Source: Caenorhabditis remanei (lineage: Eukaryota; Nematoda; Chromadorea; Rhabditida; Rhabditidae). From it: a DNA stretch of 64,000 nucleotides. Positions 1-64,000 of the stretch are shown here, in pieces. The DNA is taken from NCBI RefSeq assembly GCF_010183535.1, contig NC_071333.1:11220587-11284586 (forward strand), written 5' to 3'. Numbering within the stretch: position 1 is the first letter of the stretch; every line of letters starts with the position of its first letter. The translations under genes were made by a program, and so were the position numbers. The notes below the pieces were generated by a model. The model saw only the letters and a list, made by a program, of their open reading frames with translations, ran no database searches and had not been told where the DNA came from.

Positions 1-910
1 AGACTCGGATATGTGAAACGATGGAGGGACTCGACCCACTCATCAACTGGCGGAAAGCATCGCGAAAATTGAATCCGATGTGGACTTTTTAAAACATATG
101 GAGCTCTCCATCTGGCTAAGATGCCGCTTTCTTCCATAAGCTCCCACTTTTCCCAGTGAACCGGTTGAATTCTGAAGCATCCGATGCTTAGATTCTCGTA
201 TTCTATGCACATGGTGAACATTTTTCCGATTTTAACACGCTAAGAAGTAGTACGATCTCGCCCCAGACGGCTCGAACGATCGTATCGAGTCTACTTCTTA
301 CTCATCGCATAGAGTTGATTTCATCACATTTTACCCCGTTCATGAATCTCGAATTCAAGAAGGGCTTTTTCTCAATACGTGTAGACTTGTAATAGACGAG
401 GTAACTGTTTTAATCGGACTGTCTCGGTTTCGAGACAGCTGCTTATCTGTACTTAGTACATCTGCACCAAATATCGTCGGTTGACGAGGAATTCGATGGA
501 AATCAGAAGTACCGAATGATGCTCAAAATAAATATATCCGGGGACATATTATGAATTTTTCACTCCTAGGTCGTGGTGATGGGATTCCGGAAGACCGTTC
601 AATCTTGCTGGAATTCATGACCACTTCTAAGGAGTACCCATTGGAGACGGAGAGTTCGACACGGGTAGCTCGAAAGCAATTTGCCTCAAACGATCGGTCT
701 ACAAATGGGTTGCGAGGAGCATGGCTAATTATATTTGTCTTTGTTTGATTCAGAATTTGATCAACACCTTCACCATTATATCATTTATTAGTAAATGACC
801 GAGGGGTCATGGGTGGATAAAACAATTGGAGGCCGTGCCAAAAACTGGAGACCTAATAAACTTTCAGCAGTAGCTATTAGCGAGTAGGGAAGAGAACGAG
901 GGGTGAATGA
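1..910. other. Gene-free stretch inside the CGAGG-rich block
   Basis: No exon with usable splice sites or a convincing reading frame is visible. The plus strand carries CGAGG copies near 398, 485, 713, 799 and 898. A TTTATT at 783-788 (AATAAA on the minus strand) lies about 120 bases beyond the stop of the minus-strand gene at 911 and probably serves as its polyadenylation signal. Confidence 0.5.
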
Positions 911-3444
911 TTAACGACCGGGTTCGTCGTGGCGATCCCGAGGACGTGCGGGAGCCGAGTGGCCGCCACATCTGCATTGATTACCCGAGATTCTGCAGAG
1001 TTGCGGAACGAGGGTTTTATCAATCCAGACGAGCCACCAGCTGCGACTTTCCAGGCGATAAACACGCATGCTCGGGAGGGCAACTTCAAACGAGGTCTTT
1101 CCTCCGTGCAGTAGCTCAACAACACATTCCGACATGCGTACCGGTGCCGAGGCTCCGGTTGTAGCGATCTGACGAAAAGCGTGAAGCGATGCTTTACAAA
1201 ATTCGTAATAACGCTCCAATTCGCCTGCGTCACATCTGTTGAGCTCATCCGTCCTTTCAGAATTGCCCGTAAGAGTGAGTTGCATCGTTTGGACTCGGGA
1301 GATGATTTGAGGTTTTTGCTCAGGAAATGGGTAAACTAGAAGAATATCCATGACCTCCAACGAGGGAAACCGGTGACGATAATTAAAAGCTTGGCGACGG
1401 ACGTCGAGGAAGTCGATGACTGCCTGAACCTCCAATTCGCGAGCTCTTTCTCGCTCTTCGGATATGCCGATATCAATGAGTCCTCTCAAATCCTCCGAAT
1501 AGGGGAATCGATGACGAGGGGCATTGAATCTAGCGAATCCGTCGAGTGGTTCCTCCATCCAACGTCTTACAATGTCAATCATAATGGGGTCTTCGAAGAG
1601 ACGCAACGTTGGAATAACCATAAAAACCTCTCGGAAATTAAAATCGACTCTTTCGTAAGCCAATCGAACATATGCACTAGGGGCGCCAGCCAGTCCTTGA
1701 CCGAGATCCGCCAAAAATCGAACGTAGCGAGCGAGGGTAACGTCAGTTACTTCTTCGCTGACTCTTTCATCATCGAACTGCCCCGTCAGAATCAACTGCC
1801 AGGTCTGGATGCGCCACAATATGGCTGGTCTAAACGTGGGAGTATCTGCTGAGTTAAACTCAGCGACGGCGAGGGCACAGACTTTGAAAGTATATCGATC
1901 ATCCGACATACAATTGATGTAATTACGGATGTATTGGAGGACGAGGTGGGACCAGCGTTCTTCCCTGTACAGTTCGACATTGTCCGTCTCGACACCATTT
2001 TCCATTGTAAAAACAGTCCCGCGAGGGGAGGCCAGGATACGATTCGAGATTTGAATCATCTCCTCTCTCAGAGTACCGGCTGGGCTCTGCATCACGATTC
2101 TATTCTGAAGGCGTTGATCCGCCACTACTGGAGGATTCGCCTGGATGTAGGTGCGGAAGGACTCAACGAGGGCGTCGATATTTTCCATGGCCTGTGGCTC
2201 ACGCTCCTACAAGCATTAAGTTACTACTGTATAGTTTATAAGTCGCCATAACGGCTATCTTACTTCATGAACGAGGGGGACACGAGGATCGCCGTTGTTC
2301 GGAAGCTCGACAACACGGGCACCTTGATTCTGAAATCAGTAAGACTGTCTTTCTAAGAATGATCTTTCTCTGTTCTCACTTGGTTCAAACCGAGGGCATA
2401 AATCTCAGGTGGAAAGACGGGGTCCTCCAGAAGGTAAGTGAACTTCATGATATACGGGACCCTGCCAGAGTCACGAATTTCTCTGTAGACTCTTCGAGCT
2501 TGACGTTCGAGCAAAATGAACCATTCATGCTCGTCCCTGGTAAGGGTGACATTGACCAGTAATTCACGATGATCCAACTCCCGATTGAGAAGACCGTAGT
2601 ATGGTTTCCATCGATAGATACAGTCCGGGATTTTTCCAAACTCATCCGCTGCTGGACGAGGGAGCGCTCCGACACCACGAATGGTGAGTCCTCTATTGTG
2701 GACAAAACGGATCTCCTGATGAACGCCGAGGGGGATATAATCGTTTGGCAATGGGAATCCGAGGGAACCATTCTCTAACAACCACTTAATGCGGCGTCCT
2801 CGCTGGATTCTCAAGTCATGTACCATCTCCTGGAATTGAAGCGGGGTTCTTTCGAGGGCACAAACACCATGATAGTGTTGATGACCCTCCCGGTGGCATC
2901 TGCGGCAGCGTCTCGGCATATCACAATGAGTGTGAGACACCGATCGGCTATTACAGAAGCCACAAAATGCGTAAGTATTCGCAACCGAGAACTGTAGCTT
3001 CTCCTCGTTGGAGAGATAGAGGACGAATCCGCAGTCTTTTTCGCTGTGGTCCACGAGGGCAGCGCCAAGACAAGAGGAGCCGCACGCAGAGCAGGCGCTC
3101 GTAATCAAGTGGTCCGCCGGATCATGTTGACTCGAATATGTACCTCTAAGCATGGAACGAATCCATCTTTTGAGCCGGCAGTTGTTAGCCATATATGGCT
3201 CACGCTTAACTACTTCCCGAAGGAAGATAGCAGGGTGTGGCAACTGCTCCCTACGTAAATACCATAAGTGGCATCCACGCGATGTGGGATTGTCGAGGTA
3301 TTCGATGTCATCACCATTGATGAGGGGGACACGCTCAGCATACGAGGTCAACTCTCGGTGGATGTTCAAGATGTTTTCCGAGACATCCAAACGCTTAGCG
3401 AAATCATCCGATGGGCATAGAGGAAGCGGGTTTGCACCGTTCAT
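911..3444 (-). CDS. Large Cys/His-array protein with an internally duplicated domain (unknown family, Gag-like knuckles)
   Basis: My model has three exons, 3444-2380, 2329-2264 and 2206-911, all joined in phase 0, giving 808 residues. The ATG at 3444 lies one base after a TTCCAG acceptor, so I preferred it to an upstream in-frame ATG at 3582. Residues about 118-195 hold three clustered Cys/His groups: CxxC with HxxxxC, then CGFC...HTHC, then CRRC...GHQHYHGVC. This matches in order and spacing the array in the gene at 5569-7506. Residues about 482-583 and 655-763 are diverged copies of one domain (RIQTWQLILTG versus RVQTMQLTLTG, followed by ARYVRF versus ERYYEF). No catalytic motif is seen. 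The 3' end is uncertain: a possible donor near the end could shorten or alter the last 30 or so residues. I do not recognise the family; the knuckles suggest nucleic-acid binding. Confidence 0.6.
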
Positions 3445-3445
3445 T

Positions 3446-5568
3446 CTGGAATTTACAGATATTAGCACCGATAAACAAGTCGTCCAACCAAAATAAGGCG
3501 GGGGGTTTTTAGGAGCGAAGGGTAAAGATGTGAAACACGAACTGAACACTGGGGCTCGAACCGCCCATCTCATTTTAGCCACGTATCAACGTGGACAAGT
3601 TTATTAGTACACGTAAGAGGTCACGTTCATAATGAACGAGGAATACGAGGGGTACACGCACTAATAATTTACGTATAACCTCGTTGTGTCATATAGGTCT
3701 CAAAGTAGGTAGCTTTCTGTGACGTCTCAGTCGGCGAATGCATCTTCGAGGGTATGACCACGCATGGACGGTAAATTCAGCTGAATTTTCATCGATGCAT
3801 GAAATTAAAAGGAAGAATCCTTTTAGGTAGAGACGGTTCCTTGCTTTTCGTGATACGCTGCAGTTCGATCAGGCAGCATTAGAAAGAACTGAGGTTTCAT
3901 CTGTAGATGACTACGAGATGATATCACTTATCAAGGAGGTGACGAGCACCTTTGCCATCGTCATGGCTCAAAAACGAGCACCTTGGAACAATCGAGATAT
4001 TCCGCTGGCGGACATTTTTCAAGTCAATCAGACCGCCGCTCATGAACGATTAACTCCATTGCCCTAACGGGGGGAAGAAAATACATTGATGAACGAATTT
4101 GAGATGAAATCTCGGTACAAGAGGCACTTTCAGTTCGGTCGCTTGACGTTCCTGAAGTCGTCAGAGACGTATAGAGATAAACGAGGTGTAGTTGTCGAAG
4201 AAGCACGTCCCGAGGGCACTGACATCGTCCGACGGTACACTTGTGAGCCAGTCAGTATGCGAGGTGAATGATCCACGTAATGACAGAGCTTCAAATTCCG
4301 CTCTTGCGAAACCTGTGCCAATACGCTCCAGTTTTACCAAAGAACTTGATTCAACCGAATTTTTGCGGGCGGCGCTAAATTGAAAATATCGCGAATTTCT
4401 GTTGGTATAGTCCCGGAGGATGTTTACCGAGGAAATTCTTAGACCGAGTTGTCGGCTTGATAACAGATCGCCCGGCGCTGAAGACCAAACGACTCTCGAG
4501 TCCCGAAGGAACGATTATCGATTGAGCTGAGGCGGTGGGGGGAGTGGAATCGTATCCGAGGAACTCACATGGTCTAGATACTGCAATACGTGCGGCCGGC
4601 GTAGGATATTTTCACTCGCAGAACAAACTTAGATCTTAGACAGTCGTGTATAGTAATAGCGTTTCTGACGCACCAAATACGCTAGGCTATACCAAGTCAA
4701 CATGCACCAGATGCCTTCATATTCAGCTGATATGAATAGAATTCCAATGTACTAGCTTGATTGATAAATCGCGATTCGAACTATCTGTGAAGATTCTGAA
4801 CACAAATTATCATCTATATCCTCATTCCTTTTCTAGCTTTCGCATCATAGATCCGGAAATTAAGTATTTATCCCGAGGGATTGGACCGGTTTTTAAGATC
4901 ACAGTGATCACCGACCCGGATAACCCTGAATCTAGGCTTAAACGAGGAGCCACCTAGTATCATCGCTTCGATTACAGGTTTGGGGGTTTACCAATTGAAT
5001 TAATTTTCAATCGGAAGGGAAGATTGTACCCGATTATGAGTCAAAAACACCGAAGTGCACCAAGATAGGTCCGACATCATATGCCCGAGGGCGCTGGAAC
5101 TAGTCCAAATCGGAATACGGCGTTAGCTGCCTGCTAATTATCAACCCAAATTGCACTAAATCGGTGTCCAGAGAACCTGGAGCACTAGATTCTGTGACTG
5201 ACATACGAGGTTTATCATTTTACCCGGACTCGAGGTCATAGGGACGGATGAATCTCCTGTTAGCCTCAGAACGATCAGAAGAGCGTACTGAGTATGAGGT
5301 TTTACTTCTATTCATAACTATAGAAGGAGGGGGGTCCAGCGAATTGGCTGGCACCTCCCAGATACGTGGCATTCAGTTCGTGTTTGGACATCAGGAAACG
5401 AGGAAAAAGAGCGCTGAAACAGAAATAATAATGAGTTCGAACTCATATAAAAGCCGAGAATGAAATCGCCCGAGATCAACAACAACTGGGATTTATTAGA
5501 AAACCCGTAACAAAAATTGATAAAAAACAACAAATTTGGTTAACAGTTATAAAAATCTCGAGGGAAAT
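3446..5568. other. Gene-free gap, possibly holding a decayed gene
   Basis: No intact gene is seen. A TTTATTA at 3600-3606 resembles the minus-strand polyadenylation signals that follow the neighbouring minus-strand genes, which hints that a minus-strand gene once ended here. Only short broken minus-strand frames remain (about 4024-4321). CGAGG motifs continue at the same density, for example near 3641, 3650, 3747, 4211, 4876 and 5090. A second TTTATT at 5492-5497 suits the 3' end of the next gene. Confidence 0.35.
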
Positions 5569-7506
5569 TTAGTCGGCAGTTTCTGGCTCCTTCTTTATCG
5601 AGGATTCCGACTTTGCCACTGGGGCGAGTCTCGGTCTCTTCGCATCGTCGCGCTTTCCACTGCTTCTGTGCTTGGCGCCACGACGCTGCCACTTGGATCC
5701 ACCAAATTTCTTCGAGGGTTCGCCACCGGATCCTTTGCTGGACGAGGGGGCTAGTGCTCGGTGACTCGACGAGGCCTTCTCTTCATCAGAACCGGAGTCC
5801 GAGAAGAAGTGGTTCTCTTTAAAATCGACGTACTTTCTCTGCACGTGATATCGACCTTCTTGGCGAGGCCGAGACTGGTCGATGTATTTGCCCATGTTGG
5901 CGCCGAAGTACGAGGAATCTTCTTTAGGATCAGATTCTGAGCGATTTCCTGCTTTCGAGGTTTCTCCGGCCGAGGAAGACGGATGCTTCTGGTGGCGGGA
6001 AGGGCACAAAAGAGGATGATGCTCGCGTTCTTTGGAGGGCATGGACGGATCACATCTGAGGCAGAGACGGTGTTTCGCTTTGCAGAGTTCTGGCGAGCCA
6101 TCGCAGTCGTTTTTTCCGCAGATGATACATCTTTGCTGAGTAATCAGCGCCAGACGTTTCGATTGCAGATCGAGGTGCACGTCACAATAGGCTGCGTCGT
6201 GTGTTCCGGTGCAGTAAAAGCATTTTGTGGAACTCTGAACATTACTGAATTAAGAAATGATCTAAGAAAATCACACTACGTACGGTCTTTCGGGCTTCAT
6301 GAAGCTTTCGCTCCTCAATTTCAGCAACCTTTCGATTGTGAGCACGGTCCGAGGAAGTACCGATCGCTGCGATCTCATCGAGGGCTATCAAGACCGTGTC
6401 ATCGTGGTCGGCATCTGGTTCGAGGATGTGCTTGAAGCTGTCCTGATCCTTTTTAATTCCAGCCATTTGGATTTTTAGGTCTCTGACCTCCGTGGCCGTT
6501 TCCATCGATGACACTTTCCGTGCAATATAGCTTCTCAGTGAATCGTAGACTCTGGTGATTTTCAACGAGGTGCTTTCGAACTTTTTCCAATCGAGGGAAC
6601 CTTGCTTCAAAAGCATCTCAACTTTCTCATTTCCTTTTCCTTGACTTCTGGAGAGACGGCGTTGATCGATCGCGATCCGAGTCAGCTGCTCCAAGAAGAT
6701 ACCCATATTTTTGGAAATACCCTGGAGAGTTGTGATCGGGGCCAATCTCTCAATCATATCGGTCCATTGATCGAGGGAAGGAATACGATCAGTCAGATCT
6801 GCTTTCTTCGCGAGGGCCTCGAGGTCGGTCTTGGTTGCCAGCACTTCGAGATCTTTCTTGGTCACGTATTTGCCGAGGTCATCATGGGTGACTGAAGCTG
6901 TCGAGATGGTTTCGAGCTGATCCGAGATCTTTTTCAGCATCGCAAAAATCGTGGGAATCGTCTCCGATTCTTGGGTAGTATCGAGGAGTTGAGCTACGGC
7001 CTCTGGCATCTTTCCGTCGGTCTCATCACCGGATGTGGGCGCTGGACGTACGTCCTGGTCCTTATCTGGTGAATCCTGCGAGGGATCGACTTCGTCAGCG
7101 TTCGAGTTGACATCAACGTAGAACGCTGGCGGACCGAATAGAACCTGCTCGTTTGGCGGGAGGTCGTCCTCATTTGAGTACGATTTTCCGGCCTCATCGA
7201 GGATATGGTTGTCCTCTCCTGAACTTTCCCCATAATCGAGAAGCTCTTTCTCTTCATTTGATCCGGGCTCCACGCTAGCCGATCCGAGTCCGAAGACTGG
7301 TGGGGCGGGCGAGGATTCTGAAACAAGAAGGCTAGTCACTCTCCACTCATTATCGATCTGTTTTTACCTTTGCCGACCTCAAGGAGCTCGACGATGCGTT
7401 GCTCACTTATCGGGGGGCATGGGATCAAGGCGACCGGCGGAAGCACTTTGCGAGGGACCTGATTGTTCATCGACTCCTGGTCGTGAGTAGTGTTAGCTGC
7501 ACTCAT
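5569..7506 (-). CDS. Gag-like protein: acidic N-terminus, coiled coil, three-part zinc-knuckle array
   Basis: There are three exons, 7506-7368, 7317-6284 and 6234-5569, with clear GT/AG sites and perfect frame closure, giving 612 residues. After a Pro-rich start and an acidic stretch, residues about 160-340 are helical and likely coiled coil (repeated KKDLEVLATKTDLEALAKKADL-type heptads, only partly quoted). Residues about 396-450 contain CFYCTGTHDAAYC, a CxxCxxxHxxxxC knuckle. An Arg/Leu linker follows, then CIICGKNDC...C and CLRC...HH...C. That order is typical of BEL/Pao-type Gag proteins. The tail is rich in Ser, Lys and Arg, with a likely nuclear signal. No protease, reverse transcriptase or integrase frame lies nearby, so it may be a domesticated or stand-alone Gag. 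A polyadenylation signal sits at 5492-5497. Confidence 0.68.
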
Positions 7507-7672
7507 CTGTTTATGCTAAATCAATACAAAAATAATGATTAATTCACTGAGTCGTTTACGAAACAGATATCGAACGGGGTAAAAACCGAGTTACTGAATT
7601 ACAAGCATAAATGAGGAGTGAAGGACACAACTTTATTACGAGGTAAAAATGAACAATCAGTCTTTCTGCAAT
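7507..7672. promoter_or_regulatory. Short intergenic spacer with minus-strand polyadenylation signal
   Basis: TTTATT at 7632-7637 reads AATAAA on the minus strand, 36 bases past the stop of the gene at 7673-8467. The 5' flank of the Gag-like gene at 5569-7506 therefore lies within about 160 bases of that 3' end. The tight spacing would allow an operon, but no SL2-type evidence can be judged from sequence. Confidence 0.45.
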
Positions 7673-8467
7673 TTATGACGGCTTCCATTTGAGTGAAAAC
7701 ATCCTATCGAGGGTTCCCGATTGGAGCTTGTGATGTACCAAGAGCATCGCTTTTTGGGCGATTTGACGGATTTGACAGAAGTCTGATAGTCCGAACGCTT
7801 CATGTTGTGACAGTAGCGAGGGTAGGTATCCGCAGTTCATATCGTTTTCACGAATCAAACTCAACGAAGACAATCGTGAAGTGGAGTACCGAGGGCGAGG
7901 AGCATTTACATCAACATAATCCAAAATGGCTACGTGATAGGCTACCCACTGGTCCAATGGTGACATATCCCGAGGGATACGTGTTCCAAGAGCTTCCGGA
8001 GTCTTCTGGAGGAAGAATCCGCCGTTCAACTCGAAAGCCCGGACACTGTGCTCTCGACAACTCTCAACTTCGACGAGGATCCAAGTTGACCACACACGAT
8101 TGCGTGATGCGAAGGCGTATGCTCGAACCATCACTTCCATTGGCATTCGATCTATCCGAATCTGAAAACTAGAGGCATCATTAGATCAAACTGTCTGCTT
8201 TTTCTGGCCAACCATCGTTTTTTCGAGGTGTTTATACTCGTTTCTGCTAGAATTCACAACTTCAGATGCCCGAGGGCGATTGACGTCGAAACTCGGAGCA
8301 ACAACGAAACTAACTGACTTCTGATCCGATTTCTCAGAGCGAAAAGTCCCCTCGATGGAGCGAGAACCTGGAAAAAGTCGATTTAACCGCCCGATTCGAT
8401 CTATTTGGATACTTTTGCAAGTTTCCTCCTTTCTCAAACACGAGGGATGTCTACCGAATTGATCCAT
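7673..8467 (-). CDS. Hypothetical 247-residue protein of the CGAGG block
   Basis: The model joins 8467-8213 and 8161-7673 in phase 0. The 51-base intron has a good TTTTCAG acceptor but a weak GTTGGC donor, so the first exon is uncertain. The second exon is firmer. The ATG at 8467 follows a TTTATTTCAG acceptor by about 35 bases. The protein is basic at its N-terminus. It carries an NGGFFLQ segment followed by a WVAYHVAILDYVDVNAPRP segment. Related strings (DGGFFVK and WVDDKFVLYHINPPRP) occur in the neighbour at 9722-10333, in the reverse order. I do not recognise a domain and assign no function. An AATAAA signal follows the stop at 7632-7637 (minus). Confidence 0.45.
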
Positions 8468-9721
8468 TCTCGCTTGACGATTGGCCAAAAAGTGCTGTTA
8501 CCTGAAATAAAAGTTTAGCCGCGAAACACCGGTCTATGTAAAGCGAACAGAACAAAGATACAAACATGCAAAAACACGCTGGGGATCAATGAACACATAA
8601 AGGGGGCATTTTCGTGGGAACTTTTATCTCATATAACGACAATTATATCTAATGATTTGTGACTTCTTTAACGAAATCCCGAGGGATCTCGTTCCGGCGG
8701 TGACGAAATGCTATTTTGCATCGGCAGCTGCTCTGAAAAACGAATCTTTCATAGCAACGGAAAGAAATCACGGGGGCGTTACCATCATCTCATCATTACG
8801 TAACGGAGCTGTTCCGGTCCAACGGAATTTTCAGTTAGCAAACTTCAACAAAAAACAACAACGAGGTGAGAATATGCGAGAATTGAGACGAGGAACCTGA
8901 AACACGACCGATGTAAATGAGCTTGCTCATCTTACATCCTAAAATAGATGTCTTGTTAGAATTCTGACCTCTTATCTTACAGGCCCTTTTCGTATACTGA
9001 AAAAACCATTCAAATCAAAATTTCTCTCGTAAATGGGGGGTACCCTCCTAATTTTTTTGCACAACAATAATGTACATCTTTTGCACTTTTTACCCTTAAC
9101 AGGAAAAAAATAAATAATCCCGTTAAATTTTTTTAGAGCGGTTTGAAATTTTCGAAAATTCGAGTTGGTGTCAGTTTTTTGAAAATTTGACACTCAAAAA
9201 AAACTTTTTTTTACAAATTCAATTTTTATTCTTGAAGCCCTTGAAATTCGCTACTTTTATGCAACAATCCCTTTTCTTCAATATTACATCTAGCTAGTGA
9301 AAAAAATTAATTTAGAAAAAATTTCGAAAAAAAACTTTTTTTTCGAAAAATCTCAATTTCTCAAAAACAAGGTCACGTCACAGGAAAACCCGTTATGGCT
9401 TGTATATTCTTCGCAAAACTCATCGAATGAGCAAAAAAAATCGGTACTTTAGGGGGGGCAAATAAAGTACATTCCATGTTAAACGACTACACCGGAAGTG
9501 CGTACAGGTAACACGCAAAGTGCGTCAGCTGCCTGCTGGCTCGAAACTAGCTAAGAAAAAATTATGCGTACTTTTTCGAAACTCTCAAATTTCGCAATTC
9601 TGACCTACATGGCCATTTTCCTTGAAGGAAAAGCCATTTCCAGGCTGAAATCTACCAAGCGACAGTGCTAAAAACGTACAAGTAGTTAGTAGAACGGCCA
9701 AAGAAGCTCAAACGAGGGCTT
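8468..9721. other. Intergenic region with an AT-rich insert lacking the CGAGG motif
   Basis: CGAGG copies occur at about 8679, 8862 and 8889 and then stop until 9713. The intervening stretch, about 8925-9690, is markedly AT-rich, with runs of A and T, unlike the flanks. The 11-mer AATTCTGACCT occurs at 8960-8970 and again at 9596-9606. No gene is seen. A later insertion into the block is the simplest reading. Confidence 0.45.
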
Positions 9722-10333
9722 CTAGAGATTCCAGGTTGAAAATGCTCTTCTCAGAGACGATAATCCAGACAGGGTCTCGGCGCGGGTGGGTTCCGAGGGC
9801 CAATAATTTTGGGTACGACTAGTCGAGGGCAGCTCAAAGAGATGAGCCTCGATTTTAATATCCTCCATCATTTTTCCTTCACGGAGACCATCGGCGATTA
9901 CCGCTGCGAACGCGAGGGCTTGACACTCCGGTGGATCAGAATGATCGTAGAGCGGAGTGTCGTACCACGGGTTGCATTGGCAACGCGGATGATCTACGGG
10001 AACCGAGTTCCGCAGCCAAGTCGCGAATTCGACTTTTACGAAGAATCCTCCGTCCTGAAATACAAAACGAGGCTGAGTCGAATAGTGCTTTCTCACATGT
10101 GAATGTGGGCCTTCGGGGCATCCAGGAGGTGGTCGAGGTGGGTTGATATGATAAAGAACGAACTTATCATCTACCCATTGATACCATTTAATCGCGTCCT
10201 CCGAAAAGGACTCGAAATTGAGCGGGTCGTAGTCGACTCGTACCGACAGATACGGAGTACCGTGGGCATTGATCGAGTGAAGACTGAATCCGATCGCTGG
10301 GAAATCGAAGGGAGCACTGTCCGACAGAGGCAT
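9722..10333 (-). CDS. Hypothetical 203-residue protein of the CGAGG block
   Basis: This is a single open exon. A CTACAG acceptor ends one base before the ATG at 10333, consistent with spliced-leader trans-splicing or an upstream non-coding exon. The protein is rich in Pro, Trp and aromatic residues, with the segments WVDDKFVLYHINPPRP (about residues 52-67) and FQDGGFFVKVEF (about 91-102). It has a Cys pair in HPRCQCNPWYD and no transmembrane span or signal peptide. The DGGFF and W...NPPRP strings resemble strings in the gene at 7673-8467, so the two may be distant relatives. The family is not recognised. Confidence 0.5.
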   Translation of the reverse strand: MPLSDSAPFDFPAIGFSLHSINAHGTPYLSVRVDYDPLNFESFSEDAIKWYQWVDDKFVLYHINPPRPPPGCPEGPHSHVRKHYSTQPRFVFQDGGFFVKVEFATWLRNSVPVDHPRCQCNPWYDTPLYDHSDPPECQALAFAAVIADGLREGKMMEDIKIEAHLFELPSTSRTQNYWPSEPTRAETLSGLSSLRRAFSTWNL

Positions 10334-11186
10334 TCTGTAGGTAACTTAATACAACGGTTTTTACACGTTTCTGTGATAAATCAATGAAATGATACGATCT
10401 GAATAACGACAGTTCACTTTGAAAAAATAGTGAAAAGACCACAAAATTCCACTGATTCAAAACGGAATTGCGTAAAAATTTATAGTCCGAGGGACTCTAG
10501 AGGCTGATGCATCCGATCTGTTACGAGGGCGGTGCATCCTTCACTCCGATTTCATTATCATCCGAAATCCGTCATTCGATGAGAATCAGAATTTCTATGT
10601 TTCTAACGAGCATGATGTATTACTGGACTCTGAATTCGAGGGGTCGGCTGAGATCAGAAGAAATTAGCCTATGCCTAACGAATCATCAGCGAAGTAACTT
10701 ATCAAGTTTCCGAGGCGGCCGGGTGAAATTTCATCAAAATTCGTATCGGTGCCGTCTTCTCTTACGAGGAGTTGGCGAAGAATACGAGGGACGAATAATC
10801 ACGAGGTCAACGGGCTCTTCTAGATGTACAGAATCTGGAATCTGTCGTAACGGTTCGAGTGACTCATTCGTGTGTTCGAGACGCCTAAAATGAGCCTAAC
10901 ATGTTCATCGATTATCACAAATAGAGCTGGTTAAAACCAGATATTACCCCGACGTGGAAGACGAAAGTGAACTGGTTCAAAGAACAAGTTTTATTAAGAA
11001 AAATTTAATAGACACGTTAAGGAGAGTGAGATTGGACGAGGTATTAGGCTGATCAAGACGTCGTTGAACGCGTGAAGATGTGAAAATGTCCAGTGAGGCG
11101 GAAAAAATGCTGTCACGAGGGTGGCGAGGAAAATTGAGAGATCTTGGAAGCGCGGTTGTAACGAGATTGCAGTCTATGGAGTGGAT
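10334..11186. other. Intergenic, CGAGG-rich, no gene seen
   Basis: CGAGG copies lie near 10490, 10524, 10638, 10710, 10767, 10786, 10801, 11038, 11117 and 11125. A plus-strand open frame at 10507-10893 has no splice or family support and I do not call it. TTTATT at 10989-10994 reads AATAAA on the minus strand, about 190 bases beyond the stop of the gene at 11187. Confidence 0.45.
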
Positions 11187-11896
11187 TCAGTAGGCGTTGC
11201 AAGCAGATGGGGCAACTGCGCCAGACTGAGCTGGGGCGAATTGGAAACCCGTGCCGGCTTCGTCATCTGAATCGTCTTCTTCGCCGTTAGAGTTGGATGG
11301 GGGAGTATCCGGATCGGAGTCCTGACCGTCCGAATCCTCTGACGAATCAGACGACTCCGAGGAGTCTCCGTAAGTAATAGACTGGAAAATCTTGATACGT
11401 TTTCGGATGCCTCGAGCACTCAATTCTCCGTTGGCCACGTCGCCACGGATTCGATCCATGATCTTCGAGATCTTCTGGAACATTCGGTGACGCTGGGATA
11501 TTTAGGTGTGACTGGGTACCGCATAATTAGAGTAGCGTTTTCGCGCAATGCGAGGGTCCTTCTCTTTTTTGGCGGTTCCAAGATCGGAATCTTTGAGGCG
11601 TTTGGCTACGAGGTCGCTAATCTCCGCTCCGAGGTCGGCCTTGAACTTTCCATTCAATAACTTGAACAGAGAGTCCTGAATACGAGAGCTGGCTTGAAGC
11701 TGCATCTCAAAGTGTCTCATGGACACCATAACCAGTCTCAGACCGGAAATCAGCATATCGTAGTCGGCACGGCTCATTGTCACACCTAAAACACCATCAT
11801 CTGTAATTTCTAGCTCGAATTCTGGTTAATCTCACGCTGTGGAGGTTCCGAGGGCTGATTGAAGCCTTGCGGCGGGTCAGATCCGTTAGCCGACAT
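11187..11896 (-). CDS. Small protein with helical core and acidic tail (210 residues)
   Basis: There are three exons, 11896-11836, 11785-11520 and 11492-11187. All joins keep frame; the last intron is only 27 bases, which is unusually short and could instead be retained. The ATG lies 13 bases downstream of a GTTTCAG acceptor. The middle exon is predicted helical (MSRADYDMLISGLRLVMVSM onward), with Lys/Arg clusters at its end. The last exon has a long Asp/Ser/Glu-rich acidic tail of the sort found in chromatin and nucleocytoplasmic proteins. No known domain is recognised. If the 27-base intron is not spliced, the protein ends at a stop near 11502 as a 110-residue product. Confidence 0.5.
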
Positions 11897-14800
11897 CGTC
11901 GATCTCGAGGGTCGCTGAAACATAAATGATTCAACTATGCTCGGATGGAACAATGACGAGAAACTGTCACGGAAAAACACGGGCAAAATAAGTTAGAATT
12001 CAAAAAAAAGAAACTACTTGCGTATACAACAGGCACAAAGGTTCGAGATGACGAGAGATAGTCCACGACGTCAGTTGAAGGAGTCACCTTCTCAGACATC
12101 CCTGGCTAGAGCTCTACGCGAGAAGTTTCGTCGCAACACGATACTAAACCATCTCAAAGCTAAGCGAGAGCTTTCTATGTAGCGATCGAAATCACCACTC
12201 TGAAAGCAAGAGGCTTTGGAATCATAACGGATTCCGTGATGTAATTAGTTTGACAATATAGTGTATTCGTAAGCTGATTACGGTCTCTCTTAAACGACTA
12301 TCATTCTCATCGGTTCTTTGTAAGTCTCGAGGATCTACTAATTTCAGTGTAGTTCGTGATAGAGACGAGGTATTGGTAGCCTAATAAGGCCCTCCGCTTG
12401 CCAGGCGGCCGGCCCGTTACTCTACCGATCCGCTTAAAATCGCTGCAAAACGGCTAAACCGAAAGCTTCAACCTCAAGTCCTACTTAGAACAAAACGAAG
12501 ACTCGAATGACAGAGAGGGTCCGTAATCAAAAACGACTACCTACGGCCACTAAGAGAATCGAGGGAGAAGGGGGAGTCATACAACGCCGGCTTATCGCTG
12601 TCATCTGCCTATACCGCAAACTAAAGCACCACATAGTTTATTCTCTTTCTCTCATCCAGATGTGGTTATCGAGTGGATTTCCAGATTGGTAATAATGTCG
12701 ACAACGGTTGTTAGACAACCTTCAGATTTCGAGGGAGTATTCACAGTCAGTAATGTACAAATAGTACAAAAGCCACGCGACCTGACGTGAAACTACCGAA
12801 AATCCGGTCTAAAATACCCCAAATCCCATGCGGGACAGCGAGATTCTAAAAAAGAATCTGTGCTACAAGAATTCCTATGCAATTCGAGGGAAACGCGCTC
12901 ACACTCGCCCACTGGGGGAGAATGTAAGTCTATTTCGGTCGAACTACTCTCGATACTGAACATCCTTCACGAGATACTCAGAGTTCCGTGTTATGTATGA
13001 TCGAATATCTAGGATTCAAAATCGAAACTCTGATTCCGTACTTCATACACATCTTCCAATAGGCGGATCTGATAGTACCAAATCTGGTCCCGAGGGTCTC
13101 ATAGTCAATGGCGCCCTGGAGCAGTGGGTCCTAGAACCCATGCTCCGGGGGGCCAGAGGATTCGAGTATATCTCCGCTCTGAAGGGTCTCACTCGAAATC
13201 GAGGGATATGCTTCGGCGGAGGCTACACTGAATCGCTGACTACGATAATCTCTGAACGTGATCCAGTACTAGAAACTCTCCCCAGAGCGTAATCCACGCT
13301 CCGGGGGGCCAGAGGATGCTCCATAGGGAGTATCCTCCTCAAATCCTGTAACCGGAAGAGCATACGAAAGACACTCTCTCGTACTAACACGGCCGACTAT
13401 CCTATAGCTCATTGGGGACGATCACCGAATAACCAACCTTGCGGCCGGTTACGAGGGGAGCGGGCCAACAAGCCAGAATAACCGGGTTGACTGTTTCAGT
13501 TCACGTTAATACGCTACTGAATATGTCGGTCGCCGAAGAGCATATACACTCTTCAACTAAGTCTTCTGGCAGTTAGGTCAGATTTCGTATCGATGTGTAC
13601 ATAGTCGGTCGAATTTCAAATAGCATGTATCCGAGGGGAGTAGGCCCATATGGGGTTCCGGTCTCGATACGAAATTCAACGTGCCTCGGTGAGACCGAAC
13701 GATCTGGAACCCATTCAATGCATAGCTCTCCGAATCAATTTGAACGGATGACTCGCTAGCACCAAATGCTCCGCAGGAGGGAATGGTCGTCTGAGGATCG
13801 GCAGTTCAGATGCTTGAAAAGCGTCTGTCGAACCAACGAGCTTAGGCGTAGTTCCTTTCCATTGGAGGTTCTAACACAGAAGACAAGTGCGAAATTACCC
13901 AAATTTTTTTGCGAAGTAGCGTCTTCTTGGGATAGAAAGTGGATATTAGTGAGTCGATATTATCTAATAGGCCGCTAGTTATCATATCAGGTAAACAGAG
14001 GGTACCGACTGCTCGATCGCTTCGGATCTACTCACAATGCAGCGCTTGCGCTGATGTTTTCGAAAGTAGGCATCAGCCTTAACCCTTCAGAATCCTGCTA
14101 CTAAACCAGTGGGTTTTCGAACCATCGATGAACTAAATCGACTTTCTACCTAGAAGTCTGAAAGCGAGGGAGCGAATCGGATGACTAACAAGAAGAATTG
14201 ACTAGGTGTATTATCGAGGTGAGGGGGATTCGAAAGACTCGAAATACATCGAGGGAGATCAAATCGCCGAGGCTCGCATTAACACCATTGGTCGAACTTC
14301 CAGAATTGCGAGGGTCGTGAGGTCGAGGAAATATCGCCATTTCCTGTCGAGCTCTAAACCCGAGCAATAGGATACTATCCGAAGGCACGCTTGCTATCTA
14401 CTGACGGCTTACGAAAAATTCTGAGTCCCGATGATGGGCCAGATACAGTACGTATTTCCGCTAACTGTTCTCAAACGACTACCAAATCAAACGATAAGGC
14501 AAGAACAGACTCACGGAACGTTTAATGAATCTCATTGGAGCGTGTTAACTCGAGGGGCCGTTATACGAAAATGGCATACGCACTGATTCGTGGCGTACCT
14601 TACTCGAGGTTTCTGTATTCATATGCCGACCAGAGACCCTTGCCGGCAAGACGACCACGGTTAGTGGATGGGAGCCGCTCGGGGGAAACGGGTGGGACAC
14701 AGAGCTTACAGTCCCTAACTGACGCAGAAAATGGAGCACCTGAGGCGGGACAGGGACTGCCCTCCAGAGGGAGGAGTCTGATCGTCTCTTGCCTGGCATC

Positions 14801-15535
14801 TCTTTCGCTAGTCAATAACACGAGCCGATAAGCTCAAAACCGTATCTGGTGAACCAGTCGGGCTTCACACGAGGGGGCCAGCCTGCTCGGTACTTAATTC
14901 AACACATTCGGCGGGTCGGAATTAAACCGATGAAGCCTAGTGAGCTGAACAAAACCAAACCGACCCAAGATCTCATGTAAACATCAACATTCCGAGGGAT
15001 CCTTATCCCACGAGAGGGGTCGTACGCAGCAAAAACTGCTGACCGCTCGGGCAGGGAATCGGTCACCGGGACTGCTCGCGCTCCGAGGAGCTGGAGACAA
15101 ATGCCGATAAACCATCAAAGGGAGCATCCGAAACATCAAAATCATACACGAGGTCGAGGAACCCCAGTTTTTCATATCATCCTTCAGTCTAAAAACTCGG
15201 CATCCCAACCGCTTTGCTACCTTGCGGCTGCTTAGCGGGGGTTCCGGGTTCTCAGACATTCAGACAACGTCTTAGATCCGAGGAATCGATTGTAGGGTAT
15301 CGATCCGAATGCTGTAATTGACCACCGATCCCCTTCGGAAGTACAGAATTCATAAGAATTCCGTAAATATCCGGTGAGGGGAGAGGGCGAAATCAAAAAC
15401 TATTCGGAAAGACGTGACTACAATAGACGCTCAGATCCGCAAAGAGACTCCCTCCGATCCAGCAAGCTGGCATGAAGGGACCTTGACTTATTCAACGACC
15501 GTCTTTAATGCGATCAGTCGGCTTCCAGTACCACA
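11897..15535. other. Long gene-free, CGAGG-rich stretch
   Basis: No convincing exon is visible on either strand. Base composition matches the gene-bearing part of the block. CGAGG copies occur roughly every 100-250 bases on the plus strand, for example near 12329, 12542, 12726, 12884, 13091, 13200, 13452, 13632, 14166, 14250, 14310, 14551, 14866 and 14993. A 19-base direct repeat (GCTCCGGGGGGCCAGAGGA) lies at 13142-13160 and 13298-13316. Confidence 0.5.
13142..13316. repeat. 19-base G/C-rich direct repeat pair
   Basis: GCTCCGGGGGGCCAGAGGA occurs exactly at 13142-13160 and 13298-13316, 156 bases apart. The sequence just upstream is also similar (AACCCAT versus AATCCAC). It may be a residue of a local duplication. 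Confidence 0.6.
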
Positions 15536-15539
15536 CCCT

Positions 15540-16520
15540 CCCGCAAACAGACGAATCTGTGTTAAAACACAGCAAGAAGCGGCAGTACCTTTTACCAACT
15601 TATCACAAAAAATAAGAGCGGAGAACTATAGCCAAGTGGCTTCATCCCGAGGGAGAAGCGCCCAAAACGAGAACAATCCCGCTCAAATTCCAGCACGACA
15701 CGACATCGGAGACCAACACGAGACTTCTGATCGATTTTTCCCAGTTTCCGAATGGTTCGGGGCGAGTGGCACGCCTCGAATTGCTTCGAGGGGTGTCAGA
15801 ATCGCGAGAACCGTTCGTAGTCCCGAGAAAACCGAGGGAAGTTGACCAGCAGACGACATCCGATGCCACAGGGCACGAGGGAGCCATCCAATCCAATCGC
15901 GAACTTCTGATCGATTTTTTCTCAGTTTCCGAGTGGTTCGGGACATGCGAGACGCCTCTAGTTCGTTACTCGAACGTCTCCGATGTGATCTGTTAGCTAG
16001 AAGTATTACACCTTTCCGCAAACGGACGAGTCCGTGTTAAAACACAGCAAGAAAGGGGCAACACCGTTCGCCAACGTAGCACGAGGGATAAGAACCAGAA
16101 ACGAAACCTCAAAGCGTGTCGGAATCGCGAAATCCAGTCGTAATCTCGAGAAAAAAGCGAGGGAAGTGGACCAAAACAGCAGCAGACGAAGCGACGAAGC
16201 ACGATGCAGTCAGAGTACCCAATCCGTAGAACTTCTGATCGATTTCTTGCCCGCTTCCGGTTTTTTCGGAATTTTCGAAATATTTCGAAATCCGAAAAAA
16301 TGGGGAATTGGGGAGAAAAACGAGGGAAGCGGGAGAGGGCGATGACAACTGACGCAAATGAGCACGAGGCAATCAGAGTACCCGATCCGTAGAACTTCTG
16401 ATCGATTCCTTGCCCGTTTCCGGGTTTTTCGGAATTTTCGAAATATTTCGCAATATTTCGAAATTCGAAAAACGGGGGAATTGGGGAGAAAACCGAGGGA
16501 AGCGGGACCGGGCAATAACG
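15540..16520. repeat. Diverged tandem repeat, unit about 163-179 bp
   Basis: A core reading (GA)ACTTCTGATCGATT followed by a TTTCCGG-like segment begins near 15722, 15901, 16229 and 16392. The spacings are 179, 328 (about two units) and 163. Units are separated by CGAGGGAAG at about 15833, 16157, 16320 and 16494. A longer segment with GTGTTAAAACACAGCAAGAA recurs near 15560 and 16036. Open frames over this interval on both strands follow the repeat and are not genes. Confidence 0.7.
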
Positions 16521-18628
16521 ACTGATGCCCGCGAAGCTCGAGCCATCCATTTGAGTCGATGCGAGGGCGTTCCGATCGATTTCCAACCAATTTTCAGAAA
16601 ATCCGTTGAAAAATCCTCGAGGAGAGCGAATCCGAGGTTGATGTGCGAAGAAATCGAGTGGAATTGGGAAATTTCGCCGGGAAAATGTGCGGAATGCCAA
16701 AAAATTAGAATTTTCCGAGGAAAATTCGATTTTTCAGACAAACATCGAATTTCGAGGAGAAAAATCCGAATTTCTCGAGTGTCCGAGTGTTTTCGGGCCT
16801 TTTCCGTCGATTTTCTAGCTGGTTTCCACGAAAAATCGCGAAAACGTTGCCGAAAAGCGAGGGAATGATGCAAAAATCGCGACGAAATTCGCGCAAAAGT
16901 GGGAAGGCCTAAAGCCGCATCGCGGCGCAGCGCTTCGCACTAGAGCGCAGTTGCTACCGAAATTTAAAGGTGGGGCCTTAAATGGCGCCAAATTCAAATA
17001 AGGGGAGCGGAATTTTGCGAGAAAAAAGCAACAAAAAGACCGAAATTGCGAAATGCAAGGAAGTTTTCGCCGTTCTAATGTATCTCAAAGGAAAAACACG
17101 AGAATCGCAGCACATAAAATCGAAAAAATCGATTTTTTCGGACAAAACATGGGCAAACCGACTGATTCGTCCGTGTCGAGGGGAAAAATCGATAACTCGA
17201 AATTTTCCGGTCTAGCGGAGAAATCCTGGTCAAGATGCACCAAATGTGGCCACCCCTTCTGTCTCCAGAAGGCCGCCGGTAATGTGCCGAGTAGGGTGGG
17301 AACATGCGCCCAATTTATACTTCCAATAGGTGGTTCAGTGGATTTAAAGGAAGTGCCCGATGTGCTGACAACTCAAGTATTTACAAGAACCATTTATTAT
17401 AGGGAAAAAGCATGTCCCGCGAGGAACTGCATTAAAAACCTATTCGGTTCTGCCTTTTACAAAACAATAGAATTTAAGGGGAAAAGGGTTATCGAGGGAA
17501 TATAGTAGCGACTCTGCAAGCGCCCGATACACGTATCGGGGGCTCTCGAGGGGCTACAAGACGCTCTCTAACAACTTCTCTTACAAAACACAATAATAAC
17601 TCTCTTAGAGAGAGAAGAAAAACAACACTTAGGAACAACTAAATTATAAAAGGCTTTAGGCCAGTCGAGGGGTGTCGGTCGAGTACGGTCACAGTCGTTT
17701 AGCAGGTGTGCGCGCGGCGAGACCAGCGGACGTCGGAAACAGCGTGCGCCTTTGACTGGAGAGACGCAGACACGACTAAATGGCGGCAACTTGAATTGTG
17801 GAATATTACTTCCGCCTGAAATGGGGTTAAAGGGACAGGGAAGAAGGGAGTTAATTAACAGAAAGTAAAATACGTAATAAGTATAAACTAAATTAGAATA
17901 ATTTAGTGATACAAATTACATTTTAGTTTGGAGTGGGACAGGAACCTGATTCGGGGACCAGGAGACTGTCAACAAAACATCCTTTACTGTCTCCACTTCA
18001 TCGTCGTCAAAAATCATTTCTTATTATTTTTCATGTTCCCATATTTCATATTGTACGGAAATCATATATAAATGCAGTTTTGAACAATTTTCCTTGAAGC
18101 AACGTTGACTGACCTAGCTATTTTACGCGTAATTACTAGAGGCTTTTATTCGAAATGTTAGCACATTATTTCCGCGATTTGACCACATTTTTGAAGTAAT
18201 GCTTTCGACTTTTTACCATTTTTGGAAATTGTTGAAAATGACACATTTTCCAAGAGTAAGAAACCGAAATCAATGAAAAAAACTTTAGAATGGACGAAAA
18301 TTGGAAAAATTGAAACTATGCCTAGCCCAAAAATGCCGTTTTTCAAAAATAACTGATTTTCGATGAGGTTAGACACTTTTTCAAAATGAAACTAAAAAAT
18401 GGTCTATAAGTGCAAAAAACGTCATTTGGTCATAATTACCTGATTTCTTCTCATCTGTTGCATGCGAGACACAGTGCGGTCGCAACGCGGCAGCAACGCG
18501 TATATAGACTATTGATTTGAGATTCAAGAGCCAAAGATATGTTTGAATTTATTTATTTCCATCACATCAAGATCATTCACAAAAAAACAAAAAGCAGAAT
18601 TCAAAAATTTAGATGTAGACAAATTCAA
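16521..18628. other. Right edge of the CGAGG block and AT-rich spacer
   Basis: The last dense CGAGG copies are at about 16562, 16617, 16859, 17177, 17492, 17547 and 17667. From about 17.8 kb the sequence turns AT-rich and the motif disappears. A plus-strand frame at 17053-17505 has a CTKCGHPFC string but no other support. No gene is called. Confidence 0.5.
17519..17544. repeat. Inverted repeat (hairpin) near the block boundary
   Basis: AGCGCCCGATAC and GTATCGGGGGCT form 12-base arms with one mismatch around a two-base spacer. It lies just before the CGAGGG copy at about 17547, close to the right limit of the motif-dense block. Confidence 0.6.
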
Positions 18629-19093
18629 TTAATCCCTGGCGGGCAGCAATCCGTTCGCAGCATCCTCCTCATCCGTCGGGATCCCGAAGATCTGGCGAAG
18701 TTCCTCCGCAGTCTTTCCTGTGCACATCTCACTGACAATCTTGCAAGAGTAGTTGAGAAGACGTTTGATATCCAAATAGTTAGCGGCACAGATCAGATCA
18801 TAGAGCTCCATGTTGCTCATTTTCAGAAAATCTCTGTCCCATTCAGGAACCTCCACCATCCTCGGATTACTCTCCTCAGCCGTTGGAATTTCTTCTCCTT
18901 TGTGATGCTCACACCAAGCGGCCACCTTCTTCAGAGGCGTCTCCTTGATAATCTCCATTGGAATGACTTCATCCGTGTTTCCGAGGGTTACCAGTAAGTC
19001 ACTCAGAGTTTTCGATTGTTTGATTGCCGTCTCGGAGAAGAGAACCTCCTTTCCGTCGCTCGATTCGAGTTTGTAGAAGAATTCTTCGGCCAT
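18629..19093 (-). CDS. Skp1-related protein (skr family), short C-terminus
   Basis: This single-exon gene encodes 154 residues. The ATG at 19093 follows a T-rich TTTTTTAAG acceptor-like sequence directly. Skp1 proteins bridge cullin CUL-1 to F-box proteins in SCF ubiquitin ligases. The N-terminal BTB/POZ-like fold is visible (FYKLESSDGKEV, the SKTLSDLL helix, then LKKVAAWCEHHKGE). The Skp1 dimerisation part follows (WDRDFLKMSNMELYDLICAA, then NYLDIKRLLNYSCK and EELRQIFGIPTDEED). The protein ends soon after that and lacks the final F-box-contacting helix with the conserved WC of canonical Skp1. Several nematode skr paralogues, as I recall, have similarly altered tails. AATAAA on the minus strand (TTTATT at about 18550) follows the stop by 70-80 bases. 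Which skr member it is cannot be settled by eye. Confidence 0.88.
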   Translation of the reverse strand: MAEEFFYKLESSDGKEVLFSETAIKQSKTLSDLLVTLGNTDEVIPMEIIKETPLKKVAAWCEHHKGEEIPTAEESNPRMVEVPEWDRDFLKMSNMELYDLICAANYLDIKRLLNYSCKIVSEMCTGKTAEELRQIFGIPTDEEDAANGLLPARD

Positions 19094-19848
19094 CTTAAAA
19101 AATAAAGTAAATAAATCAATAAAAATCTTGAGGTATAGGGGGAATAGAAAAAAAGAGAAACGAATGCGTAGAATTGGAGGGTCCACTCACCTTTTCTATT
19201 CTCCTGCCAGATGGTGTACGCGGGGAGGGGGGGGGCTCGCTGTGAGACCCTTATCTCATATAATTGTATGTGCCTTTAAATATTTCCCAGAGTACAGCCC
19301 ATCAATAATATGTAGAGGTGGTTGATGTCGCTTTATTAGTGAACGCCGGTGTGAAAAGAGTTTATTTAAACCAAACTGACAATAAATAATTAGTCAAAGT
19401 AGTATATTATTCATTTGAATGCTAGAATTTCGACTACTTCTTGAAGTTTCCGTAACTTTGTCAAGTTTCAATATTTTTTTTGACAAAATTAGTGTTAAAA
19501 CAAATCATTTTTGACGTTCTATCCGATTTCGTCGAACAAATTTCAAAAATGTTCTTATCTCCAAAATTGTATTTTTTTTTCTAATAACTCATTTCCTCCT
19601 TTTCTAGTTCAGTTTTCACTGTCATGAAAACTATCAGTAACACAACGCTGATTTTAAAAATTATCTTCCAGGCTGAACGTCTATTAGTGATTGAATGTAC
19701 GTATAAGAGTATTTGATACCACACATATCAGATATGGGCAATTTAAAAGCGAACGAAAAAATTTTTCGTTTCACTAATTTCACTAAAATAATATTGTGTC
19801 GAATTTGAATGTTTAATGCTGGAAAAAAAAGCGAATACTAGAAAATTT
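19094..19848. other. AT-rich spacer with a short G-run
   Basis: No gene is seen. A GTGAGT donor-like site on the minus strand near 19189 could belong to a 5' untranslated exon of the Skp1-related gene. A plus-strand G-run (GGGGAGGGGGGGGG) lies at about 19222-19235 and might form a G-quadruplex. Confidence 0.4.
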
Positions 19849-20055
19849 CAAAATAAAAAAAATGCAAAACGTGGACGAATCACAACGTTTTTAGCGGGGC
19901 CGAAGCACACTAGAGGGGTTTTCGGGGCCGAAGCACACCTAACATACACGATCTGTAGAGGATGGGCCGAAGCATCATCATTCAGACCGCTACTGGGATC
20001 GAACCATAGAGTACGAGGACCGAAGTACCGCACCACTACCACTCAACCATAGCTG
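19849..20055 (-). mobile_element. tRNA-derived SINE copy
   Basis: Read on the minus strand, 20049-20036 is a good A box (TGGTTGAGTGGTAG) and 20005-19995 is a perfect B box (GGTTCGATCCC), about 30 bases apart as in a tRNA promoter. The flanks do not form an acceptor stem, so it is not a functional tRNA. Behind the head comes a body with three copies of a TGCTTCGGCCC motif, two of them in an exact 16-base repeat with 28-base period (plus-strand 19895-19910 and 19923-19938). A T-rich tail follows near 19850-19865. Head, body and tail together are the usual SINE layout. No target-site duplication could be confirmed by eye. Confidence 0.6.
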
Positions 20056-21359
20056 CTGTTGGTGGAGAAAGGGAGTGGGGGAAATATATACAAGGCAAAC
20101 GGGCCAACGAGAGGAGCAGCAGAGAGCAAAAGAGGAGAAAACGGGAAAAGAGGGACCGATGGAGAACTCGACTCTCAATAAAATCCGTAGAATCCTAGTT
20201 TTTTGTCCATTCAAAAGTATCGATTCCCAAGTCATGACTGAAACTTTAGTGTGTCGTGCATCAGAATTTTTAGTTAGTTTTGCAGTGAAAATAAAGCATG
20301 ATTTTCTCAAATCTTCCTGAAATTCGCTTTAAAAAAAGTAATTTGCAATTCTGATTCATATCTGGATGAAGATAAATTTTGAATGTGTTCCATCAAACTC
20401 CTGTGATCTGAAATGTTTTGATGTGTAAAGAAATTTATCGAGCGCCATTTTTTATTATTAGTTTGATATATCCGGGAGAATATAAAATACAATTCGGAAA
20501 TTATTACAAACTTGGTGTGTAGAATAATGATTTCAATTGAAACTTTACAGAAATTGATCAAAGGAAGGAATTAGGCGAACGAAAAAGTTAGTAACATTGC
20601 AATAACTTTGCAGAAAACAGTTATACCGACAGAAATAGGAGCAGACAGTGTCAGAATAGGACTGTAGAATGAAAACCAACGGTTGTACTCGTGGAAAAGA
20701 GACACTAAGAAAATTGAAGTTTTGCGACAGACAGTTGTACGGACAAAATAAAAAAAGAAGTTTTTTCTTTGAAAAAAATGTGAACAACTGGGAACGTTAA
20801 AAGGAGGGGATAAAGAGTTTCAAGCAATTACAGTGCAGCAAACAAATGACCAAAATTTTTTTGTGCTTTTGGTTATTCACTTTTTTTGGGTGTTTTGAAT
20901 TTTTGTCAATAGGGACGAGGCGACAGTTGAAAACAATAAAAGGAGTGTGGGAAAAAGGATAAACTTGGGACAATAAATTACGTGCCGACTTAAAAAAGTA
21001 CTTTTGGATGTTTAAAAGCAATAGGACAAGCAAAAAGGAAAAGGTGTCTGTTTGTCTAATTAAAAATATGTACCAGTTGACTTAGTAGCGCTAGTGGAAT
21101 GGGGCGAATGACTGGACAAATCAAACAACCATCACAGGAAAAATGACGAGAAACAGAACAATTCAAGACAAGCGGAGCGAAAAAAGTGAATAAAATTACA
21201 GGCGGGTGCACGCACGAAAAAAGGATGAGGAAAAATCTCATCAGAACTAAAAATTTTTGAAAGTAAGCGCTGGAAAACCTTCCAGTCAAAAAGAAATTGA
21301 TACTCAACTGAAAAAAATAGAAAAGCAAAAGAAATGAAACGAACTGTGCAATGAAGTGA
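20056..21359. other. AT-rich spacer, probably hpk-1 3' untranslated region and intergenic DNA
   Basis: No coding exon is seen. Minus-strand open frames here (for example 20545-21394) are low in complexity, rich in Phe/Leu/Ser and without splice support. The part next to 21360 is probably the hpk-1 3' untranslated region. Confidence 0.4.
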
Positions 21360-27042
<5,683 letters not shown>

Positions 27043-30000
27043 CGCCACCTATCAGACAATCAATGAGATCAGCAGTTGGATATGCCTCCTGCTGAACTCA
27101 CTCCCAGATGCTATTCTCGTCGTCAGGCCGACCTCCGCCGTGTGGAAACTGAAAAAAACCGCGCGCCAAATTTTCAATTCCTCAATGTCCTTTGTGCCAA
27201 CGGTTGTGTGGTGAAAACGCTCGAAGCCTCTGCTAGAAGCAGAGATTTCCGACCCGTCTCCTGAAAAGAACGATGATTGAATATAAGGACTGAATTTTGT
27301 GAAAGAAAAAGAAGAACGACATATACGCCAACGAAAAGATTATGTTGAAAGTATAATCTTCAGAATAGAAATTCGAAGCAATGAAATAAGAAAGGAAGGA
27401 AGGAAGAAGAGAAAGAGAACTGAAAGAAAGCAGAAGAGAAAAACACAATACTTATGACGTGGAAAAATGTGTCCGAGGCGACTGAAAGGAAGGAGTGGGA
27501 AAGAAAGTAACAATGACAAAAACAGGGTCAGCCACCATCACCTCTGAGTCACTTTACAAAAAAACTTTTTTTGAGAGGTAAACGACATGAATAGTTAAGA
27601 AACGGACGGACAACAGGGGTGTGAAAAGAGTGGACGAGCAGCAGAGAGGCTGTGATGTGAGCAGATTCCAAGATCCCGAAATAACATTTTACATATATCC
27701 TCATCCCTTAACACCATCCTTCCTACGCAGAAGAGAGTACGCATCACTTTAAGAATTTTGTTGATAGAAATTAAGACATGGATATCTATCATGTGAGATT
27801 TCATACAAATTCTGATTACATGTTAAAAAGAGATAAATATTTTGTATGCTGATTATAAAATCTTAGATATTTTCTAATAGAATGAAAAGAACACTTAGTG
27901 TAGGTGGATCGCTCACATTTCACAAACCCTTCAGAATTGACTATGGCCCACAATATCATAAGGAAACCTCAAGAATCGGAAGGTTTTATATTTGAAATAT
28001 GATATTCAGTGCTTCGATGCACTATTGAAATGAATCGGGCAAACTGAAGTGCATCTATTGGAAACCGATATGTTTTTCAGAAATTTCAGCTGCCTGTCAT
28101 TCAATTTGTCAAACTTTTGATATGAAATGTTTTAAAGCGTGATCATCGTCTTCATCGGTATTTTTGTTTTCCATTGCAAAGTATTGGGTGTCAGTAAGGG
28201 GTTTGGTTCCACTAACAGCGGCAGGAAGGCAAATATTTTTTTCACACTCCCAGACTAGACGATGTGGTGGTCTGGTTGGCAAGTCATGGCGCCAGCCGGC
28301 TCCAGTTCCCTCTTTTTTTTGTCGCTATTCTCTTGGTTTGTTCCCGACTGCTCCGTTGGACACATCGTCTTTGCCAATCTTCCGAAACAGCACAATATTT
28401 TTTGGTTTAGAGATGGTTAACAGAGAAAACACGTGTCATCAAGGAAATGCACAGATTACAGTAATCTGCAGCCGAAATCGGGATGTTTGAGCTCGCATTC
28501 GCGTCGGACGGGAAAACAAAAAGCTCTTATGATGATTGATCGACAGAATTGGTTTCTTAAGAGATGACTGTCAAATAAATATATATATAGGAAAAGAATA
28601 AAGAAATAGATGGATAGATGTGAAAACGAATTTTTGCTCCGTCACTGAACAAAACGGTTAAAAATTGATTAGAGACTACTTTTCACCGAATTCGAAATAG
28701 TCATGAAACAGGGATAGAAAATAAAACTAATCGTAATTTTCTGAACATTGAATCGTCACACGGCTGGTTTTCGCTCTGCCTGCGATTACAGTTTGTCATT
28801 GAAATCCAAAAAGAGAACATTTTTCAAGTGTCACTAAAAGAAGGTCTCCCTCTCGCATGTAGGAACATGTAAGAAAATATAAGTTTTCCGATGGAAAAAC
28901 TTTCGATGTTGAGACAATACGATAGAAATGGAAAATGAATCAGCAACAACGTTTCCTATGGTAGGTAGATCGAAAACTTAGCGGAGGAAGGGAGAAGATG
29001 GTGAAAATTGTTGACATGGATGGAGCAAAAAGCAATCTTTGAGGCAATCAATAATGACAAAAAAACCTTCCTCCGCAAGCCAGCGGCAGCGATTGACGCT
29101 ATCTCAAGAATTCAGAAATAAAAACGATTGAAACTAGTTTTCACAAATTTCGCTATCAAAAATTTTCGGTTTCATCGTCAGATCTTCATTTTCAATAAAG
29201 AGTTTTTCATGGTTGAGACAAAAGTCATCACTCAAGTCGGCTGAAGTTTCAAGAACAGCAGTTACCCGAACATTGAACTTCACAGGAAAACAAAAGAAGT
29301 GGGATCCACACGCTGAAAAACGTATGCTCGTCACCTGACTTCGTCTTTCCTGTCGTCACAAATTAGTCTGACAAAGCAGTCGGCTTGATGGTCTGAAGAG
29401 AATGTGAAGTCTGCACAAGGGCTAGGCATCGGAGATCCAGTCGGGCGGTTTGAGAATTGGTCGAAAAAAAAGAAGGACGAGACGTCGATTTCAATGGACA
29501 AACCAATCCATTGAGGTCGTCTGTTCGAATCGGAAAGAAAATTGGCAGATGGTAAGAGGGCTCGTGGAAGAGTACTATTCCATTTTGATTGCCCTGTAGA
29601 GAAATATAAAACAAAAATTTTTATAGTACAACCAAGACGGAAAGGCCGACCGAATAGAAGCTTTTTGATGATTTCATTGCCCCGATCTTACTTTTTTAGG
29701 TTGCAAACCATCTCTGAACTCGCACAGCTGTTTAGGGCGTGCTGGGTAAAATGAAGACAATGACCATGTGGTAAGAACCGGAATGAGATCTAAAATCTAT
29801 AGTCAATTGTTAAACAATGTACAGTATACCAGTTCCCTCCATACAAAAAAAATCAACGTCTTTCTGGCTAATGCTACCATTACAACTACTGGACGCCACC
29901 TAAAAACAGAGAAAGAGACGGGACGATTGTTGGGTGTTGTCTATTCAACCATGGACAAGGCTTATTTGGATGGTTTAAACAAAAATATTTTAGAGAATAG

Positions 30001-30817
30001 GAAAGAACCCACTTTAGGGAGAAGAAATGTTAGTCATGGGAAGTTTTGTTCACATACAAGAGTTAGAGCGTATTTAGATATTTTAATAATTGTTCTGACT
30101 ACAAAACATTGTAAATATAATTTTCTATATAGTATTTGACAAACTTTGAATATAAATATGTACAATTTTTTATCGACTTTTTAAATTATTACACCAATAT
30201 ATTTTATATCAAACTGTTTGGGAACTTTTCCGGTTTTCTTATTGTAGACAGAAAGTGAAGTCACATTCAACACTGACAAAGACATGACAAGGATTAGTTT
30301 TTTCTTTATTAGTTGTAATGGTATATAACCAAGATAAGAGAGGTTGAGATAAAGGACCACTTGACATTATCAGAAGGTTACGTAGGAATAGTGGTCAAAC
30401 AACACTACCATGTCCTATCACCAGCAATGGGGAATAGGAGAGCAAAGAAATATGTGGAGGGTCCCACAAGACGACGGCCTTCAATGGCCCAACCACGCAG
30501 CCAGAGGGGTGGAGCAATAATGACACCCGAGAAGAAGCTCGTCCACGTCATTGCATAAGAACACGAATACAGATAAGGCTCAGGCTTTCATTTGACATGA
30601 AAAAAATAATACAAAAGATCTACACTTCCTGGTTGTGAATTCTCTCATTTATTGGAATTTTTTGAATAATTTTTTTCCGAAAAAAAAGCTCTATATATAT
30701 ATAAAAGAAATAATTTGCATAGAATACTAGGGAACGTTAAAGCTAAAGCATTACCAAGGACAGTCTTTCCCTAGGTAGAAATTATACGGTAGTCAAGGCT
30801 GAGCGCTCGAAAGGAAA

Positions 30818-30836
30818 GACGACGTACGACGTCGTC
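30818..30836. repeat. Short inverted repeat in a G+C-richer patch
   Basis: GACGACGT and ACGTCGTC form perfect 8-base arms around a 3-base spacer. The surrounding 30.72-30.95 kb patch is G+C-richer than its flanks and may be an old gene fragment or a non-coding RNA locus. Confidence 0.5.
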
Positions 30837-31834
30837 AACGTCTCAACAAGACCTCGTTCCTAGAAGTCGGCCGCCATCGGCACCAAGATCTTCCTACTAA
30901 GACAGGAGGACGTCCTATATGAAGAGGAAGTCAAAAATACCAAAACTTCGCATTAGAAATTTGCTTTGGGGTGGTTACATAGGAATACCAAGCAAAAAAA
31001 GAGAAGCGGTTTCACTTCGAGCAGATGAAACAAAATATAGAAAATAAAATAAGTTTTGTGACGTTTGTTACTGACAACCTTCCATCTACAGTGTATTTGT
31101 TACTTTACATTCCAGTCGCTTCCATGGCAAAACGTGATGTGAAAACTGATAGTGGTGAATTGAAGAGTGGAGAATGAGTATTTCTATTGTTTAGACACAT
31201 GAAAATATTTTAGTTTACAATAATGCCGGTCTCAATTCTTCAATAAACCATTGGAGACTTTATAAACGTTTTGGGAAAAACTGAATTCATGCTGGTTTGA
31301 AAACTTAAATTTATATTCTTCAGCCCAACAAAAAAGTGTACCATAACGTATTCTAGTAATATAGCAATGTTCTTGTGTTCAGAGAAAATCCATGGCAATC
31401 GGTTTACCTCCAATAACAATTACAGTTGTTTTTCAGGTTCTCTTGCATAGCATTGAAGCTCTTCTCGGATGTCAACGAGCAAAACAAAAATATATCCGTT
31501 CTTGTTAGTTCGATCCATGTAAATATGCAGGAATACTTTCACAATCGTTGTAGTTTCTAGAAGATTGAAGACCTTCATGAAATATGAGAAGCCCATTTAA
31601 TTTTTGTGTGCAACACAGGAAGAATTGAGCAATCATTTATTGGTGCCAGTTTTTCAGAGCCAGTACATCTTTTCGCATCTCTCTTTTTTCTAAGTCTATT
31701 AATTCCAGGGTGGATCTCTTCTAGGCGTGGTTAGGATGGTGTTTTATTAAACCAATGACTCACCCATGCCTACTGTAGCTCTCGTGAAGATTCAGAAGTC
31801 CAATGCAGCAAGTGGCCAGTGGGTGTGGAGAGGA

Positions 31835-31857
31835 AAGAGAGAGAGAGAGAGAGAGAA
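31835..31857. repeat. GA dinucleotide microsatellite
   Basis: An almost pure run of GA repeats, followed by further GA-rich sequence to about 31864. It is typical of promoter-proximal simple sequence but has no assigned role here. Confidence 0.8.
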
Positions 31858-34800
31858 AGAGAGGATGTGTGTAAGAAGAGAGAGTTTCGAGCTCCCTCAG
31901 TTGTGTTAGTGTTGAACGGGAGGGACCTACCGTCAGTTAGGAGTGCCGCACCTCGTTTCTTTTACTTTTTTGCTGTTTATGGTGGATTCAGATGATGGAT
32001 CCAGTTGGATGGTGAATAGTCTATGGTTTCGCTAGACCATCATACAACAAGACACGATTTGATCGATGCCTATCGACTAGATAGTGTGCTTTTCTAGGAG
32101 TCTCATACGTATTCAACTATTCCGAAGACATCATTTGAAATGCGGAGAGGACTGCAAGAAGACTGAACAGTCGGAGAGACATCAGACGCACAAAGAAACC
32201 CCTCAAACGCTCTCTTTGTGTGTAGTGTACACATAGACCTCCCATGCTGAGACATCTCGTCAAAACGAGTAAGTACTGATGGCTGAAGAGACGCAGCTTC
32301 TCGACGGAAAGCTGCTTTGAGATAGAGCGACAGAGACGACAGACACAAACGCAGTGGCAGTGTGTGCAGTTCTCCACAAATAAGAATGTACAAAGAGCAA
32401 GACGCAGCGATTCTGGCGAGGAAACGACATTGGGGTGAGCGCGCTGATGAAAACGATAGAGAAGAGTGAGGAAGCAAGGGAAAAACGAGTGAGTGTAGGA
32501 GAAAACGAGACGGAGAACAACAAGACGCCACATTTTAGCCTCTTTTACTTTGAAAGAAGATAGGAAAAGAGAGGGAAATAGACATCGGCCTGAGGCTGTC
32601 TTCTTCTTCGTCTTCTTCTTTGAGTGTGTATGCGTTTTGCGGCCGTCTTTTCGAATGTCGGAATTATGGGCCCTTTTGATGGAAAATGCCTTCGAAAGAT
32701 TGAATACGATACTCAAATGACAAGGGGAAGGTATACGGTAGAATCATGCCAACTTCAAACAATGTTTTTTGACAACTTTAATGTCTGGAAATAATCGCAT
32801 GTTACTTCATCTATTGAAACCAGTGTCAACATCGACAGATATTGGAACAGAGGATTACTGTAGTTTTTCAACGCTCACAATTTGTGGAGGAGTGGAAAGG
32901 AAACGCCTCTACAAAAACGGAAGTAAGTCTGACTATTTCTGAGAGAAATTAGTTTGAAGACATTTTACATAAAATTTGAGAGTTGAGTAGAATACTAAAA
33001 TTTCATCTATCGGAAACGGAGAAGCAGGAAAAATTTATTTGTGATTGAAGGAAACGCCTTGATTTTCTTGGTTGGCTGGTTGTTATGCTTGTATAACTTG
33101 TTTAATCAGAAGAAAATCTTGTTAAAAAACTTCGAGAAGGTGGAACTGAAAAATAATAACTCTTACGAAAAAAACTATAGCTTCTTCGATACGAACAACA
33201 ACAGTACTTCAGTGAAATGTTTTTTTCTTTTTCTCTGATATTTTTTCTAGACAATACGACCACAGTATGTGAAAAACAATGTTCGTGGCTAGGTGAAGTG
33301 GCCATAACTAGTTCTCAGATAGACCCAATAATCCTATAATGAAATACATGCTAATCACATCTAATTATGCTCTACATTGTTCTCCGTACAATCTAGGAGA
33401 ATTGGAGGATTAAATAGGGCAAGGGCTGATGATCACGGATCATGAATTGATTCACTGAATTCTAAGGAGTGGTTGACGCAGGAGTGATGCCATTTTCAGG
33501 GGGTTTTTTGAGATAAGGGACAAATAACGAGAAGATGAAAGAAAAAAGTAAAAATAGAATATTTTCATGATGACATGACTCCTCAACTGAACAATCTTGG
33601 TCGAGAAACAAACTCATTCTCTCTTCTATCTGTATGTACTTGTCAGCGGGAAAGTGCATTCCTTAGTCTGCTCCGTGGGAGACTTATCTTATTTGATTGG
33701 TGGTACCTTTCTTCTTTGTTCAGTAAAGTTCACTGCCCGCGTCTCGACAGATAGGAACGCGGCGGCATCTACCAAATAAAAGTAAAAGAGTCAATAAAAT
33801 GAAATAGAAGATTGGATGGTTGATGAAATGGGAATGTGAATGAGAAGAAACCTCTCGAAAAAAATAACTGAAAGTCGACGCATGAATAATCCTTAAAAAA
33901 AGCACTCGGGAAAATGAAAATCGAAAATAATATACAGAAACTGAGTTATAACAGAAGCCAAAGTAATATTCGAAAAGTGTCAAGTGATCTAAAGCCACGT
34001 GATTACTTCACTGGAAATAATATTATCTGTTGGTAATACGATACTCAATCCAAGCCTTGACTCAGGAGCTTTCACTCTAAATTTGATATTTACGTTACTT
34101 GGTAAACTGAAAAATAAGTGATTTTGAAATGTTATCAAAACTCGTCTTCCAATTGATATCATTGGTGTTGAATATGTTCGACGAGAGAGGAAATCACATA
34201 AAAACGTTGAGAGTTCTAAAAAGTAACGGCAGACATTCATGTTTAAACATTTCCGGAAAATTCGAAGGCACTAAATCCAAAAATCAACTTACCACCGATC
34301 TACAGTAGTCCTCGTAAATCAATATGATGACTTGAAAAAAAACAAGAGTAATTCCGCCTTCAAAGTTATCTGAAAACTAGATTTACATGATTTCATTCCC
34401 GTCATGAGACTACTGAAAACAGCTGTCCAAACTGAGAGAAAACCCACGTATTTCCCAATCTGAAAAAAATGAAAAAAGAGAAAAGAGATGTCGATTAAAT
34501 GGCGGGGCAAACAGTATGACACATGCCACACAGAGTTACAAAATTATAAATCAGTCCAGTCATGAGAGGGCGGAAGAGAAGAAAACCATGTTAGTTCAGT
34601 CATAGTTTTTTTTTCTGACAATTCAAGAGGGGTCTTTTTGTGTTCGCCGTACACAACTCAATTGTCCCAATCAATATAATAAAAACACAAGTTGAAAAGA
34701 TATTTTTCAATTAAGAGGATCGTGCTCTGACACCTAGAAAAACAAGAAAAAAGAGTTCCCAACTGGAAAGTGCGTCTGAACTCTATCTGCATGTTTCCAA

Positions 34801-35938
34801 CTAGCAGCATTCATCATATATCTCAGAAAATAAGAAGTCATTTAACTTCATGGAAAATGCACATGTTGATTATCAATTCTTGATGTACTTCCGTCTGAGC
34901 AATGCACTCATTTCCTACTACTTTCCCCATATTTTCAAGACGGAAGAAGAAGTTCTCAAAACTTAGTCATTTGCGTTCTCAGATTTCTTCTTACAGCAGA
35001 ATATGTTCAGACGAAAATATGTTTTGTCTAGATCAGCTGCCATGAAAAACGCCCACGAGAGATTATCAGATAAATCAGAAATGAAGAATGTGAAATGTTT
35101 TTCATAACGCTGTCACATTTTGGGGAAATATTTTACACATTTCTAATGTTTTCACATTCAGTATTTGAAACAATCTTGTTTCTCTAATGTTTTAATATTA
35201 ACGAGAAAACACAAATTGAAAATTGGAACAGTTATGCATCGTATCAATCTCCCAAATAAAGAATAAAAAATTTCCCTATGTACTTTTGAAGTCTGGGATC
35301 AGACACTACAAGTCTTATCTTCAGTGTGATAATTGGTATCTGCCAAATGGAAAAATACAATTTTTCGCATTCTCAAAATTCATTGAGATTCTTCCCACTA
35401 CAGTTTATTTCTCCTAGACCTCAAATGTTTTAAACAACAAATGATAATACAAGTTTATTATATAGAAGTCATACGCGGAGGTTCATGTTGAGAAAGAAAA
35501 TGTTTCTCATTCAATAAGAAATAGACAATTTCAGAGCAAAAAATGAAAACGTTTTTACAAAAAAAAGAATTCTTAAGTCAAAAGTATACAAGAAATTGGA
35601 TCTGTTTTGATTTTTCAGGTTGTGGTGCAAAGTTTTTCAGTGAGAGTATTTGAATGGACCAGAACTTGCAAGTGTAGGAAAGCAATAAAGTTAATCTACT
35701 TAATGTTGCTCATTCTTCTATGGTTTTAGATAACTTAACCAGCTTGACTCAGTCGTCAGATGAAGATATTCGTTATTTCATCGGATCGATACTTAGAATG
35801 AGATCACAGAAATTGCACTAAAAGAGAAAAAAAAAGAGAAAAAAGGAAAATAGGAACATAAGAAAAAAAAGAAGAGAAAATAATGAAGGCTTAGAATAGC
35901 CAGAGTACAAATGAATTGGTTTGTTTAAAAATTGGAAC

Positions 35939-38900
35939 TTAGTTGAAATTGCAGCATCTGCTGAGTTCTGCCGTCTTCGGCTCGTTAATTGAAATTGTGT
36001 CAGCCATCTCTCCTCCCGGAACGAAACCGTATTTCATCTTGATCATTCTCCTGTAACAATAAGATCGCATGCATTTCTATGTCTATTTTTGTTTTTATCG
36101 CACGTCGGAGAATTTTTTCAATTATTTGAAAAGAATCCGATTTGCTTGTTAACAATAGCACTTATTTCATTCTCGATTTGTCACTGCACTGACGGTACCG
36201 TTCTACCCCTTGAAAAAACTCACTCTGCAAGTCCAAGGAACGCTCTGTCAACGTTATGTCCAGTTTTGGCGCTGGTCTCCATGAATGGAATTGCATATGC
36301 CTGAAATAATGATTACATTAAAAATTTTCAAGGAGCACTTACTAAATGTTTTGATAAAACTTTTTCGATATACTCATAAATGTTGGAAAATAGTTTGTAA
36401 GAATGACTTAGTCATAATCAATATTAAAATATCAAACGTTCACTTATTATGAAATTGTATATTATGAATATGAAATTAATGAAAGTAGTTTTTTTTCAGG
36501 TACAGACTGAACTGTATATTTTTAGAAAAATATTTCGAATGGGTCACGAAAGAAAAACTTATGTTTATTTGTGCTAAAAACTTCTATGATCGTAGAAATC
36601 AACGCAGTTAATAAATAAATTATATGTTTATCATATCTATGAGTTTTGATCTTCACTCTCTTGATAATTCTAATTTGTGTTACTGCATATAGTAACTTAT
36701 CTACTTTATTGACATTTTTACAATATGAAATTTGAAACTTTTGATCAGAATCCTTATTCTGATAAGGGAAGTAAAGAACGGACCAAGTTGAACTTATTCT
36801 ATAACGTTGAGCAAAGAGTCTTATCATCGTTTTCCGACATTTTGTAAATTTTTGTTGCACTTTTGGAATTCTCCTGGTCGAAGGTATCGAAAAAATTATA
36901 GAAAAGTACACATCGGTCCGTCGTTCTTCTTTTGTAAAACTAGAACCAAGGAAGGATTTTAGGTGGGCGGGATTATCGGTCAAGTTTTTTCTCTAGAGAA
37001 TACTGAGTGATATCAATTATCTTTGAATTTGTCGACTGCATGATTTGAAAACTGGAACCATTCATCAACTGTGAATGAAATTAAAATAGTGACTTTTATA
37101 TACAAGTTGACGCGGAATGTTTTGATTAGAGTCTAATACTTTGAACAGATTATAGCAAGCAACAAACGGTCTATCGAAAAAGTCAACCGACAATTTTCGG
37201 CTTGTTTCCATTTTAAAAGGCATGTGACGACATTCTCTCAAAATAAATGATGATAGCAGCGAATGTTCTCCGGAGCTACAATACTATAAGTTGTGCCACA
37301 ACTTATCAGTTACACACTACTCGCACCCAGTTTTTTGGTATTCTCATGGTGGAAATCCCCAACTGAATTTCTATCATCACTATTTTCCATTATTTTAGGT
37401 TTCCGTGTTCTATTTGAATTTAATTAGAGAACCTCAAGAACGGATGGCGTGCAATCGTTAAGTTCATCTTGCTTCTTGACACTAATTTCCGTTTCTTTAT
37501 TTTCTGAGCAGTGACGCATCTTGAATTGTTTTGTGTCAACCCTTTGAACCTCAATTTGGTTGAAAAAAGTGCACCATCTTGAATAATACATTGTTTTACT
37601 ATTACACTTAGAGTAGACTCCCTTCGTACACACAGAATAATCACTCGGACAAAAAACGTGTAGTATGTACATGGGCACCCCCCGACGCAACCTCTTCTCA
37701 AATTACAGACACTGATGTCACTTTCTCTGTTGCTCCATTTCTGCTAAGCCGTACGCTCCTTGTTCATTAGAAGCAGCAAAACCTACCAAAAATTGGATTC
37801 CGACGCCGGGAGAAGAAATTATTCATCAGGGCCAAATGAGAAAAAAGCGTAAAACGTCAATCTCATCATGCAATGAGCTTTCTCTATTCCCAGGGTAGAA
37901 AGAAAAAAACGCTGTAGATCAAAAACCTAGTCTTCTTCTCTCACAACTCTTTGTGAACTTTCTCTCCGTTTATAGAATTTTCCCTTGACCCCATTCACAG
38001 AGCATAATTGAATATTAACCTCGGCAAGACGTTTTCCCTCATCCGTTGGCACAGCTCTTGGCAAATCACATTTGTTGCCAACAAGTGTCACTTGTACCGC
38101 CTCCTTTCCAAACTCTTTGATTTGAGAGAGCCAGTTCTGGAAAATTCAAGGAAAACACTCAACGTGAAGAGCTTTCAAGTCTTACGCGGCAATTCTCGAA
38201 ACTCGCGCGGTTCGCAATGTCGTAAACCAGGAGAAGAGCGTCCGCATCACGGTAGTAAGAAGTAGTGACGGAACGGAAACGCTCTTGTCCAGCTGTATCC
38301 CAGATCTAGAAAGAAAAGAAAATAAAAAAATCCCTAGTTAGGTGTGTCATACCTGAAGTTTCACCTTCTTGTCTCCCATTGTGACCAACTTGTTCTGAAA
38401 GTACATTTCATTTGGGTTTCAGATCAGAAAAGGGTTCAGACTTCATGAGCAGAAATAAAAAGATCAGACATTGTTCAAAAAGTTAACGCAGAACTTTTGC
38501 AAGTTTAGAATGTAATACGATTCCCAGGGGTGTTTTAGTCAAATCTCAGATCTTGCAAAATGCACACCTCATGCTTTACTTCCTTTCTCACGCTATAAAT
38601 CTTAACTTTTTTTTCGAAAAATTCTGTAGTCCCGATATTTTTGATTCGAGATAAAAGTCAAGAGTAGACCTTGCGAATGACAAGGGAATATCACCCCAGA
38701 CATGGAAAGATTTCTGAGCTTCTGAATATCGAGTACTACTCTAAAGTCTCTAAAGTGCACTTGAAATCATCCTGTACTTCTACAACTATTGTGATTCTAT
38801 GTTAAAGTTGAGTTAAAGTACATGTCAATAGCTATTAATGGACTCAATTGACGTCAAAAAGTTAGAAAAGCACATGGTATCATGAAGGCTATAATTTGAC

Positions 38901-39218
38901 AAGACAAATCACAAATTCTAGAATTCCAGTTGTGACGTAATTTATATTACTCACTCTGTAATCAATTCCCACAGTAGAAATAAAGTTGTTGTTGAGGAAA
39001 GCACCATCTTTGTAACGAATCAAGAGACAAGTCTTACCGGTGCAACTGTCGCCAAGAAGCATGACCTGGAATACGAGAACAGTATAAGAAGAAAAGGAAA
39101 CAGGTTTTAAAACAACTTTTTACACTACCTTGATTGTGATTTTATCCGAAACTTCTAGATCCAACATTTCCGACCGGTGCTTACTTTTCACCGAATGCTC
39201 GTCGGTTTGATTTGGCAT
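35939..39218 (-). CDS. rab-37: Rab37/Rab26-type small GTPase, short-promoter isoform
   Basis: There are seven exons, 39218-39129, 39065-38955, 38394-38353, 38305-38186, 38136-38020, 36300-36224 and 36050-35939. They close in frame to 222 residues, the length of vertebrate Rab37. Rab GTPases of this group act on regulated secretory vesicles. Seen: the P-loop [10 protein letters not shown], switch I with [10 protein letters not shown], switch [11 protein letters not shown], the base-binding NKCD and ETSAK, and a C-terminal double cysteine (RCCNFN end) for prenylation. The first exon encodes an N-terminus starting [14 protein letters not shown] second, more distal first exon lies at 42241-42297. 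The intron at 36301-38019 is about 1.7 kb, the longest after the first exon. Confidence 0.95.
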
Positions 39219-42200
39219 GGTTGGAATGGAACTGAACACTTGTTTCAAACAACTTGAAAATGAGAAAGATAGTGCACGTAAAGGGCGGAGCGATAACGGA
39301 TGAGGAGGAGAACAATGAGAGCAGACGTTGAAAGAGGAGCAATCTGAGGAGCCGCCCTAAATTGGAAAGAAAGAGACTGGCGCTTTTCAAACCGAGTAGT
39401 CGCCTTTCACCGCGAATAAAAAATAACTTGGAAGACTTTGTCAACGAAGACTAAGACCACGAATGGTGGTAGTGTGGGAGCCGAGTGCACAAAACGTGGT
39501 GTGGAAAGAAAAACACGTAATGAGAAAGTGGCAAAAACGGGGTCCCTACTATCAAAAAAGACAGCGATGGGATTTGAATTTGAGACGAGAAGAAGGACTC
39601 TCCCGCATGTTTTATCTCATTTCTGCTTTTTTTCGCAGTCTGAGCGCAAGCTCGTTGCGTTTGAAAAGAAGAAGAAGGTGCCAACGATTACCAAAAAAAT
39701 GAGAAGATGAAGAAGAAAATTGAAGCCAACTCAAATGAGAATATCGGGTGAGAAATGAGAAAAAAGACTAATGAGCAATATGAGATTATCCAAAATTCAA
39801 AGTTTGGGACACATGATCAAAAGAGACGTAGAAACTGAAAGACAGGTGAGTAAAACATCTGGAGGTAGAAATAAATAGATTGTTTTCTTCCGACGGGATA
39901 CAATTTGCCTAGTAATTGAACTCTTTTTTGTTTGAGTGCGGTCTACACAGACATGAAATTGAGCTTGCTATAAAGTGGTTCGCTTCATAAAACTACTCCG
40001 TTTTCGAGTGAACCGTTAAAACGTCATCTTGTATTCTGTGCGCAAGGAACCCGTACACACTTCTCAAACACATCATTCAAACTCTTGAGAACATCATTTC
40101 GTTTGAAAAAATGCATTATGAGTCAATCCTAGATGAGTGTACTGTATATGTTTTTTCGAATTGAGGGAAACAACTGGAGAAAATATGAATATGACACGTC
40201 ACTGACTTGGAAACTATTACTCAGAGCCCAGAACTACTCATAAATGAAAAATAATAAAACTTCGGAATAACTCTGTCAATCATGTCAAATCTGTCATTTT
40301 TCTTCATACTTTTGCTTCTTTTTCGATATGATCTTTGTCAACATATCTTTCAGAAACCTTACATTTTTGACTAGGAAATTATTTCTGAATTTGAAAATTG
40401 GTTTTTATGTTTTCTTGTCAAATTTTTTATCTGAAAGATGCCACACCTTATCAAAACAGAAAGTCAGAAAAACAATGACTGTGCACTTTAGTCAGAGACT
40501 TTTGAAGATCGAAATTCTAGGACTCACGAAAATTAGAGTATAAAAATGCAATTCGGTTACAAAAGAAGTCTGTTTCCAATGAGCACTTTAAGTCTCTCCC
40601 AAATAGAGTTTTCACAATGAACGTATTTGTTCGGAACAAAACGACGACCAGAGTAGTACAAGAATTAATTGCACCACTACTACCACTTGCACATTTTCTC
40701 ACTAGGAAGAAGTGAGATTAGGAAAAAAGGACGAAAGAAGAGAATACGTCATTTGCAAAGACATGCATATGAATAGAATTTTTCTTAGAGAGAAGATCCA
40801 GTAGGCGAAAAAACTTGAGAAGACCCGATCGTATCAGTATTGAGCTTCAATGTGTGAGAATGTGGAAATGTGAAAAATTCAGTGAACTCAAACATTTTCC
40901 GCTTTTTCGTGTTTTTTGTTCGAAGAGTGAAAACATGTCTAAAAGAAGGCAAAGAAAGAAGACGTTTTTCTTTTTTCTATGGCTGCTCAACAACCGCCGT
41001 TGTTAGAAAATTTCTTTGCAAAAGGACATATTTGAACGGGATAACGAGCCGCTGAGTGGAATTTTGTCACTTTTTGAATGTCAAACTGACAGGGCACAAA
41101 ACATTTGTTTGCACAATACGAATTGGCAACATCCAACTGAAATATTTCAAGATTCTATGAAAACGTTTCTAACAAATGCTATGTGATTGCGTATTCAGAG
41201 AAAATCTGGGAATGAATTAGATGAATCAGATGTAACAACTTATTCACGAGCCACAATTTTCTCACGAAACAGAAAGCAAAAGGTTGAATCCGTCTCAAAA
41301 TGCGCTCATGGGCAAAAACGGAATCGGCAGACAATCTGATGTCTTGGACAATCTTGAGAGCATGCCGTGACTCTCTTGATCGATGGCTTGTCAAAAAAAC
41401 TGGTCAAACATCTACTCCTCCGTAATGGAAGAGATTTTAGGTGAATATGGAAGACACACCTGGGAATCATAATTAGACTTTCTCGTGGAGACGGTTGTTG
41501 AGTGAGAAATCAGAGAGAAGGGGAATGGGAAAAATGAATCATAAGATTCACATGACTATGTTGATGAAAAGCAAAACCTTATTCAATTCGGAGTTATTTG
41601 AAATACTTGAATAGTTTTGAAAATCAAATAGTCAGAATACTTACTAAAAGTATTAACATCTAAATATGAGGAACATTTAAATCTACTCCTGTTTTCAAAA
41701 AGTTATGAATGTATTTCTTGAAGAAAGTCATTTCATTTTCTCAAATCTGAATAGGAGATGCTTGGAGAAAATAATAGAATGTGGGGGAGTTAACTATTAT
41801 AAAAAAAAGTGAATAGTCAAGAAGTGATGAGCTTCTTTGAATTCAAGTATTTTGGGAATAACACTTGAAAAGAACGAGAAAATTGAATTTCACCAGTTCT
41901 GATCAGCTCTTTATTATAATTACTATTTTCCAATATCTAAACAGAAATAGCTGTTCTGACGTTTGTGTCTTAGTTTTAGAACATAGCTTACAGTTTGAAA
42001 AATGAACCGAAAACCATAAATTTAAAAACACTCGAACCAATTCAAATCTGAACATTATGCATTGTTCAGAGTATCCACAATGTTTCCAATAATTTTTAAA
42101 ATAATCATATATCAAAATCTACAGTCTCGTTTATGTCCAACGTTGCCCAGAAGGGTGTGAATTTTCTAGAACCCTGCTCTTTTCTGACGATGTCAGCAGT

Positions 42201-42240
42201 GACTATTACTGCGGTTCAGTTTATTTGACGAGTAACTTAC
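39219..42240. other. Interval between the two rab-37 first exons
   Basis: This is intron of the long isoform and the promoter region of the short one. Open frames at 39438-39710 on both strands are Lys/Arg- or Ser/Phe-rich low-complexity sequence and are not called. Confidence 0.45.
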
Positions 42241-42297
42241 TGTATAAGTCAAGTCGACATCCTGGTAGATTGATGAGCGTTTGCGAATTGGATGCAT
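42241..42297 (-). CDS. rab-37: Alternative first coding exon of rab-37
   Basis: The ATG at 42297 opens 19 codons, MHPIRKRSSIYQDVDLTYT, followed by a strong GTAAGTTACT donor in phase 0. Spliced to the exon starting at 39065 it reads on into VMLLGD. Mammalian Rab37 has a similar Tyr-Asp-Leu-Thr string just before VMLLGD (from memory), so this may be the conserved N-terminus. It would give a 211-residue isoform driven by a promoter about 3 kb upstream of the other start. A TTTCAG acceptor just upstream suggests a further non-coding exon or trans-splicing. Confidence 0.65.
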
Positions 42298-44481
42298 TTT
42301 GTGGCTGTGTTTGAAGAGTCCGCGATGCAAGAACTGAAAGAATTAAACTCGGAATTGTTCAACTTGTACGACCATGAGTTGAAATAAAACGTCGGAAAAA
42401 AAAACGCGAAAAAGGAAAAGTTGTGAGAATAGCGAAAGTCTGACTTTCAATCCAACAACATCTAAAACGTGACCACCAGAAACAAGGAACATCCAGTAAA
42501 CAGAAATTTTTTGGTTGCGACTTTAAATCTGATTTCATATTTCTATGGTTTTCCACCCACACGAGGGAAACACGTGCGGTTTTTTCTCTTTATGGATGTC
42601 TTTGTTTGAGAGTTTTCAGGGAACCCGGAGAAAGGAAAACGAATGAAAAAAGAGGAACTCTCAAAAAAGCGTTCCATCTCAGGAGCAAAACGCATTTCTC
42701 TGTTTTGTTCAGGAAGCGTCGGGAAAAGAATTGAGAAAGAATTTTGAAAAGCTGTTCCTGAAGAATCATTCAGTTTTTCGTTTAAAGCAATGAATAATAA
42801 CTCCATTTACAAAGTTCAGAAGTTGGTCGATCCATTATGCAAAATTTAGTGGTCACCTACCAGACAAAGTACATTTGTGACGTACCACACACAGAAAATT
42901 GAAAGCGTGAGATTGTACTTTGCTGAATATTTTGTCAGCAATTCATTCTAGTTTTGATCAGAATTCTAAACTTGTTGGTCTCCTGATCTGAAAAAGGGAC
43001 GGGGACAAGTGAAATGAGAAGCCCAAAGAAGGTAGACATTAAAAAAGGAATAAAAATGTGAATACAATTCCATTTTCTCTCCGGCGTCGCCTCCACAATC
43101 GTCATAGTTACGACGAGAAATAAAGAAGGGGCGTCACGTTTTTTAATGGATGCACAAGCAGGTAGAAGACACCTATAATTAAGTCTCGACGATAGATTTT
43201 ACTCGAGAACCAAAGTGTTTGGAAGGGAAAATTAAAGTGTTTTCCGAAAAATGTTCCGGTCCAGAAACAGACAACTGGAAGTTCCAATAAACCAATTGGA
43301 TTCTTTGGAACCAATTTAGTTTAATGCACTTCTGTACTTCCTGAACTCTTTTTCCAAAAAGAAGAAATGTAAAGTGGCGATTGAAGACAAAAAAAGAAGA
43401 AAAAGAAGTGTATGAGGAAGCAGAGCCCCCCAAAGCAGAATACCTGATTAGCTGTGATAATTGTGGCTCGTTGGGTGAGTAAGTGCGTCAGTTAGAAGCT
43501 CAAAGTACACTAAAAAGTGTATTTTGTTGTATGTGTTTGTGCGCATCAAGTTGCATCCATCCTTTTTGAGTGTATATTAATCCCCCAGGGGCAATATGAC
43601 AAAATAGTTGTTTTTGATGTTTCTTCCTTGTTAAAGCATTTGAAAAAAGCAAAAAACAAGCTGAATGTTGAAAACGAGAAGAAAAAAACATCATAATTTA
43701 TTACAACATTTTAAAGAGTTTTTAAGATTTTATCGGTTCCTCCAGACACCAAAACAGGGTTTATGGATGAGAGGTGTGTACACTTGGTGAATACTCAAAT
43801 ACTTGAAATTGCTTTTTGAGAAACGAAAACACAAATGGGAGAATACTCGAAAGATAAAAATCCCATTACTCTATTCAATTTCCGGTATTTCTAATGAACA
43901 TTTTTTACACATTAGGGCAAGTATTAGGTCATCACGTTAAAAATAAATGAAGAGGTCTTGTGATTTCTAACAAGCTTATTTGATATATTATACACGGACT
44001 AGGTCTTAATTATAGTTTCCCATCTTTTATGCTAATAATAAAAAACTCTACTACGATTTGTAAGGTTACATAAGAATTTTTAAAGGATGAAAAAAAAAGT
44101 TGAAGAACAAAATGTTTCCCAAAAATAGCTGACATCAAGATCGGAGATGAATGAATAGAGTTGATTCGGGAGACAATATAATATAGGATGTCGAATTCAA
44201 TTTGTCCAGCATTCAGAAAACTGATGGATTTGATTATCTATCCTACACGTCAAACAACTAAAGTTACGTGTTTTAGTCAGACTTATTTGATTTTTTTGTT
44301 TTACTCAGGAATAATAAAAGTCTGTGTATCGTTACAGCAAAAAACTACAAAAATTCCTACTATAACTGTGAATTTAGCTATCATAAATAGAAAATAGTGT
44401 ATCTGTTAGTGAAAGACGTTTTCTCACTTGTCATGAGAGTATGAGAGAACTTATAGTCATTTGTAGGCGACACCTGTATGT
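42298..44481. other. AT-rich intergenic DNA upstream of rab-37
   Basis: No gene is seen. The part next to 42300 probably contains the upstream promoter and a 5' non-coding exon of rab-37. Confidence 0.4.
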
Positions 44482-44555
44482 GCCGCCATAGCTCAGTCGG
44501 TTAGAGCGTGGGTCTAATAAGCCCAAGGTCGCAGGTTCGACCCCTGCTGGCGGCA
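44482..44555 (+). tRNA. tRNA-Ile (anticodon AAU)
   Basis: A full cloverleaf is visible: acceptor arm GCCGCCA pairing with TGGCGGC; D arm GCTC...GAGC; anticodon stem TGGGT/GCCCA with loop CTAATAA, giving anticodon AAT; T arm GCAGG-TTCGACC-CCTGC; and discriminator A at 44555. There is no intron. A run of five T at 44560-44564 is the RNA polymerase III terminator. Internal A and B boxes are intact, so it should be functional. Confidence 0.96.
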
Positions 44556-44559
44556 AACC

Positions 44560-44564
44560 TTTTT
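44560..44564 (+). terminator. RNA polymerase III T-run terminator of tRNA-Ile
   Basis: TTTTT begins five bases after the tRNA discriminator base, at the usual place for polymerase III termination. Confidence 0.8.
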
Positions 44565-47372
44565 GATTGACTTTGTTTCATAGTGATTTTGAAATCGACT
44601 CTAGGAATTAACTGAATTGCGAATTTTCAGCTTGATGAATAATAAATTGTTATTTTCTTGACTACTAAAACAGGAATGAAGACTTGAGGTTAGATAGAAA
44701 ACCTTAAGCTAAACTTCCTCGACCGAAAAACGAGAAAAGCAACCAAACAAGAAGACAATCCGACTCCAACTCGTCCAAAAGAAAAGATATCGCAACTTTT
44801 TTAAACCACAAAAGACATTTAGACGGCCTTTGACGTGAGTGTCAGAAAGGTCCAATGTGTTTCTTTTTTCTTTTCCTTGCTCATCTCCACAAAAAGAGCA
44901 AGTAAGGATTATACTCCCACAACAAAAGAGTCACTTTGATTTTTGGGTCCAGTCTGAGACAACGAAACGACGGGGCTAAGAATAGAAAAAGAGTTGGAAT
45001 TCTAAACTGGAATAGATTCGAGTGGATTGAGAAGATTTGTAACATTGTCTTCAGTAATCAGAGTAGTTTTAAAGCCGAACGAGCACAACCTCTCAACGAT
45101 AGGAAAAAACAAAGTATTTTTCTGCTCAAAATCTTCTTAAACATGGCAAAACATGCGGCGGAGCAGCCCCAACGCTTCCTTCTTCGAATAACGGCGGACC
45201 TTGTCCTAACAGAAAATTTCAAAGTGGAAGACGACAAAGAAGACGAAGTAAAAGTCGAAAACATTGTTGTGTGTATATTCACATTCACAAAAAAACTCTT
45301 CGGTCGTCTACGAACAGAGCCCACCGTACTTTCTAAATGAGCAGAAAGCGGGTACAGAAAAATATGGTTTCGTGATACTGAACCTGAGTAAAAGGAATAT
45401 ACTCTTTTTTCCAGACCATTACACAAGTCGTTTTGTTCTTAAATTTTTGTACCTCTGGAGCAAGCAACTTGTACTTTTGATTGCTCTGAAATACACTATC
45501 AGTTTTTCATATTATTCCTGCCATGAACATTGTATATACTGAATCAAAGAATATTTGGTTTAGAATTTATATATTTTTTATTTATCCATACAATTCTCTG
45601 GATGTTCATTTTCATACAATGTTCTCTACTTTCGGTCGGTTATCATAGTTTTTCGACACGTTCTCATTTTGTCGTAACCATCAACATAAACATTTACTTT
45701 AAAACGAGCCCTGTAACTTTGTACTCATCATGTTTTGTTGTACTCCATTTAAGACTTCTTATCAGACAAAAGGACATTTTTATTTTATTTTCCTGTTGTT
45801 CACGAACCATGTGATTCGAAATCACTATCGATACCGACCAACATTTGTAGCTTTGTAGAAAAAAGAACAAAGTCCAACAACGTGATCCGCGATCAAATCG
45901 ACCTTGTTCGTAATGTGTCCAAAAATCTGAAGCGAAGTTAAGAAGGGTCGACCACCCACATACACACATAAAGAAAGATGGAGAAAGAAGGAAAACCGAG
46001 AAACAGCAGCAAGGATTACAAACAAACAAGTTGATGGTGGCAGCTGATAGTGGACTGCAATCAAAAAAACAACAAAAAGAAAACAATTCAAACATTATAT
46101 TACACTGAAAAAGTATGGGACCTTGTTTACCTCATCTATCTTTTATTTTCGTTCAAGATACTATTCTTGTGCAAAAGTCCAACTAATCATGCTAGTTAGT
46201 CATGTGCTCTTTTTTCTTTTCATGACTTCCTGCTCAATAAGTTACAAGTGACAGAAGTCTTCTCCTTTTCTTTTGTTCCCTTTGTTTCAGACACGTTTTC
46301 TACGTTGTTTACGAAACATACATCGGTTGCCCGGTGATTATTTCATTCTAACACAATGGCAAACATATGTGTCTAAAATTAGTGACGGGAGTTTTATTAT
46401 CAAACAGCTGGCACAGAGAACAATCAAAATTAACAACATTGTTGCAAAAGTTAACTTGTTTTGATTGACTCTGTATGGCAATTTTTGATGTCACGTGATA
46501 TTACTGTAGGAAAAGTTTATGAGCCGATGGAAATGATTTTGTGCTGGTTGTGGGGTGATTTCTTGTTTTCGTTGAAGCTTTTTTGATTTTGCATTTCGTT
46601 GAAACTGATAACGATGAGGTGACAATAAGTGTTCCGAGAATGAGGGAAACCCATAAAGATTATTCTTTGATTCTAAAGTTATTTGTGACTATGAGAATGA
46701 GTACAGATGGAAATTTTGTAAAACTGGACAAACATTCTGAATCGTGTACGTGAATACTGCTAAGTTTCAGAAACACAAGTCAATCACAATTCAACCCATT
46801 TCTTATCCGCGACAAGAGCAACTTGGCCGGAATTCTTTTTCATTCATTATAAGTTGCGACAACTTTCTGGACGGAACTTACAATACTCCAGATATTTTTG
46901 TGTTAAAAACTGAAACATCTTACTGTCAACTTAAAACAACCTCATCTTCTAATAGTAACGCTGAAAACGTTTTGACTTCTCTTATATTCAAAAAGTGGTC
47001 AAAAATCCTGACCAAAAACCGGTCGTCTAGTTGAAAATGCAAATTGCTTCGCCACTTTTTCTTCTTTCTTTTCTCTTTGATGCCTTGTTGTCAACCTAGA
47101 CATTCATATTGTTGCCAGTCCTACAAAAAAACCTGTTAGATATTCTTTGGACTTTCAATACAACATTTTCACACATTTCCAGTCTGTTTATATCCATCAA
47201 CACCTTTATCATCATCATGTCATTTATTTTCAAAGTGTACATCAAAATAGGAATTGAGTAAAGCGAAATGTTATTGTTCACAAAAAAAGATACAAATGTT
47301 CCTACAGGTCTACAACCATAAATTAATTACAAACACATCTTGTAGATGATAAAACGGGAAGAGAAGCGTGAT
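44565..47372. other. AT-rich intergenic DNA, no gene called
   Basis: There are open frames at 44936-45340 and 46744-47034 (plus) and 45694-46095 (minus). None has splice partners, domains or a plausible composition. A TTTATT near 47222 may be the polyadenylation signal (minus) for the gene at 47373. Confidence 0.4.
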
Positions 47373-47772
47373 TTAAATACGTAGATTGGCCATTTTCAAA
47401 AAGGCGCATTGTCGATCCTGTTCTTCTTTTATCAATTTCTCACAGTTCAGTTGGATGAAGTCGTCGTTGTTTCTGGAAGACTAAATAACCCAGGGCTTTT
47501 TGATTTACTACAACTAAACTTACGGGTTAGAAACTTTTTCGGCTTTTGGGAATCCGAACTTCAGATGCGTGGATTCATCGTGGATACGAATGTTCATTTT
47601 TGATTGTTCCATCATTTTTGGTTCGGCTGGTCGGAAGGTGGCAGAGCTGATGCTGAAAACAAAACATTTCTTTCTAACCCTGACGAAATTATTTGACTTA
47701 CGCTTCTCTGGTCATGAATTGGTTGAAAACGGCGGATTGAGCCACACGAACAAGTTTTGGTGCAGAAGACAT
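47373..47772 (-). CDS. Small orphan protein, 99 residues, possibly mitochondrial
   Basis: Three short exons, 47772-47702, 47652-47524 and 47472-47373, have good GTAAGT donors and TTTTCAG or TTCCAG acceptors and close in frame. The first part (MSSAPKLVRVAQSAVFNQF onward, to about residue 35) is rich in Arg, Ser and Ala with almost no acidic residues, like a mitochondrial presequence. The rest is charged: MNIRIHDESTHLKFGFPKAE, then a helix rich in Glu, Lys and Gln ending in KMANLRI. No domain is recognised. The consistent intron phases across three exons argue for a real gene. A G+C-richer segment at about 47.85-48.02 kb, with TATATA near 47838, lies upstream and may be its promoter. Confidence 0.7.
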
Positions 47773-49555
47773 TTTGAAGTTTGAAATGAAATTGAATATC
47801 AGTTGACTGATGAGCCTTAGTCTTCAATAGTCGCTTATATACGCGATCTTCAACAAGAGGCGGGGTGATGGCTCCGATTATCGGGCGAAGAGGGCGAGGA
47901 CAAAGTATACGACTATCGCTGATGCAGAGATAAGAAATAGTGTTGTGAACAAGAAGAGACGCCAGAACAAAACTGTCCCCTTCTCGAGGCGGCGTTGTGG
48001 TGGGCGGACGAACAGGTACTATTATTATTCGTTTCCTTCCAAATTTGGACACTGTTTTTTGATGAGTGATGTCATAACAAGTAAGGACCAACTGGTCGAT
48101 GGGTTAGAGGTTAGGGTCCGTTGGAGTACAAAGTAAAAATTGGGGACTGATTACAAAGCGATCAATGATTACGTTGTTTTAAAGATAAGAAACAGCTGAA
48201 TTAAAAAGGAAATGATGCCTTAACAAAACAAGTTCATAGTAATGAAAAACTGAACTTTAGTCAAGGAAAAATTGTGATATCATTTAAATCTGGAAGAAAT
48301 GTCTATTTTTGTATCATTGCAGTTTTATCAGACAGAATGGCATTTCCGATGGAATTTGTGGGTTTCAGACGATCGGTGGATCTGGTGGTACCCGTGAGAT
48401 GGTCAGCACTTCTCGGGATGTATTAATATCGTTTTAATACTTTTTCAATCCATAGAATGAATAACTACATGAATAATGAAACCATGTAATTTCAATTAGT
48501 TGCTCGAACACCTGAAATTTTCCTTGAGAAAGCTACATTTCAAAATAACTTTTCAACAGAAAATATTTTATTTTCAGTAAATATCCTGGAGACTTCTAGA
48601 AAACCGCAACTGTGTCAACATTCCGTACATTTGACCTGCAAAGAACAGTTGTCACTATTTGGACCGTGATCTAGGCCCTCTCCGATCTTTTGAACCTTTT
48701 CAACGTAAACTTTTCCAATAAACAAACACAACTTGTGACTCTAAGAGACCAAGCAAAAATCGAGACTCGTCACCTGTTGAAAACAAGAAACAGTTCTAGT
48801 CCACTAAGACAAGATCAGTGTCTGTCAAAGGAAGTTCAACTTATAGCGAGGACATCACATTTTGGTAACACCCAAATTTCTTAAAATAGCAGAACTTCGT
48901 CATTAACTACAAATGCACACAAGAGGAAGTTATGATAATGTTCCGGTGAATTGAAGGAAAGCATTGAAAAACATCGTGAGAACAACAATATTTGTTTGTG
49001 TTTTTTAAATTCTGCAGAGTTTGTGTATTGTTAACCGTTCCTGTCATTTCTCCCAGTGCGGACACCTTCCTTGAAAACACTTGATCACAAGTGCACTAAT
49101 TGAGAAAACAAATCAAACCGGTTCAGATTTTTTCTTCTTTTATTGCAAACAGGTGTACTTTTCAAATTGATAAGATAATTGTCTAAGAAAATGAACAAAA
49201 AATGTGTTTACAGTTTAGATTTTGTACAGACGAGTCAAAGATCAGAAGCACTGCTACATAGAGAAGTGAAGAGAAAATTCAGATTAATCAAAAATGGGAG
49301 CTCTATTTTTGCGTATAATTTCAATAGTCTCATCCATCTTTGTCTTCTTCACGCAACACGATGTACGATTGTAATTTCAAAGCAGCGAGATGCGTTTTGG
49401 TTCAACACCCGGCCTCTTCAAACGTACCAATTACAAATGCGAATTCGAGCAGAACCACTTATGTAAATGACAGATTCGTCTTCTGGGCGTGGCAGGGTCT
49501 CACTAGTTGCCTACCAAACGCCCTCTTATCCATCACTTTCAAAGCTTCTCTTTTC
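47773..49555. other. Divergent upstream region of the orphan gene and hlh-13
   Basis: This interval lies between the minus-strand gene at 47373-47772 and hlh-13 on the plus strand. No other gene is seen. A G+C-rich part at 47.85-48.02 kb stands out. The segment just before 49556 is open in the hlh-13 frame back to 49340, so a longer N-terminus is possible but not favoured. Confidence 0.4.
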
Positions 49556-50112
49556 ATGGATCCCTCTTATGATTCATATTATTGTGAAGAGCCTGAAGAA
49601 CGCCAAACTGCGTCTGTTCGTGAAAGAAAGAGGATGTGCAGTATCAACGTTGCATTCATCGTGAGTTACTATTTCATTCGTTAATCTTTTGGTTCAATCT
49701 GACTTTTTCAAAAGTTTTGGAATAGATGTTGTATCATTTGATTTTCAGGAACTCCGTAATTATATCCCAACATTTCCGTATGAAAAACGCCTTTCCAAAA
49801 TTGATACTTTGAACTTGGCAATTGCATACATCAACATGCTCGATGACGTTCTACGGTAAGTAAAACTATTTTTGCACGTGGTTGTAATTAGCTCATTTCG
49901 ATTTCAGAACACCAGAAGACTCGGGAAAATATATCCAGAAATGTGTTCACATGGCGAGAACAGGGCAATACGGAGCACCATCGTGGAGTACTAGCGGTTA
50001 GTGTTATCCATCTCACTGTGACAAGCGTGAAAAAACAAAACATATTCCAGACTTGCTGGCTCGTCTTAACTGGATCAAGTGGAGACGCCTTGGAATCGAA
50101 CCGATTGCATAA
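49556..50112 (+). CDS. hlh-13: Class II bHLH transcription factor (Ptf1a/Fer3 group)
   Basis: There are four exons, 49556-49660, 49749-49855, 49908-49996 and 50051-50112, 120 residues, all joins in frame. A basic region ([16 protein letters not shown]) is followed by helix 1 ([18 protein letters not shown]) and helix 2 ([17 protein letters not shown]). The first intron splits the domain after the basic region. The C-terminus contains [17 protein letters not shown], a short Trp-rich conserved tail. The protein would bind E-boxes as a dimer with a class I bHLH protein such as HLH-2 in the nucleus. The C. elegans orthologue is neuronal. AATAAA at 50140-50145 is a close polyadenylation signal. 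The neighbour taf-11 also fits the C. elegans hlh-13 neighbourhood. Confidence 0.9.
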
Positions 50113-51251
50113 ATCTGACTTTACCATAAAGATTTTCTGAATAAATGAGAGTTATGGTATTTCATTTTTATGTTGTTTCTTTTTTATTACAAACTTTCAA
50201 CAAAATCCAATCTTTTGATCTTGTTGGAACTAAAATTTCAACTAACATGTGATAATTTACAGCTTCTGTTTTCTAAAACTACTAAATAATAACAGCCCTT
50301 CAATTCTGTAAAGTAATGTAAAGGTTGCTTTTCGTAAACCCCGCCTAGTTACTTTCCAAATGGCACGCATCCCATTGATCTCTTCATTTTTCAAATTTGA
50401 CAGCTATACAAAACTAATTTTAGCATTTTTATCTTTGCTTCAAAAAAAGATAAAGTTAGGTTCTCCCACGTATTTTTAGTTGCATATTCGCACGTATATG
50501 CTTTGGAACACACGTCAGATTTACTGATCCTTATACAGAGAAAAAAACATATTGTTTGATTGCTTTTTATTCTCCTTAATGCATAAACATGACTTGTAGA
50601 CCCCATTATCCTGATTTGACACCAGTATCAAACCACTATCAAAAATCAGCATTCGACCAGGAAAAATGTGCGCGAAAATGACTATTAGCGCAGTATGGCA
50701 ATATGATTAAATCGCCAGCAATAACGACTTTTATTCCACAATGGAAAGGAATTTTTTGGCGGCTCAGCATATAATCCGATATGTTTCTTTTCTTGAAAAG
50801 AAATACCTTTTTGAGTGCCGTTGTTTTTTCCAAATTACATTGCCCTTTTCGCATGAGCATGCATACTTTGTATAGTTTTGGTTCGGAGAGTTGTATAAAC
50901 AAAAATACGACAATAAATCAAGATCAGCATTTTGTTAAAAATAAATTTCTTATAAACCGAGCTTTTTGTATGTCACATGTCACGCTCTTTCGTATGTCTC
51001 TATCAAAACCTCAAAGTGCCGCATTTTTTTCTTACAATTTCAAACTAGGGAAAAAAAAGATTTTACTAGGTTGAGCGCTCTACTTCAAAAAAAGAGGAAA
51101 AATTTGCAAAATTATTGTTCAATTGAACTCTGTGTTCTCCTTTTCTAGTTTCAATGATCTTCTCAACCGTAAACTTCAACTAACTCATATACACTGCCAC
51201 CTTTTATTACTCCATTTCTAATTCAAAATGAATGTTTTTTACAGATCCATC
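50113..51251. other. Intergenic, AT-rich, no gene seen
   Basis: It contains the hlh-13 polyadenylation signal and the upstream region of the first chemoreceptor. Open frames at 50639-50902 (minus) and 50781-51074 (plus) lack support. Confidence 0.4.
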
Positions 51252-52896
51252 ATGCCTTTTTTACAATGGGTTTTGTTCCTATTCTGCCTTGTTTCAATAC
51301 TTATTTATACATTGATAGTTATCACCTTGAAACGCCATAGATCCAACGCTTTGCTTGGCGGATCTTTTTTCCAGATTGTCGAGATGCAGGTATAACCATA
51401 GAAAATGTGATCAAACGCGTACTGGTTTAAACTCAAAAAAAAACCTGTGTGATATTTTTGATCAGGGGAGATCAAAAGATCAAAATGTTTTTTTTTCAGT
51501 ACTACTCGGAAGTGCTTTTCTTTATTGAGTTTTCAATAACAATGAGGTTTCGAAAGTACAGCAGCCTATACACGTTCTTTGAGCCAGATACGGAGCTCAT
51601 TGGAATAATACCTCGATTAGTATCTGGTTTTCATTATTACATTAAAGTAAGAGACTAAATGATTGGCCCATCAAATAAGGTCAAGTTTCAGATAGTTGTG
51701 TACATTGGATATTTGACGTTTGCATTGAACCGTCTAACATCAGCCATAAACATCTCATCCTATAACAGTGTGAATGTTTCAGTATGATAATCACTTCATT
51801 ACTAGAATTAATCTTCTCAAACTATCCATGAGTTCCTCTATGTGACATTTTCAATTTCATGTTGTTGTGCATGATATTCAAGATATGTAGATTAAACTGG
51901 ACTTGACTGTTCGAAATTTCAGATATGGACTCCGCAATTGATGAAAAATGTGAGAATTTTGAAGTGGACAGTTCCGTTATTAGGTGTTATTCCAACACAT
52001 GCTTGGCCTGGTTTTACGTATTGGTTCCTAGTGACCTCTACATCGATTAGATTGACGAACGACTCTTTATCGACAGCTGTATGTTCCAAGAAAAGCTTTT
52101 TTGGTATAAACAAGGTTATTTTCAGCTTGTGGCTTACGTCGACGGAATCTGCTGTCTTGGAACATGTATTTTCTGCATGGTTTGCTATAGTGCAACTTGT
52201 TTTTTAATAAGGAAAAATTGGAAACGTGTTAGGAACGATTCGGTTAGTTTACAACAAGAATATAACATTTTCCGGTGTATCTCCTTGAAATAATTAGTTG
52301 GTGCTATTTAGGTTTTCCGAAAAAATGCTGCCCAGTCAGCGGCTGAACGAAGTTTGCTGGTCTCTGCAATCTTATCTTTTGTTGTCTTGATTCTGAATAC
52401 AGCTGTTCAAGTTGTAACTATTCTTATATCTTGGGGAGGCGCAACAACATTACTTTTCGTTCAAGATCTTTCGTAAGTCACGTTAATTTAATCATCATTG
52501 TTGTTTACTTCTGATTAACAGCTTTTGATATTCTGGCACACTGAACCAGGAACTAAACCGCCCAACAAAAAACTAATACTTTTTGTCACCCAAAACAATC
52601 TTTGGTGCAACGTTTCTCTGAATATGTCCTAATTTCTTTCAGATATCCAATGATTGACTTAATGTACTCTCATTTTCCATGGGCACTATTAGTCACTTCG
52701 GGAGTGTTGAGAAAGCAGATGATATATGATACCAAGATATTCTTACGAACGTAACAATTATCTTTCAAAAAGTGACACATTCCGTTTAAAGATTTTCAGC
52801 GCTTTCAAATTGGATGACGCATCCGTTAACACAATACGAGTAGGACATACGGTGTCTCCGGCGACCCAAAAAACAACAAACAAGACATTGGCTTGA
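51252..52896 (+). CDS. Seven-transmembrane chemoreceptor, Srg-superfamily type (copy 1)
   Basis: Eight exons, 51252-51389, 51500-51646, 51692-51781, 51923-52078, 52126-52242, 52312-52472, 52643-52750 and 52800-52896, give 337 residues in frame. A TTTTTTACAG acceptor lies just upstream of the ATG. About seven hydrophobic spans are visible, starting with LQWVLFLFCLVSILIYTLIV. The late motif YPMIDLMYSHFPWALLVTSG, followed by basic residues, is typical of the last spans of nematode srg/srv-type receptors. Such receptors sit in sensory cilia. The exact subfamily is uncertain. Exon lengths and intron phases match copy 2 at 55236-56863 almost exactly. AATAAA at 52994-52999 follows. Confidence 0.82.
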
Positions 52897-53450
52897 AATT
52901 TGAAATGTGTTCATGACACGGGTTATTACACCAGTGAATAAAAAACTGATTGTGTTTTGTCGATATTTTGGGTGGAACATTATTTTGCTAAAGAATAAAG
53001 TTGGAAAAGCTATCTATTTTTAAACTCCCAGAGGTTTCATAACCATACTACCTTTGTGTGGTGAAATAGAAAAAATATCTCTGATCGATTTCCATATGTT
53101 AATTTCTGTGAAGACACTAATTTGGCCAACACTGGACGTTGCGTTCACATTCATCAAATAGACCTTCCCAAGAAGAGAGATGCACATAATCGTCTCCTTA
53201 GTCTTGTCTTGTCTCGAATGGCAAGGTCTCAATCAATAAAATGACCTCTCCCTCTCATTGATGCTATTCGCCCACATCTCACATTTGCCTTTCTTTTTCC
53301 TCCGCTGCGGAGGCCGTGGTCTAAGTCCACCGCAAAACTCGGCCATCGTCGGTGTTTCATTTTTCTTCGTCGTTTACATTTCCATTTATTTCTTTTTCTC
53401 ACCTATAAAAACAGTTTCCCAAATAATAAAAACGTTTTTTATAGGGAAAA
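52897..53450 (+). promoter_or_regulatory. taf-11 upstream region with TATA-like box and splice acceptor
   Basis: TATAAAA lies at 53404-53410. A TTTTTTATAG acceptor ends at 53444, six bases before the taf-11 ATG at 53451. The acceptor suggests spliced-leader addition. The TATA-like box may be chance in AT-rich DNA. No other gene is seen. Confidence 0.4.
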
Positions 53451-54890
53451 ATGAATGCGAATGATTTGTTTGGTGGTCTCAGTGACAGCAGCGGGAGCAG
53501 TGACGAGGAGGACAATTCTCGAATGATACCGCCAAAACACCAGAATGTGCTTGCCGATTTGGAGTTGAGGTGAGTATTTTCGTAATTAAAACATTTATTC
53601 AATTAATTTCATCCGTTCTAGTGATGAAGACGAGGATCTTGACGAAATTGTCAATGCATCGCAAAACACCAACCGAAACACTTCGAATGTCCAGCAACCT
53701 GTGAAAACTCCTCCAGCACCAAGACCGCCGGTCGTTTTTTCTCTCTCAGATGATGATAACTCTATGGATATGCCGGATATTGATCAAATGATGCAAAAAA
53801 GGAACGCTGCGGCCGCTGCAGCTGCAGCAGAAGCAGCAGAACGAGCTGCGAAAGCTGCTGAGGCTGCAAAAGCTGCCGAAGTGTTAAAAGCTGCAGAAGA
53901 AAAGATTGCTGCGGAAAAAAGAAGGGTAATTAATTGTTCTATCTACTTATTCTAAACGCTGGCTAACAATTACAGATTGAAGCCATGTCGAGACCAGAGC
54001 CATCACGCAAACAACAACGGCTAGACGATCAACCGGGACCCAGTCATGTAAGTTTTGTCTACTACAAAATTAGGAAATCTAACTAGTTTTTCAAAATAAT
54101 AATACCTTCACTGCAATTTTGAATGTTTTCAAAAAACTTTTGAGAAGAGAAAACCAAGAAGTTCATCTGATTTCTTATTTGATACTTCAAATGTCTGAAT
54201 TATTCAGAGATCATACGACATTTGAAATTAACCTAATGCATGAAATTTTCAGTCACGAACTCGAGAAGATAGTTTGCACGATTCGAGCATCTCACTTGAG
54301 AGTTTCGACCTGAGCAAGATCAATGATTCGAAACTACAAGCTTTGATGCATCTTCAAAAAAAGCAAGATGCTGGGTAACAGAGTCAAGACGTACTCCATC
54401 GTCAAATCGTCTTTCATTTTCAGACCTGGCCCATCAAGTCGCCCCGCGCCTTCAGCACCAACAGACCCTGCTAGCCGTGCGGAAGAAGAAAACGAGATTT
54501 CTCGTTTGAAGACTCAACTACTTCTTTCCAACTTCTCGCAAGAGCAGCTTGAACGATATGAGTCATATAGAAGGTTCGATTCAACTAATCGAGTCAAAGA
54601 TTGCTAAATTTTGTTTCAGATCTTCCTTCCAAAAGTCCACGATTCGTCGCTTGATCACTCAGTTCACTGGTGGTGCTAATATTGGTCAAAGTGTTGTCAT
54701 TGCAATTGCTGGATTGGCAAAGGTCTTTGTGGGAGAAGTTGTCGAAGAGGCTCTCGACATTAGAGATCTCAATGAGGAGGAAGCGAAGAAACCTCTGCTG
54801 CCACATCATGTTCGACAAGCTTTCCTTCGCCTTGGAGAACAAGGAAAACTCTATCCACCTCTTGGACCAAAAGCTTCACAAACGGAGTGA
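53451..54890 (+). CDS. taf-11.1: TFIID subunit TAF11
   Basis: Six exons, 53451-53569, 53622-53925, 53976-54047, 54253-54374, 54424-54573 and 54620-54890, encode 345 residues in frame. The C-terminal third is the TAF11 histone-fold domain: LLLSNFSQEQLERYESYRR, then FQKSTIRRLITQFTGG, IGQSVVIAIAGLAKVFVGEV, and the extension LLPHHVRQAFLRLGEQGKLYP. TAF11 pairs with TAF13 inside the general transcription factor TFIID. The N-terminus is acidic, with SDSSGSSDEED and a second DDEDED-like patch, then a long Ala-rich helix encoded by GCN repeats (about residues 118-140). C. elegans has two TAF11 genes; I chose taf-11.1 because hlh-13 is its neighbour there, from memory. Confidence 0.92.
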
Positions 54891-55235
54891 GCTCGTATAA
54901 ACTAAATTCTATAACAGATAAAATGTATTTGACTTCTCTTCCTGATATATTTCATTTGTAATTTGCTGCTGTCGTATAAATTTAATTGATCAAACTTTAA
55001 TACACATTCAGCTGTTCACCTACGTGTCAAAACTTAACAAATTTACATCCGGGAAGTCAGCTTAAAATCACGTGCGGTATTAACTCTACGAGTGTCGAAA
55101 AGAAACAAATCTAATATTCTGAGACATTTCGACGAAGCAAAGATTAGAATTTGGCAGTTAATTGTACATATCGAAAAGAGTGTTTGAAAACACAATCACC
55201 ACTTTTTGAATGCGCATTGCTCATTTTGTTCTGAG

Positions 55236-56863
55236 ATGCCGTTTGAGCAGACACTCCTTTTTCTGTTAGGACTTTTTTCAATACTTTTGTATACATTGAT
55301 AGTTCGAACACTGAAAAAACATCGGAAAACACCTCTACTGGGTGGTACATTCTTTAAATTAGTTGTTCTACAAGTAAGTGCTTTTAAAAGAATTTTAGAT
55401 ATTATCCAAATATTTTCAGTTCTATGCTGAAGCATTCTTTTTTCTCGAATTTTCATTAACAATGCGATTCCGGAAGTATACCGACTTCTATACATTCTTC
55501 GAACCTGGTACTCAATTTACTGGTATTGTACCACGGATAATCTCAGGAGTTCACTACTATATCAAGGTCAGTTTTTTTGAAAAGAATCATAGCATATGTT
55601 AATATGACTAATCTTGTGCTTTCAATTGTTGAGAATATTTTGAATCGATCTTATTCCTTATTAAGATTGTCGTTTACATTGGGTACATTGTCTTCGCGGT
55701 AAACAGGTTGCTGAGTGCTCTAACAGTGTCTACGTACAATAAAGAGAACATTTCGGTTCGTTTTACAACATGACGTTGGTTAAGAGTGGTCTGGTCTGTT
55801 TTGTTCGAAAAAATCTATATTTCCGTAATTACTGGGTTCAGTTTTTTCTGTGATTTGTGTTTGAATACCTGAAGGATTGATGAGAAATGTCACATTTTTA
55901 CTTCCGGCTTTGAAATCTTTGAATCAATTACCAATAAGTAAACTGTTCCATATAATACAGGTTTGGGGACCAACAACAATAATGTGGATATCTATAACAC
56001 AATGGTTCGTTCCCATCTTAGCCATACTACCAACACATGCGTGGCCTGAATTTGACTTTTATCTCGTTATCACTTCTACAGCGATGAGGTTGACCAATGA
56101 TGGTGTTTCTACAGCAGTAAGAGCAATTGTTTACTAAAACCGTAGTATTCAGTCTATTTTCAGTTGATATCCTATATTGATGGATTTTGTTGCTTGGTAA
56201 CGTGTATATTTTGTATATCTTGTTATATCATAACTGGTTTTCTCATTCGAAAAAATTGGAAACGCAGTTCTTCCACTGTGAGATAGATAGGTTCATGCGT
56301 TGTTATTATTTTCACAACTTTTCAGGTTTTCAAAAAAACCAGTACCCAATCGTCAGCTGAACGCGGTTTGTTTATATCCGCTGTTCTATCTTTCTGTGTT
56401 TTGATGTTGAATCTGACGCTTCAAATATTGAAAATAATAATTTCCTGGAATGGGATGACTAACATTTTCGCAGCTTATGATTTTTCGTGAGTTGAAAGAA
56501 GAAAATGTGTCTTGTAGCACTGAACCCAATGATTTATTTTATCCATGTTGTAATTCGTTTTGAAGTGGCAATGCAAGCACCCAGAACAGTCAACAACTAG
56601 AGGTTTATTCCAATTCCAGATATCCGATGATGGACTTAATGTACTCACATTACCCTTGGGTTCTGATTGTGACGTCTTCCGTTTTAAGACGTCAGCTTGT
56701 TTACGACGTGAAGTTACTCATAAGAAAGTATGAAATAGGGTGAGGGAGGGTACACTAGTAATGAGCATGAAATTTCAGTACTTTGAAATTGGATGAAGCT
56801 TCAATGAGCATGGGAAGAGCTGGACAGACGAATGGAGTATCGAAGACTTCACCTGCTTCCTGA
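55236..56863 (+). CDS. Seven-transmembrane chemoreceptor, Srg-superfamily type (copy 2)
   Basis: Eight exons, 55236-55373, 55420-55566, 55666-55755, 55961-56116, 56164-56277, 56326-56486, 56620-56727 and 56779-56863, give 332 residues. It is clearly a paralogue of the gene at 51252-52896: six of the eight exons have equal length, with shared strings such as LTMRFRKY (SITMRFRKY in copy 1), LPTHAWP, FLIRKNWKR and DLMYSHYPW. The first span is FEQTLLFLLGLFSILLYTLI. The ligand is unknown. AATAAA at 56893-56898 follows the stop by about 30 bases. The two receptors flank taf-11, so either taf-11 was caught between the duplicates or the duplication spanned it and one taf-11 copy was lost. Confidence 0.82.
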
Positions 56864-57420
56864 TTTCTTCATAAATGAACTACACGTGTCTCAATAAAAA
56901 CATTTGTCTTGTTTTTTATCTTGAAACAAATCTTCTTCCGACCGATTCCGCGTTTCCTGACTTGTTCATTTTCTTTTTTCGAGTTTCGTTGAATTTCACA
57001 GAATACAGTTGCTTTGATTTTATATTTTACATTGTTAAAAGGCGTGTTACAAATTCTGACATACATTGTTGTTAGAAACAATTTTCGGCATTTATTTCAT
57101 TACTACCCACTGATTTAATAAAACTTTTTTGAAAATTAGCTTAACTTTTGTTCAAACTCAATTACTATTCGAGAAACCTTTTCTTTTTTGTCTGACGAAT
57201 TTTGCTTTGCCTCTTCCTGATGTTTCCTTTCCGCCAGACATCGCGACCCGCCGGCGGTCCGCAATATGTCGTCAAATCTGGTGTGTACACAACTGTGACG
57301 ATTGCGGCACTCTGTCGGGTTTCGCAGACATTTAACGTTCGTCTGCTCTTGTCGGCACTCATTCAATCGATTTTTGTCACTTTCTCACAAATTATGGCTG
57401 AAAAATCATTTATTTCAGGT
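56864..57420 (+). promoter_or_regulatory. Spacer upstream of the TMEM87-like gene, with trans-splice acceptor
   Basis: TTATTTCAG ends at 57418, two bases before the ATG at 57421, a classic spliced-leader acceptor position. The frame is open further upstream, from 57202, but that extension reads through the acceptor and is not preferred. Confidence 0.55.
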
Positions 57421-59694
57421 ATGAAAACCGCCATCTTCTTGCTGGCGATACTAGGCCATGCTGCCGCCAACCTTCTTATGCCCGGTATATACACAGAAGT
57501 TGTGGAGATTCAACAGGGAAAGGTGAGTAACAAGAATATGCTGAGTGCAAAAAAATAGCAATTTTGTTCTAGTATCAACTAATCGGTGTACCACAAGCTT
57601 CTCTCAACGGAACCGTCGTCCAACTGGAATACACATGCGATCCGGACGTGGAACTTGAATTTGATGTAAGTTTTCAGAAAAAGCGAAACTTGGTGGAAGT
57701 GTTTCACACAAATTGTATGTCTAGGTTTACTGGAGCTGCAGCACTTACCATATTTACCGAATAACTAAAAAAAAACTGTCAAAATGTTTCGAAATATTTT
57801 TCCATATGATGTATTTCAGAGGTTTCAATGCATATAACCGATTTCCAGACCGAATATGTGCTTCGCTCCTCGCCATGTGACAAAGAGTTTTTCAACACCA
57901 AGGAAAACGAGAGACGCCAGAACTTGGTAAGAATGGACAATCACCGGAACATCAAGTTAATTGTATTATTATAGGTATTCTACTTCAACGAGACAAACCA
58001 GAATCACATTCCCGACACGTTCGACTACAATGAGATTGTCTACTACAAGTCGCCGATTCAAACCATATCTTGCAAAGGATCTCATGGAAGATTTGTATTT
58101 CCCAGCCCGACTGGACCAATGACAGTGAAACAAGTGACACCAGTGCATGTCGATCGTGTGAAGAGAGACGCTAATGGGCTCGGCTCATTCCATCCAGCTC
58201 AAAGCATTCCACGGGATGGTATATATTACATGATCATCAAGGTAAGCAGGATTTTGAAATAAAATAATTTCCATTTTTCAATTCAGGTGGTCGGAAAGTC
58301 CTTCCCTTTGAATCAAAATGCAAACACCAATGTGACGATTTCGGTGCAATGGAAAGCGCCATATGGATTCCTTTCTGCAATTGACTGGCCACTGCTTAGG
58401 TGAGTTATTGTCAGTTCTAATTGTTTCAACCCAAATTGTATTCCTGAGACGAAATGAAACGAAAGTAACATTTCAGATTCTACAAAATCATGTGTGTATT
58501 TTACTCAGCTCTCGCTCTTATTTGGGTATACTATTGCATCAAGTACTATCGTGATATTCTTCGTATCCAATACTGGATTGGTAAGTGTTATTGGGTTAAG
58601 TTTAGTTTTGAAAATTGGAATTTTCAGGAGCTGTTATTGTTTTGGGAATGGTTGAGAAGGCGTTCTTCTTGTCTGAGTACGCTACCATGAACGACACCGG
58701 ATCGAGTATTGACGGAATCCTCGAAATTGCTGAGATTGTATCTTGCGCGAAGAAGACAATGTCGCGAGTTCTCGTGATCATCGTTACAGTTGGATACGGA
58801 GTTGTGAAACCAAGACTCGGACAAACATTGAATCAAGTGGCTGCTGTCGGTTTGGTATACTTCATCTTCTGCTCAATTGAAGGAATCGCTCGTGTTTCTA
58901 AGGTTGTCAAGTCGTCAAAAAACGTTCAGAATTTGAAAAAGTTTCTTTCAGAATACTGTAGAAGCTACTCGTCAAAAACAGTTTGCCGCCCTTCCACTGG
59001 TCCTCACAGAAATGATTATTTTCTACTGGATCTTCACTTCTCTTGCTGCAACTATCCGTATGCTCCGTCTCAAGAGAAACGATGTGAAGTTGAACGTTTA
59101 TCGTCATTTTGCAAACACCCTTGCCTTTTCGGTATTGGCTTCCGTGATTTTCATGCTTTGGAGTATGATTTATCATATTTTCCCAACATGCCGTGTAGAT
59201 TGGAAAGAACTGTTAGTATCATAGTAGTCGCGTATTTTCACAAAAAGAAATTTTTCAGATGGGTTGACACTGCCTTTTGGCACGTGCTTTTCTGCTTCAT
59301 CCTGATCGTGATCATGATTCTCTGGCGTCCATCACAGAATAACCAACGATATGCATTCACACCACTTTTGGACGACAGTGAAGACGAAAACGATCAAGGT
59401 AAGGGAGTTGACAGCTACAAAGCATCCAATTTGTGCGTCATTTCAGATGAAATTTTCAATGCGTTTGCACCTGGATACGATATTCTGACAGCGAGAACTT
59501 CCGGATCTGGTGCGGAGACTCGCAAACTCCGTGAAGCTGAAAAAGAGCAAGAAAGAAAAGATGAAGCAATCAAAGAGGACTTGAGATGGATTGAAGAAAA
59601 CATTCCAACAACTATTGCTGATACTTTGATTGGTGGTTTGGACGACAATGAGGAAATTGAATCAAAGCAACTGGAAGTTAGCAAGATGCTATAA
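57421..59694 (+). CDS. TMEM87-type Golgi seven-transmembrane protein (GOST family)
   Basis: Ten exons, 57421-57522, 57573-57665, 57849-57926, 57975-58241, 58287-58399, 58477-58580, 58628-58902, 58952-59211, 59259-59398 and 59447-59694, give 559 residues, the usual TMEM87 length. A signal peptide (MKTAIFLLAILGHAAA) precedes a luminal domain of about 200 residues. Seven spans follow, from FYKIMCVFYSALALIWVYY to FWHVLFCFILIVIMILW. The conserved WPLLRFYK entry to span 1 and EIAEIVSCAKKTMSR, then GYGVVKPRLG, are family hallmarks (Lung_7-TM_R type). The cytosolic tail is acidic then coiled. Members act in Golgi trafficking and mechanosensitive or ion conductance roles have been proposed. AATAAA at 59988-59993 lies about 295 bases after the stop. 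Confidence 0.9.
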
Positions 59695-60280
59695 TTCATC
59701 ATTTTATTCCATTTCTTTCATTGATTTGACAAGTTTTGAATTCCATTGATCCTCTTCTCTTCTTTCTCTTTGATTTCTTCTGTCACGTATCTATTTTCCC
59801 CCTTAACCCGTTAGGTGCAATACGGTTAGTCCGTGTGTTCTGCAATTCAAAATTCACGTGGTGTATAGTTTTATACGGATGGTCGTGTATATTTAGACCA
59901 ATTCTCAAAAAGTGTTATTATTATTTTTTGAAATGCCTTCTACTGCTTACATAACTGGAATAATTTATATTATACTGGATTATTGCAAATAAATCTTTTG
60001 CAACTATAGCATTTCATCGATTCACAGGAAGCTGGTTTTTTTGCTATAAAATTGCTTTTATTGTCAGATTTGTTCGATATAAACACATAGTCATACAGCG
60101 TTAGGAAGAAATTCTTAAATTACTCGTGTTTTATCAATCATCAGAGTCGTGTTTAGTGAAAAAATAATGGTGTCCTGACAAAAAAAAAGAGAAAATGTAC
60201 TTATGGCAAGGAAAAAATTAATTCGGAATTGATACACCTAGTTCAAATGTATATTAGCATAATTATTGAAGAAGAATTTT
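59695..60280. other. Convergent 3' region between the TMEM87-like and ZYG-11-like genes
   Basis: The two genes converge here. AATAAA at 59988-59993 serves the plus-strand gene. The rest is AT-rich with no gene seen. Confidence 0.5.
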
Positions 60281-63200
60281 TCATTTCAAATTTTTCGACA
60301 TCCAGCGAGCAAGTTTTTGAATCGGGGCTGATCCAGATGTCTGCAGTTCTTTCCATATCGAATTTCTAGATTTGGCTTTGGACCGTTCAGAAGTCTTTGT
60401 CAGTTTGAGATATTCAGAGAGTGCTTCTTCGTAATTTGTTTCTTGTTGTTCGTCCATATCGTCTACAGGGGCTTTAGTTGAGCGATAATATAGAATCCAG
60501 AACACGCCGAATATCTTGGATTTGAATAGTCTTCTTTTGGGGGAAGTGCTGACAAGAAAGTCCCTGAAAACAATTTTACAAGTTTGATCTATATTCAACA
60601 TAACTTACTCAAAAACATTATAATTTTTCTTTTCAAAATAGATTCTCCAATTGACATAATTTGCAAAAAAGGTAAGATAATTCAGTAGCTTGTGCAATGA
60701 TTCTCTGCTCGATTTGAACCAAATGATATCTTTAATCAAAGTTCTGTTCAGTCTGGAATCCATTTTTTTGGTATGGATATCTTGATGAGTCAAATAGATT
60801 TTTTTCAATATTTCCAGAGCATTGAAGTATCTTATTTGATCCGTTTTGAAATCTTCGGTTGAAATTCCTTCAATCAGAAAAGTCATTAGTTCTTCGTCAA
60901 ATGGAATGTTCTCAAGTACTGGGAGAGATTGAGTCAGGAAACGCAGACACAAATTCAAAAATGTGATATGTTGCTTATCGAGTTTCAATATACTCTTGAC
61001 GCATATTTTAACTAAACCATTTGTAGTTTCAAGTGATGCATCTTTTGTAATATCGTGATCCATTAATGCTGTCCAGATCACACCGTTTTTTACAAAATCG
61101 CTATTATTTTTGTTTGCAACTGTCCAATTCATTAAATTCAGGGTATCCAAGCCAATGTCCATCAGGACAATTTTTTGTTGCTGGGAAAAAAGATTCTTGA
61201 AACGTGCCGTGCATTCAAAAAATTTCTTTGCGTATTTGATCATATCTATTGTTGCGTTGTTGTTATTCAATAGACTTAAGATCGTTTCATAATACTGTCC
61301 GACATAGCCTCTGACGTATTCTGAATCAGGTTGCCGAGGGAGCCAATATAGCAGTTTGACCAAGCTCATTTTCAGAAGAAATGGTTTGAATGGCGATTGG
61401 AATCTTTGAAAACAAGGCTCACAGCTTTCAATTCCTCCTGTTTCTAACGTTTCTATTAGCTCCATATCTTCAATTTGTTCTAGTATCCACGCTGCCATTT
61501 GTGCAATGCTCCGATACCCGGTTGTTTTAATAAAACTCCAAACAGAGATACATGCATCGGTTTTGGTCCAATCAAATGCAGCGGTTAAGCGTAAGAATTT
61601 CTTCAAGATACTTGATGAAAATCTGGGTATCATCACTTTACGGATAGAGCGGCAATAAGCCAGGATAAGCACTGTCATAAACGATTCCTTTATTTCTTCG
61701 TCTTCATTGTTCAAAACGAATGGTTTCCTGAAACAATTGTTTAGAGGTGCCATTAATTCAGAGACCAGAGAACTTACATTATTATTTCTAGATTATGCTT
61801 TTCAAAAAGTATGCAAAATGGCCCTGGTACCGCCACCTTCACCAGAAGTTGGAGACAGTGAACTACATCCATTCTAGCATTTCTGTCTTCTTCTTCTTCT
61901 AATTCTTTAAAAATTTCGAGCAATTTAGTGGCTAATTGTATTGTTTCTTCTTCGTCGCTAATTGCAAATTTATTTTTGCATAAGTTCGATAAACATCTCT
62001 TGACTATGTCGATTATATGATATGGATGCTCTAAATCGTCAACATCGAAAGATGCTACCAAAGACACCAAATGCTTGAAAACACCGCTTCTTGGATGACC
62101 AAGCGATGGAAGCCATAACTCGAATGTGAGCACACACTGATACAGAGAAATATCGTTAACTTCTTCTGCAGCAAGAATATATTCGATGCATAAATCACAG
62201 ACTCGGTTCTTATTTTTTGTGGTTGCATGATTTTGGAAGAACAATTCCGATAATGTTGTCCAAATTGAGCCACAATACACAGGGTATTGATACCCTCCAT
62301 CAACGTATTCTTGTTTTTTGAGCAGTACAGAAAAGATTTCAATAATTATGTTGAAATCTCTCGCCGACATGATTTCCAGTAGTCGTCTTGATTGATAAAT
62401 GCATTCGATGGCTACTTCAATTAAATTATCACAAGACTCATTGTGCATGAATATATTTTGGATCCATTGAAAACATATCCAATACATTTTTCGGGGATGC
62501 TCATCCACTTCACTAATGAGGAGTTCTCGAATTCTCATCATGCTTCGGCGAACTTGTTGAGATCGGAAAGGGTTATAACATTTCTTCATAACTTGAATGC
62601 AATTTTCCAAAGTATGAACAGTCATCAACTGAGCATTCGTCTTCATTTCTTGAATTGAATCATCACAATCAAGTTCAGTATCTGAATTAGCAATCTTCTC
62701 ATTTCGAATGAATAGTATTTCTCTTACCGACGAGATCAATAACTCTCAAATTTTTATGATTTTGATCCAACCAAAGAACTTGTTCAGTGGTTACTTCATT
62801 TCCACAGCACACGATATGTTCAAGTTCAGGCAAATGTTTTCTTGATTCACAGTAAAACTCTACGTTGCTGACATATTCCTCTCTGAAATTAAAATTAACG
62901 TTTTCTATCAAAAAATATAATCCACTCACACGTAACAAGAAATATCGAGGACACGTAGTTTTTTCAACTCGAATAGTCCTTGCATTTGTTCAGAATTGCG
63001 AAACTCAACTCCTGATAGATTGAGTATTTCGAGGTTTTTCATTCGATATATTTCATTAATTGATGTAATTTCCGTCTTTGCAAGTGATAGTTCTTTCATG
63101 TTCTCATACATCTTTGCAAGTTCTTTGAACTGAGAATTATTCAGGTCGCATCCTGTCAGATCGAGAGATTCCAGTTTGGGAAATGTATTGGACATCTGAA

Positions 63201-63698
63201 ATAAAATAACTCTAATAAACTTTTAAACTGACAAAAAACAAAAAACATTTTTAATCCAAGATTCATCGAATTTCACGTGTTTGCCCTCAATGCAAAGATT
63301 GTTCAATTTATCAGAATGATCTTTTCCAATAAGTTTTTTGAGCGTTCCGATAATATCGACATAATACATTCTGTCTGAAAATTATGGTGATATTGCAAAA
63401 GTAACTTTTTCGAAAACTTATGACTTACTCTCAGTGCATGTTGGGCTAGGTGATTGAAAACAATTCATTTGAAACAGTAATTTTAATCTCAGCGTTTTCA
63501 ATTGATGAAATATGACACCTTTCATGAAGTCTTTGTGGACCATCCACGAGTCCAAAGTGATCGCCGTGATGTCCAATGTTTCGTTTATCGTTTTTGCACG
63601 TTTATCGTTGATTGTTTCATTGTTAATGCAAATTTGTCGAAAAATTAAATTGCTTATTTTTTTGTCATTTTCGTGTGTTATTCCGGCTGGATATGTTC
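60281..63698 (-). CDS. ZYG-11-like leucine-rich/armadillo protein, 5' end beyond the window
   Basis: Seven exons are visible, 63698-63429, 63374-63247, 63195-62930, 62882-62728, 62681-61778, 61727-60609 and 60563-60281. All phases agree and give about 1040 residues; the N-terminus lies upstream of 63698, probably beyond 64000. Leucine-rich repeats are clear (LESLDLTGCDLNNSQFKEL, MKELSLAKTEI, LEILNLSGVEF, LRVLDISCYV, LRVIDLV). They are followed by a long all-helical region of armadillo type. This order is that of ZYG-11/ZER-1 proteins, substrate receptors of CUL-2 ubiquitin ligases. The VHL-box region would be in the missing part. The protein seems longer than ZYG-11 itself, so a diverged paralogue is likely. 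The intron at 62682-62727 is only 46 bases and the donor after 63247 is weak (GTTTTT). Confidence 0.62.
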
Positions 63699-64000
63699 CT
63701 GAAATTATTGTTTGAAATAAGTTATAGCGTTCTCGGTTATCTCAAAAAAACACAGCCACAAGAACTTCCAACGTTTACGAAAAATATTCTTTCATGTTTT
63801 CTATTTTTTATCTTATTTTTTGGACTTTTGGGGTAAACAACTAGTTACTCATTTTCAATCGTTCTTGGCAAATGAACAAAAATTTTGACAAGAATTGGCT
63901 TGTTGTGACAACAATCATTTCTGAATTTTCTTGAATATTTTCAAAAAGAGTAGAAAGTCCATGGCTAGACTTTGCTGCTGCTTATTTCAAGTAAGTGATC
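63699..64000. other. Right edge, probable intron or upstream part of the ZYG-11-like gene
   Basis: A TTTCAG acceptor (minus strand) precedes 63698. Beyond it no exon with the correct phase is visible up to the end of the window. Confidence 0.4.

Follow-up and report, generated by a model that had tools for sequence, protein, structure and literature searches.

What could keep a single short motif in one orientation over many kilobases of nematode DNA? The window analysed here is a stretch of 64,000 nucleotides of Caenorhabditis remanei (NC_071333.1), for which an earlier note had estimated some 130 CGAGG against about ten CCTCG in positions 1-17700, and about 20 CGAGG elsewhere. Counting gave 143 and 10 copies in this block, with 19 CGAGG and 13 CCTCG in the rest of the window, in good agreement with these estimates. 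The comparison with dinucleotide-preserving shuffles which the note had called for was equally clear in the block, the 143 CGAGG exceeding all of 200 shuffles (23.2 +- 4.8, maximum 36), as did the 76 copies of CGAGGG (mean 6.0, maximum 12), and the 10 CCTCG standing against 18.1 +- 4.7 (minimum 7). The block is most of a giant Bel/Pao-type LTR retrotransposon, and the motif, whose sense-strand form is CCTCG, is a property of the element family and not of the chromosome.

The element that carries the array

The dense array was indeed present, but its limits had to be moved, the true span running from about window position -7000, where density rises, to the outer LTR end at 17974 (Table 1). The motif had been placed in exons, introns and spacers, as of host genes; these are all parts of one minus-strand retrotransposon, and an array of host genes was ruled out since the ORFs belong to the element. 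The whole element carries 197 sense-strand CCTCG against 15 CGAGG.

Table 1. Features of the retrotransposon, in window coordinates (negative positions lie to the left of the first letter of the window).
Feature	Position	Strand	Evidence
Bel/Pao-type LTR retrotransposon, 24,976 bp	-7001 to 17974; within window 1..17974	-	LTR pair, target-site duplication, gag and RT ORFs
5' LTR, 730 bp, TG...CA	17245..17974	-	identical to 3' LTR
3' LTR, 730 bp	-7001..-6272	-	direct repeat identical to 5' LTR
Target-site duplication AAACA	17975..17979	.	second copy just left of -7001
Candidate primer-binding site TGGTGCATCTTGACC	17228..17242	-	two bases inside 5' LTR; sequence inspection
Dispersed CCTCG array (CGAGG on + strand)	1..17700	-	143 copies
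Accessory ORF, 207 aa	9725..10345	-	synonymous-site motif excess, z 4.3
Accessory ORF, 170 aa	7676..8185	-	by-eye similarity to 163-aa ORF of C3 copy
Accessory ORF, 373 aa	6245..7363	-	47% identity with ORF of C3 copy
Accessory ORF, 226 aa, cysteine/histidine-rich	5572..6249	-	46% identity with ORF of C3 copy
Accessory ORF, 410 aa, cysteine/histidine-rich	2356..3585	-	63% identity with ORF of C3 copy
Accessory ORF, 431 aa	914..2206	-	51% identity with ORF of C3 copy

Membership of Bel/Pao follows from the paired TG...CA LTRs with their target-site duplication, from a zinc-knuckle gag, and from the RT and Pao-type domains of a second copy (C3), in which one ORF of 1965 aa matched Pao peptidase A17 (9e-55) and RT (RVT_1, 2.5e-11). 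As to an integrase, this ORF gave a weak zinc-domain score, Integrase_H2C2 reaching 24.6 bits for a cut-off of 25.5, and DUF5641 at 48.7 bits. The gag and RT ORFs of the window copy were found in the sequence read upstream of the window. Its pol is cut down: of the RT and Pao-type domains, a profile search found RVT_1 only (6.7e-11), and no integrase. Its gag carries five CCHC-type blocks, recognised by pattern, and a DUF1759 match just under the cut-off. Short local repeats were also seen near the 5' LTR, at 15720-16528.

The 410-aa ORF is probably spliced to the 431-aa ORF which follows it. No Pfam match to the ten window ORFs reached a cut-off, and protein-database searches with the 410- and 431-aa proteins, one of which scored the 7997 candidates with most shared words, returned a single C. 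remanei protein as homologue. AlphaFold models of these two proteins, built with one homologue, were uninformative (mean pLDDT 33).

Distribution and conservation of CCTCG in the family

At least 42 LTR matches were found in the genome. Among 30 LTR loci, 23 had one dense flank (9-20 CGAGG per 1.5 kb) beside an almost empty one (0-2), one was intermediate (6 CGAGG) and six had neither flank dense; the LTR matches themselves held 2-5 CGAGG and zero CCTCG in 30/30. Twenty of the 23 loci form ten LTR pairs, always with the dense flank as the inner one; there are thus other such blocks. Orientation, about which the earlier note had asked, follows the element, the close-triplet matches listed inside two of these elements being 9/9 minus on C3 and 5/5 plus on C4. 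The genome-wide scan for close triplets, in which the first places were listed, showed no excess (442, vs 1966 for a reversed-pattern control). Two LTRs on C6, at 1417256 and 1448702, might be taken for the ends of a 31-kb copy, but this was rejected, their dense flanks pointing away from each other. Copies reach 28 kb, and there is a separate 12-kb class (four LTR pairs) with no RT match inside among the 121 of 178 candidates scored; the one copy of this class that was read has 86 CCTCG vs 6, with a gag only 32% identical.

Three copies together hold 494 CCTCG vs 31 CGAGG on the sense strand, CCTCG being their top 5-mer and CCCTCG their top 6-mer. The spread is even, with an average spacing of about 125 letters on the sense strand, variance/mean ratios of 0.69, 0.74 and 0.80, 38 gaps shorter than 20 bp vs about 66 expected, and at least one CCTCG in 126 of 127 bins of 500 bp. 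The flanks of the 494 sites hold almost no information past one base before the word. This bears directly on two simple rivals, expansion of a tandem repeat and an artefact of assembly, to which we give practically no credence: the short local repeats near the 5' LTR speak for the former, but flanks are almost uninformative and spacing is irregular and underdispersed, in line with the earlier statement that the motif is one-stranded and not a tandem repeat. An artefact of assembly is itself unlikely because of the target-site duplication and the many copies.

The word is enriched independently of the proteins encoded. In 16 ORFs, 224 CCTCG were counted vs 67.3 expected from synonymous shuffles, distributed over the three reading frames as 73/65/86, and in the window copy density is 9.25 per kb in large ORFs and 6.88 elsewhere. 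Parts of 4.6, 3.3 and 6.6 kb with no alignable counterpart hold 30/2, 27/1 and 55/2 sense/antisense words. Such a similar density in non-alignable parts, together with the excess at synonymous sites, points to a signal at the level of the nucleic acid. It is also conserved with turnover: between copies at 74% DNA identity, 60% of CCTCG sites are shared, vs 37 +- 10% for all 5-mers and 27% for permutations, and different lineages carry the word in different RT and LTR columns. Among 113 unshared sites of two copies, 45 differ by one base, and all 15 of the 15 possible differences occur.

A strand-asymmetric mutation process, or a codon bias of the element, acting in either case with no selection, would readily account for a bias confined to one strand. 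We nevertheless judge it very improbable. The footprint of a one-strand process, also raised in the earlier note, was rejected on the presence of base changes of all types; moreover, words one mutation away from CCTCG show no comparable enrichment, and its sites are shared beyond other 5-mers. As to codon bias, the excess is lost in synonymous shuffles with codon usage preserved. By its synonymous-site excess, conservation and even spread, the array behaves as the cis-acting, factor-bound array that had been suggested.

We found no sign of a structural context. Predicted RNA accessibility of 220 sampled sites differed from that of shuffled flanks by 0.005 +- 0.017. The observed/expected ratio of CGAGG is 0.46 in the family vs 0.97 in relatives with no CCTCG excess; depletion of GAGG and GGGG is present in those relatives also, and lends no specific support to a word kept unpaired.

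The sister lineage has its own word

In a sister lineage with 81% identical RT, CCTCG is rare (6 seen vs 29.9 expected), and another sense word, ACC[A/G]CG, is enriched over the 3.95 kb on which this result is based (20 sense vs 1 antisense; synonymous z 6.8, 6.6 and 4.3). When triple patterns of ACC[A/G]CG with gaps of 2-32 were sought in the whole genome, 3 of 95 places fell in sister copies, all sense and at one homologous site, two further sister copies having none; many of the other places were overlapping tandem-repeat ones, and the reversed-pattern control gave 297. At gaps of 64-94, satellites swamped the triple patterns. Six more distant Bel/Pao relatives, at 1.2 kb each and with low power, showed neither CCTCG excess nor a clear word of their own; the ATCCC of one of them (L055; 8 vs 0, score 4.4) lies inside the host range.

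These words help to weigh two further explanations. In the first, the word is bound by a factor of the host, either an RNA-binding or a small-RNA one, which the element exploits, for example to evade silencing in the germline or to prevent splicing of its long RNA, with no reader encoded by the element. Its presence regardless of sequence class (coding, non-coding or LTR) would suit such a density-based shield, and an LTR element of C. elegans does need special help to export its unspliced genomic RNA (PMC10309623). But any element could make use of a host factor, yet a co-resident sister has a word of its own, the six other Bel/Pao elements show no excess, and the host DNA sampled is unenriched (observed/expected 1.0-1.1); we consider this explanation unlikely. 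In the second, which we find more doubtful still, the site of action would be cDNA or DNA: the word might be, for example, a polar strand-transfer or priming site while a 25-kb template is reverse-transcribed, or a polar site in chromatin. Fixed polarity suits a polar process and the words extend through the LTRs, but different words are hard to explain for two lineages so close in RT.

The explanation we favour, to which we attach about an even chance, is that CCTCG is a dispersed recognition mark, read on full-length RNA by a protein of the element family, by which the element's RNA is told from that of the host. We infer an element-encoded reader that works on RNA and not on cDNA or chromatin, probably at the nuclear export or packaging of unspliced genomic RNA. 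Such a reader would bind CCUCG-type marks on genomic RNA and pick its own RNA from that of the host; copies with more marks would be passed on more, so that marks would accumulate and be swapped site by site, and reader and word would change jointly as lineages split. The RT-less 12-kb class and the window copy, with its cut-down pol, would retain it, as they need factors provided in trans. As judged from sequence, the C-terminal zinc-knuckle block of gag does not stand out as the specificity reader, being almost as alike across words (85% between window copy and sister, 82% between C3 and sister) as for the same-word pair (89%).

Known systems and significance

The copies resemble Bel/Pao elements in their TG...CA LTR pair, 5-bp target-site duplication, RT, zinc-knuckle gag and, in C3, A17/RT ORF, but differ from them in length, in having several accessory ORFs ahead of gag and in the one-strand word. 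The choice of an LTR retrotransposon's own RNA, and its hijacking by non-autonomous copies, are known mostly from localised signals in the leader. Confinement to a leader, as in retroviral packaging signals, does not fit the bins described above. In Moloney virus, nucleocapsid sites include UCUG and a proposed CCUCCGU, with a zinc knuckle binding an exposed G (PMC7599994). CCUCG is likewise short, mostly pyrimidine with a G, and present in several copies, but the Moloney sites lie in the 5' leader, whereas CCTCG covers the whole 25 kb.

DNA uptake sequences are roughly balanced between the two strands of the bacterial genomes that carry them. Those of Neisseriaceae form dialects, short words specific to related lineages (PMC3630211). 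A lineage-specific dialect is common to both systems (CCTCG vs ACC[A/G]CG here), but the present carrier is a eukaryotic mobile element, with words of 5-6 bases on one strand and no uptake.

Dispersed packaging signals of viruses are stem-loop based. Single-stranded RNA viruses carry many copies of one recognition feature as such signals (PMC6281560). Here too sense-strand copies lie genome-wide, but the carrier is a retrotransposon, and no structural presentation was found, with almost no flank preference and no accessibility effect.

Finally, Cer1 of C. elegans encodes CERV, a cysteine-rich-region accessory protein of the nucleus that is required for the element's unspliced genomic RNA to be exported (PMC10309623). 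Cer1 is likewise a nematode LTR element with an accessory protein, but it is Gypsy/Ty3-related, and the passages on CERV considered here describe no dispersed RNA word (PMC10309623).

In the literature searched we found no description of such a dispersed one-strand word. We would further propose, at somewhat short of even probability, that lineage dialect words (CCTCG; ACC[A/G]CG in the sister), repeated up to two hundred times in the sense RNA of nematode Bel/Pao lineages, serve as a self/non-self watermark by which element-encoded readers select their own genomes, which satellites lacking polymerase mimic so as to be carried along, and which co-evolves with its reader. If true, a eukaryotic mobile element would possess a specificity code spanning its whole genome, present at silent sites and swapped between sister lineages, and self-recognition among co-resident elements would become directly testable, since changing the word should change the specificity. 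Codon choice in such elements may itself be shaped by a nucleic-acid mark.

The window element and its copies

The earlier note had described a one-strand excess of CGAGG in window positions 1-17700, which was borne out by the counts: 143 copies vs 23.2 ± 4.8 in dinucleotide shuffles, with CCTCG occurring 10 times. The dense block begins at about window position -7000 in the upstream sequence examined (L018). Since identical direct repeats with AAACA at both outer sides enclose gag, RT and accessory ORFs, this block is a 24,976-bp LTR retrotransposon that has inserted into contig C6 of the 130.5-Mb genome. The family word is CCTCG in element sense.

Features of the window element and its surroundings (L018, sequence read upstream; negative positions lie upstream of the window start)
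Feature	Position	Strand	Details
3' LTR	L018:2999-3728 (window -7001 to -6272)		730-bp direct repeat, identical to 5' LTR
5' LTR	window 17245-17974		730-bp direct repeat, identical to 3' LTR
gag ORF	between the repeats	minus	873 aa
pol ORF	L018:3680-6301	minus	874 aa, with partial RT
Accessory ORFs	between the LTRs	minus	207, 170, 373, 226, 410 and 431 aa
Degenerate direct repeats	window 15720-16528		about 50-94 bp
ORF outside 5' LTR	window 18629-19186	minus	185 aa

No integrase was found when looked for in the pol ORF of the window copy, and this cut-down pol, together with the identical LTRs, points to a copy that inserted recently with help in trans. After the partial RT, this pol continues into a Pro/Ser/Arg-rich repeat region that resembles, by eye, the pol ends of the C3 copy and of the 12-kb copies. 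A search for database homologues of the 410- and 431-aa ORFs found just one, a 699-aa C. remanei protein with similarity to each of them, so the element RNA probably contains introns. Degenerate repeats occupy the leader adjoining the 5' LTR, beside the dispersed word. The element lies near a host gene, the 185-aa ORF directly outside the 5' LTR, which by eye resembles a Skp1-related protein.

With 40 of 90 candidates scored, the genome contains at least 42 LTR matches. Among 30 fetched loci, 23 had 9-20 CGAGG in the 1.5-kb flank on one side and 0-2 on the other, one was intermediate (6) and six were without a dense flank. Twenty of the asymmetric loci formed ten LTR pairs, spanning 12.0-12.3 kb (four), 18.5, 22.3, 22.4, 25.0, 26.6 and 28.2 kb, with dense flanks facing inward in all ten; for the other three, no partner was included in the fetched set. 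Each of the 30 LTR matches contained 2-5 CGAGG and zero CCTCG in query orientation. These inward flanks and this LTR polarity show that the motif is restricted to the element and that its orientation turns with it.

In the 28.2-kb C3 copy (LTR 79% identical), pol is complete at 1965 aa and includes an A17 peptidase, RT and a weak integrase domain; four of the accessory ORFs have homologues there (46-63% identity). The LTRs of the 12-kb class (G000:C4:1682837-1694834 and three more pairs), shared with the giants, are 93-94% identical; no RT match was found inside these four pairs (121 of 178 candidates scored). In the one 12-kb copy read, gag is 32% identical to that of the window copy and is without the C-terminal zinc-knuckle block. 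Such shared LTRs with divergent gag may reflect modular exchange between lineages. Separately, G000:C6:1415256-1449000, with two LTRs (L029 and L021) whose dense flanks face apart, is read as the remains of two separate copies; an RT fragment lies at 1415258 and a fragment of the 410-aa ORF at 1461909.

A word kept at the nucleic-acid level

In all three copies read (window, C3, 12-kb), CCTCG was the top sense 5-mer and CCCTCG the top 6-mer, with sense/antisense counts of 197/15, 211/10 and 86/6, respectively; the antisense word CGAGG stood at 0.46 of expectation in the family. The core is sharp, its single-base neighbours not being comparably enriched; the preceding base is C in 49% of cases and G in only 10%, and further flanks are nearly information-free. 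Amino acids and codon usage were ruled out as explanations because shuffling synonymous codons within each of 16 ORFs gave 67.3 expected CCTCG vs 224 observed (C3 gag excluded; a few of the ORFs have up to about 90 bases in common with another, and a few sites may be double-counted). The excess was found in 16/16 ORFs (z 2.3 to 11.0) and in all frames (73/65/86).

In the window copy, the large ORFs carried the word at 9.25 per kb and the remaining sequence at 6.88 per kb. Spacing was more even than random: variance/mean ratios over 500-bp bins were 0.69, 0.74 and 0.80, and gaps shorter than 20 bp numbered 38 vs about 66 expected; empty bins (1/127, about 3 expected) were unremarkable by themselves. 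Predicted RNA accessibility showed no gain over shuffled flanks at 220 sampled sites. On the sense strand, GGGG and GAGG were depleted both in the family (0.44 and 0.65) and in relatives that have no excess of CCTCG (0.22 and 0.73), and not in sampled host DNA.

Between the window and C3 copies (20,990 aligned bases, 74.2% identity, 23 alignments after dropping overlaps with better ones), 170 of 283 occurrences, counted from both sides, were shared; this 60% (rank 3 of 302) compares with 37 ± 10% across 5-mers in general and 27% for same-letter permutations. Of the 113 unshared, 45 were one base apart, with all 15 possible differences present. Unalignable parts carried the word at equal density and polarity. 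In the RT alignment with outgroups, sites were variously common to the sister lineage, family-only or single-copy; across 30 LTR copies, two sites occurred in 29 and 28, five in 6-22 and one in 2.

The sister lineage and distant relatives

In sister elements around C4:4082020 and on C100, RT shares 80-81% identity with that of the C3 copy. The C4 pieces, at most 15 kb apart on one strand and treated as one element, include accessory ORFs with 38% and 47% identity to the 431- and 410-aa ORFs of the window copy, respectively. CCTCG occurred there 6 times vs 29.9 expected at family density (3,948 bp, three genes; Poisson 1.3e-7). RT pieces of up to 1 kb likewise held 7-8 in five family copies (7 in 660 bp in the window copy) and 2 and 3 in sister copies.

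The top sister word was ACCGC (20 vs 3.3 expected), with a score of 9.2 on the very pieces explored to derive it; 58 host segments of equal length gave a 95th percentile of 6.4 and a maximum of 9.0 (a G/C run). It was top in the RT piece alone and recurred in the other two (9/1 and 5/2). For ACC[A/G]CG there were 20 sense copies and a single antisense one, vs 0.14-0.17 per kb in host DNA, and synonymous shuffling gave z values of 6.8, 6.6 and 4.3 for the three genes. The frame CC-N-CG is common to the two words, and at one homologous RT site C3 and C1 have ACCTCG where the sister copies have ACCACG. A genome-wide check of the sister pattern gave three sense matches, at one homologous site only, and a larger count for the reversed-pattern control. 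Tandem arrays with ACCRCG lie at C1:13273975-13283842, C1:16391213-16399037 and C5:2972231-2973328 (steps of about 77, 92 and 21 bp), not near the elements studied. The sense-strand word is kept at the nucleic-acid level, family-specific and swapped for another in the sister lineage.

Six more distant Bel/Pao elements (RT identity 36-53%) had neither CCTCG excess nor a clear word of their own, a weak negative at 1.2 kb each because the family's own word scores just 5.6-6.3 in 1-kb pieces (host 95th percentile 6.5). One of them, L055 (C4:18096701-18097900; RT identity 53%), offers no more than a hint of a third word, ATCCC, with 8 copies in sense and none in antisense over 1.2 kb (score 4.4).

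A possible reader of the word

No word of this kind in a retrotransposon was found in a literature search, most subscription journals being outside its reach. Short-word lineage dialects are known in bacterial DNA uptake (PMC3630211) and dispersed packaging signals in RNA viruses (PMC6281560). Because the word is family-specific within one shared host, we favour a reader that would be made by the elements themselves. A retroviral zinc knuckle is described as binding short words such as UCUG (PMC7599994), and a C. elegans LTR element as relying for export on an accessory protein that contains a cysteine-rich region (PMC10309623). The C-terminal gag knuckles are disfavoured as the source of specificity, since they are nearly as alike across words (82-85% identical) as within one (89%). 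The accessory protein compared differs more between words (38-39% identical across, 51% within), which makes the accessory proteins, of which those of 410 and 226 aa are cysteine-rich, better suspects in a comparison that cannot decide the matter; structure prediction for two of them gave no usable model.

From this perspective, the 25-kb RNA, probably intron-bearing, would have to exit the nucleus unspliced and then enter particles, and the retention of the word in copies without RT would fit a reliance on factors supplied in trans.
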